A stretch of 64,000 bases of DNA. It comes from Ensifer sesbaniae (GTDB taxonomy: Bacteria; Pseudomonadota; Alphaproteobacteria; Rhizobiales; Rhizobiaceae). The position numbers and the translations under genes are program-made. The DNA is taken from contig NZ_JABEKU010000001.1 in assembly GCF_013283665.1 (NCBI RefSeq), positions 2,843,594 to 2,907,593 on the forward strand, written 5' to 3'. This document shows, in pieces, positions 1 to 64,000 of the stretch. The notes beneath the pieces are model-generated. The model searched no databases and was not told the DNA's origin. It saw only the letters and a program-made list of their open reading frames with translations. Position 1 is the stretch's first letter. Each line of letters opens with the position of its first letter.

Positions 1-1
1 C

Positions 2-685
2 GACAACAACGACCTGCGCATGGCGTTGAAATACGCGATGGACCGCGAGACCATGGTTGAGCGCATTCTCGGCGGCTACGGCAAGGTCGGCAACGACTTC
101 CCGATCAACGAGACCTATGCCCTCTTCCCCGAGGGCATCGAGCAGCGCGCCTATGACCCGGACAAGGCGGCCTTCCACTACAAGAAGTCCGGCCACAGTG
201 GCCCGGTTCTTCTGCGCACCTCCGACGTCGCCTTCCCGGGCGCGGTCGACGCGGCCGTGCTCTACCAGGAAAGCGCCAAGAAGGCGGGCATCGAGATCGA
301 GGTCAAGCGCGAGCCGGGCGACGGCTATTGGACGAACGTCTGGAACGTGCAGCCCTTCTCGACCTCCTACTGGGGCGGCCGTCCGACCCAGGACCAGATG
401 TACTCGACCGCCTATCTGTCGACTGCCGACTGGAACGACACCCGCTTCATGCGTGCGGATTTCGACAAGATCCTGCTCGAGGCCCGCTCCGAGCTCGACG
501 AAGCCAAGCGCAAGGAGATGTATCGCACCATGGCGATGATGGTGCGCGACGAAGGCGGCCTGATCCTGCCGATGTTCAACGACTTCGTGAACGCCGCCAC
601 CAAGCAGGTGAAGGGCTACGTGCACGATATCGGCAACGACATGTCGAACGGCTATGTCGCGACCCGAGTGTGGCTGGACGCATGA
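2..685 (+). CDS. Peptide-type ABC transporter substrate-binding protein, C-terminal part (5' end outside window)
   Basis: This is the C-terminal 227 codons of a family 5 (SBP_bac_5, DppA/OppA-like) periplasmic binding protein; the frame is already open at the window edge. It aligns almost residue for residue with the C-terminal half of the complete 534-residue binding protein at 7740-9344, sharing stretches such as EGIEQRAYDPDKAAFH and WNVQPF. Its stop overlaps the ATG of the permease gene by one ATGA, so it is the first visible cistron of a binding protein-permease-permease-ATPase operon. It should capture a peptide-like ligand in the periplasm and hand it to the permeases at 682-2621. The ligand cannot be read from the sequence. 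It is a true gene cut by the window, not a pseudogene, as far as can be seen. Confidence 0.9.
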   Translation, partial: DNNDLRMALKYAMDRETMVERILGGYGKVGNDFPINETYALFPEGIEQRAYDPDKAAFHYKKSGHSGPVLLRTSDVAFPGAVDAAVLYQESAKKAGIEIEVKREPGDGYWTNVWNVQPFSTSYWGGRPTQDQMYSTAYLSTADWNDTRFMRADFDKILLEARSELDEAKRKEMYRTMAMMVRDEGGLILPMFNDFVNAATKQVKGYVHDIGNDMSNGYVATRVWLDA

Positions 686-1797
686 TGATGGAAAGCGGAC
701 CGCTCACTGGTCCGGTTCCGACGGATGGGACCGCGGATGCATCGCATCCGCGGTCTGCCGAACCTACCGGAGTACCAGCAAAACCCAACCCTGCCGCCAA
801 TGGTGAAATCGCCGGCACCTTCTGGCGGCGCTTCACCTTCCGCCGCCCTCTCGCGGCGCTGATCCTGCAGCGCCTCGGCTTGAGCGTCGGCCTGCTCTTC
901 GCCGTATCGCTGATGATCTTCGGCGGCATCGAGGCGCTTCCCGGCGACTTCGCCACCACCTATCTCGGCCAGTCGGCAACGCCGCAGGCGGTCGAAAACA
1001 TCCGCAAGGACCTTGGCCTCGACAAGCCCTGGACCGAGCGCTACGTCTCCTGGCTCGGCGGCGCGATCCAGGGCGATTTCGGCACCTCCTGGGCGAGCAA
1101 GAACTCGGTCGGCGAACAAATCTCCAAGCGCCTCGGCAACTCGCTGTTCCTCGCCTTTTTTGCAGCACTCATATCCGTGCCGCTTGCCGTTGGTCTCGGC
1201 ATGCTGGCGGTGCAGTTCCGCAACAGGCTGCCCGACAAGATCATCAACGTCATCTCGCTCGCGGCCATCTCGCTGCCGGAGTTCTTCGTCGGCTATTTGC
1301 TGATCATGTTCTTCGCCGTCAAATTCGGCATCGCGACCTTCCCCGCGACCGTCTATGACAGCATGAGCTTCACCGAACGGCTTTCGGCGATCGCGCTTCC
1401 CGTCGCGACCCTCGTTCTCGTCGTGCTCGCCCATATGATGCGCATGACCCGGGCGGCGATCCTCAACGTCATGTCGTCGGCCTATGTCGAGACGGCGGAG
1501 TTGAAGGGGCTCAGCATGTTCCGCATCATCGCGCGGCACGCAGCCCCCAATGCGGTGGCGCCCGTCATCAACGTCATCGCGCTCAACCTCGCCTATCTCG
1601 TCGTCGGCGTGGTCGTGGTCGAAGTCGTCTTCGTCTATCCCGGCATGGGGCAATACATGGTGGATGCGGTGACCGTGCGCGACATGCCGGTCGTCCAGGC
1701 CTGCGGCCTGATCTTCGCGGCCTTCTACATCTTCCTCAACATGGCGGCCGACATTCTCGCCATCATCGCCAATCCGAGACTGAGGCACCCGCGATGA
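682..1797 (+). CDS. ABC transporter permease, DppB-like
   Basis: Inner-membrane permease of a peptide/nickel-type ABC importer (BPD_transp_1 fold), 371 residues. The ATG at 682 overlaps the upstream stop (ATGA) and is followed by two more ATGs, so 685 or 688 are also possible. A hydrophilic, Pro-rich stretch of about 45 residues precedes the usual 'ILQRLGLSVGLLF' first membrane helix; most DppB proteins start directly at that helix, so this is a genuine N-terminal extension or a mis-set start. The periplasmic loop, five further hydrophobic segments and the EAA coupling loop (AELKGLSMFRIIARHAAPNA, around residue 270) are present. It should pair with the DppC-like subunit encoded immediately downstream, again with a 4-bp overlap. 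Confidence 0.92.
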   Translation: MMMESGPLTGPVPTDGTADASHPRSAEPTGVPAKPNPAANGEIAGTFWRRFTFRRPLAALILQRLGLSVGLLFAVSLMIFGGIEALPGDFATTYLGQSATPQAVENIRKDLGLDKPWTERYVSWLGGAIQGDFGTSWASKNSVGEQISKRLGNSLFLAFFAALISVPLAVGLGMLAVQFRNRLPDKIINVISLAAISLPEFFVGYLLIMFFAVKFGIATFPATVYDSMSFTERLSAIALPVATLVLVVLAHMMRMTRAAILNVMSSAYVETAELKGLSMFRIIARHAAPNAVAPVINVIALNLAYLVVGVVVVEVVFVYPGMGQYMVDAVTVRDMPVVQACGLIFAAFYIFLNMAADILAIIANPRLRHPR

Positions 1798-2621
1798 ACC
1801 TGAGATCCATCCCCTTGAGCGCCTGGATCGGCATCGCCGGCATCGCGATTGCGATCTTCTGTGCCGTCTTCGCACCGCTCATAGCCCCCTTCGGCGAGCG
1901 CGACGTGGTCGGCGACATCTGGCTTCCCGCCGGCGGCGACTTCCTGCTCGGCACCGACAATCTCGGCCGCGACCTGCTCTCGCGTCTGATCTACGGCGCC
2001 CGCACCACCATCTTCGTGGCGCTGGCAGCAACCGTGCTCTCCTTCTCGCTGGGCATGCTCCTGAGCTTTACGGCGGCCGTCGTCGGCGGTTTCACCGATC
2101 AGCTCTTCTCCCGCTTCAACGACCTGATGATGGCGATCCCGACGCTGATCTTCGCCCTCGTCGTGCTCGCCGTGCTGCCGCAGCATCTGTGGATCCTGAT
2201 CCTCGTCATGGCGGTGCTCGATTCCACCCGCGTCTTCCGCATCGGCCGTGCCGTTGCGCTCGATGTCGCGGTCATGGAGTTCGTCGAGGCCGCAAGGCTG
2301 CGCGGCGAAGGCTCGCTCTGGATCATCTTCCGCGAGATCCTGCCGAACACGCTGTCGCCGCTCTTGGCCGAGTTCGGCCTGCGCTTCGCGTTCTCGATCC
2401 TGTTCCTCTCCACCCTCTCCTTCCTCGGCCTCGGCATCCAGCCGCCGGCCGCCGACTGGGGCGGCATGGTCAAGGACAACAAGGACGGCATCATCTTCGG
2501 CATCTCGGCGGCGCTGATCCCGGGGGCAGCGATCGCCACGCTCGCGATCTGCGTCAACCTCGTGGTCGACTGGCTGATGAAACGAACCTCCAGCCTCAAG
2601 GGAGGACGCGGCGATGCCTGA
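1794..2621 (+). CDS. ABC transporter permease, DppC-like
   Basis: Second membrane subunit of the importer, 275 residues, usual for DppC/OppC. It opens with one hydrophobic segment, then a periplasmic domain containing the family's LGTDNLGRDLLSRLIYGAR motif (residues about 45-65), followed by the membrane core with the EAA loop (FVEAARLRGEGSLWIIFREI, around residue 163). ATG at 1794 overlaps the stop of the DppB-like gene; its own end overlaps the ATPase gene by 8 bp. The tight overlaps indicate translational coupling of all four cistrons. Substrate specificity cannot be decided from this subunit. Confidence 0.93.
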   Translation: MNLRSIPLSAWIGIAGIAIAIFCAVFAPLIAPFGERDVVGDIWLPAGGDFLLGTDNLGRDLLSRLIYGARTTIFVALAATVLSFSLGMLLSFTAAVVGGFTDQLFSRFNDLMMAIPTLIFALVVLAVLPQHLWILILVMAVLDSTRVFRIGRAVALDVAVMEFVEAARLRGEGSLWIIFREILPNTLSPLLAEFGLRFAFSILFLSTLSFLGLGIQPPAADWGGMVKDNKDGIIFGISAALIPGAAIATLAICVNLVVDWLMKRTSSLKGGRGDA

Positions 2622-4245
2622 ACTGCTCTCCGTCAAGAACCTCAAGATCGAAGCGACCAGCTACCCGCCGGGCGAACCGCCCAAGGTCGTCACCCTCGTC
2701 GAGGGCGTGTCCTTCGATGTCGCGAAGGGCAAGGTGCTGGGCCTCATCGGCGAATCCGGCGCCGGCAAGTCGACGATCGGCCTTTCGGCGCTCGCCTATG
2801 GCCGCGGCGGCGTGCGTATCACCGGCGGCCAGGTCCTGCTCGAAGGCCAGGACATCCTGACGCTCGAAAAGAACGGCATCCGTTCGATCCGCGGCGCCCG
2901 CGTCTGCTACGTCGCGCAATCGGCCGCCGCCGCCTTCAACCCGGCCCACCGGCTCGGCGACCAGGTGATCGAGGCGTCGCTCCGCCACGGCATCATGAGC
3001 CGTGAGGAGGCAAAGAAGCGGGCGCTCTATCTCTTCCGGGTGCTGGGCCTGCCCAATCCGGAAACCTTCGGCGACCGCTATCCGCACCAGGTCTCCGGCG
3101 GCCAGCTCCAGCGCGCCATGACCGCCATGGCGCTCTGCCCCAATCCGGAACTGATCGTCTTCGACGAGCCGACGACCGCACTCGACGTCACGACCCAGAT
3201 CGACGTTCTGGCAGCAATCAAGCACGCGATCGAGGAGACGCATACGGCCGCGCTCTACATCACCCACGATCTCGCGGTGGTCGCCCAGATCTCCGACGAC
3301 ATCATGGTGCTGCGACACGGCAAGACCGTCGAATACGGCACGACCAAACAGGTGATCGAGGCGCCGCGGGAAGACTACACCCGTGCGCTCGTCAGCGTGC
3401 GGCAAACCAAGCGCGACGAGGCAACCGACCAGACCGGAGCGCAGTTGAAGATCGAGCATATCAGCGCCGGCTATGCCAATGGCTTCAAGGTGCTGCACGA
3501 TGTCTCGATGCACCTGCCGAAAGGGCAGACGCTGGCGATCGTCGGCGAAAGCGGCTCGGGCAAATCCACCCTTGCCCGCGTCATCACCGGCCTCTTGCCG
3601 CCGACCGAGGGGCGCATCTCCTTCGAGGGCAAGGAACTGCCGCGCGCCCTGAAGGGCCGCAGCAATGACGAGCTCCGGCGCATCCAGATGATCTACCAGA
3701 TGGCCGACACGGCGATGAACCCGCGCCAGACGGTGCGCGACATCGTCGGCCGGCCGCTCTCCTTCTATTTCGGCATGCGCGGCCAGAAGAAGACGGAGCG
3801 GGTCAAGGAGCTCTTGGACCAGATCGAGATGGGCAGTCGCTTCCTCGATCGCTATCCGGCCGAACTTTCCGGCGGGCAGAAGCAGCGCGTGGCTATCGCT
3901 CGCGCCTTGGCCGCCAAACCGGAGCTCATCCTCTGCGACGAGCCAACCTCGGCTCTCGATCCGCTTGTGGCCGAAGGCATCCTGAACCTGCTCTTGAAGC
4001 TTCAGGAGGAAACCGCTGTTTCCTATGTCTTCATCACCCACGACATCGCCATCGTCCGGGCGATCGCCGACAGCGTTGCGGTCATGCACCGCGGCCGCCT
4101 CGTACGCTTCGGGCCGAAGTCGAAAGTGCTGTCGCCACCCTTCGACGACTATACCGACCTGCTTTTGAAGTCGGTTCCGGAGATGGAGATCGGCTGGTTG
4201 GAGCGCGTCCTGAAGACGCGAAGGATGGAAAGCGCCGGAAACTGA
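2614..4245 (+). CDS. ABC transporter ATP-binding protein, fused DppD-DppF type
   Basis: 543 residues carrying two complete ABC ATPase domains in tandem, the common fused form in rhizobia of the two separate ATPases DppD and DppF. Domain 1: Walker A GESGAGKS (residues 46-53), signature VSGGQLQRAM, Walker B LIVFDEPTTALD. Domain 2: Walker A GESGSGKS (from about residue 311), signature LSGGQKQRVA, Walker B LILCDEPTSALD and a switch histidine in each half (THDL, THDI). It powers the permease pair encoded upstream. It is the last gene of the operon and is followed by a hairpin at 4291-4326. All catalytic motifs are intact. Confidence 0.95.
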   Translation: MPELLSVKNLKIEATSYPPGEPPKVVTLVEGVSFDVAKGKVLGLIGESGAGKSTIGLSALAYGRGGVRITGGQVLLEGQDILTLEKNGIRSIRGARVCYVAQSAAAAFNPAHRLGDQVIEASLRHGIMSREEAKKRALYLFRVLGLPNPETFGDRYPHQVSGGQLQRAMTAMALCPNPELIVFDEPTTALDVTTQIDVLAAIKHAIEETHTAALYITHDLAVVAQISDDIMVLRHGKTVEYGTTKQVIEAPREDYTRALVSVRQTKRDEATDQTGAQLKIEHISAGYANGFKVLHDVSMHLPKGQTLAIVGESGSGKSTLARVITGLLPPTEGRISFEGKELPRALKGRSNDELRRIQMIYQMADTAMNPRQTVRDIVGRPLSFYFGMRGQKKTERVKELLDQIEMGSRFLDRYPAELSGGQKQRVAIARALAAKPELILCDEPTSALDPLVAEGILNLLLKLQEETAVSYVFITHDIAIVRAIADSVAVMHRGRLVRFGPKSKVLSPPFDDYTDLLLKSVPEMEIGWLERVLKTRRMESAGN

Positions 4246-4290
4246 CGCGGCGCCGGAAAACATGCGTGCCCGTCGTGGAGCGCAACTTGA

Positions 4291-4326
4291 AGGGAAGCCG
4301 CCCGCGCACAGGCGTTCGGCTTCCCT
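4291..4326. terminator. Hairpin between convergent genes, probable transcription stop
   Basis: AGGGAAGCCG (4291-4300) pairs perfectly with CGGCTTCCCT (4317-4326), a 10-bp stem with a 16-nt loop, in the 138-bp gap between the convergent ATPase and DUF1127 genes. There is no clear T-run, so it may act as a weak or bidirectional terminator or as an mRNA-stabilising 3' hairpin. Confidence 0.45.
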
Positions 4327-4383
4327 GCCCCCAATGCCGCGTCTCGACGCGACGGGCGCATTCACGCTTCGCGTGGGCTCGCG

Positions 4384-4641
4384 TCAATGCTCCCAGAAAT
4401 GCTTCTTGATCTCCACATCGACCTGCTTTTCTGTCAGGCCGATGTCATCGATCAGCTCCGGCGCATCGGCCGCCATTTGGGCAAGCTGATCGCGGTAGTG
4501 CTGGCGATCGTCCCACATGGCAAAGAGACGCTTCGGGTGAAACCACTTGGCGATGCGGCCGTCGCCGGGCTCGGACGTCTGCTCGACGTCCTCGGATACG
4601 GCGTGGTAGAAGTCGGACATGCCTGACAGAAGCTTGCTCAT
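4384..4641 (-). CDS. Small DUF1127-like protein
   Basis: 85 residues. The C-terminal half (DRQHYRDQLAQM, then LIDDIGL, then IKKHFWE) has the layout of DUF1127/YjiS-like proteins: a basic aromatic stretch, an 'x-DIGL' turn and a terminal helix ending in FW. The family is abundant in rhizobia; some members influence phosphate, carbon or stress physiology through RNA or protein contacts, but this member has a longer acidic N-terminus than the roughly 47-residue type and no assigned role. It is divergently arranged with the LuxR-HTH regulator at 4793, so the two may share control through the palindromes at 4701-4748. A GGGAGG ribosome binding site precedes the ATG. Confidence 0.7.
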   Translation of the reverse strand: MSKLLSGMSDFYHAVSEDVEQTSEPGDGRIAKWFHPKRLFAMWDDRQHYRDQLAQMAADAPELIDDIGLTEKQVDVEIKKHFWEH

Positions 4642-4700
4642 GGTCGTCCTCCCACGTGATGTTCAGCGCAAACTCTAGCCTCATAGAGCTATGCGGCAAT

Positions 4701-4748
4701 CGCACATGTGCGGTGTTTTGCTTCCAGCATTTGTAGTATTTTGCTGGA
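4701..4748. promoter_or_regulatory. Two palindromes in a divergent promoter region
   Basis: CGCACATGTGCG at 4701-4712 is a perfect 12-bp palindrome. TCCAGCA (4723-4729) and TGCTGGA (4742-4748) form a second inverted repeat with a 12-nt centre. Both lie in the 151-bp gap between the divergent DUF1127 and LuxR-HTH genes and are candidate operators, perhaps for the LuxR-type protein itself. Assignment to a protein is inference. Confidence 0.4.
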
Positions 4749-4792
4749 GCCGCAGCAGAACGAACCGGTAGAACGGCAAGGAGGAGGCAGGT

Positions 4793-6223
4793 ATGGCCCG
4801 CATCCTGACGCCTCGTTTTGTGCCTGCGGTCCTGTCGGATCGCGAGCGTGCGGTTGCCGAACGCTTTGCCGCCGGCCTGACCTATCGCCAGATCGGCGAA
4901 GCGCTCTGCATTGCGCCCTCGACCGTGCGCAGCCATCTCGCGGCGATCTACGGCAAGCTCGGCGTTCGCAACAAGATCGAGCTGGCGTCGGAGATAGCCC
5001 GGCCAGCGGAGGGAACGACCGCGGCTGCGACGGAGCAAGGACCACCGGTGCTCGCCCTGTTCCCGATCGAAAGCCTCAACGAGGAGCAGCGCTGGCGTCG
5101 GTTTGCCGATGGCCTTTCGTCGGATATCTGCGTTGATCTCGCACGCTATGCGGACCTGCCCGTCATCGGCTTTCACACCATGAAGCTGCTTGGCAACCAT
5201 CCAGAGAACTACGATGACCACGTCCAGGCCGTCGGCGCGACCTACGCGGTGACGGGCCAGGTGCGCGCAGACGACCGGCAGGTGCGGCTGACGATCCAGC
5301 TCTCGGAAACGCGCTCCGGTCTGACGCTCTGGAGCGAACGCTATGACCGGCCGATCGGAGACATACTCGCGCTTCAGGACAATTTGACCGAGAGCGTTGT
5401 CAACGCGCTGGCAGGATGCTTCGGCAAGCTGGCCGCGCTCGTACGTAGCGCCAGCCGCAAGAAGACACGCTCGAACCTGCACTCCTACGATTATTATCTT
5501 CTCGGCGTCGAGCAGCTCAACCGGTTCAGCGCGGAGGGAAACGCCGCGGCAATTGAGCTTCTCACGCGGTCGCTCCAGTTGGACCCCGCACGGGTAAGGG
5601 CCTGGATCGAACTGGCCTACGCCTATTCCGTCCAGGCCTGCAACGGCTATGGCGTCGACCTAGCCACGACCATCGGGAACTGGCGATCGGCGATAGAACA
5701 GGCCCTGCGGCTCGATCCGACGAACCCCTTCGCCCACACCTGCCTTGGCGATCTCAAGGCATGCCTGGGCGATCTCAAAGGCGCGGCCGACGCCCAGGCA
5801 ATGGCGCTCCAGCACGGCAAACACAGTGCCGACACGCTGGCGCTGCTGGCCGGAAGCAAGGCTTTGGTGGCTGGAGACCCGGACGAAGCGATGGCGCTGA
5901 TCGAGAAGGCGCTGTCCCTCAATCCCCTGGCGCCGCCCTGGTATTACGGCATGCTCGGCCGCGCCCTCTTCGTCACCGGACGCCACGCGGAGAGCCTTTC
6001 GGCGCTGGAACACAGTTCACAGGAATCGCCGAATACCCTCATGTTCCAGGCGATGGCCCAGGCTTTTGTCGGGCAATCATCCGAAGCGGCGAGCACCGCG
6101 CTGAGGCTTAAGACCGAGTTCCCGCTTTTCTCGGTCGAACGGTTCATCGCCGGCTATCCGGTCACCAACCCTCCGGCGCTGCAAGCAGTTCAGGAAGGAT
6201 CCCGGCTGGCGATGTTCGACTAG
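4793..6223 (+). CDS. LuxR-type HTH transcriptional regulator with TPR-like C-terminus
   Basis: 476 residues. The N-terminal 70 residues are a LuxR/FixJ helix-turn-helix (LSDRERAVAERFAAG, YRQIGEALCIAPSTVRSHLA), placed unusually at the N-terminus instead of the C-terminus. A middle region (about 85-200) resembles the domain often found in adenylate-cyclase-like and TolB-type regulators (FADGLSSDICVDLARYADLP, YAVTGQVRADDRQVRLTIQL, LWSERYDRP). The rest is helical and contains tetratricopeptide-like repeats (AIELLTRSLQLDPARVRAWI, ALIEKALSLNPLAPPW), suggesting protein or peptide binding. No receiver or autoinducer domain is seen, so the input is unknown. An AAGGAGG box precedes the ATG. It may regulate itself and the divergent DUF1127 gene. 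Confidence 0.85.
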   Translation: MARILTPRFVPAVLSDRERAVAERFAAGLTYRQIGEALCIAPSTVRSHLAAIYGKLGVRNKIELASEIARPAEGTTAAATEQGPPVLALFPIESLNEEQRWRRFADGLSSDICVDLARYADLPVIGFHTMKLLGNHPENYDDHVQAVGATYAVTGQVRADDRQVRLTIQLSETRSGLTLWSERYDRPIGDILALQDNLTESVVNALAGCFGKLAALVRSASRKKTRSNLHSYDYYLLGVEQLNRFSAEGNAAAIELLTRSLQLDPARVRAWIELAYAYSVQACNGYGVDLATTIGNWRSAIEQALRLDPTNPFAHTCLGDLKACLGDLKGAADAQAMALQHGKHSADTLALLAGSKALVAGDPDEAMALIEKALSLNPLAPPWYYGMLGRALFVTGRHAESLSALEHSSQESPNTLMFQAMAQAFVGQSSEAASTALRLKTEFPLFSVERFIAGYPVTNPPALQAVQEGSRLAMFD

Positions 6224-6282
6224 AACGCCGTGCGTTCAACTGAACGCACGCCGCCGCTCGGCTCTGGCAACTGTGTGCTCCG

Positions 6283-6624
6283 TTACCTCTGCCGGCAGTC
6301 GACATCGCCCAGGCGTTGCGCCGCCTCGCCTTCAAAGGTCACCGTCGCCTCGCCCTTTGCCGAGCAATCGCCCGTGGCGCCGCTTCCGGCGCGGAAATGC
6401 ACGACCGGCTGGCCCTCGATCATGATGCTCGGCACCACCTCGTAAAGTTCCGGCGGGCAATTGGCGACGTCGGAGAGCCTAAGCGCCGGCTGGCCGCCGA
6501 TCATGACGCTGGAGGCGCCCGAAAGCGCACAGGACGGGATCGGCGCCCGCGCCTCCTCGGCCATCGCCGACGGAGCCGGCAGAGCGGACGAAAGGCAGGC
6601 GATGACGGCCACTGCAGATTTCAT
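6283..6624 (-). CDS. Exported PAAR-like protein
   Basis: 113 residues with a signal peptide (MKSAVAVIACLSSALPAPSA, cleavage near AMA-EE). The mature part has three copies of a short beta motif: SSVMIGGQPALRLSDV, PSIMIEGQPVVHFRAG and ATVTFEGEAAQRLGDV, each of the 'V-x-I-x-G-x-P-A-x-R-x-G-D' kind seen in PAAR-domain proteins, with cysteines scattered between. PAAR proteins normally cap type VI secretion spikes and have no signal peptide; here the protein should be periplasmic and no secretion genes lie nearby, so a T6SS role is unlikely. It converges with the LuxR-HTH gene and stands alone between two regulators. Function unknown. Confidence 0.65.
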   Translation of the reverse strand: MKSAVAVIACLSSALPAPSAMAEEARAPIPSCALSGASSVMIGGQPALRLSDVANCPPELYEVVPSIMIEGQPVVHFRAGSGATGDCSAKGEATVTFEGEAAQRLGDVDCRQR

Positions 6625-6681
6625 GATCCCTCCTCCATGGATCCGCGTCGGCGAAACCTATCACAAGGCCGCGCCCCCGCC

Positions 6682-7476
6682 TCAATATTCGGTGGGCACG
6701 GTCAAGAGCTCGGCATCGGGCGTATCGAGAAAGGCGCGGACGGTCTGGGGCATATGGCGCGAGCCGAAGGAAAGCACGCCGCAACGCGAGAGCATCTGGC
6801 GCAGGTCCGGCTGCTGGCCGAGAGAGCGCCAGATCATGCGCGAGGCATAGGGCAGGTTCTCCTTGCGCCAGGAGACCCCCATGGTGGTGCCGCGCAGATA
6901 GACCCGCTGGTGCACTTCGAACGGAAGAAGGATCGTCTGCGCCAGCATCGGCTCCCGCCCGATGCTGCGCTCGGCGATGAAGATGCGGTTTCGCCAGAAG
7001 GTGACGAGCCCCACATATTTCGAGAATTGCTGGATCTCGTTTATCGGATCGCGGATGCGCTCGATCGACTTCACCCGGATCGAGCCCGCCTCCTCGTAGA
7101 TCCGGGCCGAGGAGCAGACGACGAGCCCCGGCCAGGACGGCGAGACGTGATAGGTCTGATAGTAGCCGATGTGACGCCGGAGACCGACGATATCGCCCGG
7201 AAAACCTTCGAGCAGCAGGCCGGCATCCGAGCGATCACGGTCTGGCCGCACCATCCGGGCCTCGAACTGTTTCGGGGTAAGCGAAAAGTCTTCGGCGGCA
7301 AGCCCGAAGAAGCGGGCGATGCGCGCGACATTGTGCGGCGACGGCCGCGCCTCGCCGCCGATATAGCGGTTGAATTGCTGCCGGTTGATGCCGATCTCGC
7401 GGCAGATCTGCGAAATCGAACGCCTGGTTGCGCAGGCAAAACGCAGATTGGCCGAGAAGATTTCGATGTCCTGCAC
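6682..7476 (-). CDS. XRE-family transcriptional regulator
   Basis: 264 residues. An N-terminal helix-turn-helix (residues about 14-60: RRSISQICREIGINRQQFNR, YIGGEARPSPHNVARIARFF) is followed by a roughly 200-residue effector domain with no family I can name with certainty; related proteins occur next to transporter genes in rhizobia. It diverges from the binding-protein gene at 7740, and the gap carries three phased 10-bp repeats (7541-7570), a likely binding site. The simplest role is control of the 7740-11474 peptide uptake and hydrolase genes. Confidence 0.82.
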   Translation of the reverse strand: MQDIEIFSANLRFACATRRSISQICREIGINRQQFNRYIGGEARPSPHNVARIARFFGLAAEDFSLTPKQFEARMVRPDRDRSDAGLLLEGFPGDIVGLRRHIGYYQTYHVSPSWPGLVVCSSARIYEEAGSIRVKSIERIRDPINEIQQFSKYVGLVTFWRNRIFIAERSIGREPMLAQTILLPFEVHQRVYLRGTTMGVSWRKENLPYASRMIWRSLGQQPDLRQMLSRCGVLSFGSRHMPQTVRAFLDTPDAELLTVPTEY

Positions 7477-7540
7477 GCCACTCCCCCAAACATATGCTCC
7501 CGTCGCGCCGGCCGCTGCGGCCCGGAGCAGTCGAGAGATA

Positions 7541-7570
7541 GCGTAAAAGAGCGTAAATCAGCGTCAAGTC
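7541..7570. promoter_or_regulatory. Three tandem 10-bp repeats, candidate operator
   Basis: GCGTAAAAGA, GCGTAAATCA and GCGTCAAGTC follow each other with an exact 10-bp period, so GCGTNAA faces the same side of the helix three times. They lie 64 bp upstream of the divergent XRE gene and 170 bp upstream of the binding-protein gene. This arrangement fits cooperative binding of the adjacent HTH protein; that link is inference. Confidence 0.45.
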
Positions 7571-7608
7571 GCGAAATTGTGCACGACCCCGCAGGCGCTA
7601 GGTTTTCC

Positions 7609-7708
7609 CCACAGCGCCACGCGTCTTGAAACGCGCGTAGATCGCTGCAGCACCTTGATCTGCTGCATGTTTTTCCCTTCCATCGGCGACGATTGAAGGG
7701 ACATGCGG
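7609..7708 (-). repeat. Two-hairpin rhizobial intergenic repeat, copy 1
   Basis: This 100-bp stretch aligns along its whole length with the reverse complement of 50158-50257. Shared blocks are CAGCGCC, GCGTCTT, TCGCTG-AGCA, GCTGCATGT and a terminal stem ending in ACATGC. It is more diverged than the second copy: CCCTTCCATCG/CGATTGAAGGG replaces the perfect TTAAG stem. It sits just upstream of the binding-protein gene and could fold in its 5' leader. Its strand is given relative to the copy at 50158. Confidence 0.7.
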
Positions 7709-7739
7709 GAGAAACATCATACAAAAAGGGAACCTGGAA

Positions 7740-9344
7740 ATGACCGACTTCACGAAGCGACCCGACGGCCTTCTTGTCCCGGCTGGCCTTGCCGCGGCTG
7801 GCATCAGCCGGCGCGGCTTTCTGGCCGGCACCGCCGTGCTTGGCCTTGCGGCCGGACTTGGCGGCACGCTGACGGCCAAGGACGCGCGTGCCGAGGAGCC
7901 GAAGCGCGGCGGCCACCTGAAGCTCGGTCTCAAGGGCGGTGCCACCACCGATTCGCTCGACCCCGCCGCCTATAGCGGTTCGGTCTCCTTCGTCATCGGT
8001 CACCTCTGGGGCGACACGCTGGTCGAATCCGATCCGAAGACCGGCGCGCCGCTGCCGGCACTTGCCGAATCCTGGGAGCCCTCGGCCGATGCGTCCGAGT
8101 GGACCTTCAAGATCCGCAGCGATGTCAGCTTCCATGACGGCAGCAAGCTGACCGTGGCCGACGTCGTCGCCACGCTGAAGCGCCATGCGGACGAAGGCTC
8201 GAAGTCCGGCGCCCTCGGGCTGATGCGCTCGATCAAGACGATCGAGGAAAAGGCCGGCGCACTGGTGCTGACGCTGACCGAAGGCAATGCCGACCTGCCG
8301 CTGCTGCTGACCGACTATCACCTGATCATCCAGCCGAAGGGCGGCGTCGACAATCCGGCCTCGCCGATCGGCACCGGTCCTTACAAGCTTTCAAGCTACG
8401 AGGCCGGACTGCGCGCCACCTTCGAGAAGAACGCCGATGACTGGCGCTCCGACCGCGGCTTCGTCGATTCGGTCGAGATCATCGTGATGAACGACACGAC
8501 GGCGCGCATCGCGGCGCTTTCCTCGGGCCAGGTCCACTTCATCAACAACATCGACCCGAAGACCGTGCCTCTCCTGAAGCGGGCGCCGCGCGTCGAGATC
8601 CTGCGCACCGCCGGCAAGGGCTTCTACAGCTTCCTGATGCATTGCGACACCGCCCCCTTCGACAACAACGATCTGAGGCTTGCGCTGAAATATGCGGTCG
8701 ACCGCCAGGCGATCCTCGACCGGGTTCTCGGCGGCTTCGGCACGCTCGGCAACGACTATCCCGTCAACGGCAACTACGCGCTGGCGCCCGAAGGCATCGA
8801 GCAGCGGGCCTATGACCCCGACAAGGCCGCCTTCCACTTCAAGAAGTCCGGCCACGACCGGCCGATCCTTCTGCGCACCTCCGACGCCGCCTTCCCCGGC
8901 GCTGCCGATGCTGCGGTCCTCTTCCAGGAAAGTGCCAAGAAGGCCGGCATCGAAATCGAAGTGCGCCGCGAACCGGAGGACGGCTACTGGACGAACGTCT
9001 GGAACGTCCAGCCCTTCTGCGCCTCCTATTGGGGCGGCCGGCCGACACAGGATGCGCGCTATTCCACCTCGTATCTCTCGACTGCCGAATGGAACGACAC
9101 GCGCTTCAAGCGCGCGGATTTCGACAAGCTCCTGCTCCAGGCCCGCTCCGAGCTCGACGAGACCAGGCGCAAGGAGATGTACCGCACCATGGCGATGACG
9201 GTGCGCGACGAAGGCGGCCTGATCCTGCCCGTCTTCAACGACTATGTGAACGCCGCCTCGGCCTCGCTGAAGGGCTTCGTCGATGACATCGGCAACGATC
9301 TTTCCAACGGTTACGTCGCCAGCCGCGTCTGGTTCGACAGCTAA
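7740..9344 (+). CDS. Peptide-type ABC transporter substrate-binding protein (Tat-exported)
   Basis: 534 residues, SBP_bac_5 family (DppA/OppA-like). Residues about 20-50 form a twin-arginine signal (ISRRGFLAGTAVLGLAAGLG) followed by an Ala-x-Ala site, so it should be exported folded by Tat. Typical family blocks follow: LKLGLKGGATTDSLDPAAYS, LAESWEPSADASEWTFKIRS and NDLRLALKYAVDRQAI. Its C-terminal half is very close to the partial binding protein at 2-685, so it is a paralogue. No permease genes follow; it may use the permeases at 682-4245. A CocE/NonD hydrolase gene lies 135 bp downstream, suggesting uptake and hydrolysis of the same acylated or prolyl substrate. Confidence 0.93.
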   Translation: MTDFTKRPDGLLVPAGLAAAGISRRGFLAGTAVLGLAAGLGGTLTAKDARAEEPKRGGHLKLGLKGGATTDSLDPAAYSGSVSFVIGHLWGDTLVESDPKTGAPLPALAESWEPSADASEWTFKIRSDVSFHDGSKLTVADVVATLKRHADEGSKSGALGLMRSIKTIEEKAGALVLTLTEGNADLPLLLTDYHLIIQPKGGVDNPASPIGTGPYKLSSYEAGLRATFEKNADDWRSDRGFVDSVEIIVMNDTTARIAALSSGQVHFINNIDPKTVPLLKRAPRVEILRTAGKGFYSFLMHCDTAPFDNNDLRLALKYAVDRQAILDRVLGGFGTLGNDYPVNGNYALAPEGIEQRAYDPDKAAFHFKKSGHDRPILLRTSDAAFPGAADAAVLFQESAKKAGIEIEVRREPEDGYWTNVWNVQPFCASYWGGRPTQDARYSTSYLSTAEWNDTRFKRADFDKLLLQARSELDETRRKEMYRTMAMTVRDEGGLILPVFNDYVNAASASLKGFVDDIGNDLSNGYVASRVWFDS

Positions 9345-9445
9345 GCAATTCCAGCGAAAGTGCAACGCGGTTTCGCGTCAGGAATTGCGAAAAGCAATGG
9401 AGCAATTCCAGTGAAAATGGGGCGCGCTTTCGCGTCCCGAATTGC
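9345..9445. repeat. Tandem pair of 44-bp rhizobial palindromic elements
   Basis: Two copies, 9345-9388 and 9402-9445, each starting GCAATTCCAG and ending GAATTGC, with an inner CGCG(g/c)TTTCGCG core. Arms GCAATTCC/GGAATTGC are inverted repeats. Copy 1 starts on the first base after the binding-protein stop. Further copies lie at 26468-26511 and 39043-39086. The element separates the binding protein from the downstream hydrolase gene and could form a 3' hairpin. Confidence 0.8.
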
Positions 9446-9479
9446 CCGAGAGAACGAACGAAGAGATAGTTAGAACGAC

Positions 9480-11474
9480 ATGTCCGAACGTGAATTCACC
9501 TTGATCGAGAACGAATGGATCCGGCTGAAGGACGGCACCCGGCTCGCCGCCCGCATCTGGATGCCCGCCGGCGCCGAAGCCGATCCGGTACCGGCCGTGC
9601 TTGAATACCTGCCCTATCGCAAACAGGGCGGCACGAGCCTGCGCGACGAATCCACCTATCCGGTCTTCGCGGCCGCCGGCATTGCCGGGGTGCGCGTCGA
9701 TATCCGCGGCTGCGGCGAAAGCGATGGTGTCATCGACGGCGAATATACGCCGCGCGAACTTGCCGACGGCTGCGAGATCATCGAATGGATCGCCGCGCAG
9801 CCCTGGTCCAACGGCAAGGTCGGCATGATGGGCATCTCCTGGGGCGGCTTCAATTGCCTGCAGGTCGCCGCCCTCAAGCCGCCGGCGCTGAAGGCCGTCA
9901 TCTCCATCGCCTCGACGGTCGACCGTTACAACGACGATATCCACTACAAGAACGGCTGCCACCTCTCGGCCCAGCTTTCCTGGGCAGCGACCATGCTCGG
10001 CTACCAGTCGCGCTCGCCGGACCCCGCAATCGTCGGCGACCGCTGGAAGGAAATGTGGCTGGAGCGGCTGGAGAACGAGCCCTTCTTCATGGAGGAATGG
10101 CTGGAACACCAGCGCCGCGACGCCTTCTGGCAGCACGGCTCGATTTCGGACGATTTCGGAAGCGTCGAGATCCCGGCGCTCGTCATTGCCGGCTGGGCCG
10201 ACGGCTACCGCAACACGCCGCTGAAGGCGGTCGAGGGTCTCGGCGACAAGGCGAAGGCGCTGATCGGCCCCTGGGTACACAAGTATCCGCATTTCGCCTT
10301 CCCGAAGCCGCGCGCCGATTTCCATGGCGAGGCGATCCGCTGGTGGAACCGCTGGCTGCGCGACGAGAAGAACGGCGCCGAGGATGGGCCGCAGGTGCGC
10401 GCCTATCTTCTCGACGGTCCGCGCCCGTCGCTCAGGCGCGACAGCGATCCCGGCCGCTGGGTGGCGAAGAATGCCTGGGCGTCTCCGGAAATGCAGCTTT
10501 TCGGCATCGCCCATGACGGCCGGCTGACGCCTTCGGCCGGCGGCACCGGCATCGGCGAGATCTACCTGAAATCGCCGCTCGATACCGGCACGGCCTCCGG
10601 CGAATATTTCACGCTGAAGCCCGACGCCGAAATGGCCGGCGACCAGCGCATCGACGATGCCGGTTCGCTCACCTTCGAGACGGCACCGCTGCTCGAAGCC
10701 GCCGACTATCTCGGTCAGCCGACGCTGACGGTCGAGGTCACCTGCCAGGCGGCAACCGCCAATCTCGCCGTCCGCCTCGTCGATGTGCATCCGGATGGAG
10801 CCGCGACCCGCGTCGCCTTCGGCGTGCTCAACCTGGCGCATCGCGACGGCAACGCCCAGCCGCGGCCGATGGAGCCGGGCCGCAAGACGCGGATCACGCT
10901 GGTGCTCGACGCCTGCGGCTATCGCTTCCGCGCCGGCAACCGTATTCGCGTGTCGCTCTCCACCTCCTATTGGCCGTTGATCCTGCCATCGCCCACGGAT
11001 CCGGGCCTGACGATCGATACATCAAGCCTGTCGCTGGCGCTGCCCCTGCTCGGTGCACACAAGGAGATTGTCGTGCCCGAGCCGGCAAACCCGGACCCGC
11101 TGCCGAAGTACCGCGAACTGACGCGCGGCAGCACCAGCCGGACGGTCGAGCGCGACATGACCCACGGCATGACGCACTACCGGATCTACGAGGACACCGG
11201 CCTTTCCGAACATCCGGATACGGGCCTCGCCACCCAGGACATCCGCGACGAAACCTGGTCGATCGCGCCTGACGATCCGCTGTCGATGATCGGAACCTCG
11301 ACCTGGACCTGCGTCGCCAGGCGTGAGGGCTGGTCGGTGCGGACGGTTTCGACTTCGACGCTCCATTGCACGGAGAGCGAATGGATTACAGAAGCCGAGG
11401 TCGTCGCCTATGAGGGCGGGACCCAGATCTTCGAGAAGCACTTCAAGAAGCGGATCCGCCGCGATCTCATGTAG
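9480..11474 (+). CDS. CocE/NonD family hydrolase (X-Pro dipeptidyl-peptidase/acyl esterase type)
   Basis: 664 residues. The alpha/beta-hydrolase core carries RVDIRGCGESDG (residues about 72-83), the nucleophile elbow GISWGG with Ser120, and a later GWADGYRNTP stretch of the kind that holds the acid residue. The C-terminal jelly-roll domain (from about residue 380; ETAPLLEAADYLGQPTLTVE, ISLST-like strands) is the PepX_C/CocE lid. Family members hydrolyse acyl esters, X-Pro dipeptides or glutaryl amides. It has no signal peptide, so it should act in the cytoplasm on an imported substrate, in line with the binding-protein gene upstream. Confidence 0.88.
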   Translation: MSEREFTLIENEWIRLKDGTRLAARIWMPAGAEADPVPAVLEYLPYRKQGGTSLRDESTYPVFAAAGIAGVRVDIRGCGESDGVIDGEYTPRELADGCEIIEWIAAQPWSNGKVGMMGISWGGFNCLQVAALKPPALKAVISIASTVDRYNDDIHYKNGCHLSAQLSWAATMLGYQSRSPDPAIVGDRWKEMWLERLENEPFFMEEWLEHQRRDAFWQHGSISDDFGSVEIPALVIAGWADGYRNTPLKAVEGLGDKAKALIGPWVHKYPHFAFPKPRADFHGEAIRWWNRWLRDEKNGAEDGPQVRAYLLDGPRPSLRRDSDPGRWVAKNAWASPEMQLFGIAHDGRLTPSAGGTGIGEIYLKSPLDTGTASGEYFTLKPDAEMAGDQRIDDAGSLTFETAPLLEAADYLGQPTLTVEVTCQAATANLAVRLVDVHPDGAATRVAFGVLNLAHRDGNAQPRPMEPGRKTRITLVLDACGYRFRAGNRIRVSLSTSYWPLILPSPTDPGLTIDTSSLSLALPLLGAHKEIVVPEPANPDPLPKYRELTRGSTSRTVERDMTHGMTHYRIYEDTGLSEHPDTGLATQDIRDETWSIAPDDPLSMIGTSTWTCVARREGWSVRTVSTSTLHCTESEWITEAEVVAYEGGTQIFEKHFKKRIRRDLM

Positions 11475-11534
11475 AACGCGCAGGGGAAGAGGCGTGCGGT
11501 GGGTCGCCGCCGCGTCCGGTTTCCAGCCGCCTGC

Positions 11535-11588
11535 TTGACACCACCGCAAAAGCATTGTACCGATCGGTAAACAATTTACTGATCGGTA
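11535..11588 (+). promoter_or_regulatory. Promoter with twin TetR-type operators
   Basis: TTGACA (11535-11540) is a consensus -35. TACCGATCGGTA (11558-11569) is a perfect 12-bp palindrome and TACTGATCGGTA (11577-11588) a near copy 19 bp downstream; together they cover the -10 and start region of the HPP gene. This is the classic layout for repression by the TetR-family protein encoded as the second gene of the same operon. Confidence 0.65.
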
Positions 11589-11593
11589 TAATC

Positions 11594-12088
11594 ATGCGTC
11601 GTTTCTTCTTTCGTCATCAGCCTCCCGTTCACATCTCCCGCGGCCTGATCGCCGGCATCGGCGGCCTTGTTGCCATCGCCGCCGTCGGCGCGCTCACCAA
11701 TCTCGTCGGCCATCCCCTGCTGATGGCGCCGTTCGGGGCGAGCTGCGTGCTGATCTTCTCCGTCGCCGCCAGCCCGCTGTCGCAGCCGGCCAACGTCGTC
11801 GGCGGCCATTTCGTCGCCACCCTCGTCGGTCTCGTTCTGAGGACTGTCTCCCCCAACGAATGGTGGGCGGTGGCGATCGCCGTCGGCGCGGCGATCGCGC
11901 TGATGGCGGCGCTGCGCATCACCCACCCGCCGGCCGGCGCCAATCCCCTCGTCGTCTTCTCGGCCGATCCCGGTTTCGAGTTCCTGCTCTTCCCGGTGCT
12001 GACCGGCTCGCTGATCCTCGTCGCCGTCGGCGCGCTGTTCCACCGCTTCGCCAAGGTCGAATATCCGCTGGTGAGGAAACCGGCATGA
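11594..12088 (+). CDS. HPP family membrane protein
   Basis: 164 residues with four predicted membrane helices and the HPP-family signature region: LLMAPFGASCVLIF near residue 45, then RITHPPAGANPLVV around residue 115 containing the His-Pro-Pro motif. HPP proteins are integral membrane proteins; plant and cyanobacterial members move nitrite across membranes, while bacterial roles are mostly unproven. The ATG at 11594 lies right after the second operator palindrome. The stop overlaps the ATG of the TetR gene (ATGA), so the regulator is translationally coupled. Probable self-repressed transport operon; the inducer is not evident. Confidence 0.85.
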   Translation: MRRFFFRHQPPVHISRGLIAGIGGLVAIAAVGALTNLVGHPLLMAPFGASCVLIFSVAASPLSQPANVVGGHFVATLVGLVLRTVSPNEWWAVAIAVGAAIALMAALRITHPPAGANPLVVFSADPGFEFLLFPVLTGSLILVAVGALFHRFAKVEYPLVRKPA

Positions 12089-12669
12089 GCCGCGTTGTCG
12101 CCGAACGCCGGGACGTCATCGCCATGCTGGCCGAGATCTTCCGCGAGCATGGTTATGACGGCGCGAGCCTCAGCCTGATCACCGAGAAGACCGGCCTCGG
12201 CAAAGGCAGCCTCTACCACTTCTTCCCCCGCGGGAAGGAGGAGATGGCCGAAGCCGTGCTTGGCGACATCGCCGCCTGGTTCCGCACCCACATCTTCGAC
12301 GCGCTGCGCAACACGGAAAATGCCGAGCAGGCGCTGGAGGTGATGTTTGCCGCGGTCGATAGCTACTTCCGCCAGGGCCGCAGGCTCTGCCTGATGGGAG
12401 TGATCGCGGCCAGCGGCGCCCATGACCGCTTCGCGCGCGAACTCAACGGCTATTTCTCCGACTGGCGCGCCGACCTCGCCGTCACGCTCGAGCGCAACGG
12501 CACCCCTAGGGCCGAGTGCGCAGCGCTTGCCGAGGAGATCATCGGCGGCATTCAGGGTGCGCTGATCCTCGCTCGAAGTCTCGACGACCCCGGAGCTTTC
12601 GGCCGAGTGCTCGCTCGGCTGCAGACCCGGTGCCTGCCTTATCGTGAAAAGCGAGATACGAGCGGGTAG
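12085..12669 (+). CDS. TetR-family transcriptional regulator of the HPP operon
   Basis: 194 residues. N-terminal HTH at about residues 10-50 (IAMLAEIFREHGYDGASLSL, ITEKTGLGKGSLYHFFPRGK) typical of the LmrA/YxaF-like TetR group, with an effector domain of helices after residue 60 (CLMGVIAASGAHDRFARELN). It is coupled to the HPP gene through ATGA and very likely binds the two TACCGATCGGTA-type sites at 11558-11588, repressing its own operon until an unknown ligand appears. Confidence 0.9.
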   Translation: MSRVVAERRDVIAMLAEIFREHGYDGASLSLITEKTGLGKGSLYHFFPRGKEEMAEAVLGDIAAWFRTHIFDALRNTENAEQALEVMFAAVDSYFRQGRRLCLMGVIAASGAHDRFARELNGYFSDWRADLAVTLERNGTPRAECAALAEEIIGGIQGALILARSLDDPGAFGRVLARLQTRCLPYREKRDTSG

Positions 12670-12730
12670 CCGCCCGCGTATCGCCCGTTCGCATCAATTG
12701 ACAAAAATCAGATCGCCGCTTGAGCCTGCC

Positions 12731-12788
12731 TTGACAAACGCCTCCGTGCCCGCATATTAACCGATAAGTTAAATAACTCTAAGGTTAA
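12731..12788 (+). promoter_or_regulatory. Promoter with nested inverted repeats upstream of the AHSA1 gene
   Basis: TTGACA at 12731-12736 is followed 18 bp later by TATTAA (12755-12760), a plausible sigma-70 promoter. TTAAC-N6-GTTAA (12757-12772) overlaps the -10, and TTAACC (12757-12762) pairs again with GGTTAA (12783-12788). Such TTAAC-type repeats resemble ArsR-family operators, whose genes often sit beside AHSA1 genes; no ArsR gene is adjacent here, so a regulator encoded elsewhere is inferred. Confidence 0.5.
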
Positions 12789-12825
12789 AGACTGGGTGCA
12801 TTGGGGCGCCCAGCGAGGAGGATTC

Positions 12826-13290
12826 ATGCCAGCGGCGACCGCGAACGCAAGACGCAAGGAAATCGGCCTGGAAATCGTGCGCGACTTCGAAGCGCCTGCG
12901 AGCCTCGTCTTCAAGGTCTGGTCGACGCCCGAGCACATGCTGCGCTGGTGGGGACCGCGTGATTTCACCCCGCATTCGGTCAACTTGGACTTCCGTCCGG
13001 GCGGCGCATGGCGCGCCTGCATCCGCTCGCCCGAAGGCCGCGACTACTGGATGGGCGGTGTCTATCGCGAAGTGCGGGAGCCGGAGAAGCTCGTCTTCAC
13101 CTTCGCATGGGACGAAGAGGGCGAGCCCGGCAGCGATACGCTCGTTACCGTTTCCTTTGCCGATATCGGCGGCAAGACCCGGCTGGTCTTCCAGCAAACA
13201 CCATTCGAGACCGTCGAAGAGCGCGACTCGCACCAGGAAGGCTGGGGCGAGTGCCTCGACAGGCTCAGGGACTATGTCGAACACATCTGA
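12826..13290 (+). CDS. SRPBCC/AHSA1-domain protein
   Basis: 154 residues. The Bet v1-like START fold is recognisable from IVRDFEAPASLVFKVWSTPE, the WWGPRDFTPHSVNLDFRPGG stretch, and the end motif FETVEERDSHQEGWGECLDR. AHSA1 (Aha1 C-terminal domain) proteins of this kind in bacteria bind small hydrophobic ligands or act in stress responses; no enzyme activity can be assigned. Start ATG 12826 is chosen because GAGGAGG lies 5 bp upstream; an in-frame ATG at 12796 lacks such a site. It is preceded by a well-formed promoter with operator-like repeats. Confidence 0.85.
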   Translation: MPAATANARRKEIGLEIVRDFEAPASLVFKVWSTPEHMLRWWGPRDFTPHSVNLDFRPGGAWRACIRSPEGRDYWMGGVYREVREPEKLVFTFAWDEEGEPGSDTLVTVSFADIGGKTRLVFQQTPFETVEERDSHQEGWGECLDRLRDYVEHI

Positions 13291-13526
13291 GATCGCGCAA
13301 GACGCAAGCGGGCTCGGCCTGAAGGCAACCCGGTGCGAATGGATCGGGCTGGCCAAGGCGGGCGATGGCGACACGGGCGGCGACCTGGCGCTCGTCGATA
13401 AGGCGACGCCATCGGGCAACGTCGGATAACGCGCCGCGGCATCGATACGAAAGCAATGCTGCGCCCACCGGCGCCGGCCACCCAGCCGGCGAACGAGGCC
13501 GTACGCCCAACCTCAGGGAGGAAGTG

Positions 13527-13946
13527 ATGAAAAAGCTCTATCGCGGCAGCTGCCATTGCGGCGCCGTCACCTTCGCGTGCCAGCTCGATCTCGCCGAGGG
13601 CATCCGCCGCTGCAATTGCTCCTTCTGCGCCAAGACACGGATGCAGAAAGCGTTTGCCCTTCGAGAGGAATTCGAGATCACCGCCGGCAAGGACAGGCTC
13701 TCGACCTATCGCGCCGAAAACTCCAACTGGCGCGAGGGCGACGTCGATCACTATTTCTGCAGCCGTTGCGGCGTCAGGCCTTTCTCGCGCGGCTATCTCG
13801 AGGATTTCCTCGGGCATTTCTACGCGGTCAACGTCGCCTGCCTGGATGGCGTCAGCGACGCGGAACTCGGCGAAGCGCCACTGATCTACGAGAACGGCCG
13901 TGCCGACGACTATTTCAAACCGCCGGCCGACACGCGCTTCATGTGA
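13527..13946 (+). CDS. GFA family (CENP-V/GFA domain) zinc protein
   Basis: 139 residues with the metal ligands of the glutathione-dependent formaldehyde-activating (GFA) family: GSCHCGAV near residue 10, CNCSFCAKT near residue 32, and FCSRCGVRPFSRG near residue 80, giving the two zinc sites of the family. The true S-hydroxymethylglutathione synthase activity is disputed even for Gfa, and many rhizobial paralogues exist, so only the fold is claimed. Start ATG 13527 follows an AGGGAGGAAG site. The 236-bp gap before it holds nothing I recognise. Confidence 0.87.
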   Translation: MKKLYRGSCHCGAVTFACQLDLAEGIRRCNCSFCAKTRMQKAFALREEFEITAGKDRLSTYRAENSNWREGDVDHYFCSRCGVRPFSRGYLEDFLGHFYAVNVACLDGVSDAELGEAPLIYENGRADDYFKPPADTRFM

Positions 13947-13977
13947 CGGTGCCCGTCTCGAAACAGGCGCAGGGACA

Positions 13978-14379
13978 TCAGGCGATCGTGAGTGCGCGCA
14001 ACGCCGCGAGCGCCCGCTCCGCATCCGCCTCCGGCACGAAGATATGATCATGATAATAGGCCGCGATCACGTTGGCGCTGATGCCTTCGCGCGTCAGCGC
14101 CGCCGAGACGGCCGCAGTCAGGCCGACGGCTTCCAGCGCCGAATGCACGTTGAGCGTGATGCGCCGAAGCAGCGGACCGTAGTCGAGCCCCGCCTCGTCC
14201 GCATCGCTGCGGGCAAGCACCAGCGTCAACCCTTCATCCTCGCGATAGGTGGCCAGCGGCTCCAGCGCCTGATAGCGCGCAACATCGCGATAGGCGACCG
14301 TGCAATAGACGTAGGTCTGCGGAAACAGCACCGGGCTCATCGTCGCCAGCAGCTTCGCGAGATCCGTTTCTCCGGCCAT
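13978..14379 (-). CDS. ACT-domain protein
   Basis: 133 residues, resembling the double-ACT proteins in which an N-terminal segment (LFPQTYVYCTVAYRDVARYQ) precedes a C-terminal ACT module (NVHSALEAVGLTAAVSAALT, ISANVIAAYYHDHIFVPEAD). ACT domains bind amino acids and regulate enzymes allosterically; a free-standing one may sense an amino acid or partner with another protein. The start at 14379 is preferred over an upstream in-frame ATG at 14448 because AGGGGAA lies directly before it. It is divergent from msrA, with about 150 bp between them. Confidence 0.75.
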   Translation of the reverse strand: MAGETDLAKLLATMSPVLFPQTYVYCTVAYRDVARYQALEPLATYREDEGLTLVLARSDADEAGLDYGPLLRRITLNVHSALEAVGLTAAVSAALTREGISANVIAAYYHDHIFVPEADAERALAALRALTIA

Positions 14380-14530
14380 GACGTTCCCCTGTATCGAACC
14401 GCTTCTTCGAATGAACTGGTAGCGGATCGTCACGTTGGCGTGAAGCACGCGATCGCGATTTGACCATTGTCATTCCCGTGAAAACATGAGGTCATCAAGC
14501 GCCGGAAGCGGAAACCAGGTGGCGGAGAAG

Positions 14531-15256
14531 ATGAAAATGGTGACTTACAGTCAATCGAGACACATCTCTCGCGGACTCGTAATGCGGGCTGCCGCCTTCG
14601 CCGCGCTGCTGGCGTCGGCGCCGATCGCCGCCGCCCAGGAACCGGCCGTGGTCATCCCGCCGCCCTCGCTCGATGAGAAGATCTCCGGAACGACGGAGAT
14701 CGCCGTCTTCGCCGGCGGCTGCTTCTGGGGCGTGCAGGGCGTCTTCCAGCATGTCAAAGGCGTCAGAAACGCTGTCTCCGGCTATTCCGGCGGCAGCCGC
14801 GAGACCGCCGATTACGAGACGGTGAGCGGCGGCAAGACCGGCCACGCGGAATCGGTGGAAGTGACCTACGACCCGCGTGAGGTGACCTATGGGCGGCTGC
14901 TACAGGTCTTCTTCTCCGTCGCCCACAATCCGACGCAGCTCAACTATCAGGGGCCCGATCATGGCACCCAGTATCGATCGGCCGTCTTCACCGTTACCGC
15001 CGAGCAGAAGCACATCGCCGATGCCTATATTGCCGAGCTCGCCAAGTCAGGCGCGTTCCCGGCAAGGATCGTCACGGAGGTCACGCCGTTCAAGGGCTTC
15101 TACGCCGCCGAGGACTATCACCAGGACTTCCTGACGCGGAACCCGACGCATCCCTACATCGTCTATAACGACCTGCCCAAGATCGAGAACCTGCGGGCGC
15201 TCTTCCCACAGGCCTTCCGGGCAGATCCGGCGCTGGTGTTCAAGGCGAAGAGCTGA
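14531..15256 (+). CDS. msrA: Peptide-methionine (S)-S-oxide reductase MsrA, exported
   Basis: Reduces the S-epimer of methionine sulfoxide in proteins, with electrons normally from thioredoxin-like donors. The catalytic block AVFAGGCFWGVQGVFQHVKG (Cys of GCFWG) and the substrate motif GPDHGTQYRSAVF are both intact. An N-terminal hydrophobic signal (MRAAAFAALLASAPIAAAQE) precedes the domain, so this version acts in the periplasm. No MsrB domain is fused. Starts at 14531 or 14537 fit a GGAG site; ATG 14582 at the signal core has no site. It stands alone between an ACT gene and an esterase gene. Confidence 0.92.
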   Translation: MKMVTYSQSRHISRGLVMRAAAFAALLASAPIAAAQEPAVVIPPPSLDEKISGTTEIAVFAGGCFWGVQGVFQHVKGVRNAVSGYSGGSRETADYETVSGGKTGHAESVEVTYDPREVTYGRLLQVFFSVAHNPTQLNYQGPDHGTQYRSAVFTVTAEQKHIADAYIAELAKSGAFPARIVTEVTPFKGFYAAEDYHQDFLTRNPTHPYIVYNDLPKIENLRALFPQAFRADPALVFKAKS

Positions 15257-15310
15257 GCATTCCACAAGAACCGTGTAGCGGCCGCAAATGCGTCGTACCA
15301 GATCGCGGCG

Positions 15311-16234
15311 TCAGCGGGTACCGACGAGAACCGCAACCCCCTCGGCCAGCCGCCGGAACCCTTCGCGCGCGCCCTCGCTCATGTGCCGCGCCCTGAGCCA
15401 GGCATGGATCATCTGCGGCTCTTCGCGGAAGGTCACGTTCACGCCCGCCGCGGCGAGGCGCCCGGCATAGATGCGGGCGTCGTCGCGCAAGGGGTCGAAG
15501 AAGGCACCGGTGATATAGGCGGGTGGCAAGCCCGAGAGATCCTGTTCCTCCAAGGGCGCGGCGAACGGATTGTCGGCGGGCGCCTGCAGGATCTTGCGAT
15601 AGTAGATCGTGTCGGCGGTCGTCAGCCCCGGCGCCTCGGCCATTTCCACATAGGAGCCGGAGATCAGATCGCCGCCGAGCCCCGGATAGATCAGCACCTG
15701 GCCGACGATGCCGGTGAGCCCTTCCGCCCGAGCCTTGAGCACGATGCCTGCCGTGAGATTGCCGCCGGCGCTGTCGCCGGCAACGACAACCGGGCGGCCG
15801 TCGGACAGCAATTCCTTCAGCACCGCGTAGCAATCGTCGAAAGCGGCGGGCCAGACATGCTCCGGCGCCAGGCGGTAGTCGACCGACACCAGCTCGGCCC
15901 GAGCAAAATCCGCAAGCTCGGCGCAGATCGCATCGTGGCTGTCGAGCGAGCCGACGACGAAGCCGCCGCCGTGAATGTAATAGATGCGCGTCTCGGCCGA
16001 GACCGTCGCCGGGCGGTAGCGCCGGATCGGGATGCGGCCGTCGACGAGCGTGTCCTCGCGGGTGAGACCGCCCGGGCTCAGCGCATCGAATTCGGCGCAG
16101 AGCGCATCATACCATTTGCGCTGCTGCTCGATCGAGGCATCGACCGCGTCGGCGGGATAGAAGTCCTCGCAGCGGCGGTGAAAGGCGAGTATCCCCTCCT
16201 CCGTCGGCATCGGCCGCTTGGTCGCCTGGTCCAC
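15311..16234 (-). CDS. Alpha/beta hydrolase, HSL (hormone-sensitive lipase-like) esterase family
   Basis: 307 residues from a GTG at 16234, chosen because GGAGG lies 5 bp upstream; the next ATG is at 16210. HSL-family motifs are complete: oxyanion HGGGFVVGSLDSH, nucleophile elbow GDSAGG, acid residue in FFDPLRDDA, and the catalytic histidine in MIHAW. These enzymes hydrolyse short-chain esters. It has no export signal. The gene is divergent from a LysR regulator at 16387, so it may be a LysR target, though the same regulator also precedes the polyamine transport operon. Confidence 0.88.
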   Translation of the reverse strand: MDQATKRPMPTEEGILAFHRRCEDFYPADAVDASIEQQRKWYDALCAEFDALSPGGLTREDTLVDGRIPIRRYRPATVSAETRIYYIHGGGFVVGSLDSHDAICAELADFARAELVSVDYRLAPEHVWPAAFDDCYAVLKELLSDGRPVVVAGDSAGGNLTAGIVLKARAEGLTGIVGQVLIYPGLGGDLISGSYVEMAEAPGLTTADTIYYRKILQAPADNPFAAPLEEQDLSGLPPAYITGAFFDPLRDDARIYAGRLAAAGVNVTFREEPQMIHAWLRARHMSEGAREGFRRLAEGVAVLVGTR

Positions 16235-16386
16235 GTCATCCTCCACTGATCCCGCTCTTGCGCGCAAGCTTATCACCGCCGCCCCCGCTCCCTGTCCGAA
16301 AACCGACATGGCTGGAAAAAATGACCAGTCGATCCGCTTACGTTTCGCCGCTTGCCAGCGCCGCCCCGCAGCTATTAACTCGCGCC

Positions 16387-17295
16387 ATGGCCTTCACGTT
16401 TCGACAGTTGCAGTATTTCGTCGCCGTCGCCGAACAGGGTTCGATCACCCGCGCGGCGCAGAACCTTTCGATCTCGCAATCCTCGATCACCGAGGCGATC
16501 AAGGAGCTCGAAGGCGATCTCGGCGTCGAGCTCTTCGATCGGCATCCGCGCGGCCTGTCGATCACCCACAATGGCCACCAGTTCCTGCGCCACGCCACCA
16601 AGATCCTCGCCAATGTCTCGGACGCCAGGCGCAGCTTTTCCGAGAGCCGGGAGGAGACCGGCGGCAAGCTCAATCTCGGCGTCACCTCGCTCGTTGCCGG
16701 TTATGTGCTTTCCGATCTGCTCGCCCGCTATCGCCGCGCCTGCCCCGGCGTAGAGGTCAGCGCCATCGAGGACAACGGCTCCTATCTCGAACATCTCCTG
16801 ATCGGCGGCGAGCTCGATGTCGCCGTCATGGTCATCTCCAACCTGCGCGACCGCATGGCGCTGCAGGCGGAAATCCTCGAAACCTCGCCCTATCGCCTGT
16901 GGCTGCCGATCGGCCATCCGCTGGTCAGCGCCGACATCATCTCCGTCGGCGATATCGCCAGGGAGCCGCTGATCATGCTGACGGTCGATGAAATCGAGGA
17001 GAATACCGGCAAGCTCCTGACGGCACTCGGCGCCCGCCCGCATGTGGCCTTCCGCACCCGTTCGGTGGAAGCGGTGCGCAGCCTAGTCGCGACCGGCGCC
17101 GGTATCGCGCTGCTGCCCGATCTCGTCTACCGCCCCTGGTCGCTGGAAGGCGACCGCATCGAAAGCCGCGACGTCTCGGGCGCGCTCCCGGTGGTGCAGG
17201 TCGGCATGGTCTGGCGCAAGGGCTCCAGCCTGCCGCAATCGGCGCGTGATTTCGTCGGCATCGCCGAGGCGCTCAGAAGCGCCCGTCCCCGGTAA
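16387..17295 (+). CDS. LysR-family transcriptional regulator
   Basis: 302 residues. The winged HTH is at the N-terminus (FTFRQLQYFVAVAEQGSITR, AAQNLSISQSSITEAIKELE), followed by the LysR substrate-binding domain (LNLGVTSLVAGYVLSDLLAR onwards; TGAGIALLPDLVYRPW near the end). It lies between a divergent HSL esterase and the polyamine-type ABC operon on the same strand, so either may be the target. TCGGA-AAA-TCCGA at 17340-17352, between this gene and the transporter, is a small inverted repeat that could be its site. Confidence 0.9.
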   Translation: MAFTFRQLQYFVAVAEQGSITRAAQNLSISQSSITEAIKELEGDLGVELFDRHPRGLSITHNGHQFLRHATKILANVSDARRSFSESREETGGKLNLGVTSLVAGYVLSDLLARYRRACPGVEVSAIEDNGSYLEHLLIGGELDVAVMVISNLRDRMALQAEILETSPYRLWLPIGHPLVSADIISVGDIAREPLIMLTVDEIEENTGKLLTALGARPHVAFRTRSVEAVRSLVATGAGIALLPDLVYRPWSLEGDRIESRDVSGALPVVQVGMVWRKGSSLPQSARDFVGIAEALRSARPR

Positions 17296-17455
17296 CCCGC
17301 TGTTCCTGCTTGGTTTCGAGCGCCCCTGATGAGATTCTATCGGAAAATCCGAAAGCGGCATTCTGATTAATGAATTTGCGAATACGGTGAAACCAAGGCA
17401 CGCTTCATCCTGGGAACGAAGCCGCAAAACGCGGCTCAAAACTGGGAGAATTCAG

Positions 17456-18616
17456 ATGAAGCAGATGCTCAAATCCTGCACGGCATTGACCCTGACGCTC
17501 GGCCTTGTCGCCCCGGCCTTCGCGCAGGAGCCGCTGAAGGAACTTGGCAAGGGGGAAGGCGAACTCTCCATCGTCGCCTGGGCCGGCTACATCGAGCGCG
17601 GCGAGACCGACAAGAACTACGACTGGGTCACAAATTTCGAAAAGCAGACGGGCTGCAAGGTCAGCGTCAAGACGGCAGCGACCTCGGATGAAATGGTGGC
17701 GCTGATGAACGAAGGTGGCTTCGACCTCGTCACCGCCTCGGGCGACGCGTCGCTCCGCCTCGTCGCCGGCAAGCGCGTCCAGCCGATCAACACCGATCTC
17801 ATCCCGAGCTGGAAGACGATCGACGAGCGCATGCAGAATGCGCCCTGGCACACGGTCAACGGCGTCCACTACGGCGTGCCCTATGTCTGGGGCCCGAACG
17901 TGCTGATGTACAACAAGGACGCCTTCAAGGGCGAAGCGCCGAAGAGCTGGAACGTCGTCTTCGAGGAAATGACACTTCCCGACGGCAAGTCCAACAAGGG
18001 CCGCGTCCAGGCCTATGACGGCCCGATCCATGTTGCGGACGCCGCCAACTACCTGATGAAGCACAAGCCGGAACTCGGCATCAAGGATCCCTACGAGCTC
18101 AACGAGGACCAGTACAAGGCGGCCCTCGATCTGCTTCGCACCCAGCGCACCCTCGTCGGCCGCTACTGGCACGACGCGATGATCCAGATCGACGACTTCA
18201 AGAACGAAGGCGTCGTCGCTTCCGGCTCCTGGCCGTTCCAGGTGAACCTGATGGAAGCCGAGAAGCTGCCGATCGCCTCGACCATTCCGGAAGAAGGCGT
18301 GACCGGGTGGGCGGATACCACCATGCTGCATGCCGAGAGCCAGCATCCGAACTGCGCCTATATGTGGATGGAGCACTCGCTGTCGCCGAAGGTCCAGGGT
18401 GACGTCTCCGCCTGGTTCGGCGCCAACCCGTCGGTCGGTGCGGCCTGCAAGGGCAACGAACTCCTGACCGATGCCGGCTGCAAGACCAATGGCTACGACG
18501 ACTTCGAGAAGGTCAAGTTCTGGAAGACGCCGGTGACGAAGTGCGCAAGCCAGGGCGAATGCGTGCCCTATCACCGCTGGGTCTCCGACTATATCGGCGT
18601 AATCGGCGGCCGCTGA
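17456..18616 (+). CDS. Spermidine/putrescine-type ABC transporter substrate-binding protein
   Basis: 386 residues, PotD/PotF-like (SBP_bac_8 fold). Cleavable signal MKQMLKSCTALTLTLGLVAP ending AFA-QE. Family features are LSIVAWAGYIERG near residue 37, GGFDLVTASGD, YGVPYVWGPNVLMYNKDAFK and a closing YHRWVSDYIG. An acidic or aromatic binding pocket is expected for polyamines, and the downstream aminoaldehyde dehydrogenase supports a polyamine or related amine. Four C-terminal cysteines (residues about 340-375) could form two disulfides. It starts an operon with ATPase, two permeases and a dehydrogenase, separated from them by repeat hairpins at 18642-18788. Confidence 0.92.
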   Translation: MKQMLKSCTALTLTLGLVAPAFAQEPLKELGKGEGELSIVAWAGYIERGETDKNYDWVTNFEKQTGCKVSVKTAATSDEMVALMNEGGFDLVTASGDASLRLVAGKRVQPINTDLIPSWKTIDERMQNAPWHTVNGVHYGVPYVWGPNVLMYNKDAFKGEAPKSWNVVFEEMTLPDGKSNKGRVQAYDGPIHVADAANYLMKHKPELGIKDPYELNEDQYKAALDLLRTQRTLVGRYWHDAMIQIDDFKNEGVVASGSWPFQVNLMEAEKLPIASTIPEEGVTGWADTTMLHAESQHPNCAYMWMEHSLSPKVQGDVSAWFGANPSVGAACKGNELLTDAGCKTNGYDDFEKVKFWKTPVTKCASQGECVPYHRWVSDYIGVIGGR

Positions 18617-18641
18617 GCCGTCGCGACATATCGCAAGCATC

Positions 18642-18788
18642 GCCCCTCACCCTGGCCCTCTCCCCGCATGCGGGGAGAGGGAACGCCCCGGCCAAGCCTT
18701 GGGCGTAACCTCTGAGGCAAGACGCCCGCCACGAGTCTCCTTCGCCCCGCATGCGGGGAGAAGGTTCCCGGCAGGGCGGATGAGGGGC
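18642..18788. repeat. Pair of REP-like hairpin elements inside the transporter operon
   Basis: Element 1 (18642-18690) has CCCTCTCCCCGC/GCGGGGAGAGGG as a near-perfect stem; element 2 (18739-18788) has CTTCGCCCCGC/GCGGGGAGAAG followed by a GGCGGATGAGGGGC tail in the opposite sense. The pair faces inward and occupies the gap between the binding-protein and ATPase genes. Such hairpins often stabilise the upstream mRNA, giving more binding protein than membrane subunits. The same family is found at 29329-29530. Confidence 0.75.
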
Positions 18789-18808
18789 ACACCTTCCGGA
18801 GTATCTCA

Positions 18809-19807
18809 ATGACCACCGCCGTTCTCTTCGACAATGTTTCCCGCCACTTCGGCGCCGTGCGCGCCGTCGATGGCGTGAACCTCGAAATCGCCGAGGGCGA
18901 GTTCTTCGCCATGCTCGGCCCCTCCGGCTCGGGCAAGACGACGTGTCTCCGCCTGATGGCCGGCTTCGAGCAGCCGACCGGCGGCCATATCGAGATCTTC
19001 GGCGAAACGGCCGAGGGCGTGCCGCCCTATCGCCGCAGCGTCAACACGGTCTTCCAGGACTATGCCCTCTTCCCGCATCTCTCGATTCTCGACAACGTCG
19101 CCTATGGGCTGATGGTCAAGGGTGTTAACCGCGAGGAACGCCGCAAGGCCGCCGAGGACGCGCTCGCCATGGTCAAGCTGCCGGGTTACGGCACCCGCCG
19201 CCCCGGCCAGCTTTCCGGCGGCCAGCGCCAGCGCGTGGCGCTCGCCCGCGCGCTCGTCAACAAGCCCAAGGTGTTGCTGCTCGACGAGCCGCTCGGCGCG
19301 CTCGACCTGAAGCTCCGCGAGCAGATGCAGGAGGAATTGAAGAGCCTGCAGAAGTCGCTCGGCATCACCTTCGTCTTCGTCACCCACGACCAGGGCGAAG
19401 CGCTGTCGATGGCCGATCGCATCGCCGTCTTCAACGATGGCCGCATCCAGCAGCTCGGCCGCCCGGAAGACGTCTACAAGCAGCCGAAGACGCGGTTCGT
19501 TGCCGATTTCGTCGGCTCCTCCAACGTGCTGCCGCCAAAGCTCTGCCAGCGGCTGGGGCTGAAGACGCCCTTTGCGAGCCTCCGCCCGGAGGCGATCGCC
19601 ATCGCCGCACCCGCTGACGGCGCGCTCAGCCTCTCCGGCACCGTCTCCGCCCATAGCTTCCTCGGCGCCGTCAACCGCGTCGTCGTCGATGTCGACGGCG
19701 CCCGTGTTGCCGTCGCCAGCCCTGCGGCGCTCGCCGTGCCTGCGGTCGGCAGCCCCGTCACCATCAGCTTCGCCGCTAACGAGCTGCACCCGATGGAGGA
19801 CGCATGA
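18809..19807 (+). CDS. ABC transporter ATP-binding protein, PotA-like
   Basis: 332 residues: one ABC ATPase domain with Walker A GPSGSGKT, signature LSGGQRQRVA, Walker B VLLLDEPLGALD and switch His in THDQ, then a C-terminal TOBE-type regulatory domain (about 250-332: FASLRPEAIAIA, VSAHSFLGAVNRVVVDVDGA). This is the layout of PotA/PotG polyamine importer ATPases. It energises the permeases encoded directly downstream, with a 4-bp overlap. All catalytic motifs are intact. Confidence 0.93.
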   Translation: MTTAVLFDNVSRHFGAVRAVDGVNLEIAEGEFFAMLGPSGSGKTTCLRLMAGFEQPTGGHIEIFGETAEGVPPYRRSVNTVFQDYALFPHLSILDNVAYGLMVKGVNREERRKAAEDALAMVKLPGYGTRRPGQLSGGQRQRVALARALVNKPKVLLLDEPLGALDLKLREQMQEELKSLQKSLGITFVFVTHDQGEALSMADRIAVFNDGRIQQLGRPEDVYKQPKTRFVADFVGSSNVLPPKLCQRLGLKTPFASLRPEAIAIAAPADGALSLSGTVSAHSFLGAVNRVVVDVDGARVAVASPAALAVPAVGSPVTISFAANELHPMEDA

Positions 19808-20754
19808 CCGCCTTTGCCGAACCCCTCGTGCTGCCTGAACGCCGCGGCCCTGCCAGCCGCCTGTCGGACTTCTTCTGGCGCCACCCACATCTGCTGCTGA
19901 CGGTGCTGCTCGCCCCGCCGCTGCTCTGGCTCGGCATCGTCTATCTCGGCTCGCTCTTTGCGCTCCTGCTGCAGAGCTTCTTCTCGATCGACGATTTCTC
20001 CGGCCTGATCAATTACGAGTTCACGCTTTCGACCTATCGCCAGCTCCTCAGCGAAACCAATCTCGACATCATCCTGCGCACCGTGCTGATGGCCGCGACC
20101 GTGACCGTCGCTTCCGCCGTCATCGCTTTCCCGATTGCTTATTATGCGGCCCGCTATGCGCAGGGAAAATGGAAGGTGCTCTTCTATCTCGGCGTCATGC
20201 TGCCGCTCTGGTCGAGCTATCTGGTCAAGATCTATGCTTGGAAGCTGATCCTCGCCAAGGAAGGCATTCTCACCTGGATCTTCGAGAAGCTGCACCTCAT
20301 CTGGCTGCTCGACGGCTGGCTGTCGCTGCCCGTCGTCGGCGGCAACTCGCTCTCGGTCAGCTATACCGGCACCTTCATCGTCTTCGTCTATGTCTGGCTG
20401 CCCTTCATGATCCTGCCGATCCAGGCAGCGCTGGAACGCGTGCCGGGCAACCTGATCGAGGCCTCCTCCGACCTCGGCGGCACGCCGGCGCAGACCTTCC
20501 GCTTCGTACTCTTTCCCCTGGCGCTGCCGGGCATCGTCGCCGGATCGATCTTCACGTTTTCGCTGACGCTCGGCGACTACATCATCCCGCAGATCGTCGG
20601 CTCGTCACGCCTGTTCATCGGCCAGGCCGTCTATGCCCAGCAGGGCACGGCCGGCAACATCCCGCTCGCCGCCGCCTTTACCGTCGTGCCGATCGTCATC
20701 ATGGGCGCCTACCTCTTCATGGCCAAACGCATGGGGGCCTTCGATGCGCTCTGA
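19804..20754 (+). CDS. ABC transporter permease, PotB-like
   Basis: 316 residues, BPD_transp_1 family. A hydrophilic N-terminus of about 30 residues leads into six hydrophobic segments ([20 protein letters not shown] first). The EAA loop ([20 protein letters not shown]) near residue 218 couples to the ATPase. ATG overlaps the ATPase stop by 4 bp and the gene ends 11 bp inside the next permease. PotB-type subunits form the heterodimeric channel with PotC-type ones. Confidence 0.93.
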
Positions 20755-21559
20755 TCGCTTGAACCGCTCGCCAATGGGCCTGAAGATCGCGGCCGCCGCC
20801 GGCCTCGCCTTCCTGCACCTGCCGATCCTCCTGATCTTCCTCTATGCGTTTACGACCGAGGAGAAGAGCTACCAGTTCCCGCCGCCGGGACTGACGGCGC
20901 AATGGCTCGCGGTTGCCTGGAACAGGCCCGATGTCTGGGCGGCACTGACCCTCTCGGTGAAGGTCGCCTCGATCGCCACCGCCATGGCGCTTGTGCTCGG
21001 CACGCTCTGCGCCGCCGCCGTCAGCCAGACGCGCTTCTTCGGTCGGGAGACGATCTCGCTGCTCGTCATCCTGCCGATCGCGCTGCCCGGTATCATCACC
21101 GGCATCGCGCTCCGCTCCGCCTTCTCGATGGCCGATATCCCCTTCTCCTTCTGGACCATCGTGCTCGGCCACGCGACCTTCTGCATCGTCGTTGTCTACA
21201 ACAATGCGGTTGCCCGCTTCCGGCGGATTTCCGGCTCGCTGATCGAAGCCTCGATGGATCTCGGCGCCGACGGTTTCCAGACCTTCCGCTACATCATCCT
21301 GCCGAACATCGGCACGGCGCTACTCGCCGGCGGCATGCTCGCCTTCGCGCTGTCCTTCGATGAGGTGATCGTCACCACCTTCACCGCCGGGCAGCAATCG
21401 ACCCTGCCGATCTGGATGCTCGAAGAGCTGATCCGCCCGCGCCAGCGGCCGGTGACCAATGTCGTCGCCATGGTCGTGGTGCTCGTCACCTTCCTGCCGA
21501 TCCTCGGCGCCTACTACCTCACCCGCGACGGCGACCAGATCGCCGGCGCCGGCAAATGA
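20744..21559 (+). CDS. ABC transporter permease, PotC-like
   Basis: 271 residues with six hydrophobic segments, beginning [20 protein letters not shown], and an EAA loop [20 protein letters not shown] near residue 165. The ATG at 20744 overlaps the PotB-like gene by 11 bp; ATG 20774 is an alternative start giving a 261-residue protein with a more usual N-terminus. It completes the importer complex and is followed 25 bp later by the aldehyde dehydrogenase gene. Confidence 0.92.
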
Positions 21560-21584
21560 ACTCGACTATCAAGGGAGAACAGAC

Positions 21585-23012
21585 ATGGACACCCAACTGC
21601 TGATCGGATCGCGCTTCGTGGCCGGCACCGAGGCCGAGGAGCATATCCTGAACCCGCGGACGGGCGGCAAGATCGTCGACCTGCCCGAAGCCTCGCACAC
21701 TCAGGTCGAGGCGGCCGTCGACGCCGCCGAAAGCGCCTTCACCGCCTGGTCGCAGACGACACCGGCCGAGCGCTCCAACTATCTCCTGAAGATCGCCGAT
21801 GCGATCGAGAAGGAGGCCGACGGCTTTGCGGCGCTCGAAGCGCTGAACTGCGGCAAGCCGATCAACGCCGTGAAGAACGATGAACTGCCGGCGATCGTCG
21901 ACTGCTGGCGCTTCTTCGCCGGCGCCGTGCGCAACCTGCACGCACCGACCGCAGGCGAATATCTGCCCGGCCACACCTCGATGATCCGCCGCGACCCGAT
22001 CGGTATCGTCGGCTCGATCGCGCCCTGGAACTATCCGCTGATGATGATGGCCTGGAAGCTGGCGCCGGCGATCGCCGGCGGCAACACGGTCGTCTTCAAG
22101 CCTTCCGAACAGACGCCGCTGACGGCGCTGAAGCTCGCGCGCATCCTCGCCGATATCCTGCCTGAAGGCGTCGTCAACGTGGTTACCGGCCGCGGCGAGA
22201 CCGTCGGCAATGCGCTGATCAACCATCCGAAGATCTCGATGGTTTCGATCACCGGCGACATCGCCACCGGCAAGAAGGTGCTGGCAGCGGCGGCCAAGAC
22301 CGTCAAGCGCACCCATCTGGAGCTCGGCGGCAAGGCCCCGGTCATCGTCTATGACGACGCCGACCTCGAAGCCGTCGTCAATGGCATCCGCACCTTCGGC
22401 TACTACAATGCCGGCCAGGATTGCACCGCCGCCTGCCGCATCTATGCCGAGGCCGGCATCTACGAGAAGCTGGTCGCCGATCTCACCTCGGCCGTCTCGA
22501 CCATCCGCTACAACCTCGCCGACGACACGGAAAACGAGATCGGCCCGCTGATCTCGCGCCGCCAGCGCGATCGTGTCGCAAGCTTCGTCGAGCGCGCCGC
22601 CGACCAGAAGCATATCGAGATCACCACCGGCGGCAGCGCCGGCAGCTCGGACGGCTTCTTCTTCCAGCCGACCGTGGTCGCTGGCGCAACCCAGGAGGAC
22701 GAGATCGTCCGGCGCGAAGTCTTCGGCCCGGTCGTCTCGGTCACCCGCTTCACCGGCAAGGACGATGCGATCGGCTGGGCGAACGACAGCGATTACGGCC
22801 TCGCGTCCTCCGTCTGGACCAAGGACATCTCCAAGGCGATGAAGGCCGCCTCGCGCCTGCAATATGGCTGCACCTGGATCAACACCCACTTCATGCTGAC
22901 CAACGAGATGCCGCATGGCGGCGTCAAGCAGTCGGGCTACGGCAAGGACATGTCGGTCTACGCGCTCGAGGACTACACCGCCGTTCGCCACATCATGATC
23001 AACCACGGCTGA
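21585..23012 (+). CDS. Aldehyde dehydrogenase, gamma-aminobutyraldehyde/betaine aldehyde type
   Basis: 475 residues, the length of E. coli PatD (474). NAD-dependent oxidation of an aldehyde to an acid; the catalytic Cys is in [11 protein letters not shown], the general-base Glu in [11 protein letters not shown], and the cofactor and substrate loops [29 protein letters not shown] and [12 protein letters not shown] are conserved. Closest by feel are PatD-type 4-aminobutyraldehyde dehydrogenases, which fits its place at the end of a polyamine uptake operon: imported putrescine would be deaminated and then oxidised to GABA. No aminotransferase or amine oxidase gene is nearby, so the route is inferred. 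AAGGGAG precedes the ATG. Confidence 0.88.
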
Positions 23013-23063
23013 AACCTGTGGTCGGACATCGCATGCAAACGGAAAAATCGGGAGGAGTTTGCC

Positions 23064-23558
23064 ATGTACCGTCGTCAATTGCTTGCTGCCGCTGGGGCCC
23101 TCGGCCTCAGTGCCCTCGTGCTCACGCCGGCGGCCCTTGCCGCCGACGCGCCGCCGGATGTGGTCGCGGCCTATGTCGCGGCCTGGAACGCCCATGACTC
23201 GGGCAAGGCAGCCTCCTATTTCGCCGACGACGTGACCTATTACGACGCGTCCGTCGGCAAGCCGGTGACTGGGAAAGATGCCGCCAAGACCAGCGTCATC
23301 GACAATTTCCTGAACGCGGTCCCAGATGCAGTCTGGACCATGAAGGGCGACCCCATCGCCGCCGGCGACAAGGTATCCTTCGAATGGGAGTTCTCCGGCA
23401 CCAACACCGGCGCTTGGAGCGACGGCACGAAGGGAACCGGCAAGAGCTTCAAGATCACCGGAGCCTCGGTCTTTACCGTCAAGGGTGGCAAGATCGCCGG
23501 GCAAAGCGACTATTACGACGCGCTCGGCTTCTACAAACAGCTCGGCTTGATGCAATAG
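23064..23558 (+). CDS. Exported NTF2/SnoaL-like protein
   Basis: 164 residues with a signal peptide (MYRRQLLAAAGALGLSALVL, ending ALA-AD). The mature part has the cone-shaped NTF2/SnoaL layout: VVAAYVAAWNAHDSGKAASY, then FADDVTYYDASVGKPVTGKD, and strands FEWEFSGTN and ITGASVFTVKGGKIAGQSDY ending in a polyketide-cyclase-like tail. Members bind or isomerise small molecules; no catalytic function can be assigned. A GGGAGG site precedes the ATG. A strong hairpin at 23591-23614 follows, so it may end the polyamine operon transcript. Confidence 0.82.
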   Translation: MYRRQLLAAAGALGLSALVLTPAALAADAPPDVVAAYVAAWNAHDSGKAASYFADDVTYYDASVGKPVTGKDAAKTSVIDNFLNAVPDAVWTMKGDPIAAGDKVSFEWEFSGTNTGAWSDGTKGTGKSFKITGASVFTVKGGKIAGQSDYYDALGFYKQLGLMQ

Positions 23559-23590
23559 GCGGCGCTTGGCCTGCGTCTCGACGCCTCGAC

Positions 23591-23614
23591 CGCCGCAAGC
23601 TCCGGCTTGCGGCG
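23591..23614 (+). terminator. Hairpin terminator after the NTF2-like gene
   Basis: CGCCGCAAG (23591-23599) and CTTGCGGCG (23606-23614) form a perfect 9-bp GC-rich stem with a 6-nt loop, 33 bp after the stop. The T-run is weak (ATCTTT), so termination efficiency is uncertain. Confidence 0.55.
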
Positions 23615-23679
23615 TCTCGCATCTTTGCCGACAAATCATGATTATAAAACTCATAAATGACTTGCGCCGGGAAAAATCT

Positions 23680-23694
23680 TGAGTAACACGATCA
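23680..23694 (+). promoter_or_regulatory. Candidate iron-responsive (RirA-type) operator
   Basis: TGA-N9-TCA is seen at 23680-23694, about 105 bp upstream of the preferred fhuF start. The RirA iron-responsive operator of rhizobia is described as TGA-N9-TCA. The motif is short and could occur by chance, but its position in front of an iron-uptake pair supports iron repression. Confidence 0.45.
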
Positions 23695-23798
23695 CCTTAT
23701 GAGTATCTGACTGCGCTCAGAAGGTGTCGCATGCTTGCAGGACGGCGTTCTTTCACGGCTGTGTTTCCGATCGGGCCTACCCGTGCGCGGATGACGCC

Positions 23799-24554
23799 AT
23801 GACGGCTGGCGTTTGCGAACCGGTCGTCGCGACCGGAGGTCCCAAGGCACTGTCGGCGGCCTTTGCCGGCACCCATGCCTGGTGCAACGAGAAGATGGTG
23901 CTCTCGGACGAGCTCTCCGACGGCATGGCGCTGCCGGACTTCTTCGCCTCCGGCGCCTTCGACAGAGCGCTCGACGTCTACACGGAAAAATCCGGAGCCA
24001 GCGACCGGCGCGCCGTCGCCTCCATGTGGTCGCTCTATTATTTCTCGAGCCTCACCATCCCCTATCTGGTGGCACGCGTACTCGACCATCAGGTGCTGCC
24101 CGTCGCTTTCGACGAAATGAAGATGGCGCTCGCAGAGGATGGCCTGCCCCGGACCTTCGGCGTCGCGACATCTGGCAATTGGCAAGAGGTTGACGACGCC
24201 GACGTTTTCGCCACCCTTGGCCCCCTGATGCACGGGCATTTGCGCGAGGTGGTCGGCTATCTCAAGTCTGTCGGCGGCATCGCCCCGAAACTCGCCTGGA
24301 ACAATGCGCTCGTCTATATCGACTATGCGCTGCGCGCTTCCGGAATCGAGCCGCTGAGCGCCCAGGCCGACGCGTTGATCGGCAACAGGTCGATGCCCGA
24401 CGGTTCGCCCAATCCCTTCTTCGATTGCCTGCGCCACGAGGAGGAAGACGGCGCCCGCGTCTGCCGCCGCAAGATCTGCTGCCTGCGCTACCTGCTGCCC
24501 GGGGTCCCCAGCTGCGGCAGCCTCTGCGCCCTCCCCAGCCAAAGGAACCAATAG
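23799..24554 (+). CDS. fhuF: Siderophore ferric reductase FhuF
   Basis: 251 residues from ATG 23799; a GTG at 23724 would add 25 residues and neither has a strong ribosome binding site. FhuF proteins use a C-terminal [2Fe-2S] cluster to reduce ferric hydroxamate siderophores and release iron in the cytoplasm. The last 25 residues carry the cluster ligands: KICC, LRYLLPGVPS, then CGSLC. This is C-C-x10-C-x3-C; the E. coli protein has x2 in the last gap. The gene is followed 2 bp later by fhuP, the same neighbour order known for ferrioxamine B use in S. meliloti. A RirA-type box lies upstream. No TonB-dependent receptor gene is beside it here. Confidence 0.85.
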   Translation: MTAGVCEPVVATGGPKALSAAFAGTHAWCNEKMVLSDELSDGMALPDFFASGAFDRALDVYTEKSGASDRRAVASMWSLYYFSSLTIPYLVARVLDHQVLPVAFDEMKMALAEDGLPRTFGVATSGNWQEVDDADVFATLGPLMHGHLREVVGYLKSVGGIAPKLAWNNALVYIDYALRASGIEPLSAQADALIGNRSMPDGSPNPFFDCLRHEEEDGARVCRRKICCLRYLLPGVPSCGSLCALPSQRNQ

Positions 24555-24556
24555 GC

Positions 24557-25696
24557 TTGCTTCATCGTTGCATTCTCCCGGCCGCCCGGCGGCTCATGCT
24601 CGTTCTCGTTGCCGCTCTGGCGCTCGCGACCGCGGCCCGCGCCGAAGGCCCATGGCCGATGACCGTCACCGATGCGGTCGGTCGCGAGGTGACCATACCG
24701 GCAAGGCCGAAGGCGATCCTGCTCGGCAGCGGCTTCAATCTCGTCGCCCTGTCGCTGATCCATCCGGATCCCGTCAGCCTGCTCGCCGGCTGGTCCGGCG
24801 ACATGAAGGGCGACAATCCGGAGATCTACGAGAGCTTCCGGCGGAAGTTCCCCGCGATCGCCGACGTGCCGCAGATCGACGACGGCACCGGCCCGGGCCT
24901 CTCCTTCGAAACGCTGCTGACGGTGAAGGCCGATCTCGCGCTGCTCAACAACTGGCAATCTGATACCGAGTCCGGCAAGCGCGCCATCGAATACCTGACC
25001 GGCATCGGCGTGCCGGTGATCGTCGTCGACTTCAACAACGACGCGCTGACCGGCACGCCGCGCATGATGCGCCTTCTCGGCCAGATCTTCGAGCGGGAGG
25101 AACAGGCCGAAGCCTTCGCCCGGTTCTACGAGGACAAGCTGGCGCTGATCCGGTCACGCATCGCCGCCAAGCCGGAGCCGCGCCCGCTGGTGCTGATGGA
25201 CGCCTTCCCCCAGGCCGACCGCTGCTGCTGGGCCTATGGCACCGGCGGCCTCGGCGAGTTCCTGACGATGGCCGGCGGCCGCAACATCGCCGAAGGCGTG
25301 CTGCCGCGGCCGGGCGGCACGGTCAACGCCGAGGCGATCATGGCGGCAAACCCTGATATCTACATCGCCACCTCCTCGCCCGGCGGCAAATACGGCACGC
25401 TGTCGATCGGCCCCGGAGTCAGCGAAGACGAGGCGCGTGAGACGCTCGCCCGCACCATCGAAGCGCCGGCGCTCGCGAGCATCCGCGCCGTGCAGGAAAA
25501 GCGCGTTCACGGACTTTGGAACTTCTTCAACGCCATCCCGCTCAACATCGTCGCCGCCGAGGCCTTCGCCACCTGGATCCGGCCGGACCTCTTCGGCGAT
25601 CTCGACCCGAAGAAGAGCCTTGACGAAATCAACGAACGTTTCGCCGCGGTGCCATTCGAGGGCAGCTACTGGGTGGATCTGAAGCCGGCGGACTAG
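24557..25696 (+). CDS. fhuP: Hydroxamate siderophore periplasmic binding protein FhuP
   Basis: 379 residues from a TTG at 24557, chosen because AAAGGA lies 10 bp upstream and because it restores a basic signal-peptide n-region (CILPAARRLMLVLVAALALA, ending ARA-EG); ATG 24596 is the alternative. It is a class III (BtuF/FhuD-type) binding protein: MTVTDAVGREVTIPARPKAI near the mature N-terminus, a middle helix, and GRNIAEGVLPRPGGTVNAEA in the C-lobe. In S. meliloti FhuP delivers ferrioxamine to the haem permease HmuUV; no permease genes are next to it here either. It lies 2 bp after fhuF, so the two are co-translated. Confidence 0.83.
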   Translation: MLHRCILPAARRLMLVLVAALALATAARAEGPWPMTVTDAVGREVTIPARPKAILLGSGFNLVALSLIHPDPVSLLAGWSGDMKGDNPEIYESFRRKFPAIADVPQIDDGTGPGLSFETLLTVKADLALLNNWQSDTESGKRAIEYLTGIGVPVIVVDFNNDALTGTPRMMRLLGQIFEREEQAEAFARFYEDKLALIRSRIAAKPEPRPLVLMDAFPQADRCCWAYGTGGLGEFLTMAGGRNIAEGVLPRPGGTVNAEAIMAANPDIYIATSSPGGKYGTLSIGPGVSEDEARETLARTIEAPALASIRAVQEKRVHGLWNFFNAIPLNIVAAEAFATWIRPDLFGDLDPKKSLDEINERFAAVPFEGSYWVDLKPAD

Positions 25697-25697
25697 C

Positions 25698-25719
25698 TTC
25701 GGCTCTGTCCTCAGCCGAA
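25698..25719 (+). terminator. Hairpin directly after fhuP
   Basis: TTCGGCT (25698-25704) and AGCCGAA (25713-25719) form a 7-bp stem with an 8-nt loop starting 2 bp after the fhuP stop. No T-run follows. It may end or protect the fhuFP transcript. Confidence 0.4.
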
Positions 25720-25915
25720 ACATGACCCATCCCTGGTTCACCGGAACCGGCGGCTGCTGCCTATAGTCGCGTGTCGTCAGCCGTCGGGCACCCTATATAA
25801 GTGTCGTCACGGCCTTGCCTCATCAGGGAAAGGCCGTCTAACGCTTTGATCGGCGGCATGGTTTCCCTCTTGCATCGAACCCGATTCAAGGAATGATGCG
25901 GTGAGGAGGATCTGG

Positions 25916-26440
25916 ATGCTTTGGTTGATCGCGTTACCGCTGGGTCTTGTCGTTGTGTATCTGGCAACGCGCTTCAGCCGTTTTCGCCAATGGGCGGAAC
26001 CGATCCTCTCGGTTGCCGTGGCAGTCGGCCTGCTCGTCGCCTTCATCATCTGGTTCGGCGATCGCGAGGACCGCAAGCCCGTAGCACCCGAGCCGACCCA
26101 GACGGCACAGCCCGCGAGCCTTACCGCCGCCGACATTGCACTGGATGGATTGACCTTCGAACAAAGCCAGCCGGAACGAAGCTTCCGGCTGCGCGGTACA
26201 GTGACGAACAAGGGTCGGATCCTGCTCGAATATTTCCGTCTCTCCGTCACGCTGGAAGATTGCCCTGGCGACGCCTGCCAGACGATCGGCGACGATGCGG
26301 CCCTGATTCTCGCCCGGGTGCCGGCCGGCCAGAGTCGGCCATTCGAGACCTTCCTCACCTTTCCGAACCGCGAAGGCCAGAGCCTGACGGCGCCGAAATG
26401 GACGACCGAGATCGTCGAGGTCCGCGGCACAAACCGGTGA
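25916..26440 (+). CDS. Membrane protein of unknown function
   Basis: 174 residues from ATG 25916, which has GAGGAGG 6 bp upstream; the GTG at 25901 overlaps that site and is less likely. Two hydrophobic segments (MLWLIALPLGLVVVYLA and ILSVAVAVGLLVAFIIWF) are followed by a periplasmic or cytosolic domain of about 110 residues with beta-type pattern (FRLRGTVTNKGRILLEYFRL, FETFLTFPNREGQSLTAPKW) and two cysteines in LEDCPGDACQ. The pattern 'G-x-V-x-N-x-G' recalls FxLYD/DUF3426-type beta domains, but I cannot name a family. It stands alone. Confidence 0.7.
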   Translation: MLWLIALPLGLVVVYLATRFSRFRQWAEPILSVAVAVGLLVAFIIWFGDREDRKPVAPEPTQTAQPASLTAADIALDGLTFEQSQPERSFRLRGTVTNKGRILLEYFRLSVTLEDCPGDACQTIGDDAALILARVPAGQSRPFETFLTFPNREGQSLTAPKWTTEIVEVRGTNR

Positions 26441-26467
26441 ACAGCGGTTCCGGTGCCCGGAATGCGA

Positions 26468-26511
26468 CACAATTCCGGCGGAAACCACTTTCAGATTTTA
26501 TCAGGAATCGC
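26468..26511 (-). repeat. 44-bp rhizobial palindromic element, diverged copy
   Basis: Read on the minus strand this is GCGATTCC... ending GGAATTGTG, the same length and layout as the copies at 9345 and 9402 but with a mutated arm (GCGATTCC for GCAATTCC) and core. It lies between the membrane-protein gene and the isochorismatase gene. Confidence 0.6.
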
Positions 26512-26558
26512 TTGTGAACAGCGCGCGCTCGGCGATTTCGACAGGAGAGTGGGATATT

Positions 26559-27143
26559 CTAGGCGGCGTCCGCACGGCGTAAGGCTTCGACGAAGGCAAC
26601 CGTCGACGTCACCTCGGCGAACTCGGCGCGCAGGGTCGCGACATGGGCCCGGTGGATGTCCCGGGCAGCGATGATCGTTCCGTCTCCATCCGGCTGATCG
26701 AAGCAGTCGCACGCATCCTCGACGAGGATCATGCGGTAACCGAGATTGGCGCCGACGCGCACCGAGGTGGAGACACACATGTCGGTCGAAATGCCGAAGG
26801 TAACGACTGTATCGACGCCGAGACGTCGAAGCCTGAGGTCGAGATCGGTACCGATGAAGGCCGCGTTGACGCTCTTGGTGACGAGCGGTTCGCCGGCCTG
26901 TGGCTCGAAGCCGGGCCTGAAGGCATTGCCGGCTGCACCGGATCCAAGCGTCGAGCCTGGCATGACGCTGTCGTGGCGGACATGGATCACCGGCCGGCCG
27001 GCCGCGCGCCAGGCGGCAAGCAGGGTGAGACCGTTCCGGTCGATATCGGCGTTCCAGCGGCGCGGCCAGGGGGCACTGTCAAAAGCCTGTTGCATGTCGA
27101 TCGGCAGCAGCACAGCATTGTCGGGCACGACTGGTATTTTCAT
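26559..27143 (-). CDS. Isochorismatase-family cysteine hydrolase
   Basis: 194 residues. The cysteine hydrolase triad is visible: Asp in LLPIDMQQAF (residue about 16), Lys in VTKSVNAAF (about 90), and Cys in GISTDMCVSTSVRVGAN (about 123). The family includes nicotinamidases, carbamoylases and isochorismatases; key side-chain pockets do not let me decide which. It is divergent from an Lrp regulator that has a strong palindrome in the shared promoter, a common arrangement in which the Lrp protein controls the enzyme gene in response to an amino acid or derivative. Confidence 0.87.
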   Translation of the reverse strand: MKIPVVPDNAVLLPIDMQQAFDSAPWPRRWNADIDRNGLTLLAAWRAAGRPVIHVRHDSVMPGSTLGSGAAGNAFRPGFEPQAGEPLVTKSVNAAFIGTDLDLRLRRLGVDTVVTFGISTDMCVSTSVRVGANLGYRMILVEDACDCFDQPDGDGTIIAARDIHRAHVATLRAEFAEVTSTVAFVEALRRADAA

Positions 27144-27186
27144 GGCAAAGCTCCTTCGTTGCGAGAAGGAAGCTATCTGTCCTATC

Positions 27187-27233
27187 GTCCGGTTTCACTG
27201 GACAAGATGGCGCCACACCGGACAATTGTCCGG
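27187..27233. promoter_or_regulatory. Palindromic operator between the hydrolase and Lrp genes
   Basis: CCGGACAATTGTCCGG at 27218-27233 is a perfect 16-bp palindrome 24 bp before the Lrp start. A partial copy with arms GTCC (27187-27190) and GGAC (27200-27203) lies about 30 bp upstream, near the hydrolase start. Two such sites about three helical turns apart fit binding of an oligomeric Lrp/AsnC protein. Confidence 0.6.
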
Positions 27234-27257
27234 ACTTGGCGCAAAAGGAGATACAAT

Positions 27258-27701
27258 TTGACGGAACTCGACGACAAGGATCGGCTGCTGCTGGCAGCGC
27301 TTCGCCAGGATTCGCGCCAGAGCCTGGTAGCGCTCGCCCGTCACGCCGGCCTCTCGCGCAGCGGCGTGCACGAGCGTCTGCGGCGGCTCGAAGCCAAGGG
27401 CGTCGTCGCCGGCTACACGATCCGCCTCGGCGTCGAGGACAAGAACCCGACGGTCAGGGCGCTGGTCGCCATCTCGTTCCAGTCCGGCAAGAACTGCGAC
27501 CATATCGTGCCGCATCTTTCCGCCATGCCGCCTGTCGTCACCTGCTGGTCGCTCGCCGGCGCCACCGACCTGATGGTGCTCGTCGAATGCGCCACGAACG
27601 GCGACCTCGACACGATCCGCCGGCAAATCTCCTTGATCCCGGGCGTCGCCACGGTGCAGACGCACGTGGCGCTCCGGACCCATTTCGACCGGCGGGATTA
27701 G
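27258..27701 (+). CDS. Lrp/AsnC-family transcriptional regulator
   Basis: 147 residues from a TTG at 27258 with AAAAGGAG 7 bp upstream. N-terminal HTH (LDDKDRLLLAALRQDSRQSL, VALARHAGLSRSGVHERLRR) and C-terminal RAM ligand-binding domain (VRALVAISFQSGKNCDHIVP; SLAGATDLMVLVECATNGDL) are complete. It is divergent from the isochorismatase-family gene and almost certainly binds the CCGGACAATTGTCCGG site between them. The effector is unknown. Confidence 0.9.
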   Translation: MTELDDKDRLLLAALRQDSRQSLVALARHAGLSRSGVHERLRRLEAKGVVAGYTIRLGVEDKNPTVRALVAISFQSGKNCDHIVPHLSAMPPVVTCWSLAGATDLMVLVECATNGDLDTIRRQISLIPGVATVQTHVALRTHFDRRD

Positions 27702-27751
27702 GCGACCCCCTCCGCCGGAACCGGAGCGAGGATTGGGCCCCTCGACGAAGC

Positions 27752-29296
27752 TCAGCAGTAGATCTGGAACTTCTCCCGGATCATCAGGTCGATCTCCGGC
27801 GCGATCACCGAGGGTGCGGCTTCCGCCAGAATGCGGTTCTTCTTCTCGATCGCCTTTGCCACCAGATCCGGTCGGCCGATCTCCACCCATTCCTTCGGGC
27901 TCGTGCGGTCGGCGACGGCCGGATAGATGTATTCCGTCTGCATCAGCCCGAGCGTCTGCGGATGGCCGAGATAATGCCCGGGGCCATCGAGGCACACCGA
28001 GCGCATGGTGTCGAGCGAGACCGAATCCTCCGTCACGTCGATGCCGCGGATGCAGCGCTGGACCTGGCCGAGCAGGTCGTCGCCGAGAACGAGCGACTCA
28101 AGGCAGAAGCCGAGCAGCGAGGCATGCATGCCGACGGCCTCATAGACCATGTTGAGGCCCGAGAGCCCGGCCATGACGTTGGAGATCGCCTGCTCCCAGC
28201 CGGCCTGCATGTCCGGCAGCTTCGCGTCGGCAATGCCGGCGGCAGCCCCGCCCGGCAGGCGGTAGAACTGGTGCATCTGCGCGCAGCCGGCCGTCAGCAG
28301 CGCCTGTTCGCCGGAGCCGCCGGACATCGCCCCGGTGCGCAAGTCCGAGACGAAAGGCCAGGTGCCGAAGACCGCCGGGTGCCCCGGCGCCATGGCATTG
28401 ACATAGACGACGCCCGCCAGGCATTCGGCGACCGCCTGCACGATCGCGGTCGCAAGCGGCGCCGGTGCGGTGGCCCCCGCCTGGCCGGCCGAGAGCAGCA
28501 GGATTGGCATGCCGGCGCGGATGCACTTCTCCATGGTGATGCAGCTTTCCTCCGCGAACTTCATCGGCGGAACGACGAAGCAGTTCGAGTTGGAAACGAA
28601 GGGCCGCGCCCGCCATTTGTCCTCGCCGCCGGCGATCATGTGAATGAGATCGAAGCAGCCATCGACATGCGATGGATCGGAGAAACTCGTGCCGACATGT
28701 TTCGTCGTTCCGGCGCAGCAGGCATAGAGCGTGTTGACGTCCATCAGGAAGTTGTCGGCCACATCCCGGCAAACCATGGCGCGCTGGAAGAAGTGCACGT
28801 TGTCGAGGTGATGCACGAGTTGCGCCGCGTTCAACAGGTCCTTGGCGGTGGATTCCCGATACTCGCGCTTCTCGACGTCGACGATATGCACCGCCGCACC
28901 CGCCGTGCCGTAATAGACGCGCGTGCCACTGAGCTCGAGATCCTGCTTCGGGTCGCGGGCATAGAGCGTGATGTCGCGCGCGGCGATCGAAAGCATGTCC
29001 TCGACCAGCGCGCGCGGAAAGCGGATGCGCCCGTCATCGCCGAGGATGGCGCCGGCGCCGGTCATGATCTCGATGCCCGATTTCGGTGCATTGGCAAGGC
29101 CGATCTGCTCCAGCGCGTCGAGGGCTGCCTCATGGATGCGTCTCACGCCGGCTTCCGTCAGTGGCTTGTACTGGCCGCCGGAAAGACCAGGACGAACCGG
29201 CCGGATGTTTTCGGCAAGTGGCGCGGCGCGCAGCGCCACCCGCGCCGCCCGCCCCCCGGACCGTCTCGAAGCCACAACTGCGCAATCGTCAGCCAT
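27752..29296 (-). CDS. Trimethylamine methyltransferase (MttB) family protein, non-pyrrolysine type
   Basis: 514 residues, MttB superfamily (LTEAGVRRIHEAALDALEQI near the start; DLELSGTRVYYGTAGAAVHI; LPGGAAAGIADAKLPD). True trimethylamine MttB has an in-frame amber codon for pyrrolysine; here the frame has none, placing it with the non-Pyl group, of which MtgB moves a methyl group from glycine betaine to a corrinoid protein. No corrinoid protein gene is adjacent. The neighbouring dimethylglycine/sarcosine-type dehydrogenases on the same strand suggest a methylamine or betaine pathway. Of the three consecutive ATGs, 29296 sits best behind GGGAG. Confidence 0.85.
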   Translation of the reverse strand: MADDCAVVASRRSGGRAARVALRAAPLAENIRPVRPGLSGGQYKPLTEAGVRRIHEAALDALEQIGLANAPKSGIEIMTGAGAILGDDGRIRFPRALVEDMLSIAARDITLYARDPKQDLELSGTRVYYGTAGAAVHIVDVEKREYRESTAKDLLNAAQLVHHLDNVHFFQRAMVCRDVADNFLMDVNTLYACCAGTTKHVGTSFSDPSHVDGCFDLIHMIAGGEDKWRARPFVSNSNCFVVPPMKFAEESCITMEKCIRAGMPILLLSAGQAGATAPAPLATAIVQAVAECLAGVVYVNAMAPGHPAVFGTWPFVSDLRTGAMSGGSGEQALLTAGCAQMHQFYRLPGGAAAGIADAKLPDMQAGWEQAISNVMAGLSGLNMVYEAVGMHASLLGFCLESLVLGDDLLGQVQRCIRGIDVTEDSVSLDTMRSVCLDGPGHYLGHPQTLGLMQTEYIYPAVADRTSPKEWVEIGRPDLVAKAIEKKNRILAEAAPSVIAPEIDLMIREKFQIYC

Positions 29297-29328
29297 CATC
29301 ATCTCCCAATGGGGCGGGTGTGTTTTTC

Positions 29329-29530
29329 GCCCCTCATCCGCCTGCCGGCACCTTCTCCCCGTTTTGACGGGGAGAAGCGATTTGCCGCTCCCGCTCATCC
29401 CCTCTTCACCACTCAGGGAAAGAGCCCGTTATTCATTCAGATTGCCGCCTTGCCGTCCGGGTGGGCGGCCGACCCCGCGTCTCCTTCTCCCCGCCCGCGG
29501 GGAGAAGGTGGTCGGCAGGCCGGATGAGGG
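29329..29530. repeat. Pair of REP-like hairpin elements upstream of the MttB-family gene
   Basis: 29329-29377 (GCCCCTCATCCGCCTGCCGG then CTTCTCCCCG/CGGGGAGAAG) and 29481-29530 (CCTTCTCCCCG/CGGGGAGAAGG then GGCAGGCCGGATGAGGG) are inverted relative to each other. They belong to the same family as 18642-18788 and fill the gap between the FAD-GcvT gene and the MttB-family gene. The intervening 100 bp (29378-29480) holds nothing recognisable. Confidence 0.75.
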
Positions 29531-29548
29531 CAGCCACAAACTCTCGTC

Positions 29549-31996
29549 CTACATCCGCACCCGTTCCGCCCGCGGGTCGTACATCGGTTTCAGCGACGCC
29601 TCCGCCTTCACCCGCGTTCCGGCGATCTCGATCTCGAAGCGCGAACCGAGCACGTCGTCTGCGCTCTCGCCTTCCGAAGGCACGTAGCCGAGGCCGATCG
29701 CGCCGCCGAGGTGGTGGCCGTAGTTGCCTGAGGTGATCGTGCCGACGATCTTGCCGTCGCGAACGATCGCCTCGTTGTGAAAAAGAAGCGGCTCCGGATC
29801 GGCCAGCCGGAACTGCACCAGCCGCCGCGACAGCCCGCGATTGTGCTTGGCGAGCACCGCTTCGCGGCCGATGAAATCACCCTTGTCGGCTTTGACCGCG
29901 AAGCCGAGCCCGGCCTCGAGCACATGATCCTCGTCGGTGATGTCGTGACCGAAATGGCGGAAGGCCTTCTCGATCCGGCAGCTATCCAGCGTATGGATAC
30001 CGCAGAGCTTCAGCCCCAGCCCCTCGCCCGCCGCTTCCAGCGCCTCGAAGACATGCGCCGTCTGGTCGGTCGAGACATAGAGCTCCCAACCGAGTTCGCC
30101 GACATAGGTGACGCGGTGCGCCCGGGCCAGCCCCATGCCGACCTCGATCTCGCGCGCCGTGCCGAAGGGATGGGCGGCATTCCCGAAATCGTTGGGGCTG
30201 ACCTTCTGCATCAGTTCGCGCGCCTTCGGCCCCATGACGCAGAGCACGCTTTCGCCGGCGCTGACATCGGTGATCACCACGAACTCATCAGTGAGATGCT
30301 TGCGCAGCCAGGCAAGGTCGCGCTGCAAGGTGGCGCCGGGCACGACCAGCAGGAAGGCGGTTTCCGAAAGGCGCGTCACCGTCAGGTCGCTCTCGATGCC
30401 GCCGCGGGCGTTCAGCATCTGGGTATAGACGATCCGGCCGGGCTCGACATTCATCTCGTTGGCGCAGAGCCGCTGCAGGAACGAAAGCGCATCGCGCCCC
30501 TCCACCCGGATCTTGCCGAAGGAGGTCATGTCGAATAGGCCGACGCCATTGCGAACGGCGAGATGCTCGGCCTTCTGGTTCTCGAACCAGTTCTGCCGTT
30601 TCCACGAATATCGGTACTCGCGCTCCTGGCCTTCTTTCGCAAACCAGTTGGCCCGCTCCCAGCCGGCCACTTCGCCGAAGACGGCACCGCGGGCCTTCAG
30701 GTGCTCATGCAGCGGCGAACGCCGCACGCCGCGGGCCGTCGCCATCTGGCGATAGGGGAAATGGTCGGCATAGAGCAGGCCGAGCGTTTCCGAGATCCGA
30801 TCCCTAAGGTAAGCGCGGTTCTTCTGGAATGGCTGCGCCCGGCGGATATCCACCTCCCAGAGATCGAAGGGCGGCTCGCCGTCGTTCATCCATTCAGCCA
30901 GCGCCATGCCGGCGCCGCCGGAGGAAACGATGCCAATCGAATTGTAGCCGGCCGCCACCCAGTAGCCCTTCACCTCAGGTGCCTCGCCGAGATAGTAGCG
31001 GTCGTCGGGGGTGAAGCTCTCCGGGCCGTTGAAGAAGGTATGGATGCCCGCCGTTTCCAGCATCGGCATGCGGTTGACCGCCATCTCCAGAATCGGCGCG
31101 AAGTGGTCGAAATCGTCAGGCAACTGGTCGAAGCAGAAGTCTTCGCGGATGCCCTCCATGCCCCACGGCTTGGCCTTCAGCTCAAAGGCACCGACCAGCA
31201 TCTTGCCGGCATCCTCCTTGTAATAGGTGCACTCGTCCGGCACGCGCAGCACCGGCAGGCGCGTGAGGTTCGGGATCGCCTCGGTGACGATGTAGAAATG
31301 CTCGCAGGCGTGCAGCGGCACCGTGACGCCCGATTGCCGCGCGAACTCCCGTCCCCACATGCCGGCGCAGTTGACGACATGATCGGTCTCGATCGTATAG
31401 GTCTCGCCGTTCTGCTCGCAGGTAACGCCGGTCACCCGGCCATCCTTCTTCAGAACGGACGTCACCTTGACGCCTTCGATGATGGTCGCGCCGTTCTGGC
31501 GGGCACCCTTGGCCAGCGCCATGGCAATGTTGGCCGGGTCGCACTGGCCGTCGAGCGGCAGATGCACCGCCGCCTTCACATCAGACGTATTGAGGTGCGG
31601 ATACATCGCCTTCACCTCGTCGGGCGTGATCTGGCGCACATCGACATTGAAGGCGCGCGCCAGCGAGGCCTGGCGATAGATCTCCTCCTTGCGTTCCTCC
31701 GTCAGCGCCACGGTGATCGAACCGTTCTGGCGCATGCCGGTGGAAATGCCGGTTTCGGCCTCGAGCTTGACGTAGAGGTCGGCCGAGTATTTCGCCAGCC
31801 GCGTCATGTTCTGCGAGGCGCGAAGCTGGCCGATCAGGCCGGCCGCATGCCAGGTCGTGCCCGAGGTCAGTTGCTTGCGCTCCAAGAGCACCACGTCGGT
31901 CCAGCCGAGCTTGGCCAGATGATAGGCGACCGAGCAGCCGGAAACGCCGCCGCCGATGATGACCGCACGAGCTTTCGAGGGAATGGGCTTCGTCAT
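29549..31996 (-). CDS. FAD-dependent oxidoreductase with GcvT domain (dimethylglycine/sarcosine dehydrogenase type), second copy
   Basis: 815 residues. Residues 1-45 are the FAD-binding Rossmann motif (AVIIGGGVSGCSVAYHLAKL) and a DAO fold extends to about 400; the TTWHAAGLIG stretch is the flavin-linkage region of the dimethylglycine/sarcosine dehydrogenase family. The C-terminal half is a folate-binding GcvT domain (GVGLFDMTSFGKIRVEGRDA, VTYVGELGWELYVSTDQ). Such enzymes oxidatively demethylate a methylated amine and pass the C1 unit to tetrahydrofolate. The start overlaps the upstream paralogue by ATGA. Substrate could be dimethylglycine, sarcosine or a related amine. Confidence 0.9.
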   Translation of the reverse strand: MTKPIPSKARAVIIGGGVSGCSVAYHLAKLGWTDVVLLERKQLTSGTTWHAAGLIGQLRASQNMTRLAKYSADLYVKLEAETGISTGMRQNGSITVALTEERKEEIYRQASLARAFNVDVRQITPDEVKAMYPHLNTSDVKAAVHLPLDGQCDPANIAMALAKGARQNGATIIEGVKVTSVLKKDGRVTGVTCEQNGETYTIETDHVVNCAGMWGREFARQSGVTVPLHACEHFYIVTEAIPNLTRLPVLRVPDECTYYKEDAGKMLVGAFELKAKPWGMEGIREDFCFDQLPDDFDHFAPILEMAVNRMPMLETAGIHTFFNGPESFTPDDRYYLGEAPEVKGYWVAAGYNSIGIVSSGGAGMALAEWMNDGEPPFDLWEVDIRRAQPFQKNRAYLRDRISETLGLLYADHFPYRQMATARGVRRSPLHEHLKARGAVFGEVAGWERANWFAKEGQEREYRYSWKRQNWFENQKAEHLAVRNGVGLFDMTSFGKIRVEGRDALSFLQRLCANEMNVEPGRIVYTQMLNARGGIESDLTVTRLSETAFLLVVPGATLQRDLAWLRKHLTDEFVVITDVSAGESVLCVMGPKARELMQKVSPNDFGNAAHPFGTAREIEVGMGLARAHRVTYVGELGWELYVSTDQTAHVFEALEAAGEGLGLKLCGIHTLDSCRIEKAFRHFGHDITDEDHVLEAGLGFAVKADKGDFIGREAVLAKHNRGLSRRLVQFRLADPEPLLFHNEAIVRDGKIVGTITSGNYGHHLGGAIGLGYVPSEGESADDVLGSRFEIEIAGTRVKAEASLKPMYDPRAERVRM

Positions 31997-34440
31997 GCGC
32001 GCAGTCTTTCGTTGGAGGGATCCCAGAGCGGCTGATCCGCCTCGACCGTCGCCTTGAAACGGTCGCCGAAGATCTCGACCTCGATCTCCGTACCGGGCAC
32101 GGCGAGATCGGCGCGCAGCATGCCGAGCGCGATCGACTTGCCAACGCGGTACCCCCAGTTGCCGGAGGTGGTCTCGCCGACCACCTGGCCGTCGGACCAG
32201 AGCGTCGACATGTAAGGCGCATCGCAGCCGTCGGCGGCAACCGTCAACATCACGAAGCGTTTGGAAACCCCCTGCTGTTTCTCGCGCTCCAGCGCCGCCT
32301 TGCCCTTGAAGCCCGGCTTCGACCAGTCGACGAAACGCTCGAGCCCGCCCTGCAGGACGGTGTAGTCGGTCGAAAGATCCCCCTTCCAGGCACGGTAGCC
32401 CTTCTCGATGCGCAGGCTGTCGAGCGCCTCCATGCCGAAGGGCCTGAGCCCGTGTTTCCGCCCGGCCGCCCACACCTCGTCGAAGATCGGGGCCGTATCC
32501 TCCACCTTCGTATGGATCTCCCAACCGAGTTCGCCGGCGAAGGAGACGCGCACGAGCTGGCAATAGCGCCCGGCGATCTCAGCCGTCTGATGCGTGAGCC
32601 AGCCCTTGGCAAGATCGGCGTCGCTGACTTCGGCGAGGATGGCGCGCGACTTCGGGCCGGTGAGGATCTGGCAGGAGAAGGACTTCGTCACGTCGTCGAT
32701 GGCGAAGGCGGCATTGGCCGGTCGGTGCTTCATCAGCCACTCGAAATCATGCCATTGCGCCGTCGCCGCGGTGATCAGGAAGAAGAAGTCCTCGTCGATC
32801 ATCATCACAGACATCTCGGTGACGATCCGGCCCTTGTCGTCGGCGAAATAGGCAAGACCGATGCGCCCGGGCTTCGGCACGCGACCGGTGATGAGGCTCG
32901 AAAGCCAGGCGGTCGCCCCCTCGCCCTTTACCCGGAAGCGCGAGAAGCCCGGCAGGTCGAGAATGCCGGCCGCATCGCGCACGGCCAGGCACTCCTCCTC
33001 GATGCGCTTGGCCCAGGGCCCTTCGCGCCCCCAGGTCTGCGTCGCACCTTCAGAGGTATCGTCTCCGGGCTTGGCGTACCACATGGCGCGTTCCCAGCCG
33101 TTATAGGGCTTGAACTGGGCGCCGAGCGCGGCGATCCGGTCGTGGATCGGCGAGAGTTTCTTGTCGCGCCCGGCCGGCCAGTAATGCTTCGGGAAATGCA
33201 TCGCATATTCGTGGCCGTAGATTTCCATGCCCTTGGCGATGCAATAGTCCTGGTCGGTATAGTCGGTGTAGCGGCGCGGATCACAGGACCACATGTCCCA
33301 TTCGGTCTGGCCCTCGGTGATCCATTCGGCCAGCACCTTGCCGGCGCCGCCCGCCTGGCAGATGCCGAAGGTGAAGACGCAGGCCTCGAACGCGTTCGGC
33401 ACGCCCGGCATCGGGCCGATCAGCGGGTTGCCGTCGGGCGCATAGGGGATCGGGCCGTTGATGATGCGCGAGAGCCCCGCCGTGCCAAGGATCGGCACGC
33501 GCTCGACCGCGTCGTTCAGGTACCATTCCAGCCGGTCGAGGTCGTCGGGGAAGAGCTGGAAGGAGAAATCCTCCGGCATCGGATCGTCGGGCGTCACCCA
33601 ATGGGCGCGGCAGTTGCGCTCATAGGGGCCGAGGTTCATGCCGTTCTTCTCCTGGCGGAGATAGTAGGAGCTGTCGACGTCACGCAAGAGCGGCAGCTTG
33701 TGCCCGACCTCCTTCGACCAGGCGGCAAGCTCCGGGATCTCGTCGAACAGGATATACTGATGGCTCATCACCATCATCGGCACGTCGCGGCCGAACATCT
33801 TGCCGACCTCGCGGGCATAATAGCCGGCGGCGTTGACGACATATTCTGAGCGAATCTCGCCCTGAGGCGTCGAAATCACCCACTCGTTGTTTTCGCGCCG
33901 CGCCCCGGTCACCGGACAGAAGCGGATGATCTTCGCACCCATGTCGCGCGCGCCCTTGGCCAGCGCCTGCGTCAGCTGCGCCGGATCGATGTCGCCGTCA
34001 TAGGGATCATAGAGCGCGCCGGTTAGCTCGTGCGTTTCGAGGAACGGGTAGCGGGCGCGCATCTCGTCGGGCGAGAGGATGTCGAGATCCATGCCCTGAT
34101 AACGCCCCATGCCGACGACGCGCTTGAACTCCTGCAGCCTCTCCTTGGAGTGGCCGAGCCGGATCGAGCCGGTGACGTGATAGTTCATCGGGTAATCGAC
34201 GAGCGCGCCAAGGTCGCGATAGAGCGAGGCCGAATAGCGCTGCATGTTCATGATCGACCAGGAGGACGAGAAGGTCGGCACGTTGCCGGCCGCATGCCAG
34301 GTGGAACCCGCCGTCAACTCGTTCTTTTCCAGAAGCACGCAATCGGTCCAGCCCGCCTTGGCGAGATGGTAGAGCGAGGAAGCGCCCACCGCTCCCCCGC
34401 CGATGATCACGACACGCGCGTGCGACGGCAAATTCGACAT
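31993..34440 (-). CDS. FAD-dependent oxidoreductase with GcvT domain (dimethylglycine/sarcosine dehydrogenase type), first copy
   Basis: Also exactly 815 residues and the same architecture as the downstream copy: Rossmann motif VVIIGGGAVGASSLYHLAKA, STWHAAGNVPTF, then GcvT (LDLPGFSRFRVKGEGATAWL, VSFAGELGWEIHTKVEDTAP). The two share layout but differ enough in sequence to have different substrates. GAGGGAA precedes the start. With the downstream copy and the MttB-family gene it forms a minus-strand cluster, divergent from the LysR gene at 34565. A reasonable inference is stepwise demethylation of a betaine-derived amine, each step feeding methylene-tetrahydrofolate. Confidence 0.9.
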   Translation of the reverse strand: MSNLPSHARVVIIGGGAVGASSLYHLAKAGWTDCVLLEKNELTAGSTWHAAGNVPTFSSSWSIMNMQRYSASLYRDLGALVDYPMNYHVTGSIRLGHSKERLQEFKRVVGMGRYQGMDLDILSPDEMRARYPFLETHELTGALYDPYDGDIDPAQLTQALAKGARDMGAKIIRFCPVTGARRENNEWVISTPQGEIRSEYVVNAAGYYAREVGKMFGRDVPMMVMSHQYILFDEIPELAAWSKEVGHKLPLLRDVDSSYYLRQEKNGMNLGPYERNCRAHWVTPDDPMPEDFSFQLFPDDLDRLEWYLNDAVERVPILGTAGLSRIINGPIPYAPDGNPLIGPMPGVPNAFEACVFTFGICQAGGAGKVLAEWITEGQTEWDMWSCDPRRYTDYTDQDYCIAKGMEIYGHEYAMHFPKHYWPAGRDKKLSPIHDRIAALGAQFKPYNGWERAMWYAKPGDDTSEGATQTWGREGPWAKRIEEECLAVRDAAGILDLPGFSRFRVKGEGATAWLSSLITGRVPKPGRIGLAYFADDKGRIVTEMSVMMIDEDFFFLITAATAQWHDFEWLMKHRPANAAFAIDDVTKSFSCQILTGPKSRAILAEVSDADLAKGWLTHQTAEIAGRYCQLVRVSFAGELGWEIHTKVEDTAPIFDEVWAAGRKHGLRPFGMEALDSLRIEKGYRAWKGDLSTDYTVLQGGLERFVDWSKPGFKGKAALEREKQQGVSKRFVMLTVAADGCDAPYMSTLWSDGQVVGETTSGNWGYRVGKSIALGMLRADLAVPGTEIEVEIFGDRFKATVEADQPLWDPSNERLRA

Positions 34441-34564
34441 CAACTGTTCCCTCGTTTTGGCGGAATTCTTGCCGGTGAAGCGAGGCGTCATCAAGCGAAG
34501 GAAACAGGCTTTATTGATCGACGAATTCGATTAGATTGGAGCGGCTGCAATCGGGGAGAATGGC

Positions 34565-35437
34565 ATGCAGGTAGAGCTGATCGAAACCTTCCTCGACCTG
34601 ATGGAGAGCCGCTCCTTCAACCGCACCGCCGAGCGGTTGAACATCACCCAGTCGACCGTCTCGCATCGGGTGAAGGCGCTCGAAGCCCAGTTCAACCGCA
34701 AGCTCTTCACCCGTAACAAGGGCGGCACGGTGCCGACGGCGGCGGGCCTGCGCTTCCTAGATTACGCAAAAGCCCTGCAAAACCAATGGCATGAGGCAAC
34801 GCGTGCGGTCACCAATGCCGGGGCACTGGAACGCTCGATGCGCCTCGGTATCCAGCACGATCTGGCGGAGGCTTTCGCCGGCGAATGGATGGCGGCGATC
34901 CGCCGGGAAATGCCCGGCATCGAGGTCTATATGGAGGCCGACTACTCCAACCAGATGAACCGCGATCTCGGCGCCGGCAACCTCGACCTCGCGATCCTCT
35001 ACACCCCCCACTACCTGCCCGATCTCTACTATGAACGGATCGGCGATCTGCATTACCTGCTCGTCAGTACCGAAGCGCACAGTCTCTCCGAAGTCCGCTC
35101 CGAGAGCTATATCCGCTCGAGCTATTCGCCGACCTTCGACCGTGCCCATCGCCTGGCCCTGCCACACCTTTCCGCGGCCCTCCTCTCCGCCGGCCAGAAC
35201 ATGGCAATCACCCGGCTGCTCGCAGCCCTCGGCGGCTCGGCCTATGTGACGGCGGCAACGGCGGAGCGGCTGGTTTCGGATGGATCTGCCGCGCGGGTAC
35301 AGGACGCGCCCGTGATCCCGCAGACGGTCTACGCGGCCACCAGCCTTCGCACCCGCCACGCCCACCAGCATCGCAAGATCATCGCCGCAATGGGAGGGTT
35401 GCTCTCAACGTTACCGGTGCCGTCCGAGCCTCAATAG
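34565..35437 (+). CDS. LysR-family transcriptional regulator
   Basis: 290 residues. HTH at the N-terminus (VELIETFLDLMESRSFNRTA, ERLNITQSTVSHRVKALEAQ) and a LysR effector domain (MRLGIQHDLAEAFAGEWMAA onwards). It is divergent from the pair of FAD-GcvT genes with 124 bp between starts, the classic LysR arrangement, so it likely controls that cluster with the methylated amine or a product as inducer. Its last 7 bp overlap the hydrolase gene fragment on the opposite strand. Confidence 0.9.
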   Translation: MQVELIETFLDLMESRSFNRTAERLNITQSTVSHRVKALEAQFNRKLFTRNKGGTVPTAAGLRFLDYAKALQNQWHEATRAVTNAGALERSMRLGIQHDLAEAFAGEWMAAIRREMPGIEVYMEADYSNQMNRDLGAGNLDLAILYTPHYLPDLYYERIGDLHYLLVSTEAHSLSEVRSESYIRSSYSPTFDRAHRLALPHLSAALLSAGQNMAITRLLAALGGSAYVTAATAERLVSDGSAARVQDAPVIPQTVYAATSLRTRHAHQHRKIIAAMGGLLSTLPVPSEPQ

Positions 35438-35613
35438 TGGCCGTAGCCGATCGGCGAGGTCGTCGCGAGCGCCATGTCGGCGAGCAGTTGGAACATGGTC
35501 GCGACCGGGAACCAGCGCAGCGCTGGAGAGACATCGGCCCCGCGCGGTGCCTTCATCCAGTCCGGTTCGCGGTAGAAGGAATGGGGATCGAAGAAGGTGA
35601 TCGGGTCAGCCCC
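35431..35613 (-). pseudogene. C-terminal fragment of an abhydrolase-9-type alpha/beta hydrolase
   Basis: On the minus strand this reads ADPITFFDPHSFYREPDWMK, APRGADVSPALRWFPVATMF and QLLADMALATTSPIGYGHY, then a stop. The D-P-I-T-F-F start, 'W-x-x-P-R-G-x-D-V-S' and 'WFPV-T-x-x-Q' blocks are the C-terminal end of the abhydrolase_9 family of membrane-anchored hydrolases, usually over 500 residues. Only about 60 codons remain: a TAG closes the frame at 35623-35625, inside the end of mscS. There is no start or body, so it is a remnant left at a rearrangement junction. Confidence 0.7.
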
Positions 35614-36895
35614 GGGTGACTTCTACGGGGGTCTTCATGATGATTTCGCGGTGCGGGAACGGGATCGAAATACCCGCCGCCTTGAACGCATCCCAAAGCG
35701 CGATCAGCACTTGGCCGCGAATGTTGGTCAGCCCGTTGCTCGGATCGGAAATCCAGAATCTGAGCTTGAAATCGAGCGACGATGCGCCGAAGCCGGTCAT
35801 CCAGCAGACGGGCTCCGAGTGGCTGCTCGCAACCCGTGGGATCGATTTGGCCGTCGCGACGGCGATGCGCGCCACCTCGTGCGGATCGCTGTCATAGGAG
35901 GTGCCGAAACCGACGTCGATGCGGACGAAGTCGCTGGAGAAAGACCAGTTCACCACCTGCTGCGAAATGAAGTCCTCATTCGGAATGAGGTACTCCTTTC
36001 CGTCCCTGGTGATGACGGAGACGAAGCGGGAACGCAGGTCGCGCACGGAGCCGAAGGTATCGCCAAGCGTGATCGTGTCGCCCGGCTTTATCGATTTGTC
36101 GAGCAGGATGATGATGCCGGAGATGAAGTTGGAGACCACCTTCTGCAGACCGAAGCCGATACCGACGCCGACCGCCCCGGAAAAGACCGTCAGCGCCGTC
36201 AGATCGATGCCGGTTGCGGAGAGCGCGATCGCACCGGCAACGCCGATCAGCGCGATCTTGACCAGTTTGCTGATCAGCACCTTGAAGGAGGGCGTGAGAT
36301 CCGCTGACCGCTGTATCCAGTGCGCCGAGACGTTGCCGATCAGCACCGCGAGCCAGATCAGGGCGGAAGAAAGCACGATCGCTTTCAGGACGAGCAGCAA
36401 CGAAAGACGAACCGCGCCGAGATTGACGGCAACGCCATCGAGCGTCGTCAGGATCACGCGGTCCAATCCGACCGCGTAAAGAGCAAAATAGATCCAGCCC
36501 ACGACAGCGGTAACACGCGCCAGCATCTGGTTGCGGATGATGCGCGTCAGGACCGAGATGACAAACCACGCCGCCGTCAATGTCAGCGCGGTCGACACCA
36601 GCCAGCGATAGGAGGGCCACCCGAAGCGCAAAATCATCCCGTCGGCGATCCACAGCCAAACGATCAGAAAGAGCCACCGCAGCCGCCGCATGAAGGCGAT
36701 GATGACGCGCAGCAGATCCGGATTGCCCTTGATCATGCGGGCACGGGTTTCGACGAGCGGCTCTATTCGCTTTGCCAGCGCGCCGCAGATCAGGTAGCCG
36801 GCAACGATGATGGCAAGCTGATAATACGTCCATTCGTTCAACAGGACCGTCCGCAACCAGGAAGCGGCGGCGTCGAACGCTGCTACGAAATCCAT
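35606..36895 (-). CDS. Mechanosensitive ion channel protein, MscS family
   Basis: 429 residues. About five membrane helices in the first 220 residues, then the conserved pore helix and beta domain: GAVGVGIGFGLQKVVSNFIS, GIIILLDKSIKPGDTI, FGSVRDLRSRFVSVITRDGK and EYLIPNEDFISQQVVNWSFS. The Gly/Ala-rich TM3 and the PN-E-F-I box are hallmarks of MscS. It should open under membrane tension during osmotic downshock. The C-terminus ends at PHREIIMKTPVEV, the usual MscS end, so the gene itself seems intact although it abuts the abhydrolase fragment. Confidence 0.93.
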   Translation of the reverse strand: MDFVAAFDAAASWLRTVLLNEWTYYQLAIIVAGYLICGALAKRIEPLVETRARMIKGNPDLLRVIIAFMRRLRWLFLIVWLWIADGMILRFGWPSYRWLVSTALTLTAAWFVISVLTRIIRNQMLARVTAVVGWIYFALYAVGLDRVILTTLDGVAVNLGAVRLSLLLVLKAIVLSSALIWLAVLIGNVSAHWIQRSADLTPSFKVLISKLVKIALIGVAGAIALSATGIDLTALTVFSGAVGVGIGFGLQKVVSNFISGIIILLDKSIKPGDTITLGDTFGSVRDLRSRFVSVITRDGKEYLIPNEDFISQQVVNWSFSSDFVRIDVGFGTSYDSDPHEVARIAVATAKSIPRVASSHSEPVCWMTGFGASSLDFKLRFWISDPSNGLTNIRGQVLIALWDAFKAAGISIPFPHREIIMKTPVEVTRG

Positions 36896-36936
36896 CGTCT
36901 CTCTCCGAGAGAGCCAGACGTCCGACCGAGCGTATG

Positions 36937-36972
36937 AAGGACGCCCTAATCCCTTGAATCTAGGGCGTCCTT
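36937..36972. repeat. Long perfect inverted repeat upstream of mscS
   Basis: AAGGACGCCCTA (36937-36948) and TAGGGCGTCCTT (36961-36972) form a perfect 12-bp stem with a 12-nt loop. It lies 41 bp before the mscS start and 144 bp after the stop of the Lrp gene read on the same strand. No T-run follows, so it could be a 3' hairpin of the Lrp transcript or a regulatory structure in the mscS leader. The rest of the 220-bp gap shows nothing else. Confidence 0.6.
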
Positions 36973-37115
36973 GACACTTTCAAAGCCGCCAGGCGCAGCC
37001 ATTGCGACGGGACCCCTCGAGCTCGAATGCCCCGACAAGATCCGCCGTAACCGCAACACCATGGCAGAAGCTGCAGAAAGTCGAACGTCTTCAAAGATTT
37101 ATTGCGGCATGGACG

Positions 37116-37574
37116 CTAGATCCGCCGCTCCTTGATCGTGTTCATGACGAAACTCGTCTCGATCGAGGCGACACATTTGAGCCGCGCGATCTTTTCCTTG
37201 ATGAAGCGCTCGTAGTGCTCGAGCCCGGCGCTCATCACCTTCAGCACATAATCGCGCGAGCCGGTGACCAGATGGCATTCGAGCACCTCGTCCCAGCCGC
37301 GCACCGCCTCCTCGAACATGACGATCTCGTCCTCGTGCTGGCGGCTGAGCCTGACGGTGGCGATCGCGGTCATCATCCAGCCGTCGATCGACGGATCGAT
37401 CAGCGCTGTATAGCCCCTGATGACGCCGGTTTCTTCCAGCCGCCGCAACCGGCGCAGGCAGGGCGAAGCCGAGAGCCCCACGCGCTCGGCAAGCTCGTTA
37501 TTGGTGAGGCGGGCATCGGCAACAAGCTCCTTCAAAATCCTGCGATCCGTCTCGTCGGCAATTTTCTGCGCCAT
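37116..37574 (-). CDS. Lrp/AsnC-family transcriptional regulator
   Basis: 152 residues: HTH (DETDRRILKELVADARLTNN, ELAERVGLSASPCLRRLRRL) and RAM domain (AIATVRLSRQHEDEIVMFEE; HLVTGSRDYVLKVMSAGLEH). It is divergent from the PLP-dependent sulfur amino acid lyase gene at 37701 with 126 bp between them, so it probably senses methionine, cysteine or a related amino acid and controls the lyase gene. Confidence 0.92.
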   Translation of the reverse strand: MAQKIADETDRRILKELVADARLTNNELAERVGLSASPCLRRLRRLEETGVIRGYTALIDPSIDGWMMTAIATVRLSRQHEDEIVMFEEAVRGWDEVLECHLVTGSRDYVLKVMSAGLEHYERFIKEKIARLKCVASIETSFVMNTIKERRI

Positions 37575-37700
37575 ATCTTTTCTTTCCAGCCAAATCTTTG
37601 CTCAACTCAAGGCGATCCGGCCGGAAATAGCAAGGATTGGTCCAAGCATCTGATATAATTTGCCAGTCAGTCGAGTCCGCTTCCCTTCAGGAGACAAGTC

Positions 37701-38984
37701 ATGACCGCACCGCATCCCTCCAAGACCCACATCGGAAACCACAAGCTGCATCCCGAAACGCTGATGCTGAACTATGGCTACGATCCGGAACTGTCGGAGG
37801 GCGCCGTCAAGCCGCCGGTATTCCTGACCTCGACCTTCGTCTTCCGCTCGGCCGAAGAGGGCCGCGACTTCTTCGATTTCGTCTCCGGCCGCCGCGAGCC
37901 ACCCGCCGGTGTTGGCGCCGGCCTCGTCTATTCGCGCTTCAACCATCCGAACAGCGAGATCGTCGAAGACCGGCTCGCCGTCTACGAGCGCACCGAAAGC
38001 GGCGCGCTGTTTTCTTCCGGCATGTCGGCGATCGCCACCACCCTGCTCGCCTTCGTCAAGCCGGGCGACGCGGTGCTGCACAGCCAGCCGCTCTATGGCG
38101 GCACTGAGACGCTGCTTGCCAAGACCTTCCTCAATCTCGGTGTTTCAGCCGTCGGCTTTGCCGATGGCGTCAACGAAGCTGCGGTGATGGCAGCCGCTGA
38201 AGAGGCAATCGCAAAGGGCCGCGTCTCGGTGATTCTCGTGGAAACGCCGGCAAACCCGACGAACAGCCTCGTCGACGTCGCCATGATCCGCCGCGTCGCC
38301 GATGCGATCGGCAAGAAGCAGGGGCATACCCCTATCGTCGCCTGCGACAACACACTGCTCGGCCCGGTCTTCCAGCGGCCGATCGAGCATGGCGCCGACA
38401 TCTCGCTTTATTCGCTCACCAAATATGTCGGCGGCCATTCCGATCTGATCGCCGGTGCCGTCCTCGGCCCGAAGGCGATCATAAAACAGGTGAAGGCGCT
38501 GCGCGGCGCGATCGGCACCCAGCTCGACCCGCATTCCTGCTGGATGCTCGGCCGCTCGCTGGAGACGCTGTCGGTGCGCATGCAGAAGGCCGACGACAAT
38601 GCCCGCATCGTCGCCGAATTCCTGCGCGAGCACCCGAAGGTCGAGCGCATCCACTACCTGCCCTTCCACGACGAGAACTCGCCCGTCGGCCGTACCTTCA
38701 AGGCGCAATGCACCGGCGCCGGCTCGACCTTCTCCTTCGACATCACTGGCGGCCAGGAGGCAGCCTTCCGCTTCCTCAATGCGCTGCAGATCTTCAAGCT
38801 TGCGGTCAGCCTCGGCGGCACGGAATCGCTTGCCAGCCACCCGGCGGCCATGACCCATTCCGGTGTACCGATCGACGTGCGCCACCGCATCGGCGTGCTG
38901 GAATCGACCATCCGCCTGTCTATCGGCATCGAGCACCCGGATGATCTCGTCGCCGATCTCGCCAACGCCCTGTCGCTCGCCTGA
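37701..38984 (+). CDS. PLP-dependent Cys/Met metabolism enzyme, methionine gamma-lyase-like
   Basis: 427 residues, Cys/Met_Meta_PP family. PLP Lys241 is in [11 protein letters not shown]; the phosphate-binding and substrate loops [44 protein letters not shown] and [13 protein letters not shown] are present. The YSRFNHP motif and lack of a catalytic Cys typical of some gamma-lyases leave methionine gamma-lyase, cystathionine gamma-synthase or lyase all possible; the Lrp partner makes catabolic gamma-lyase the best guess. AGGAGACA precedes the ATG at 37701. Confidence 0.85.
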
Positions 38985-39042
38985 TAGCGATCGCGCGCCG
39001 CCGGTTCAGCCGGCGGCTCCCTCGCGGATCATTTGAGACGGC

Positions 39043-39086
39043 GCAATTCCGGGCGGAAAACCGTTTCACACTTTTCCTGGAATTGC
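39043..39086 (-). repeat. 44-bp rhizobial palindromic element overlapping a gene end
   Basis: Minus-strand reading starts GCAATTCCAG and ends GGAATTGC, exactly the 44-bp unit found at 9345 and 9402. Its first 21 bases on that strand encode the last residues and stop of the VOC gene (39066-39437), so the element has been recruited into coding sequence. Confidence 0.75.
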
Positions 39087-39437
39087 TTGATGCGAGAGAG
39101 TGTTGACGATGTTACCGAAGGGGTCGCGCATGAAGAAACGGCGCACGCCCCAGGGCTCGTTGGTGATGTCGTAGACGATCTCCGCGCCTGCCGCCTTGGC
39201 GCGCGCGTAGGTCTGGTCGACATCGTCGACTTCGATCGAAAGCACGGGCACCGGCGTATCGTTGCCGCCCTCGCTGGCGATGCTCACCTGCGGCATCGCG
39301 GCCTTGCCCTTGGCGGCAAAGGTCAGGATCCAGCCATGATCCATCACCACGTCCAGTTCCAGCAGGTCGCCATAGAAGGCGCGCGCCACCTGCGGGTCCG
39401 GGGCGTAGACGTTCGAGACGATCCGCTTGACGGTCAT
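39066..39437 (-). CDS. VOC-family (glyoxalase/bleomycin resistance) protein
   Basis: 123 residues. The paired beta-alpha-beta-beta-beta modules are visible: RIVSNVYAPDPQVARAFYGD, MDHGWILTFAAKGKAAMPQ, SIEVDDVDQTYARAKAAGAE and RRFFMRDPFGNIVNTLSH. Acidic and His residues that bind metal in VOC enzymes are partly present. Substrate unknown. The C-terminal QAIPGKV and stop come from a 44-bp palindromic repeat. It precedes no obvious partner; a TetR gene lies upstream on the same strand. Confidence 0.85.
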   Translation of the reverse strand: MTVKRIVSNVYAPDPQVARAFYGDLLELDVVMDHGWILTFAAKGKAAMPQVSIASEGGNDTPVPVLSIEVDDVDQTYARAKAAGAEIVYDITNEPWGVRRFFMRDPFGNIVNTLSHQAIPGKV

Positions 39438-39549
39438 GGTTTTCCCTTTCTGGCGGCGCGCCAACATCCACAGATTGTTCTGCCGTTGATGATGCAGCCT
39501 ATATTGCCCGCCAATTGCGCCCGCTTGAAGCGGAAATCGCCTCTCGCCC

Positions 39550-40155
39550 CTACAGCGCCGACAACGCCCTTGAGTTGGCGCGGGCAAGCGCCACTCGCAC
39601 CAGTGAGGCAGCCGCCTTGCCGGCTGCCTCCATGTAGCCGGCATCACGATGCAGCAGCACCACGGCAAAGCTGCCGTCGAGAAGCAGCAGGATCTGTTTC
39701 GCCAGCAGGGCGGGTTCGGACGCCCCGGCATCGGCGAGGGTCTCGGCCATCCACGCCTCGAACTTCTTCTTGTGAGCCGCACCGATACGGATCGCCGGAT
39801 GCCCCGGCATGTTGGCAAGTTCGGCGGAGGTACGCAGGAAGCCGCAACCTTTCCACTTCGGATGGCGCGCCGCCCGCGCCAGGTTGACGAAGATCGCGTC
39901 AACCTTCGCCGCCAGTTCGCCGTCGGCCTCGGCGAACCATTTCTGGAAGAGTTTCAGGTTCGGCTGGTCTCGGCCTTCGAGATAGGCCGCGATCAGCTCG
40001 TCCTTGCTTTCGAAATGGTAGTAGAGCGTGCGTTTCGTTACCCCCGCCGCTTCGGCCACCGCATCGACGCCGACGGCACGGATGCCCTCGCCATAAAAGA
40101 GCTTTGCCGCGGCGGCGACGATCACATCCCGGGTCGACTTCTCTGCTTTCGCCAT
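39550..40155 (-). CDS. TetR-family transcriptional regulator
   Basis: 201 residues from ATG 40155; a GTG directly before it would add one residue. HTH at about residues 10-55 (VIVAAAAKLFYGEGIRAVGV, DAVAEAAGVTKRTLYYHFES), then a helical effector domain with a single Cys in KWKGCGFLRTSAELAN, a motif shared with a common group of proteobacterial TetR proteins. It is divergent from the crotonase gene; the palindrome at 40160-40185 is its likely operator. Confidence 0.9.
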   Translation of the reverse strand: MAKAEKSTRDVIVAAAAKLFYGEGIRAVGVDAVAEAAGVTKRTLYYHFESKDELIAAYLEGRDQPNLKLFQKWFAEADGELAAKVDAIFVNLARAARHPKWKGCGFLRTSAELANMPGHPAIRIGAAHKKKFEAWMAETLADAGASEPALLAKQILLLLDGSFAVVLLHRDAGYMEAAGKAAASLVRVALARANSRALSAL

Positions 40156-40159
40156 CACG

Positions 40160-40185
40160 ATGTATACCGACTAGTGAATATACAT
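40160..40185. promoter_or_regulatory. Operator-like inverted repeat between TetR and crotonase genes
   Basis: ATGTATA (40160-40166) and TATACAT (40179-40185) form a perfect 7-bp inverted repeat around CCGACTAGTGAA, starting 5 bp upstream of the TetR ATG. The ACCGACTAGT core resembles operators of TetR proteins of the same subgroup. Confidence 0.6.
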
Positions 40186-40237
40186 GACATCATCCCTCAC
40201 CTAGCCTCCCCGCGTCAACCTTTGCCGGAGAGCAACG

Positions 40238-41032
40238 ATGTCCAATACCGTGCTGATGCAGATTTCCGAGGGCATTGCCCTCCTCACGCTCAACCGCCCG
40301 CAGAAGCTCAACGCGCTGAACTACGAGCTGATCGACTGGCTTCTCACCCTTCTCGACACGATCGAGGTAAACGATAATGTCGGCGCCGTGATCATCATCG
40401 GCGCTGGCGACCGCGCCTTTTCCGCCGGCGGCGATATTCATGAGTTTTCCGAAAGCGTGGCCAAGGGCGTGAACCCCGCCGTGCGCGATTTCGTCCGCCG
40501 TGGCCAGGGGCTGACGGCCCGGCTCGAAGCCTTTCCAAAACCGGTCATCGCCGCCGTCAACGGCATCGCCTATGGCGGCGGCTGCGAGATCACCGAGGCC
40601 GTGCATCTGGCCATCGCCAGCGACAGGGCGCGCTTCGCCAAGCCCGAGATCAAGCTCGGCATGCCGCCGACCTTCGGCGGCACCCAGCGCCTGCCGCGCC
40701 TTGCCGGTCGCAAGCGCGCGCTCGAACTCTTGTTGACGGGCGAGGATTTCTCGCCCGAGCACGCACTGGAGATGGGGCTCATCAACCGGGTCGTCGCCCA
40801 TGACGCGCTGATCCCTGCGGCCCGTGACCTGGCCAGGCGCATCATGGGCTATTCGCCACTTGCCGTTCGCTCGATCATCACCGCCGTTACCCGCGGCCTC
40901 AACATGTCGATCGCGGAGGGGCTGCTGGTCGAGAGCGAACAGTTCGCCCAGATGGTCCCGACCGACGATCTCTCGGATGCGCTTGCCGCCTGGAAGGGAC
41001 GACGCATCCACGAAGACGGCCCGATACGCTGA
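40238..41032 (+). CDS. Enoyl-CoA hydratase/isomerase (crotonase) family protein
   Basis: 264 residues. Crotonase features: oxyanion loops RAFSAGGDIHEF and NGIAYGGGCEI, and both catalytic Glu positions of true hydratases (GGGCE and KPEIKLGMPP), so hydration of an enoyl-CoA is plausible. The C-terminal helices match the family length. It is a single gene divergent from a TetR regulator, so it is likely de-repressed by an acyl-CoA or aromatic compound. Confidence 0.92.
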   Translation: MSNTVLMQISEGIALLTLNRPQKLNALNYELIDWLLTLLDTIEVNDNVGAVIIIGAGDRAFSAGGDIHEFSESVAKGVNPAVRDFVRRGQGLTARLEAFPKPVIAAVNGIAYGGGCEITEAVHLAIASDRARFAKPEIKLGMPPTFGGTQRLPRLAGRKRALELLLTGEDFSPEHALEMGLINRVVAHDALIPAARDLARRIMGYSPLAVRSIITAVTRGLNMSIAEGLLVESEQFAQMVPTDDLSDALAAWKGRRIHEDGPIR

Positions 41033-41091
41033 GCGTCTCGGCAGCACGGCAAAACGGCGGCAAGGTGCGAAGGCCTTGCCGCCGCCATCTG

Positions 41092-41571
41092 TCAGGCGCG
41101 GGCGAAGCCGAGAATGAAGAGCGCCAGCGCGCCGATCGAGGCGACGGTGCGCACGTGGTTCCACCAGACCCAGTCGATGAGATAGCGCTGCTGCCAGAGA
41201 TCGGTCGCGGCCTGGCCGGGTACCGCAGCGGCAAGCGCATCGTTCATCGGCACGTTGAAGATGATCGTGACCAGCAGCACGCCAACGGCATAGACGAGGC
41301 CGCCTGCCGCGAGCAGCCATCCGCCTTCACCGTCCGAGAGGAGGGCCATGATCACCAGCGCCAGTCCGATCAGCGCCGTGCCCATGAAGGCGCTGAGGAA
41401 GAACGGGTTCTGGATGACGTCATTGATTGCGTTCATCGCGGCGATCCCCTGCTCCGGCGGCAGCCGCGACAGGGCCTGCATGATGCAGACCGAGAAGATG
41501 AAGAACAGGCCGGCCATCAGGCCGGAACCGATGGCGGCGATGAAGGCCAAAGCGGGGATCAGCGAGATCAT
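41092..41571 (-). CDS. DUF1772 membrane protein
   Basis: 159 residues with four predicted membrane helices (IPALAFIAAIGSGLMAGLFF first; WLLAAGGLVYAVGVLLVTII third) and the family's FNVPMNDAL and W-x-x-WNHVRT motifs. DUF1772 members include the fungal anthrone oxygenases; the bacterial ones are uncharacterised. It overlaps the NmrA-like gene by 4 bp and is therefore co-transcribed behind it, both under the divergent TetR at 42497. Confidence 0.85.
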   Translation of the reverse strand: MISLIPALAFIAAIGSGLMAGLFFIFSVCIMQALSRLPPEQGIAAMNAINDVIQNPFFLSAFMGTALIGLALVIMALLSDGEGGWLLAAGGLVYAVGVLLVTIIFNVPMNDALAAAVPGQAATDLWQQRYLIDWVWWNHVRTVASIGALALFILGFARA

Positions 41572-42398
41572 GCGGCGACACTCCAGACACCGGTTGCTGC
41601 GGTCTCCCGGGCGTAAGTTGCAAAGTCACGCGGCCGCCGCATAAGCAGGTGCTCGATATCGGACGTCAGGCTGGAATTGCGCCCATCGAGCACGGACGAG
41701 AAGAGATAGCGGATGAGTTCGACGTAGTCATCCGGCAGCCCCTCGGCTCGCATCTGCGCCACGAAATCGGCAAGCGGCACGGACTGGTAACCGATGGGAC
41801 GCCCCGATGCCGCGGCGATCTCCGCGACGGCCTCGGCGAAGGTCAGCAGCCGCGGCCCGGTCAGTTCATAGATCTTGCCGACATGCGCGTCGTCGAGGAG
41901 CGCAAGGACGGCGACATCGGCAATGTCATCGGCGCTGACAAACGGTTCGGTGACCGCGTCCGGCGGCAGGTAGACCATGCCGCTGCGAACCGCATCCCTC
42001 AGGAAGGCTTCGCTGAAATTCTCGAAGAACCAGCTGGCGCGAATGATCGTCCAGTCGGCGCCCGAGGCCTGCAATTCGCGTTCGGCCGCCTGCGCCGCAT
42101 CCTCGCCGCGCCCCGAAAGCAGCACGAGCCGCTCGATGCCGGAACGGACCGCAAGCGCGGAAAAGCGGCGGATCGCCTCGACTGCACCAGGCACGGCGAG
42201 ATCCGGCTGATAGCTGACATAGACACGCTCGACATTCTCGAGCACCGGGGCCCAGGTCGTCTCGTCGTTCCAGTCGAAGGACGTCTCGGCCGAGCGCGCC
42301 CCGACGCGCACCGCGACGCCCTTGGCGCGCAGCCGCTCCGCGATGCGACGCCCCGTCTTGCCCGTACCACCCAGCACCAACGTAACCTTGCCAGACAT
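41568..42398 (-). CDS. NmrA-like NAD(P)-binding protein
   Basis: 276 residues of the atypical SDR (NmrA/HSCARG-like) group: N-terminal GGTGKTGRRIAERL dinucleotide loop, LSGRGEDAAQAAE, WTIIRASWFFENFSEAFLRD and a C-terminal alpha region. Members reduce quinones or sense the NADP/NADPH ratio. It forms an operon with the DUF1772 gene and diverges from the TetR gene; the family is often controlled in this way by redox or xenobiotic-sensing TetR proteins. Confidence 0.88.
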   Translation of the reverse strand: MSGKVTLVLGGTGKTGRRIAERLRAKGVAVRVGARSAETSFDWNDETTWAPVLENVERVYVSYQPDLAVPGAVEAIRRFSALAVRSGIERLVLLSGRGEDAAQAAERELQASGADWTIIRASWFFENFSEAFLRDAVRSGMVYLPPDAVTEPFVSADDIADVAVLALLDDAHVGKIYELTGPRLLTFAEAVAEIAAASGRPIGYQSVPLADFVAQMRAEGLPDDYVELIRYLFSSVLDGRNSSLTSDIEHLLMRRPRDFATYARETAATGVWSVAA

Positions 42399-42431
42399 GA
42401 CTTTTCTCCCGATTCAAAACATGAGCAACCC

Positions 42432-42449
42432 TCACATTTGCAAATGTGA
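42432..42449. promoter_or_regulatory. 18-bp perfect palindrome, TetR operator candidate
   Basis: TCACATTTGCAAATGTGA is perfectly palindromic and lies 34 bp upstream of the NmrA-like start. A second, looser site (ATGTGAGGATCACTCAT) overlaps the start region of the divergent TetR gene. Together they would let one repressor control both directions. Confidence 0.6.
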
Positions 42450-42496
42450 TAAATCCTCGTATTTTGAGAGTCAAGACAAAAATGTGAGGATCACTC

Positions 42497-43189
42497 ATGA
42501 TTGAGCCGACAGGCACCCTGCCGATTGCAGGCGAGGACGACACCGCGCTCCGCCGCACGCCCAGCCAGAAGCGCAGCCGGGAGCGCGTCGAGCACATCCT
42601 CACCTGCGCCTCCACGCTCATCGCCGAGAAGGGCAGCGATGCCATGCGCATGAGCGAAGTGGCGGAAAAGGCAGGGATTTCGATCGGATCGCTGTATCAG
42701 TATTTCCCGGACAAGGCGGCGATCGTGCGCACGCTCGCCGAGCGCTACAACGCCTATTCCCGCGAATGCATCGAGGGCGAATTCGCCAAGGTGACGTCGA
42801 TGGCAGAACTGCGCGACGCCTTCGGCGCGCTCTTCGATACCTATTACGACATGTTCCTCGCCGAACCGGTGATGCGCGACATCTGGTCGGCGATGCAGGC
42901 CGACAAGACACTGAGGCAGATCGAACTGGAAGAAAGCCGCATGACCGGCCGTCTGCTCGGCGATGTCCTTGCCCGGCTCCAGCCGCAACGCCCACGCGCG
43001 GCGATCGACGAAGCCGCGTTCCTGATCATGTATCTCGGCGAATGCACGATGCGGCTCGCCATCTCGGTCGACCGCGCCGAGGGCGGCCGCATCGTCGAGG
43101 CCTACAAGCAGATGATCCTTCGCGATTTTGTCGCTGATGAAGCGGCCGGCGGCGCAAGGTCAATTGACAACGCCATGACACGCTCATAA
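42497..43189 (+). CDS. TetR-family transcriptional regulator
   Basis: 230 residues with an N-terminal extension of about 25 residues before the HTH (RVEHILTCASTLIAEKGSDA, MSEVAEKAGISIGSLYQYFP). The effector domain follows from about residue 95 (LRDAFGALFDTYYDMFLAEP). It is divergent from the NmrA-like/DUF1772 operon, with the perfect palindrome at 42432-42449 between them. The ligand cannot be deduced. Confidence 0.9.
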   Translation: MIEPTGTLPIAGEDDTALRRTPSQKRSRERVEHILTCASTLIAEKGSDAMRMSEVAEKAGISIGSLYQYFPDKAAIVRTLAERYNAYSRECIEGEFAKVTSMAELRDAFGALFDTYYDMFLAEPVMRDIWSAMQADKTLRQIELEESRMTGRLLGDVLARLQPQRPRAAIDEAAFLIMYLGECTMRLAISVDRAEGGRIVEAYKQMILRDFVADEAAGGARSIDNAMTRS

Positions 43190-43205
43190 TCATCAGCGAT
43201 CGATT

Positions 43206-43440
43206 GGTTCCCGAGACGCGAACGTGTGTCGGGAGTAAACGGGAACGTGACGGATGGACCCAAGCTGGGCATTCAAATCACGGCCGACCCCGCGACTGTA
43301 GAGCGACGTCGATCTTGCCGTTCCGGAGCGATCCGGGAGAAGCCACTGGAAGAGACCGCGAGAGGGTGGTCGGACTGGGAAGGCGAGGCAGATCCCGGGC
43401 ATTGCGCCCAGCGCCGTGAGCCAGGAAACCTGCCACTCGA
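43206..43440 (+). promoter_or_regulatory. Cobalamin riboswitch (class I type)
   Basis: Conserved blocks occur in order: GGTTCCCGAG and CGGGAGTAAACGGGAA at the 5' end, GAGAAGCCACTGG in the middle, and the B12 box AGCCAGGAAACCTGCC at 43419-43434. Adenosylcobalamin binding normally hides the downstream ribosome binding site or favours a terminator. A short hairpin (CGGGAA-T-TTCCCG, 43461-43473) lies between the B12 box and the GGAGG of cbtB and may be part of the expression platform. The next genes are the cobalt transporter cbtB and cbtA, a known target of this riboswitch. Confidence 0.92.
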
Positions 43441-43493
43441 TACGGGCATAGGGCCCACACCGGGAATTTCCCGATGCCATCACGGAGGTTGTC

Positions 43494-43670
43494 ATGGCTA
43501 CGTCTACCATTTCGAGCACCCCGCTCTCCCTCAGCGATCGTCTGACCGCTGGCGTCATCGCGCTTCTCATCGGCGCATTCCTCGTCTTCGGCGCCGGCCT
43601 TGCAAACTCGGCCGTGCTGCACGACACCGCGCACGACACCCGCCATTCCTACGGTTTCCCCTGCCACTAA
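43494..43670 (+). CDS. cbtB: Cobalt transporter small subunit CbtB
   Basis: 58 residues, the usual small size of CbtB. One membrane helix (AGVIALLIGAFLVFGAGLAN) is followed by a His-rich tail HDTAHDTRHSYGFPCH, the CbtB signature with metal-binding His and Cys. GGAGG lies 5 bp before the ATG and 50 bp after the riboswitch, so its translation should be repressed by cobalamin. CbtB and CbtA are thought to form a cobalt importer feeding cobalamin synthesis. Confidence 0.92.
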   Translation: MATSTISSTPLSLSDRLTAGVIALLIGAFLVFGAGLANSAVLHDTAHDTRHSYGFPCH

Positions 43671-43823
43671 ACAGATGCCTCGGAACGTAGCTAACGTTCC
43701 GCATCGAAGTGTCTGCGGACCTGAACGCATCCGGCCTGTGCCGGATGTGGGTGTTTGTGCATGCCGGATCGTCCGGCGCACAAGGGCCGTCCGCATGGCA
43801 GAAAGAACGGAAAGGCCTGCAAA

Positions 43824-43846
43824 CCACGCCAGCGTGCGTGGCTTTT
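43824..43846 (+). terminator. Weak hairpin between cbtB and cbtA
   Basis: CCACGC (43824-43829) and GCGTGG (43836-43841) pair and are followed by CTTTTG. The stem is only 6 bp, so it may attenuate rather than end transcription into cbtA. Other short repeats (AACGTAGCTAACGTT, CATCCGGCCTGTGCCGGATG) lie in the same 198-bp gap, which has no gene. Confidence 0.35.
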
Positions 43847-43868
43847 GTCGTTATCGAGGGAATTCAAG

Positions 43869-44666
43869 ATGATTGTCAGAACGCTTCTGGCCGCGATCGT
43901 GGCCGGACTGATTGCCGGTGTCTTCATGACCGGCGCCCAGGAACTCAGGGTTACGCCGCTGATCCTGCATGCAGAACAATTCGAAGGCGAGGCTCCGGCC
44001 ACTACCGAGCAGCCCACCGGCCAGCCGGGGGCGGCGCAGCCGGCCGCAGAGGGGCACGACCAGCATTCGTCGCTGAAGGCGGTCTCGCCGCTCGGCGCCG
44101 TGCTCGATGCGCTGTCGCCGATCACGCCGGCCTATGCGCATGAAGGCGAACACGAGGAAGGCGGCATCATGTTCGGCCTGAGCCGCTTCTCGGGCACGCT
44201 GATGGCGAACCTCGTCACCGGCTCCGGCTTCGGCCTGCTGCTGGCCGGCGTCAGCCTGGTGATCGGCTATCCGATCACGCTGAGGAACGGTGCGCTCTGG
44301 GGCGCCTGCGGCTGGCTGGCGGTGCACATGTTGCCGGCGATCGGCCTGCCGCCGGAATTGCCGGGCTTCCCGGCCGCCGAGCTCGGCGATCGCCAGGCTT
44401 GGTGGCTGGCAACCGCCGCCCTCTCAGCCGTCGGCCTCTATCTCGTCGTCCTGCGCGAGGAGATCGTCGCAAAGGTCGTCGGCCTCGCGCTGATCGCCGC
44501 GCCGCATGTCTACGGCGCACCGCAGCCGCTCGACATCTCCAGCAATGTCCCGGCCGTGCTCGGTGCCGAATTTGCCGTTGCCGCCCTCGCCACCACGCTT
44601 GCCTTCTGGATCGTGCTCGGCGTCGTTTCCGGCTTCGTCAACGAGCGTTTCGCCAAGGCGAACTGA
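43869..44666 (+). CDS. cbtA: Cobalt transporter subunit CbtA
   Basis: 265 residues, CbtA family. About five membrane helices: IVRTLLAAIVAGLIAGVFMT at the start, then a long hydrophilic loop (residues about 30-95) with His residues (EGHDQHSS, AHEGEHEEGG) that could gather metal, then helices such as LVTGSGFGLLLAGVSLVIGY, GACGWLAVHMLPAIGLPPEL and VVGLALIAAPHVYGAPQPLD. It is paired with cbtB under the upstream cobalamin riboswitch. Its own start at 43869 is preceded by GAGGGA. Confidence 0.92.
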   Translation: MIVRTLLAAIVAGLIAGVFMTGAQELRVTPLILHAEQFEGEAPATTEQPTGQPGAAQPAAEGHDQHSSLKAVSPLGAVLDALSPITPAYAHEGEHEEGGIMFGLSRFSGTLMANLVTGSGFGLLLAGVSLVIGYPITLRNGALWGACGWLAVHMLPAIGLPPELPGFPAAELGDRQAWWLATAALSAVGLYLVVLREEIVAKVVGLALIAAPHVYGAPQPLDISSNVPAVLGAEFAVAALATTLAFWIVLGVVSGFVNERFAKAN

Positions 44667-44716
44667 TCCGGCCGATCCCGTGCTCATGGGAGCCTGAACA
44701 AGCAGGCGGCGGGGGT

Positions 44717-45568
44717 TCAGCCCCCGCCGTTTTGCATGAGATGGGCTGCCAGCCGTTGGCGACGATCGTCCGGTTCGAGCAGCACGCAGGTGTCGCAGAA
44801 GCTGCCGCCTTCCGTTCGGAAATAGAGGCAGCAGCCGCTGCGTATCCGGTACTGGCGCGACAGCCGCTCGCTGCTTGCCGGATCGATAGCCGAGATCTCC
44901 TCGTAGCAGAGTTCTTCCGAGAACAGCGGCGACCCCGGCCTTCTGACGATTGCCAGCGCCTCGGCCATGCCGCGCGCCTCGTCGCCGATCGCCCGTCCGA
45001 TCTCCAGGAAGGCGCCGGCAAGCGAGTCCGCCGCCAGCCGCCACTGCGCTCCGGAGGAAAGCCCCGTCCGCCGTTTCAAGACGGCGACGACCGGCGCCAG
45101 ATGGGCGGTGAAGCCGCGCTCGAAAGCATTGCCGCCTTCGCTCTCCTGCGGCACCGCCGTCAGCCGATCAAGATGGAAGTGATAGCGCTTGCCGGCAATC
45201 TCCCGCCCCTCATGCAGCCGAACCCAGTCCTCGAAGCAAATGCCGGCGATTTCTGCGTGAAGCCCCGCGCCGAGATAGAACGCGCCGAGAACCACACTCA
45301 GTTGCCGGCTATAAAAGGCGATCAGATGCGCCGCCCGGATTCGGTCCGTCATGCCGATTGCGAAAAAGTCCTGATAGGCAAGGCCCTGCTCGACCCCTGC
45401 CCCGCCCATGGCCCAGAAGGCTTCCGGCGCACTGAAGGCGCTTTCGCCCACATCGAGCGAAACGCCGGCGTCAGGAAACTGCGCGCGCAACCGCTCGACC
45501 ACCGCCGGCACCTGCGGCGGATATTTCCCTGCAGTTTCCGCTGTCTGCCGGCGCTCATCCAAATTCAT
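44717..45568 (-). CDS. FhuF-like siderophore ferric reductase, second type
   Basis: 283 residues. The C-terminus has the FhuF cluster ligands in the standard spacing C-C-x10-C-x2-C (RSGCC, then LYFRTEGGSF, then CDTC), better conserved than in the fhuF at 23799. The N-terminal part (AFWAMGGAGVEQGLAYQDFF; AAHLIAFYSRQLSVVLGAFY) is of the IucA/FhuF-related type. It should reduce iron on an imported siderophore. No other siderophore genes are nearby; it overlaps the glycoside-hydrolase-like gene by 4 bp, an odd partner that may reflect simple adjacency. Confidence 0.78.
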   Translation of the reverse strand: MNLDERRQTAETAGKYPPQVPAVVERLRAQFPDAGVSLDVGESAFSAPEAFWAMGGAGVEQGLAYQDFFAIGMTDRIRAAHLIAFYSRQLSVVLGAFYLGAGLHAEIAGICFEDWVRLHEGREIAGKRYHFHLDRLTAVPQESEGGNAFERGFTAHLAPVVAVLKRRTGLSSGAQWRLAADSLAGAFLEIGRAIGDEARGMAEALAIVRRPGSPLFSEELCYEEISAIDPASSERLSRQYRIRSGCCLYFRTEGGSFCDTCVLLEPDDRRQRLAAHLMQNGGG

Positions 45569-46872
45569 GCCGTCTCCGTCGCCAGCCAGCCACCCTCAAA
45601 CTCCGCGCGTTCGAGCCCGCGCCGGATCGCCGGCAGGCTGCGTGTCAGCTCCCAGACGAAGCCGTTTCGCCAGTTCTCGATCATCATCACGACGAGCCCC
45701 TGGTCAAGACCGACGACGCGCTCATCGATCCAGCCTTCCGGCCCATCGCCGGCAAGGCTCGGATTGAAGCCGCCCGGAAGGCGCCCCTCTTTCAGAAGTC
45801 CGGGATAGCTGGCCTTAATATGACCGAGTGCCGCGCGTGATGCGTCCGGATCGAAAGGCAGGCAGGCGGACGCCGCCCAGGGCACGAGCGTGCCGTCGTC
45901 CAGCCCGAACGGCGCGCCCCGGTTGACGTAGCCGAAAAGCCGCTGCCAGCGTCCGTCCGCAAGGCGCAGCCGACCGCGCGGCGCGTGACAGGCACTGAGC
46001 CCCCAGAGCTGTTCGCCATAGCCGGCGAAGCGGCCTGAATTCCGGCGCGCATGGTCGCGCTGCAACGCAATGGCGCGCCGGGTGTTCGCGAAATAGTCCG
46101 TCCCCCTCTCCCGCATCGGCCGATCGCCGACCGCGCGAAGATCGAGCCATGCCTGCGGGAACAGGTGGATGAAAAGCGGCGCCGCATGGAGATGCGGCTC
46201 CCCGTCAACCGGGATCCAGTCATAGCCCTCGGTGAAGGCATCGTAGTGCTCGGGTCCGATGGCTTGATCCGTTGCCCCAAGCGCCAGCACATAGAGCAGC
46301 AGCGCCTCGCTATATCCCCGCCAGCGATGTTTCAGAAACCGGCCAGGCGGGCGCCAGCCCATCGTCAGTGTGTCACTCCGGGCCAACGCCCAGCGCCAGT
46401 CGACGCGCGCATAGAGCCTTTCGGCAAGGCTTCGGATCTCGCCTTCAACCGCGTCCTCGCCGGAGAAATAGGCGGAAGCCGTCAGGCATCCGGCGATCAG
46501 CAGCGCCGTGTCGACGGTCGAGAGCTCGCTGCGCCAGGTCCGCTCGCCGGTCCGCATATCGAGGAAGTGATAGTAGAAGCCGCGATAGCCGCTCGCCCGC
46601 TGGTCGCGGGACTGCGGGCTCTCGCCAAGGAAACGCAGCACGGTCAATACCCGCCTGCTTGCCTCGCGGCGCGAAATCCAGCCGCGCTCGACGCCGATGG
46701 GATAGCAGGAAAGGCCAAAACCCGTCGCCGCGATGCTCGAGGGCGCGCCGGGAAGCGACGTGTCCGCGATCAGCCCGGTGGCCGGATCGGCATGATCGAG
46801 AAAATACCCGAACGCCGCCCGCTGCAGGTTATCGATCTGAAATGGCTCGGCATTTTCCGTCGGTGTCAGCAT
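45565..46872 (-). CDS. Glycoside hydrolase of COG5368 (glucoamylase-like/GH144) type
   Basis: 435 residues, (alpha/alpha)6-barrel type with many helical repeats: LQRAAFGYFLDHADPATGLI, IAATGFGLSCYPIGVERGWI, YRGFYYHFLDMRTGERTWRS, ELSTVDTALLIAGCLTASAY. These are the hallmarks of COG5368 'glucoamylase-like' proteins, which include GH144 endo-beta-1,2-glucanases. Rhizobia make cyclic beta-1,2-glucans, so such a substrate is attractive but unproven. It has no signal peptide from ATG 46872. It is divergent from the von Willebrand gene and overlaps the FhuF-like gene by ATGA. Confidence 0.78.
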   Translation of the reverse strand: MLTPTENAEPFQIDNLQRAAFGYFLDHADPATGLIADTSLPGAPSSIAATGFGLSCYPIGVERGWISRREASRRVLTVLRFLGESPQSRDQRASGYRGFYYHFLDMRTGERTWRSELSTVDTALLIAGCLTASAYFSGEDAVEGEIRSLAERLYARVDWRWALARSDTLTMGWRPPGRFLKHRWRGYSEALLLYVLALGATDQAIGPEHYDAFTEGYDWIPVDGEPHLHAAPLFIHLFPQAWLDLRAVGDRPMRERGTDYFANTRRAIALQRDHARRNSGRFAGYGEQLWGLSACHAPRGRLRLADGRWQRLFGYVNRGAPFGLDDGTLVPWAASACLPFDPDASRAALGHIKASYPGLLKEGRLPGGFNPSLAGDGPEGWIDERVVGLDQGLVVMMIENWRNGFVWELTRSLPAIRRGLERAEFEGGWLATETA

Positions 46873-47031
46873 TCCGCCTTTCCAGCCCCGTCCCCGGCGC
46901 GCAGGCATTTCCGGGCAAGCCCCCGGCAAAATCACTCTTTGTTGAAGGGCAACTACACCCAAATGGTCGCCGAATGCCAATCCTGTGTTACATTCTTCTA
47001 ATCTGACCGCGCGCAATGACTGGTTGAAGCG

Positions 47032-47826
47032 ATGTTGAGCGTGTTGGCGTTGTTTCTCTCATTGAGTGGCGGCCCGAGTCCATCGACCGCCGCGTCGACG
47101 GATGTCGATGTCGAATTGATCCTGGCCGTCGACATGTCCGGCTCGATGGATCTGGATGAGGCGCGCATCCAGCGCGCCGGTTACGTCGAGGCGCTCCGGC
47201 ACCGCGACTTCCTCGATGCCGTCGCAAGCGGGCAACTGGGCAAGATCGCCATCGGCTATTTCGAATGGGCCGGTACGGTTAACGAATCCTCCGTCGTCGC
47301 CTGGCAAGTGATCTCCACCGCCGCCGACGCCGATGCCTTTGCCAAGCGGATCGAGGCGCGTCCGGTCGGCACCCGGCGCGGCACGTCGATCTCGAACGCA
47401 ATCACCTACGGTACGGCGCTGATCGATTCGAACGCCTACAACGGCATACGCCGGGTGATCGACGTCTCCGGCGATGGCCCGAACAATATCGGCCCGCCGG
47501 TCATTCCGGCCCGCGAGACGGCGGTCGCCCGCGGCATCACCATCAACGGGCTTGCGATCCTCATCCGCCCCTCGGTCTCGACCGGCCCGCTCGACCAGTA
47601 TTATGCCGAATGCGTCATCGGCGGCCCCGGGTCCTTCGTGCTGCCGGTACACGAGCCGGAAGATTTTTCCATCGCCATCCGCCAGAAGCTCGTGCTCGAA
47701 GTGAGCGGGCTGCCGCCACCGCCAACCGTGCGATATGTCGATGCCTTCCCGGCGCCCGATTGCCTGATCGGCGAGAAACTCCGGCCCGGCTTCCTCGACC
47801 GCGTCTATCCCGAACTCGACAAGTAG
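47032..47826 (+). CDS. DUF1194 von Willebrand factor A-like exported protein
   Basis: 264 residues. Short signal peptide (MLSVLALFLSLSGG up to TAAS), then a VWA fold with MIDAS residues in VDMSGSMDLDEARIQRAGYV, Thr/Asp in RRGTSISNAI and IDVSGDGPNN. DUF1194 proteins are common in alphaproteobacteria and of unknown role; they probably bind a partner through a metal ion outside the cytoplasm. It is divergent from the COG5368 gene and followed by a GntR gene. Confidence 0.88.
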   Translation: MLSVLALFLSLSGGPSPSTAASTDVDVELILAVDMSGSMDLDEARIQRAGYVEALRHRDFLDAVASGQLGKIAIGYFEWAGTVNESSVVAWQVISTAADADAFAKRIEARPVGTRRGTSISNAITYGTALIDSNAYNGIRRVIDVSGDGPNNIGPPVIPARETAVARGITINGLAILIRPSVSTGPLDQYYAECVIGGPGSFVLPVHEPEDFSIAIRQKLVLEVSGLPPPPTVRYVDAFPAPDCLIGEKLRPGFLDRVYPELDK

Positions 47827-47915
47827 CCTTCGGCGCGCAACCCATGCGCGACAGATTGTCGTTTCCCTTCGCCCCGCCCGACGATAAGATGAGCCATTGC
47901 TTCGCGGATCGATTC

Positions 47916-48626
47916 ATGTCCTTGACCACTACGCCCCCACCGGCCGAGATGGCCACCGACACCGGCAGCCAGCATATCCGCGATACCTTGCGCGATGCGA
48001 TCGTCGAACGGCGGCTTGCCCCTGGCACCAAGCTTTCGGAAAGCGATGTCGGCGAACTCTTCAATGTCAGCCGCACGCTGGTGCGCGCAGCCCTTCAAGC
48101 GCTTTCCTATGAGGGCCTCGTCAATGTCGAGAAGAACCGTGGCGCCTTCGTCGCCCATCCCTCGATCGACGAGGCACGCCAGATCTTCGCAACCCGCCGG
48201 CTGATCGAGCCCGGTATCGTGCGCGCCGCAGCGGCGAATATCGGCAAGACCGAGCTCGCAGAGCTCCGGTGCATGCTTGCTGCCGAACAGCGGCTGACCG
48301 AACAACGCGGCCAATCGGCCAGGCGCGCCGAGATCAAGGCCTCGGGCGACTTTCACCTGGCGCTCGCCGACCTCAGCGGCAACGCCATTCTCCGCCGCTT
48401 CATGGACGAGCTCATCGCCCGTTCCTCGCTGGTCATCGCGCTCTACGGCCAGTCGACCGTTTCGAGCTGCGGCCACAGCGAACACGACGAGATCGTCAAC
48501 GCGCTGGAACGCGGCGACATCGACGCGGCCGCCAGACTGATGGTCCATCATATCGACCACATCGAAGCCGACCTCGACCTTCGCACCCACAAATCGACCG
48601 ACCTCAAGGCGGCACTCGAACTTTAG
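47916..48626 (+). CDS. GntR-family transcriptional regulator, FadR/FCD type
   Basis: 236 residues from ATG 47916; ATG 47889 is in frame and would add nine residues, with no ribosome binding site clearly better. Winged HTH (IRDTLRDAIVERRLAPGTKL, SESDVGELFNVSRTLVRAAL) and an all-helical FCD domain with metal-binding His in ASGDFHLALADLSGN, SCGHSEHDEI and MVHHIDHIEADL. FCD regulators sense organic acids. No transporter or enzyme gene follows, so the target is elsewhere or is itself. Confidence 0.9.
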   Translation: MSLTTTPPPAEMATDTGSQHIRDTLRDAIVERRLAPGTKLSESDVGELFNVSRTLVRAALQALSYEGLVNVEKNRGAFVAHPSIDEARQIFATRRLIEPGIVRAAAANIGKTELAELRCMLAAEQRLTEQRGQSARRAEIKASGDFHLALADLSGNAILRRFMDELIARSSLVIALYGQSTVSSCGHSEHDEIVNALERGDIDAAARLMVHHIDHIEADLDLRTHKSTDLKAALEL

Positions 48627-48689
48627 AATCCGCTCCCGCGCTCCGGGAATCACAAAAGGGTCAAGTGCCGAAAAAACTCGGTGATCCGC

Positions 48690-48714
48690 GGAACCATTCC
48701 CGCACGACAGCGTT
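48690..48714 (+). promoter_or_regulatory. RpoE2-type (general stress, EcfG) promoter
   Basis: GGAAC (48690-48694), exactly 18 bases, then TT (48713-48714) match the S. meliloti RpoE2 promoter consensus GGAAC-N18/19-TT. It lies 40 bp before the DUF982 gene, so transcription should start near 48720. Confidence 0.6.
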
Positions 48715-48753
48715 GGCCTCGCGCTCGAAAAAGACTGAGAACGAGGAAAGCAA

Positions 48754-48993
48754 ATGAGCGAGAAATTCTTCGCCACTCCCATCCCCCTCCGGTTATCCGC
48801 AAAACGGCAGACTGTCGTTAGAACGGTTTTCGAAGCCGTCGAGTTGCTGCGGCAATGGCCGGGGCGTCGCGGACGGGAGTATCGCGCGGCTCTCAGGCGC
48901 TGCCTGGACGCGCTGGACGGATTGACGAGTACCGAACGGGCCAGCCGCTGCTTTGCGGCCGCTGCCCGCGAATCGGGCCTGCTCTTGACCTGA
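48754..48993 (+). CDS. DUF982 protein, probable general stress gene
   Basis: 79 residues of the DUF982 family, small rhizobial proteins with the pattern V-R-T-V ... E-x-L-x-x-W-P ... RG-x-x-Y-x-x-A-L-x-x-C (here VVRTVFEAVELLRQWPGRRG, EYRAALRRCLDALDG, CFAAAARESGLLL). Function unknown. A GAGGAAAG site precedes the ATG, and a GGAAC-N18-TT promoter lies 40 bp upstream, which places it in the RpoE2 general stress regulon by inference. Confidence 0.82.
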   Translation: MSEKFFATPIPLRLSAKRQTVVRTVFEAVELLRQWPGRRGREYRAALRRCLDALDGLTSTERASRCFAAAARESGLLLT

Positions 48994-49114
48994 CGCGGAA
49001 ATCCCCAAGGTCCCGTGGACCAGTCTCTCACGATGCGCCGAAGGACGATCGGCGCATCGCCCAAAGGGCGCCGAAGACCCCAAGCCATCACGCTTTGACG
49101 AATGAAACAGACGA

Positions 49115-50130
49115 TCAGTCGGTAAGTTCCGCCGCTTCCTTCGTCTGACGGCCGGCAAGCGCCTTCAGCGCTTCCTTGTCGAGCCGCCAGTCCGGTGCGC
49201 CGTAGCCGAGCGGCCACTTGTAGGGCTCCCTGTCGTTGAAGAACACGACGGCGGTCAGCAGCGGAAAAGCCTGCCGATAGGTGCGCTGATCGAGGATTTC
49301 CTTGTACCAGGCGCGCCTGTAATCGGCCGAGCCCGAGACGCCGAGTTCGGCGATCATGACCGGTTTGCCGAAGCCCGCGACACGCTGGTATTTTTCGTTC
49401 AGCGCCTCGCTGAAGCGGCGCTCGCGCCCCCAATAGTCGACGTCCATCTTCTGCAAGCCCCAGACGGGGATGCCGACGACATCGACGACATCGTCGCCCG
49501 GATAATAGCCGGCGAGATTACGATGGCCCTTCGGCGACCAGACGAACCGCGCCTTGGGCGCGAGCTCCCGGCATCTTGTCACGAAATAGCGGAATGCCTT
49601 CTTGTAGCCGTCCTTGTCGCCGCGCGCCCAGGGATAGCGGCCATCGGGGTCCTCCATCTGTGGCCCCAGCGCACATAGACCGGGCCTTCGAAGGCCGCGG
49701 CACGGGCGCAGACGTCGCCAATCTCGCGGTCGAAGCGGCCCTTGCCGATATCGGCAAAGAGCCTCTCGCCGCCGGCACGCCAGTCGGTGGCGTGGGTATA
49801 GGGCTCGACCGAGAGCATCAGCGCCCGCCCCTGCCGCGCTGCGATCGCGGTCTTGCGCTTCAGGAGCGCCCGGTCCGGCTTCTGCCAGTAGACGAAGACA
49901 TGTTCGAGCTCCAGCGCATCGCTGTCGGCAACGGCGTCATGGGGATCGTAGACGCCGATCGCAACCGCCCGCTCCTTCCCGCCCTTTGCCCGCGGCTCGA
50001 TCGCCGCCGTCGTCAGCCTTCGGTCGATGCCGCCCGCCGGATCATCCGCACGCGCCGCCGGTGTTCCGGTGACGGCGAGAAGCGCCAGGGATCCCGCGGC
50101 AAGGGCTGATCTCAAAACTCTGGCAGACAA
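49115..50130 (-). pseudogene. GH26-like exported glycosidase, broken by a frameshift
   Basis: Two frames make one protein. The first (49579-50130) has a signal peptide (SLALLAVTGTPAARA) and runs to PVYVRWGH; the second continues from MEDPDGRYPWARGDKDGYKK to the end at 49115, including VMIAELGVSGSADYRRAWYK. One base is missing near 49659: expected RWGHE-MEDPDG becomes RWGHRWRTP. The missing codon is the Glu that in GH26 enzymes (R-x-x-H-E) is the acid/base; the nucleophile Glu in AELG remains. The natural protein would be about 338 residues, a beta-mannanase-like or exopolysaccharide glycosidase. A sequencing error would look the same. Confidence 0.8.
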
Positions 50131-50157
50131 CGAACATTCTCCGGCGGATCGCCCCTA

Positions 50158-50257
50158 CTGCATGTTTCCTTAAGTCGTAGCCGATTTAAGGACACATGCA
50201 GCTATTCAAAATGCTACAGCGACCTTTGCGCGTCTGATAAGACGCGCGGCGCTGTAG
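50158..50257 (+). repeat. Two-hairpin rhizobial intergenic repeat, copy 2
   Basis: Hairpin 1: CTGCATGT-tt-CCTTAA (50158-50173) pairs with TTAAGG-ac-ACATGCAG (50186-50201). Hairpin 2: CTACAGCG (50214-50221) and CGCTGTAG (50250-50257) enclose a perfect inner stem GCGCGTCT/AGACGCGC (50228-50247) with loop GATA. The reverse complement aligns with 7609-7708. It lies upstream of the glycosidase and after the lipoprotein gene. The remaining gap (50258-50396) holds nothing recognisable. Confidence 0.75.
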
Positions 50258-50396
50258 ACGCCGCAAATGAAACCGGACACGTCACGCATGCGGCAGTCGG
50301 AAAGTCACCGCCAAGGAGGGAACCGGCCGATCCCCAAACGATCCCCGGCGACCTCACCGCACTGGAATTACGCAAACTCGAACGGAAACAGTCCCG

Positions 50397-50750
50397 TTAG
50401 AGCGAAGCTCTCAGGAAGCAGTGCGACGTACGGCCGAAGCCGCTCGCCGAGCAGATATAGGGAGCGCGGCCCAGATAGGCGGCCGTGCTGTTCCTCACGG
50501 GCCGCGGCGCGACCACATCCTCATCGGCATTGGCGACCCGCAACTGCTTCTGCTCCTTGCGGATCTTCACCGAAGGGCTGGCATAGGCGCCGGAATGGCT
50601 GGACGCGAACAGCGGCGTTTCACCGATCACCGTCGACGAGCAGCCGGCAGTGGCGAGCAGAAGGCCAAGAATGGAAGCGGTCGGTACGAGATACTTGAAA
50701 CCCGAAATGGTGGTGCGGCGCGCGCCTGCACATGCGGTCTTATCTCGCAT
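50397..50750 (-). CDS. Small putative lipoprotein
   Basis: 117 residues from ATG 50750, which has AAAGGA upstream; ATG 50756 is an in-frame alternative. The N-terminus has a hydrophobic signal with a lipobox LLLATAGCSS, so it should be anchored by a lipidated Cys. The C-terminus ends YICSASGFGRTSHCFLRASL, a two-Cys 'CSxSGFG...C' tail that recurs in small exported rhizobial proteins. Function unknown. Confidence 0.65.
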   Translation of the reverse strand: MRDKTACAGARRTTISGFKYLVPTASILGLLLATAGCSSTVIGETPLFASSHSGAYASPSVKIRKEQKQLRVANADEDVVAPRPVRNSTAAYLGRAPYICSASGFGRTSHCFLRASL

Positions 50751-51305
50751 AAGCATCCTTTCGAATTAGCGGCCACGACCGCCCGGCGCCTCCTTTGGGG
50801 TATATGGCGGCAATGTTCAACCCCTCTTCCATTATAAATTGCTTAAATTAATATTTTCTTTCTTAGCAACCTCTTCCGGAGGTTGCAGCTAAGCCCGCTG
50901 ACCCAAGTGCCAATGCGGCTGGAGCTTGGCCGCGCACCGCGCTCGCGCGTCGGCACGGGGATCGGCAAGACAAAACAGGAAAACCAAACGCTTGCCTGAT
51001 AGACAGCGCGAAAGCGGCCCCACCCGCCATCAGGCAGCCCGCCCACCCCGCCGGCTACCACGCCCGGTGGTATGCGGGGGCGGCACCGCCGAATGGTTCG
51101 TACGGAATAATTTCGCGCGAAAGCGGGAAATCGGCGGCAAAGCCGCCCCATCCACCGCGCCGACCGGTCGAGCGGCACGGTATCGGAACGCAAGTACCGC
51201 CCCATTCCTCATTTTTAGCCACCGCGCATTTACAGTTCGTTGACCTCTGGCAGCCACCTTGGTGCCAGGCGCAACATGTTTGAGCGTATGCGCCCACTCC
51301 AAAAC

Positions 51306-51331
51306 TGCCCGCGTTCTGCGGGCATTTTTTT
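51306..51331 (+). terminator. Rho-independent terminator
   Basis: TGCCCGC (51306-51312) and GCGGGCA (51318-51324) form a 7-bp stem with loop GTTCT, followed by seven T. No gene on the plus strand ends nearby, so the transcript it ends is unknown, perhaps a small RNA or a lost gene. Confidence 0.7.
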
Positions 51332-51624
51332 GGTCAGCGCCAAGCGGTCAGGCAAAGACCGGATCAGGCCGACACGCCTTGCAATCGGAAGGCACTATTC
51401 GCTTGGGCAAACCTGATGCCCACCGCTCACGCGACGCATTCAATTCGCATTCTTGAGTTTCCAACACCCAGATTGGGAAATAGAGGCGGTCGTGGTGACG
51501 GACAAAAAGTGGTGGGCCCGGAGGTCGCGCCATAACTCCTGAAAATCAATGAGTTAGAGTAAAGTGGGACCGGAAATCTTTCCGCCCGCTCTTGTAGTTT
51601 TTCGCCACTAAAGTCCCACCGCCC

Positions 51625-51648
51625 ACCCACCGTCACTAGCCGGTGGGT
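51625..51648. repeat. Inverted repeat upstream of the first prophage-like gene
   Basis: ACCCACCG (51625-51632) and CGGTGGGT (51641-51648) form an 8-bp stem with loop TCACTAGC, 33 bp before the ATG at 51682. It may be a leader hairpin, operator or terminator. Confidence 0.4.
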
Positions 51649-51681
51649 CGCGCCTTTGTGCGCTCAACATAAGGAGAATAC

Positions 51682-51930
51682 ATGCGCGTCTTGTATTGCC
51701 ACAAGGTCAAAGACACGCGCCGGCAGGATTGCCTGGCATCGGTTGATTTCGAGATCAATCCGCACATTCGTCTTTACGGCCTGAGGCTTCTAAAGAAGCC
51801 CGACGGCGCCTTCTACATCTATGCGCCGCAAGCCAACGGCTCCCGTCGCTTGGCGACCTTCTCGCCTGAGCTTTCAGCACGCCTCACCGCTCTTGCCGTC
51901 GAATCGTACGAGGCAGCCAATGAGCGATGA
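51682..51930 (+). CDS. Prophage protein of unknown function
   Basis: 82 residues. Beta-rich middle HIRLYGLRLLKKPDGAFYIY followed by APQANGSRRLATFSPELSAR and a terminal helix. Similar short proteins precede replication genes in rhizobial prophages; the 'R-L-Y-x-x-R-L ... F-S-P-E-L' layout is recognisable but has no assigned function. AAGGAGAA precedes the ATG, and the end overlaps the next gene by 11 bp. Confidence 0.65.
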   Translation: MRVLYCHKVKDTRRQDCLASVDFEINPHIRLYGLRLLKKPDGAFYIYAPQANGSRRLATFSPELSARLTALAVESYEAANER

Positions 51931-53107
51931 CAAGCCGCGTCTTCCAAAGCCCGAGAGCCTCGAGGCGAAGTTCAAACTGATGACGCTGCTGCCGTACGAC
52001 AAGCGAGCCAAGCGCAAACACTGCCTCGTGTTCGGCTTCGTCTGTGACTGGTACCACTCCGACTACGGCAATGCGCTCGCCAGCGTTCGGCATATCGTCG
52101 CGACAATCAAAGAGCGCGATCCGGCAGGCATCGGCCTCTACACCGGCGATGTACATAGCGCCCTCGCCGATCTGGTATCGTGGGGATACCTCACGCAGAT
52201 CAAAGGGACCGGCCGCAAGGCCAGCCGCTATATCCCCGCATGGGATTTGGTTTGTGTTCATAAAACTCCGAACACAACAGCGACCGAAACTAGCATTCGG
52301 GGAAATCCGAACACAGATGTTCGGGAAAATCCGAACACAAATGGCGATAGCGTTCATAAAATGCAGAACGAAGACCCATCCACAGTACCCGTCCACGGGA
52401 CCGGGGTACATGTGGTGGGAAATATGTTCGAAGCCGCGCCGGTGGCGCCGCCTTTGGCTGGCCTTCCGGCCGCCACGGCGGGACCGGCTTCGGGAGATGG
52501 ATTCAGTGAGTTCTGGAGCGCCTGGCCCCGAAAGCACGGCAAGAAGGCGGCCGAGGCAGAGTGGCGGAAGATCGGCGCAGACCTGCGCGCCACGGTCATT
52601 AACGCAGCCGGTGTGTGGGCTGACCACTACGCCAAGCACGGCGTCGAGAAGAAGTGGATCCCCGAGCCAGCGAACTGGCTGAAGGGGGAGCGCTGGGACG
52701 AAGACTTGCCATTGATCCATGGGGACGCGAAGGGCGCCGCAATCGCCAAGGCTAAGGCCAACGCGCCGGCGAAGAAAGAAGACAAGCCACGCTGGCCGCG
52801 GGTGGTCGATATCGTCGGCAGCGGCGTCGACAACGACGGAGACTTCAGAACTAAGCTCAAGTTGGTGTTTTGTGAGCGCGACCAGCCGAAAACATGGGAA
52901 CACGTAATCACCATCGAGCATCCCAATACGGACATTCAGCGGGACGGCCAGCGCGAGTTTGGCGCCCTTTGCAGCGCCCTCGGATTGGTCGGCGTCAACG
53001 ACTCCAGCGAGCTTGAGAACCACGCCGTTGAGATCATGCCCGGGAATAAGGGCGCGCTGGAATACCGCCCCGCGCCGGCGAACGACAACATGGAGGCTGC
53101 GGCCTGA
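51920..53107 (+). CDS. Putative phage replication protein
   Basis: 395 residues. The N-terminal 100 residues look like a winged-helix DNA-binding domain (VCDWYHSDYGNALASVRHIV; DVHSALADLVSWGYLTQIKG). A linker is followed by FSEFWSAWPRKHGKKAAEAE and KKWIPEPANWLKGERWDED, a block common in phage replication-initiation or helicase-loader proteins. The C-terminal 100 residues (LKLVFCERDQPKTWEHVITI; FGALCSALGLVGV) resemble single-strand-annealing or DUF669-type proteins, so it may be a fusion. The linker repeats the unit NPNT(D/N) around residues 130-145. It overlaps the next gene by 1 bp. Confidence 0.7.
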   Translation: MSDDKPRLPKPESLEAKFKLMTLLPYDKRAKRKHCLVFGFVCDWYHSDYGNALASVRHIVATIKERDPAGIGLYTGDVHSALADLVSWGYLTQIKGTGRKASRYIPAWDLVCVHKTPNTTATETSIRGNPNTDVRENPNTNGDSVHKMQNEDPSTVPVHGTGVHVVGNMFEAAPVAPPLAGLPAATAGPASGDGFSEFWSAWPRKHGKKAAEAEWRKIGADLRATVINAAGVWADHYAKHGVEKKWIPEPANWLKGERWDEDLPLIHGDAKGAAIAKAKANAPAKKEDKPRWPRVVDIVGSGVDNDGDFRTKLKLVFCERDQPKTWEHVITIEHPNTDIQRDGQREFGALCSALGLVGVNDSSELENHAVEIMPGNKGALEYRPAPANDNMEAAA

Positions 53108-53373
53108 TGGACTCGAGAGACATGTATGAAACTATGAAGGCTGCCTTTGTTGACGCCCTCGCCGAACGCAAGCCAGAGCCTCCCATGATGCGCGTAGATG
53201 CATTCGACGCTGAAGATGAAGGCGGCGATCCCGTGCGGGTTGTCGGCGTCACCGTCGAAGACGACATGCTCAAATTCATCGTCATCGAGGAGGAGGCCGA
53301 CGGCGCCATCTACCCGATCGTCCGAACACAGATCTTCAAGAAAGGGTCCTCGGCAGAACTTACGCAACCATAG
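53107..53373 (+). CDS. Prophage protein of unknown function
   Basis: 88 residues, acidic, with a helix (DMYETMKAAFVDALAERKPE) and a beta-type second half (VVGVTVEDDMLKFIVIEEEA). It starts on the last base of the replication gene's stop (TGATGG), so it is co-translated. No family recognised. Confidence 0.55.
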   Translation: MDSRDMYETMKAAFVDALAERKPEPPMMRVDAFDAEDEGGDPVRVVGVTVEDDMLKFIVIEEEADGAIYPIVRTQIFKKGSSAELTQP

Positions 53374-53720
53374 CGTTAGCGATCATATTTTCTGCTATCA
53401 TTTCGCCCCGATGAAGCTGACTAAATGCAAAAATATTACTTGTAAAAACAATAACTTAGGTAAACAACCCAGGGAGGTAAATGGTTGAAGCACGTTTTCG
53501 CCATTTTTAGACCTGCGATTACTACCCGGCCGGCCATTTTTCATCGGCCGTGCGCGAAACGGGGCAGCGACTTAAGCCACCGCCCCGCAAACGTAGGTAT
53601 GCTTCTTGGAACTGGTGCAACAGCTCCTGACGCTTACTCTAATGACTGGAAAGGTCATTTTGGTAGCCATCGCCTTATACAGCGTCTGGAAAACGCGGTC
53701 AAAATAAGGCGCCTGAGAAA
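53374..53720. other. AT-rich prophage intergenic stretch without a convincing gene
   Basis: About 350 bp. It starts AT-rich (53380-53480), a plausible promoter or origin-like zone, and has a GGGAGG site before a 9-codon frame at 53480 and a TTG frame at 53485 that could encode 110 residues without family resemblance. It ends at the terminator hairpin of the DUF4145 gene. A short frame at 53411 (MKLTKCKNITCKNN) is Lys/Asn-rich and lacks a binding site. I claim no gene. Confidence 0.4.
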
Positions 53721-53747
53721 AGTAGCCGCGCCGCTGGTGCGGCTACT
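53721..53747 (-). terminator. Hairpin terminator of the DUF4145 gene
   Basis: AGTAGCCGC (53721-53729) and GCGGCTACT (53739-53747) form a perfect 9-bp stem with a 9-nt loop, 15 bp past the stop on the minus strand. On that strand it is followed by TTTTC, a weak T-run. Confidence 0.6.
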
Positions 53748-53762
53748 CTCCGATTCCAATTC

Positions 53763-54461
53763 TCAACTGGGTTGGTTTCGGCGCAACTCAATCTCTTTCG
53801 GCAGGGTTATAAGATAGCGAAGGAATGCGTCGCAGAACATTCTAGCCGCCTTAAGGTCTGCCCTCGTTACCTCGTCATCATGCGCGCCATCGTTGCCGAC
53901 GATCCGTATTTCCTCCGCCCAGTCGCCCAGCGCTGTCGGAATTTCGCCTGCGGTAACTAGCGACTTTATTTTCGCCGCGAGGGTACCTTTCAAATCTGGC
54001 TTCGTTGCCACCAGCGCGCGTTCAAGGCTGCGGCGATACATAGTTGCGGCGGCCTCTTCATGGCCATCCATCTTATAATTGCCCTCGGCCTGCACGAACG
54101 CTTTCTCGACATCGGCTGGGAGGTGCTCTGGGATGGTTGGCGCTTTGCCGGTGGTTTCGAATCTGGTGACGTCGTAGTTAGTAGCGGACAAATTCCTCGC
54201 TGGACCGCCGCTGATGTATTCAGTGAGGATCTGTCCAACGCCTTCCCATGTTGCCGTACCCTTCACGTCCAGCACGAATATCGACGGCCGCTCGCATCTG
54301 GTGCAAACAGCCATAAAATAGCCGTGCGTACTCCCCAGCCGGTTAGCTGGCATGTTCGGCACGCTGGCGCCTCGCATGGTCATGCTGATTTGGTTTGCAT
54401 TACATTCCACGCAATCAGCTACTATAGTTCCCATCGCACAATCCGCTTTGTTGTCACACAA
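53763..54461 (-). CDS. DUF4145 protein
   Basis: 232 residues. The N-terminus has two Cys pairs (VADCVECNANQ and AVCTRCERP), a probable zinc ribbon; the C-terminal half is the DUF4145 helical domain (EEAAATMYRRSLERALVATK; LGDWAEEIRIVGNDGAHDDE; LRYLITLPKEIELRR). DUF4145 occurs in restriction-associated and other defence-like proteins and alone in prophages, where it is suspected of a protective role. It is opposite to the phage genes, with its own terminator, as expected for an accessory cargo gene. ATG 54434 is an alternative start. Confidence 0.75.
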   Translation of the reverse strand: MCDNKADCAMGTIVADCVECNANQISMTMRGASVPNMPANRLGSTHGYFMAVCTRCERPSIFVLDVKGTATWEGVGQILTEYISGGPARNLSATNYDVTRFETTGKAPTIPEHLPADVEKAFVQAEGNYKMDGHEEAAATMYRRSLERALVATKPDLKGTLAAKIKSLVTAGEIPTALGDWAEEIRIVGNDGAHDDEVTRADLKAARMFCDAFLRYLITLPKEIELRRNQPS

Positions 54462-54668
54462 CTAAGAGTACTGCAGCGAACGCGTCAAATTGCAAGCTAC
54501 CGCTAGCGAACCACACAAACTGTTATCTTCAAGAGAAGCCTTGACGATCTTCACCGATCAACGGTTATTAAATGTAGCGTTTTTAACGCCCAACCTTATT
54601 TACTGTTTTGCGGGTAGGCCGCCAAGAACAGAGTCGCGAAAAGCGGCCGGCAACCACGTTTCCAAAAG

Positions 54669-55436
54669 GTGACATCATTGGAACATGCCAACGATAACGT
54701 GCCGGTATTTGACCGGGGCGACGCGCTGCCTTGCATCGTAGAAGATGCAACCGAGTGGCAACCGTCCCGCACCCGCATCAAGGGGCCCGGCTTAGCGGTT
54801 AAACTTGCAAACGACGGGCCGTCTCTTGAGCGGCGTATCGCGCTGCATGCCGTGTGGGCATCCTCGAACCGCTACAGCGGGCAGCACGCCAACGATAATA
54901 GCGACTGGCCGCTGGCCAAGCTCCTGCGAACCGAAAAAAACGATCACTGCCTGGCCCTGGCTGAGAGATATCGCGCCCTGCATGATGCGGCGACCTTGCC
55001 GACGCAACTCGTTGGTCGGGAAGCCGTGGATTTGTACGTCGTGCACAATGTCGATGAAGATGGCAAGAACAAGGGTCAGAAAGTAGTCACTGGCAGGAGG
55101 GCCAACATCGACACGCCCGCGACTCGTGCAACCATCACCAACGACGAGACCAAGAAACGCGCCGCTCCTATCCCGAAGAAGTGGCAGGGCGACTGGCCTC
55201 TCCTCGCCAGCATCGATGCGAAGCGTGAGCTTGCTGTCCTGCGGTATAGGCTCGCGTATGTGCCGAAGATCCTGGATGCCTTCGAGTGGGCGGTCGTGGA
55301 TGGTCTTACGCTCACCGAGATCGGCGCAGGGCTTGGCGCGGGCAGCAAGGGGGCCAAGGGCGAAGCCCGGGCTAGAATCTTTGACGGTTTCGGAATCATC
55401 GATCGCTTCTGGCGGAATAGCCAGCGAGCCGCATAG
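54669..55436 (+). CDS. Prophage protein of unknown function, possible HTH
   Basis: 255 residues from a GTG at 54669; a TTG at 54678 fits the AAAAGG site better and would remove three residues. The N-terminus repeats an HANDN motif (EHANDNVPVFD; GQHANDNSDW), also seen at the end of the replication protein (PANDNMEAAA) and common in rhizobial phage genes. The C-terminal third (AFEWAVVDGLTLTEIGAGLG; GEARARIFDGFGIIDRFW) looks like a helix-turn-helix, suggesting a late gene regulator or small DNA-binding protein. A terminator follows at 55478. Confidence 0.6.
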   Translation: MTSLEHANDNVPVFDRGDALPCIVEDATEWQPSRTRIKGPGLAVKLANDGPSLERRIALHAVWASSNRYSGQHANDNSDWPLAKLLRTEKNDHCLALAERYRALHDAATLPTQLVGREAVDLYVVHNVDEDGKNKGQKVVTGRRANIDTPATRATITNDETKKRAAPIPKKWQGDWPLLASIDAKRELAVLRYRLAYVPKILDAFEWAVVDGLTLTEIGAGLGAGSKGAKGEARARIFDGFGIIDRFWRNSQRAA

Positions 55437-55477
55437 AGGTACCCCATTTTCAAATCCCAAAGGCTAAGGGAGAGAGA

Positions 55478-55501
55478 GGGCGCTGGAAACGGCGCCCTTT
55501 T
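55478..55501 (+). terminator. Rho-independent terminator after the HTH-like gene
   Basis: GGGCGC (55478-55483) and GCGCCC (55492-55497) form a stem with loop TGGAAACG, followed by TTTTCGTTT. It ends the transcript of the gene at 54669-55436. Confidence 0.75.
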
Positions 55502-55626
55502 CGTTTGGGGAAGCTGTCACCTTCCCCTGGTGGGTGGCCGCGCGCGGTCGCTCACCGCCCCGTTGCTGCACCTCGGATGGACAGGGCGGCAAACCGATCC
55601 GGCTTCATCTCCATGTGCCGGACTTT

Positions 55627-55669
55627 AGGGCTGGAGCGCGAGTTGATGCGCGCTCCAGCCCTTTCTTTT
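55627..55669 (+). terminator. Strong rho-independent terminator
   Basis: AGGGCTGGAGCGCG (55627-55640) and CGCGCTCCAGCCCT (55649-55662) form a perfect 14-bp stem with loop AGTTGATG, followed by TTCTTTT. It separates the early region from the structural genes; with the terminator at 55478 it shields the next operon. The 200 bp between 55502 and 55711 hold no gene that I can support. Confidence 0.85.
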
Positions 55670-55711
55670 CGGACCATCCAAACGCAACTTTTAAAAATTA
55701 CAGGAGGCCAC

Positions 55712-56242
55712 GTGGCCAATTTAAACGCAGCCGTTGCCGCGCTGGAGCGCCGCATTGGCTTCCCTAAATCGCGCGCTCGGCAGGTGGCGCGCTCGCTGCA
55801 GGAGGCCGGCGCATTGCCGCTTGGTGCCCCCGGCGTCGCGCCCAAACTGGATCTTGACGACTTCGTTACGCTCGTCATTGCGCTCGCAGCAGACGTGCCC
55901 TTGCACCAGTCAGCAGACGCGGTGCGCACCTACCGTCAACTTACTCCTGGCGGCGCTGACGTATCTCGCGCACCCGCATCGGTGCCGAAGAACGCAGGTG
56001 AGGAGATCGACGCGATTTTCAGCCTGGCCGCCGACGGCAACACAGATGTCCGCGGCGTCAAGCTCGAGTTCGTAGCCAATTGGCCTGAAGTCGCCGTGCA
56101 TTGGCACGATGGGAGCATCGGCCGCTTTCGCGAGCTCGGCGCTCTTGGCGCTCATTGGAGCTCGATCGGCCACCGGCGCTCGACGAGCATCAACGTGGCT
56201 GCCCTTGCCGACGCTATCAAAGAAACTTTCACAGGAGCCTGA
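55712..56242 (+). CDS. Prophage protein of unknown function
   Basis: 176 residues from a GTG at 55712, chosen for its perfect AGGAGG 4 bp upstream; in-frame upstream codons lie within the terminator and are untranslated. The N-terminal 80 residues are helical (LNAAVAALERRIGFPKSRAR, QVARSLQEAGALPLG, VTLVIALAADVPLHQSADAV) like phage DNA-packaging or HTH adaptor proteins, and the C-terminal half is beta-rich (VRGVKLEFVANWPEVAVHWH). No family named. Two bp before the next gene. Confidence 0.65.
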   Translation: MANLNAAVAALERRIGFPKSRARQVARSLQEAGALPLGAPGVAPKLDLDDFVTLVIALAADVPLHQSADAVRTYRQLTPGGADVSRAPASVPKNAGEEIDAIFSLAADGNTDVRGVKLEFVANWPEVAVHWHDGSIGRFRELGALGAHWSSIGHRRSTSINVAALADAIKETFTGA

Positions 56243-56244
56243 GA

Positions 56245-56826
56245 ATGGTTTTCAAGAAATCACCGACCGCCACCGAGACCTTCCGCGTGCCGAGCCTTGG
56301 CGAAGTCGATCAAGACTACCGAGAGATCGAGCAGAAGATTGCTGGCCTGCGCAACGACCAGTCGACAACGGCTCGCGAAATTCTCGAGTTGGAGCATGAC
56401 TTGCGAGCGCGGCAAGCCCCCTCCATGCGTTCCGGCGTCGCGGCTCTGCTTGGAGAAGTCGTCGACATCACCTTGGAGCAGCGGCCTGCGCGATTGGCAG
56501 AACTCCGCAAGCATGCTGGTGATATCGAGGGCGCGATTGAAATCCTCCAGCGCCGACTCTCCGAACGCCGCGATCGAGCCAGCGCCGCTGTCCGCGCTGC
56601 GGCCAAGGCTGAGTATGGCCGCCGCGTGAAGGCAGTTGCCGAAGCGCTACAGCAAGCAAATGCAGCCCACCTGGAACTGATCGACATCGTCGACCAATTC
56701 GAGCGTGAGGGCGTCTCTTGGAGTGCACTCGGCCCAATGCAGCCGAACTTCCTGGGGAGCGCATACGACGGCCACGTCCAGCGCTACATCAAGGAAGCTA
56801 AGGAGGCTGGCTACTATGGCAATTGA
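56245..56826 (+). CDS. Prophage coiled-coil protein
   Basis: 193 residues, mostly helical with strong heptad pattern from residues 20 to 140 (YREIEQKIAGLRNDQSTTAR; ELEHDLRARQ; ARLAELRKHAGDIEGAIEIL). Probably a structural or scaffold-like phage protein, judging by its position just before the prohead protease. AGGAG precedes ATG 56245. It overlaps the next small gene by 11 bp. Confidence 0.65.
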   Translation: MVFKKSPTATETFRVPSLGEVDQDYREIEQKIAGLRNDQSTTAREILELEHDLRARQAPSMRSGVAALLGEVVDITLEQRPARLAELRKHAGDIEGAIEILQRRLSERRDRASAAVRAAAKAEYGRRVKAVAEALQQANAAHLELIDIVDQFEREGVSWSALGPMQPNFLGSAYDGHVQRYIKEAKEAGYYGN

Positions 56827-56995
56827 ACGCGCCACCAAGAAGACCACCAAGGCAACGCGTAGCGTGACCCTCCCTGGCAAGCGGGCCGCCCACATGACCA
56901 CCGACCCAGTCGACATCGCCCGCGAACTGCGGGCCAAATCTCGCCTGGGACAACGCGAGGCAAAGCTGGCTGCGGCGGAGGAAAAGCTGAAGTGA
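56816..56995 (+). CDS. Small basic prophage protein
   Basis: 59 residues, Lys/Arg/Ala-rich (MAIERATKKTTKATRSVTLP; LRAKSRLGQREAKLAAAEEK). AAGGAGG lies 10 bp before the ATG, and its stop overlaps the GTG of the protease gene (GTGA), so it is clearly translated. No family known; it could be a DNA- or head-associated peptide. Confidence 0.65.
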   Translation: MAIERATKKTTKATRSVTLPGKRAAHMTTDPVDIARELRAKSRLGQREAKLAAAEEKLK

Positions 56996-57510
56996 CGGAG
57001 AAAATCAGCGGCTATGCGGCTACGTTCTCCGCGCCAACCGTTATCGCCGGTGAGTTTCGCGAGCAGTTGGCGCCAGGCTGCTTCGCGCGCACCCTGAAAG
57101 AGAACCCCGACGTTCTTGCCATACTCGATCATGACTTCGGCCGTATCCTTGGTCGCACAACGGCCGGCACGCTTGAGCTAAAGGAGGACCGCATCGGGCT
57201 ATGGTTCAGCCTGCTGCCTGATCCTACAACTCCAAGCGGTCAGGAAGCGATAGGCACGGTGCGCCGTGGCGACGTCAAGGGATGCAGCTTCTCATTCCGA
57301 GTGCGGGCTGAGCGATGGGAGGACGGTGGCGATCGACTGCCCCTTCGCATCCTCGAAGACGTGGACCTGTACGAGGTGACGCTCACTGCGGTACCGGCCT
57401 ACCCAACCACTACGGCCAGCCTGTGCGTCGAAGGCCCGGACACCACAGCGTCAGCGCTGCGAGTAAGGGCCGAGGCCGCGATGAAAGCCCGCGGCATCCC
57501 ACTCGTCTGA
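56992..57510 (+). CDS. HK97-family prohead protease (peptidase S78)
   Basis: 172 residues from a GTG. Family features: ISGYAATFSAPTVIAGEFRE at the start, catalytic His in AILDHDFGRILGRT, catalytic Ser in VKGCSFSFRV, and LRILEDVDLYEVTLTAVPAY near the end. The enzyme cleaves scaffold and capsid in prohead maturation. In intact phages a major capsid gene follows; here the next gene is a small terminase, so capsid and portal are lost or elsewhere. Confidence 0.9.
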   Translation: MTEKISGYAATFSAPTVIAGEFREQLAPGCFARTLKENPDVLAILDHDFGRILGRTTAGTLELKEDRIGLWFSLLPDPTTPSGQEAIGTVRRGDVKGCSFSFRVRAERWEDGGDRLPLRILEDVDLYEVTLTAVPAYPTTTASLCVEGPDTTASALRVRAEAAMKARGIPLV

Positions 57511-57676
57511 CCGGGAGGGGGCGGAGTCATCCTTCCGACAGCGGGAGCCAGCTACCGGTCGTGCCCAATCGCGTAGATTCGGCATGCCCCGGTTGAGAAA
57601 ATATTCAGCCGGCACGCAAGGCCAAGCGTTCAGGGGTTTTCGGCCCATCGCTGCCCCATAAAGATGGAGAAAAACG

Positions 57677-58018
57677 GTGGCAAAATCACCAAAACCGCCG
57701 CCGCACCTGCGGCCAGCTACGCAGAAATGGTGGCGATCTGTGCTCGGGGAATTCGAGCTCCATGGCCATCACGTGCGCCTGCTTCAACTGGCCGCCGAAG
57801 CGTGGGATCAGGCACAGGGTGCTCGCGAGGTTCTTGATCGAGACGGTCAGACTTTCACCGACCGGTTTGGACAACCCAAGGAGCGGCCTGAAGTCGGAAT
57901 CATGCAAAACGCTCGCATCGCCTTCGCGAGGTTGCTGCGCGAACTCGCCCTTGACGGCGTCGATGCTCCAGAAGCCCCGCGTGCTCCGCGTACCGCCGAT
58001 TACGGAAGCCGGCGCTGA
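57677..58018 (+). CDS. Phage terminase small subunit, P27-like
   Basis: 113 residues from a GTG with GGAG upstream. P27-family pattern: PPPHLRPATQKWWRSVLGEF, ELHGHHVRLLQLAAEAWDQA, GQTFTDRFGQPKERPEVGIM, and ARIAFARLLRELALDG. It recognises phage DNA for packaging with a large terminase, whose gene is not in the window. Its stop overlaps the next ATG. The 166 bp before it show no gene. Confidence 0.85.
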   Translation: MAKSPKPPPHLRPATQKWWRSVLGEFELHGHHVRLLQLAAEAWDQAQGAREVLDRDGQTFTDRFGQPKERPEVGIMQNARIAFARLLRELALDGVDAPEAPRAPRTADYGSRR

Positions 58019-58293
58019 TGCCTGTTCGATATCGCAAGAACAGGAAGCGCTCTACGGATGGTCTCAACGAATGGGAGGCTGTCTTTTCGACAGGCTACGA
58101 TCTGCTTTGGGAGTTGCAGATGTCAGGTGTCGAGACGGATGAATATGGTCAGCCCCCGCTGGATGTTACAGAGGCCGCATGGCGACGGCTAGGCGAGGCC
58201 TATATGGATCTCCCGCGGCATCCGGACCTCGACGAGCCGTGGGCACTCCAAACCTTTGGAACTCCATGGTCAAGGCGAAGATCAAAAAGGTAG
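58018..58293 (+). CDS. Prophage protein of unknown function
   Basis: 91 residues, Trp-rich (NEWEAVFSTGYDLLWELQMS; VTEAAWRRLGEAYMDL; DEPWALQTFGTPW). It is coupled to the terminase by an ATG/TGA overlap, a position usually held by small DNA-packaging partners. Its last 12 bp overlap the 3' end of the opposite membrane gene. Confidence 0.6.
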   Translation: MPVRYRKNRKRSTDGLNEWEAVFSTGYDLLWELQMSGVETDEYGQPPLDVTEAAWRRLGEAYMDLPRHPDLDEPWALQTFGTPWSRRRSKR

Positions 58294-59133
58294 ACCATGT
58301 TTTCTGGTGGGCTCCCAGATTTGATCGCTTTCAAGGTCGTACCGCTCAATCAGCTCGTCTCGGATCTGGTGTAGGCCCGTCAGAAAGAGTGCTGCCGATA
58401 TCTCGCGGCGAACAATGTGCAACGGTACATCGTTAGTCGCGCCTCTGGCGAATGCAAACAAGGCAGAAGCGCGTGCGTATATTTCGGCCTCGCCAAGTAT
58501 TAACGCCTCAACATTATGCGCATGCACCCAGGCTTCGGGTCGACTGTGGTCGTTGCTTAACCCGCCAAGTTTTGAGGCTTGGAGTTGGATGGAGATAATA
58601 AGACGAGAGTAATATTTGCGCTCGAACTCAGTGCTGAACTCCACCATTTCCTTCAAGTTTGAAAGCACGTCCGCAGAATAGCTATCGAATTTTGGCAAAA
58701 CCGCAATCTTCGGTAGAAAATTATCCTGACATTGGCCAAGAACTTCTAACAAAGCCTGGCTTCGTTGCCTAGCAGTCTCGCCCAGCACTCCGAGCGATAG
58801 CGGCAGAACCGCCCTTGCAGCAGCCCTTTTCGCCTCGCGCCGTTCCCGTTCATGCCGTTCCACTTGGGCAAGTTGCAGTTTAGTGGAACTGCGAGATTGA
58901 AGCACCTGCAGCTTTATTGCCCTCAGTGTCCAGTAGGCAGCTCCCAGTGCGACAAGTGCACCTATGAACGTCTGGTAGTCGTACAGCCACTTGAACCGGC
59001 CTAACCATCCCACGACACCATCAAAGGTGCCCACCCATCCGAGGTCGCAGCCCATACGGACGGCCTCTATGCAAACCGCGAGGATGAAGATGCCAGCAGC
59101 TATGCCGACGAGGAAGTGTTGTCTGTAGGTCAT
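58282..59133 (-). CDS. Accessory membrane protein inserted on the opposite strand
   Basis: 283 residues. Two N-terminal membrane helices (FLVGIAAGIFILAVCIEAVR; FIGALVALGAAYWTLRAI) are followed by a basic coiled-coil stretch (STKLQLAQVERHERERREAK) and a helical cytosolic domain. No family is recognised. It is the only minus-strand gene in the packaging/tail region and looks like a cargo ('moron') gene with its own promoter; lysogenic conversion or phage exclusion roles are possible but not shown. Confidence 0.6.
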   Translation of the reverse strand: MTYRQHFLVGIAAGIFILAVCIEAVRMGCDLGWVGTFDGVVGWLGRFKWLYDYQTFIGALVALGAAYWTLRAIKLQVLQSRSSTKLQLAQVERHERERREAKRAAARAVLPLSLGVLGETARQRSQALLEVLGQCQDNFLPKIAVLPKFDSYSADVLSNLKEMVEFSTEFERKYYSRLIISIQLQASKLGGLSNDHSRPEAWVHAHNVEALILGEAEIYARASALFAFARGATNDVPLHIVRREISAALFLTGLHQIRDELIERYDLESDQIWEPTRKHGLPF

Positions 59134-59222
59134 AGTGAACGATCACTGATTCGCGCAGAAATTGTCCAGACGACCGCGCTATAGCACGCGACAAGCGCGC
59201 ACTAATTCACAAGGAAACTCAA

Positions 59223-59270
59223 ATGACTAAACGAACGAACGCCACTTGTGGGCGGGCGGTGGAGGCCTGA
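59223..59270 (+). other. 15-codon frame upstream of the tape measure gene, possible deletion scar
   Basis: ATGACTAAACGAACGAACGC starts a frame of 15 codons (MTKRTNATCGRAVEA) with AAGGAAA upstream, ending in a stop that overlaps the ATG of the tape measure gene. Such coupling normally belongs to a full-length tail gene. The short frame may be the joined start and end of that gene after an internal deletion. Confidence 0.4.
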
Positions 59271-61216
59271 TGGTTGAAAAGACCGACGATCTTGTAATTT
59301 CCATCAGCACCGACCTTGCTACGGTGAAAAGGAGCCTGAAGCGGCTCGAGCAAGACATTTCGTCGACCACCGGCAAGGTTCAGAAGCAATTCGACGGTCT
59401 GGGCAAGGGCATCGACAACTCGATGACGACTGCGCTGCAGGCTCGCGTCGACAAGATGGTCGGGATCGGCTCGAAGGGCGCCAAGGAATGGACCGGCGCA
59501 CTCGCTGATCAGGGCAAGGAGCTTGAGCGCCTGCGCGCCAAGTACAGCCCGCTTTTTGCGACCATAAACAATTACAAGTCGGCAGTTGCCGACATTCGCC
59601 GCGCGCATGCGGTTGGTGCGATCTCGGCCAACGAGATGACCTCCGCCATCCAGCGAGAGCGGCAGGCGGCCTTGGCGTCGACTGCGGCGATCAAGGGGCG
59701 GAACGCTGCGCTGGCCCAGACACCCGCCCGCGGTCAAATGGGCCAGGGCTTCCAGACCGCCAACATCGCCGCCCAGTTCCAAGATATTGCCGTCACGTCG
59801 GCGATGGGCATGAACCCGCTGCAGATCGCTTTGCAACAGGGCACGCAGCTTTCGTCGGTACTCAATACGATGGGCAACGGACGTCAGGTCGTCAGCGGCC
59901 TCGCTGCGGCGTTCACCTCGCTGGTGAGCCCTGTTTCGCTGCTCACCATTGGTCTCGTTGCCGGTGGCGCGGCCGCCATCCAGTATTTCAGCACCATGGA
60001 GTGGGGCGGGTCGAAGTCAGAGGAAACTCTGAAGCGTGAAGCCGAGCTCGTGAACACGGTGGCCGAGAAATGGGGCGACGTCCTTCCTGCTCTGAAGGCC
60101 TATAACGACGAGAGGCAAAGGCTCGCCGGCGACAAGGAGCGCACTGAGGCACTAGGGATTGGCGCGAGTGCGCAGTGGGACGAACTCAGGGCCAAGCTCG
60201 ATGACATCAACGTCGAATTCACGCGCCTCAAGACAGATATTCAGCAAAGCAGCGACAACGTCGCAGGAATTGTCGCGCTTCAACAGGCGTTCAACGATCT
60301 CCAGGCAAGAATTGCCAGCGGTAGCGCCACGGCCGCGGATGCCAAGAAGGTTCAAGACTCGCTCGTTAGCTTTATCGCGGAGACAGGCAATCCGGCAATC
60401 TCCGACTTCGCCACGCAATTCGACGGCCTGGCAAATTCCATCGATCGAGCGTCGGCGAATGCCAAAAAGTTCGCGATAGACCAAGCGATAGCGCTGACGT
60501 CGCGGCACCCGAGCCAAGGCGCGTATGGCGGTGTCCTTCGGAGCGCTGACGGCACGATCCAAGGTGGTGGCACGGTACTGCCCGACAACGGTCCAGTTCC
60601 AGAGCGCAGGCCGCTCATCGAGCTCGACGGCTTACCGGGCGCCCAAGAAGCAACGAAGAAGACAGAAACAGCCGCCAGCCGAGCCGCAAACGCCTACCGC
60701 GATCTGGTCAAGAGCGCTGACGATCGCATTGCGCAACTGAGGCTGGAAACGGAACTTACCGGCCAGTACGGAATCCAAACGGATGCCGCGCGCTTCCGGC
60801 TCGAACTACTTCAGCAGGCGGAGGACAAGGGGCGCTCCCTTTCCGAGGCCCAGCGCGCCGAAATCGAGCAGAAGGTTGCGCTATACGAGAAGTACTCGCA
60901 GGCGCTTTCTCAAGCGAAGTTGCAGCAGGATTTGGTGAACCAGGCGCGCTTCAGTTCGCTTTCTCAACAAGACCAGAAGATTGTCCAAACACTGCGGCAG
61001 TACGGTTTGCCGGAGGATCTCGGTGGCAAGAATGCTCAGAGCATTCGGCAATCGTTGCAGTTCCAGGAAATGAGCGACGGCGTGTCTGGCTTCTTCAGCA
61101 CATTCAAAGACGCGTTGATTCAAAACGGCGGCGATCTCGGTGATGCATTCGCGAGCGCCATCGCCGACGCCCTAGTGGGTGACGGCTTCACAATGACCAT
61201 GGAGTTCCCACAATGA
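59270..61216 (+). CDS. Phage tail tape measure protein
   Basis: 648 residues from ATG 59270, with GGAGG 4 bp upstream. N-terminal tape-measure region (DDLVISISTDLATVKRSLKR; QTANIAAQFQDIAVTSAMGM; LQIALQQGTQLSSVLNTMGN, the typical phage tail-length motif), a hydrophobic segment near residue 225 (SLLTIGLVAGGAAAIQYF), then long helical and coiled-coil parts (AANAYRDLVKSADDRIAQLR). It spans the tail tube and sets tail length. At 648 residues it would give a short siphovirus tail. It overlaps the next gene by ATGA. Confidence 0.88.
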   Translation: MVEKTDDLVISISTDLATVKRSLKRLEQDISSTTGKVQKQFDGLGKGIDNSMTTALQARVDKMVGIGSKGAKEWTGALADQGKELERLRAKYSPLFATINNYKSAVADIRRAHAVGAISANEMTSAIQRERQAALASTAAIKGRNAALAQTPARGQMGQGFQTANIAAQFQDIAVTSAMGMNPLQIALQQGTQLSSVLNTMGNGRQVVSGLAAAFTSLVSPVSLLTIGLVAGGAAAIQYFSTMEWGGSKSEETLKREAELVNTVAEKWGDVLPALKAYNDERQRLAGDKERTEALGIGASAQWDELRAKLDDINVEFTRLKTDIQQSSDNVAGIVALQQAFNDLQARIASGSATAADAKKVQDSLVSFIAETGNPAISDFATQFDGLANSIDRASANAKKFAIDQAIALTSRHPSQGAYGGVLRSADGTIQGGGTVLPDNGPVPERRPLIELDGLPGAQEATKKTETAASRAANAYRDLVKSADDRIAQLRLETELTGQYGIQTDAARFRLELLQQAEDKGRSLSEAQRAEIEQKVALYEKYSQALSQAKLQQDLVNQARFSSLSQQDQKIVQTLRQYGLPEDLGGKNAQSIRQSLQFQEMSDGVSGFFSTFKDALIQNGGDLGDAFASAIADALVGDGFTMTMEFPQ

Positions 61217-61881
61217 GTGCAATCCTCTCGCTCGCCGGCCCTGACACGGTGTACCTTCTCACCGACGGCGCCGGGTATGATTCCGACGGCGTGGTTAGGT
61301 GCATCGGGCGCAAAGTTCGCATTGCATCGAAAGCGCGCTTGGCTGTGGCAACACGTGGCTTTAAAGGCATCGGGGATCTCTGGGCTGAAAAGCTTACCGC
61401 GCTGGCTGATAGGGTCGGCGTGGATGACATGCTCCTCGCCCTCCCTTTGATCCTTGCCGAAATGGAGCTTGAGCCGCGATCGATCCAGCGAGAGCAGCCA
61501 GTCGAGGTCGTGCTCGCCGGGTGGTCGCCAGCAATTGGCGCTTTCCATCGCATGTTCCGCACCTACGGCGAAAACGCCTTCGAACTCACATCGCCCGCGG
61601 CTCTCTTCTACGGCGGCCAGATGTCGAACGATCCGCGCACTTTTTTGCTACCGCCGTTGCCAGGCGAAGGCGCCGAAGCATGGATGCGTCGAGGGGGGCT
61701 GGCCGTCATGCAAGCCTGCCGTTCGCAGCTTGGCCGGAACCCTTCTGGAGATGTCGGCTTCTTGTGCATCGGCGGCCAAATCGACCTGACGACGATTTCC
61801 GCCGACCGCGTGACGGTCGAGACTATCCACACGTGGCCCGACCGCATCGGCGAGAAGATCGTTCCGGAGTTGGCCGCGTGA
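61213..61881 (+). CDS. Proteasome/HslV-like Ntn-hydrolase-fold prophage protein, Ser1 type
   Basis: 222 residues. Alignment by eye with proteasome beta/HslV: after Met removal the chain starts SAILSLAGPDTVYLLTDGAG, placing Ser1 and Asp17 exactly at active-site positions, and Lys33 in IGRKVRI. Then RLAVATRG matches the family's strand and VEVVLAGWSPAIGAFHRMF the 'V-D-x-L-I-A-G' core strand. Ser1 instead of Thr1 still gives an active nucleophile in engineered proteasomes. The protein lies between tape measure and a second paralogue. Peptidase activity, a self-assembled chamber or a structural role are all possible; I can support only the fold. Confidence 0.6.
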   Translation: MSAILSLAGPDTVYLLTDGAGYDSDGVVRCIGRKVRIASKARLAVATRGFKGIGDLWAEKLTALADRVGVDDMLLALPLILAEMELEPRSIQREQPVEVVLAGWSPAIGAFHRMFRTYGENAFELTSPAALFYGGQMSNDPRTFLLPPLPGEGAEAWMRRGGLAVMQACRSQLGRNPSGDVGFLCIGGQIDLTTISADRVTVETIHTWPDRIGEKIVPELAA

Positions 61882-62078
61882 GAACGCGCTACATCGCCAA
61901 CAACCTGGCGTGCACGACGTCTCTATATGGTCCCATCACCTACGACCCAATCTTCACGCCGCTGTTCACCGCGGTTTTGGGGCCCGGTATCGCCATTGGT
62001 GCCACCGGCATCACTACCACCAGCATCGCCGCCGCGATTGCGACCACAGGCCTTTCGAAGGGAGTCCAAATCCGATGA
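61878..62078 (+). CDS. Small hydrophobic prophage tail-region protein
   Basis: 66 residues from a GTG that overlaps the upstream stop (GTGA) and ending in a TGA that overlaps the next ATG. A Gly/Ala/Thr/Ile-rich middle (AVLGPGIAIGATGITTTSIA) suggests a membrane or tail-tip segment, like the short proteins found after tape measure genes in other rhizobial prophages. No function assigned. Confidence 0.6.
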   Translation: MRTRYIANNLACTTSLYGPITYDPIFTPLFTAVLGPGIAIGATGITTTSIAAAIATTGLSKGVQIR

Positions 62079-62656
62079 CTGCGATCAATGTTCTCCGGCT
62101 CGACGGCAGCGTCACCATCATCACCGACACCCGCGCACGCTCTCACGCGGGACCGGACTTCGACGCTCCGAAGGTGATGCCCATCCCGCATATGCGGCTG
62201 GCCATCGCCACCCGCGGCAAGATGGACGTACTTACGAAGGTAGTCGGCGCCGTTTGCGTGGCGGCTCGAGATTACGATAGCGCGAGGGATTTCCTTCGGG
62301 AGCACTTTGAAGGTCTGGGGTTGGGCCCGGTCGATATCTTTCTAGCCGGATGGAGCAAGGAAGGGCCAGCCGCCTGCATAATCTCGAGCGTCAACGGCAA
62401 TGCCGACATACCGTATATCGCGGCCACACCGATGGTGCCTGGCGAGGTTCTGGAGGCGTTCGGTGCGGATCCTGTGGCGAACATGCCGGCGCTGCTACAG
62501 GCGCAGCATGCGGCGAACAGCGCGGTCGGCGGCTACATCAATGTGACCACCGTATGGGCCGATCGGATCGAAAGCTATACGGCCGGGGCTATTGAGGAAG
62601 TGCGGAGGGCGGTGGTTGCACCAGTGTCCCGCAACTTAACTTGTGATATGGCGTGA
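62075..62656 (+). CDS. Proteasome/HslV-like Ntn-hydrolase-fold prophage protein, Thr1 type
   Basis: 193 residues, close to HslV in size. The N-terminus MTAINVLRLDGSVTIITDTR matches the HslV start (mature TTIVSVRR-NG-HVVIAGDGQ): Thr2 becomes Thr1, and Asp is at mature position 17. Lys32 (APKVMPI) is where HslV and the proteasome have Lys33. Further family strands: RLAIATRGKMDVLTKVVGAV and VDIFLAGWSKEGPAACIISS. It is a paralogue of 61213-61881, sharing LA-ATRG, AGWS and W-DRI-(E/S) near the end. Translation is coupled to the 66-residue gene. Activity is inferred from geometry only. Confidence 0.62.
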   Translation: MTAINVLRLDGSVTIITDTRARSHAGPDFDAPKVMPIPHMRLAIATRGKMDVLTKVVGAVCVAARDYDSARDFLREHFEGLGLGPVDIFLAGWSKEGPAACIISSVNGNADIPYIAATPMVPGEVLEAFGADPVANMPALLQAQHAANSAVGGYINVTTVWADRIESYTAGAIEEVRRAVVAPVSRNLTCDMA

Positions 62657-62683
62657 CGTAGATTTAGCAGACGAGGGGAACTT

Positions 62684-63340
62684 TTGGATACGCTTCTTAA
62701 GATGCCGATTGAGTTCCAGATCGTCTTGGTCGCGGGCTACATCGCGTATAAAATTGTCACCGTCGGGCGAAACAGAAATCACAGGACAGAGGATTTTCTG
62801 CTTCAAGTCCTTACGTTTGGTCTTATCGCTCGTGCAGTCGTAGCGACGGCATTCTGGGTTCCAAACACGATACCCAAGAACGACTCGATCAATGCTGCGC
62901 TCGTCGCAGGATTGACAGTGATGGTCGCCATCGGACTCGGAGCAGCTTGGCGAGCGTTCGGAGAACGCTGTTCTCACTCATTGATGAAGACGTTGCGTGT
63001 GTATCGAGACGATCACGAAGCATCTGTCTGGCAAAGCATTATGCATAATCCGGCTGAGTGGACGGTGCTGCAAGTTCATTTGGACGACGGCACAGTACTC
63101 GAAGCCAACTTCGGACAGATGAAGCCCCGCCCGAAGACTGCAGTCTTCATGAACGAGGATGGGATCGGCTTGTACGTGACCGGAAGATACGACGCCGAGA
63201 ACAATTTTGCGGCATTTGATATTACTGGCAATGACGCCGACGTCACGCTGACCTATATCCCGCGGGCCTCGGTCAAACGAGTAGACGTAAACTGGAGGCT
63301 TCCGCCGGCCCAAATCAAGCGCGAATTTCCTATCTCTTAG
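62684..63340 (+). CDS. Membrane protein of unknown function, DUF6338-like
   Basis: 218 residues from a TTG at 62684 (GAGGGGAA upstream); ATG 62702 is an alternative. Three membrane helices in the first 95 residues (FQIVLVAGYIAYKIVTVG; LLQVLTFGLIARAVVATAFW; ALVAGLTVMVAIGLGAAW), then a cytosolic beta domain with VLQVHLDDGTVLEANFGQMK and TLTYIPRASVKRVDVNW. This layout resembles DUF6338 membrane proteins. Its position after tail genes suggests accessory cargo. Confidence 0.6.
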   Translation: MDTLLKMPIEFQIVLVAGYIAYKIVTVGRNRNHRTEDFLLQVLTFGLIARAVVATAFWVPNTIPKNDSINAALVAGLTVMVAIGLGAAWRAFGERCSHSLMKTLRVYRDDHEASVWQSIMHNPAEWTVLQVHLDDGTVLEANFGQMKPRPKTAVFMNEDGIGLYVTGRYDAENNFAAFDITGNDADVTLTYIPRASVKRVDVNWRLPPAQIKREFPIS

Positions 63341-63461
63341 GCGGCTTTGCAGGCGCGCCAGAGCCGGTGGTAACGGGCTGTGCGGATGCGCCTTCGCCGC
63401 CGCGGGCAGGCTTGATTACAAGAGGAAGAACGCTGTTACCTGTAATCGGCGACTTCGCCAT
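63330..63461 (-). CDS. Very small prophage protein
   Basis: 43 residues (MAKSPITGNSVLPLVIKPAR, then Gly/Pro/Thr-rich to KPPKR). GGAG lies 6 bp before the ATG, the main reason to call it. It overlaps the 3' end of the membrane gene by 11 bp on the opposite strand. No family known. Confidence 0.4.
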   Translation of the reverse strand: MAKSPITGNSVLPLVIKPARGGEGASAQPVTTGSGAPAKPPKR

Positions 63462-63805
63462 GTGTCACTCCTATCGCATCCCAAGTGTGGATCATTTTAT
63501 CGCACCGACCGTTTGTCGTTGCGAGGCGCAACAAGTTGTTGCAAGGTTCTCTTAGGCCCTGTCGGCGAGACCAGCTTTCGCGCTGGCCTCGCACCTCGGG
63601 GAGCCACCTGATTGGGGAGAACGTTGCTAGCCGGCAAGCTCACGCTGCGTTCCCCCGTCAGGACCTCCAGAGAACCAAACTCCAGGAATCAACGCAAGCG
63701 CACCCTGGCAGTATTGAAGCTTTATCCCGTGGTGATTTGGCCGGTCGGCTTGCAGCCACGTTAAATAAGTAGCTAAAAAGGCCGGCTAGCGAACCTACCC
63801 TCGCT
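63462..63805. other. Prophage intergenic stretch without a convincing gene
   Basis: About 340 bp. It has a possible hairpin (GAGACCAGC/GCTGGCCTC around 63567-63590) but no open frame with a ribosome binding site or family features. The end (63735-63800) is locally AT-rich and may hold a promoter or terminator of the gene at 63806. Confidence 0.4.
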
Positions 63806-63997
63806 TTATGGCGCCAAGTTCTTCCACTTCTTCAAGCGATGCAGTTCCGCCCGTCCCTCGTCGGTCAACGCATACCGAAACGCATTACCGCTTGTGCCGA
63901 CGAGACGGATGGCCCCCTTCTCTATCAGCGCATCTAGAATCTTTTGGCCCGCGCCAGGGATCGTGTCGAAGGTATCGCATTCGGGGTGATCCGCCAT
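63806..63997 (-). CDS. Small winged-helix-like protein
   Basis: 63 residues: ILDALIEKGAIRLVGTSGNA, then FRYALTDEGRAELHRLKKWK. The helix-turn-helix plus wing pattern (R-Y-x-L-T-x-E-G) is that of small MarR/PadR-like or phage regulatory proteins, though it is too short to be a full regulator. Its start is 3 bp from the window edge, so an earlier start outside the window cannot be excluded. Confidence 0.5.
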   Translation of the reverse strand: MADHPECDTFDTIPGAGQKILDALIEKGAIRLVGTSGNAFRYALTDEGRAELHRLKKWKNLAP

Positions 63998-64000
63998 AAA

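Follow-up and report, generated by a model that had tools for sequence, protein, structure and literature searches.

Within the stretch of Ensifer sesbaniae DNA analysed here (64,000 nucleotides, hereafter the window), a tape-measure gene is followed by two genes whose products, P0001 and P0002, are by predicted fold members of the proteasome-type Ntn hydrolase superfamily. They represent a diverged branch whose main carriers are alphaproteobacterial prophages, phage-plasmids and small integrated elements. We tentatively favour the view, at a little short of an even chance, that both enzymes perform limited cleavage of a virion protein made together with them.

Gene string and surrounding element

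The tape-measure gene (59246..61216, forward strand, 656 aa counted from the first TTG) was identified by Pfam and PHROG scans (PF06791, E 1.1e-10; phrog_8892, E 1.1e-94), and its product matches residues 1 to ~655 of the 1065-residue tape measure of Rhizobium phage RHph_Y3_1 at 55% identity. Downstream on the same strand lie the genes of P0001 (61213..61881, 222 aa, MSAILSL...), of a hydrophobic 66-aa protein with a GTG start and a DPIFTP motif (61878..62078), and of P0002 (62075..62656, 193 aa, MTAINVL...). Since the tape-measure stop falls at 61216, all three junctions are 4-base overlaps (ATGA, GTGA and ATGA), with P0001 coupled through ATGA to the tape-measure stop and P0002 through ATGA to the 66-aa gene. 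G+C content by codon position is similar in the tape-measure gene, P0001 and P0002 (0.63-0.65, 0.45-0.49 and 0.72). The DPIFTP motif also occurs in short genes upstream of three relatives.

Counted on the translations, P0001 displays Ser1, Asp17 and Lys33, P0002 displays Thr1, Asp17 and Lys32, and both contain RLA(V/I)ATRG and LAGWS blocks. The two proteins are 26% identical (E 4e-5, BLASTP, single comparison). The preliminary description of a paralogous pair behind a tape measure, separated by a 66-residue gene and joined by overlapping stops and starts, thus agrees with the coordinates and with BLASTP, as its residues and shared blocks do with the translations. A fixed unit of two genes is not supported: closely spaced double copies were seen in just two elements, the one in the window and L040 (genome G154). 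Chance likeness between the two proteins was considered and rejected. A recent tandem duplication was also rejected, as P0002 groups with L057 (support 100/97) and P0001 has no resolved place.

The window copies are carried by an element of ~15.7 kb at a tRNA-Met, the probable left end of which is a 15-base repeat of the tRNA-Met 3' end (51510..51524); the tRNA-Met and the integrase gene of the element lie outside the window. The element has matching ends and an open integrase frame. Its forward strand encodes a replication initiation-like gene (51821..53107; phrog_270, E 3e-14, scanned from 51923), a prohead (head maturation) protease (56992..57510; PF04586, E 1.9e-41; phrog_80, E 2.3e-42), a small terminase subunit-like gene (57677..58018; PF05119, E 8.5e-7; phrog_83, E 3.1e-8) and a DUF6338-like gene (62684..63340; PF19865, E 2.3e-6; phrog_12870, E 3.6e-21) that begins 27 bases past P0002. 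The prohead protease, only 172 aa long, also matches major head protein families, such as phrog_2263 (E 4.5e-19). No capsid, portal or large-terminase genes were found among the element genes scanned.

Predicted fold and known proteasome homologues

AlphaFold2 predicted a proteasome-type Ntn fold for both proteins, as had been anticipated from their residues. The model of P0001 is confident (pLDDT 87.3) and that of P0002 weaker (pLDDT 76.2), with weak stretches at residues 108-126, 144-146 and 182-188. For each model, all 50 Foldseek matches listed were proteasome subunits (E 2.4e-8 for P0001 and 1.3e-7 for P0002), and TM-scores by query length were middling for P0001, at 0.47-0.68 among the 50 matches listed. 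The P0001 model has helices at 51-68 and 70-86, where H1 and H2 lie. The H3/H4 pair is incomplete in the monomer models, which display one long helix at 154-170 in P0001 and only 139-147 in P0002. The best structural matches of both models were beta subunits of the 20S proteasome, from which the pair differs by its low identity (10-18% among the matches listed), the lack of a propeptide and the incomplete H3/H4.

Pfam and PHROG scans of P0001 and P0002 yielded chance matches only (for P0002, LcrG at E 0.12 and phrog_35990 at E 0.39), and PF00227 matched none of the 21 family members scanned. The HslV-like identity first suggested for the pair was not borne out, as the HslV family models of NCBIfam had no match among these 21 members (two chance hits only). 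Two HslV chains do match the family profile weakly (register 1-42, E 0.64 and 0.70). HslV differs in the H3/H4 pair, incomplete in both monomer models, and no HslU gene was seen among the window-element genes scanned, in agreement with the preliminary description.

The family profile aligns in register with mature proteasome beta chains, and its links to solved structures are individually weak (best E 0.056). It also picks out a true BPH, a proteasome homologue of known type (PDB 5ovu, 5ovs; E 4.8e-4 for the genome of this BPH), which shares the start and Asp17 with the family. Unlike the 21 scanned members, BPH matches PF00227. The profile link of the family to the superfamily runs through this BPH; a direct hhalign comparison of the two gave a probability of 37.5 only.

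Fuchs, Alva and Lupas (2021, PMC8665760) described proteasome-like homologues named PPH, RPC, DPH and AAH and put the phage proteasome homologues at 22; by their account PPH and AAH are present in phages, and RPC and DPH are confined to Proteobacteria. As described there, these groups share with the window family a proteasome-like fold, the Ser/Thr1-Asp17-Lys33 centre, Gly47, the absence of a propeptide and the lack of a known unfoldase; likewise, neither a propeptide nor an unfoldase gene was seen for or beside the window pair. PPH are of ~140 residues without helix H2, whereas the present family spans 193-313 residues, and a helix occupies the H2 position in the P0001 model. PPH are also known from isolated tailed phages, whereas a tblastn search with seven family members against 50,697 phage records found nothing with an E of 1 or below. 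RPC, DPH and AAH were compared by their published description (PMC8665760), and the present family may coincide with one of them or be among the 22.

Catalytic residues and link to tape-measure genes

A single-protein genome search detected relatives in 6 of 201 genomes, counting the window's own; the profile failed to confirm three of its weak places (L005, L006 and L007), which were dropped. The A6 pattern search led from 208 stretches to one relative, and a phrog_13702 probe to 2 of 289 class genomes. The family count comprises 35 diverged members. It leaves out a gene cut by a contig end (L049), two fragments (L058 and L059), a broken copy (L076), a near-copy of L078 (L043), loci repeating one place, and the later-found L095-L099.

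Every member (35/35) has Ser or Thr directly after the start residue, with starts set from the profile and not independently (L068 starts with TTG and L073 with GTG, the first residue being entered as M). Among the 307 other genes called at these loci with a length of 100 aa or more, only 65 have Ser or Thr as residue 2, and its presence in the family is more than chance. Asp17 and Lys33 are likewise kept in all 35 aligned sequences (the Lys of P0002 being residue 32), in a family so diverged that mean column identity is 22%; the three positions singled out in the preliminary description are thus retained in all the members counted. Gly48, at the Gly47/48 oxyanion position, is present in 34 of 35. 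Read by eye, the one exception seems to be L077, a plasmid-borne copy outside a phage module and surrounded by bacterial genes. Three of the later-found loci, L095, L098 and L099, fit the residue pattern, with the Lys at 34 in L099.

In 19 of the 35 members the Ntn gene begins where a tape-measure gene ends or overlaps that end, which accords with the expectation that many relatives would adjoin such genes. Of these, 16 were recognised by a tape-measure profile, a partly circular count since the profile was built from the same loci, while L070 was recognised separately and L072 and L073 by annotation. A further nine members display a 4-base overlap with a preceding short hydrophobic gene. No tape measure was seen in the fetched stretches of L042, L048, L056, L057, L077 and L078. 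Conversely, no Ntn gene was seen in the stretches fetched from four phage isolates whose tape measures are related, indicating that tape measures in general do not require one. A C-terminal strand motif of several tape measures, spotted by eye, was rejected as a cleavage tag, as the same bases form the ribosome-binding site.

Proposed role and alternative explanations

Our best guess is that the enzyme processes a tail protein, whether the tape measure or a different one. Removal of the start Met would expose Ser/Thr1 beside Asp17, Lys33 and the Gly47/48 oxyanion position. Ntn enzyme and tape measure would often be translated from one shared message, and the activity would most likely be site-specific and limited in extent, either cleavage or transpeptidation of a virion protein made with the enzyme. 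The first candidate substrate is the tape-measure protein, at tail assembly or ejection. P0002, coupled to the small hydrophobic protein, may act on that protein or be anchored by it.

It is unlikely, though conceivable, that the enzymes act in the host, either entering together with the tape measure or produced early, and cleave proteins of the host or of rival phages in counter-defence, exclusion of other phages or satellite-like interference with a helper phage. Such a role would suit the window element, where no capsid, portal or large-terminase gene was recognised in the genes scanned, and also small plasmids on which the annotated tape measure is, beside the Ntn gene, the only named phage structural gene. 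The short gene type upstream of L053 and L054, which resembles a signal-bearing membrane protein, points the same way, but the tape-measure coupling in 19 of 35 members argues for virion assembly.

We consider somewhat less probable a general self-compartmentalising protease, a ring of one or both proteins that might pair with host HslU and degrade proteins during infection. The fold and catalytic centre are of proteasome type, and the best known members of the superfamily are rings. Yet most loci have a single copy, no HslU-like gene was seen beside the pair, and one helix of H3/H4 is missing or reduced in both models, whereas these helices connect the two beta rings in the account of PMC8665760; the self-compartmentalisation proposed earlier is thus not supported by the monomer models.

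Just as improbable is that a formerly larger prophage is in decay, with the window copies left as a remnant no longer of consequence. The missing capsid, portal and large-terminase genes, the restriction of the tape measure to the first ~655 residues of its RHph_Y3_1 counterpart, and the broken copies at L058, L059 and L076 are consistent with decay; against it stand open frames, three 4-base overlaps, every catalytic residue, an open integrase frame, matching element ends and the recurrence of other small Ntn-bearing elements. Least probable is a structural tail or assembly protein with a retained fold and an unused active site, for, despite the tail-module location and the high divergence of the family, the best-kept positions are the catalytic ones, needless for a scaffold, and the lone Gly48 change seems to lie outside a phage module.

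Returning to limited cleavage of a virion protein, we also put forward a bolder and rather unlikely extension: that this is a further, tape-measure-linked proteasome branch, that it serves as a dedicated tail-morphogenesis protease or ligase, and that the tape measure and enzyme of some small elements and plasmids form a minimal unit reprogramming the tails of helper phages. The phage proteasome homologues of PMC8665760 were reported with neither a function nor an informative gene context; here, many members are coupled to a tape measure, which gives the branch a concrete, testable role and offers a candidate enzyme for tape-measure processing. The family also draws attention to small elements and plasmids that have a tape measure but lack a recognisable tail. 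If true, the proposed role would bring a proteasome-type enzyme into virus assembly.

Catalytic residues and predicted fold of the putative Ntn hydrolase pair

Two paralogous putative proteasome-type Ntn hydrolases, P0001 (61213-61881, 222 aa) and P0002 (62075-62656, 193 aa), lie directly behind a tape-measure gene ending at 61216, with a 66-aa gene (61878-62078) between them. All four genes are on the forward strand, the stop codon of one overlapping the start of the next by 4 bases throughout. The pair shares 26% identity (E 4e-5), and the residues reported for it in the preliminary description, among them Ser1 in P0001 and Thr1 in P0002, had been read correctly. In the tree, the nearest relative of P0002 was the member at locus L057 (support 100/97) and P0001 was not placed beside P0002, ruling out a recent duplication as the origin of the pair.

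Relatives of the two proteins formed a main alignment of 35 non-redundant members, with starts placed from the profile (33 ATG, TTG in L068 and GTG in L073). The residue after the start was Ser in 20 members and Thr in 15, against a background of Ser or Thr at residue 2 in 65 of the 307 other called genes of these loci. Removal of the initiator Met is expected when Ser or Thr follows it, and is thus predicted for the family. The Asp17 and Lys33 columns and a later Gly (186) were kept in 35/35 members and Gly48 in 34/35, the sole change seeming by eye to be in L077; these numbers denote alignment columns, and small insertions shift the true position in a few members. The conservation of positions 1, 17 and 33, proposed earlier as a check on the Ntn assignment, thus holds in all 35 aligned members. 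The proteasome centre is thus kept while most of the remaining sequence has diverged, to a mean column identity of 22%.

The AlphaFold2 model of P0001 (15 sequences; pLDDT 87.3, pTM 0.87) had proteasome subunits as all 50 of its listed PDB matches (E 2.4e-8 to 2.2e-7, TM-score 0.47-0.68 by query length). The same was true of the 50 matches listed for the P0002 model (pLDDT 76.2, pTM 0.72), bearing out the suggested Ntn fold for both proteins. With the 35-member profile, 22 of the 25 listed PDB hits were proteasome beta chains, individually weak (best E 0.056), the other three being AlgU regulators and UvrD1. The beta chains align in register, Thr1 being opposite profile residue 2, Asp17 and Lys33 opposite the family's Asp and Lys, and the C-terminal GG of one opposite that of the other. 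A 21-member profile retrieved two HslV chains (E 0.64 and 0.70). When 299 genomes were searched with the profile, one match (E 4.8e-4 within its genome, a value that is not overwhelming for so many genomes) was a protein matching both PF00227 (E 1.9e-9) and the proteasome homologue BPH of PDB 5ovu (E 3.9e-115). Direct hhalign gave a probability of 37.5, with the alignment running from residue 1. The best match in the viral structure library was an uncharacterised phage protein (E 8.5e-6).

The preliminary description had also proposed self-compartmentalisation, and a stacked double ring is not supported by the monomer models, though such models are no proof against one. In the P0001 model, helices at 51-68 and 70-86 are followed by a single long one at 154-170, with a 4-residue turn at 141-144; that of P0002 has helices at 50-63, 67-77 and 139-147. 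Each shows one helix at the place of the H3/H4 pair, which, according to PMC8665760, provides most of the contact holding the two beta rings together.

Distribution of the family

P0001 as query found one viral contig, and P0002 gave 6 of 201 relative genomes, three of which were not confirmed. Profile searches gave matches in 17/397 genomes of the order, 4/289 of the class and 7/299 of the phylum (one of the seven being a BPH, not a family member); each count includes the window's own genome, 7 to 9 candidates were scored per genome, and some matches are fragments. Pattern searches revealed further members on IMG/VR contigs, in Neorhizobium huautlense, Devosia sp. Root436, Methylobacterium gnaphalii and Hansschlegelia zhihuaiae, and in a Methylobacteriaceae and a Sphingomonas MAG. 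More were found on plasmids of Bradyrhizobium, Methylobacterium, Methylorubrum and Rhizobium.

None of the 21 scanned members matched PF00227 or HslV models. Eight of them matched phrog_13702 (best E 9e-46), a 218-position profile whose label, terminase large subunit, is probably wrong. This profile also gives matches in the Bacillus subtilis control. Judged by eye, the later-found L095, L098 and L099 obey the residue rule, the Lys of L099 being residue 34. L095 and L096 (a partial frame) of genome G865 and L099 of G603 display an MSILNV start, Asp17 and Lys33/34, and are perhaps a further branch of the family; G865 shares only its phylum with the window's genome.

Integrated element and small plasmids

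A 15-base repeat of a tRNA-Met 3' end occurs at 51510, and the tRNA-Met itself lies 15,704 bases further on, outside the window, where an integrase gene (PF00589, E 3.6e-13) overlaps it. G+C is 0.55-0.62 between the two, versus 0.64-0.67 to the left. Only 181 bases separate the corresponding flanks in G009, a genome from the same genus, versus about 15.9 kb here; in G001, G002, G008, G010 and G011 the gap is 2 to 49 kb, so that other sequence occupies this site.

Recognised element genes comprised replication initiation-like, DNA-binding, prohead protease, small terminase, tape-measure, Ntn pair, DUF6338-like, HTH and integrase genes. Scans of the element genes revealed neither capsid and portal genes nor a large terminase or tail-tube gene; the families labelled as head proteins match the 172-aa prohead protease. 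Three successive ORFs at 54669-56826 (255, 245 and about 225 aa) matched no PHROG family and reached the cut-off for no Pfam family, and a 283-aa ORF on the minus strand (58282-59133), just before the tape-measure gene, matched neither library. The element is satellite-like or decayed, and either reading fits. That the Ntn copies are a decaying remnant of a larger prophage is improbable in our judgement, if marginally less so in view of broken family copies elsewhere.

Plasmids p3META1 (24.9 kb), pAMS5c (20.5 kb) and pVL1_6 (31.5 kb) combine an Ntn gene with a tape measure known from annotation, and have many unnamed genes but no other phage structural gene named there. These small circular plasmids of the Methylobacterium group hold loci L071, L072 and L073. 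On plasmid pB146-3 (16.1 kb), the Ntn gene and tape measure are accompanied by portal, terminase and connector genes.

Tape-measure coupling and possible function

The window's tape measure (656 aa), supported by library scans, shares 55% identity with the N-terminal ~655 residues of its 1065-residue counterpart in phage RHph_Y3_1. A tape-measure-like ORF ended at -11 to +3 of the Ntn start in 16/35 members, a partly circular count since the tape-measure profile was built from tape measures of these loci. Adding L070 (tape measure supported by library scan) and L072 and L073 (annotated tape measures overlapping by 74 and 4 bases), the coupling reaches 19/35. The expected recurrence beside tape measures was thus upheld for the gene in many members; a second two-copy element was seen at L040 of genome G154 alone, with one copy upstream of the tape measure and one directly after.

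Nine of the 35 members are preceded, with a 4-base overlap, by a hydrophobic gene of 30-79 residues (best 19-residue Kyte-Doolittle mean 1.57-1.96). Eight of these reach at least 1.6, versus 11/170 other short ORFs, and four share a DP-I-(F/I)-TP motif. Five of the nine (P0002, L040b, L047, L050, L052) have a tape-measure-like ORF within about 2.4 kb, that of L050 a weak match (E 4.2e-8); none was found in the stretch scanned for L048 and L057, and L053 and L054 both begin 229 bases away from the end of their contig. Of the remaining seven members, L035 overlaps or adjoins the gene of a protein resembling internal virion proteins (phrog_2206, E 4.8e-6), L041 lies between a short hydrophilic gene and a tape-measure-like ORF, and L071 overlaps an unnamed ORF, its plasmid's annotated tape measure lying elsewhere. 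No tape measure was found in the stretches fetched around L042, L056, L077 and L078. L077 (Bradyrhizobium sp. 155 plasmid p155_1, 9001-9678) has bacterial genes around it, a cold-shock gene being its neighbour, and has possibly been taken over by its host.

PMC8665760 describes 22 proteasome homologues, PPH and AAH occurring in phages, and reports no genomic context that hints at a function; a BPH is named in phage RXM by PMC8953757. The present branch differs from PPH in length and helix content and is not PPH; it may coincide with RPC, DPH or AAH. Among the papers listed by full-text searches, none reports in its title or abstract opening a tape-measure gene with a proteasome-like partner coupled to it.

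In four isolated phages whose tape measures are related (RHph_Y3_1, RHph_N28_2, phiLM21, phi3LM21), the stretches fetched contained no Ntn gene, and this, together with copies for which no tape measure was found nearby, counts against a dedicated tape-measure role. Where a stop codon overlaps the next start, the two products are usually made in linked amounts, and the lambda tape measure undergoes processing. Since the Ntn enzyme would be made together with the tape measure, with neither propeptide nor unfoldase, a dedicated enzyme with few substrates fits better than bulk proteolysis.
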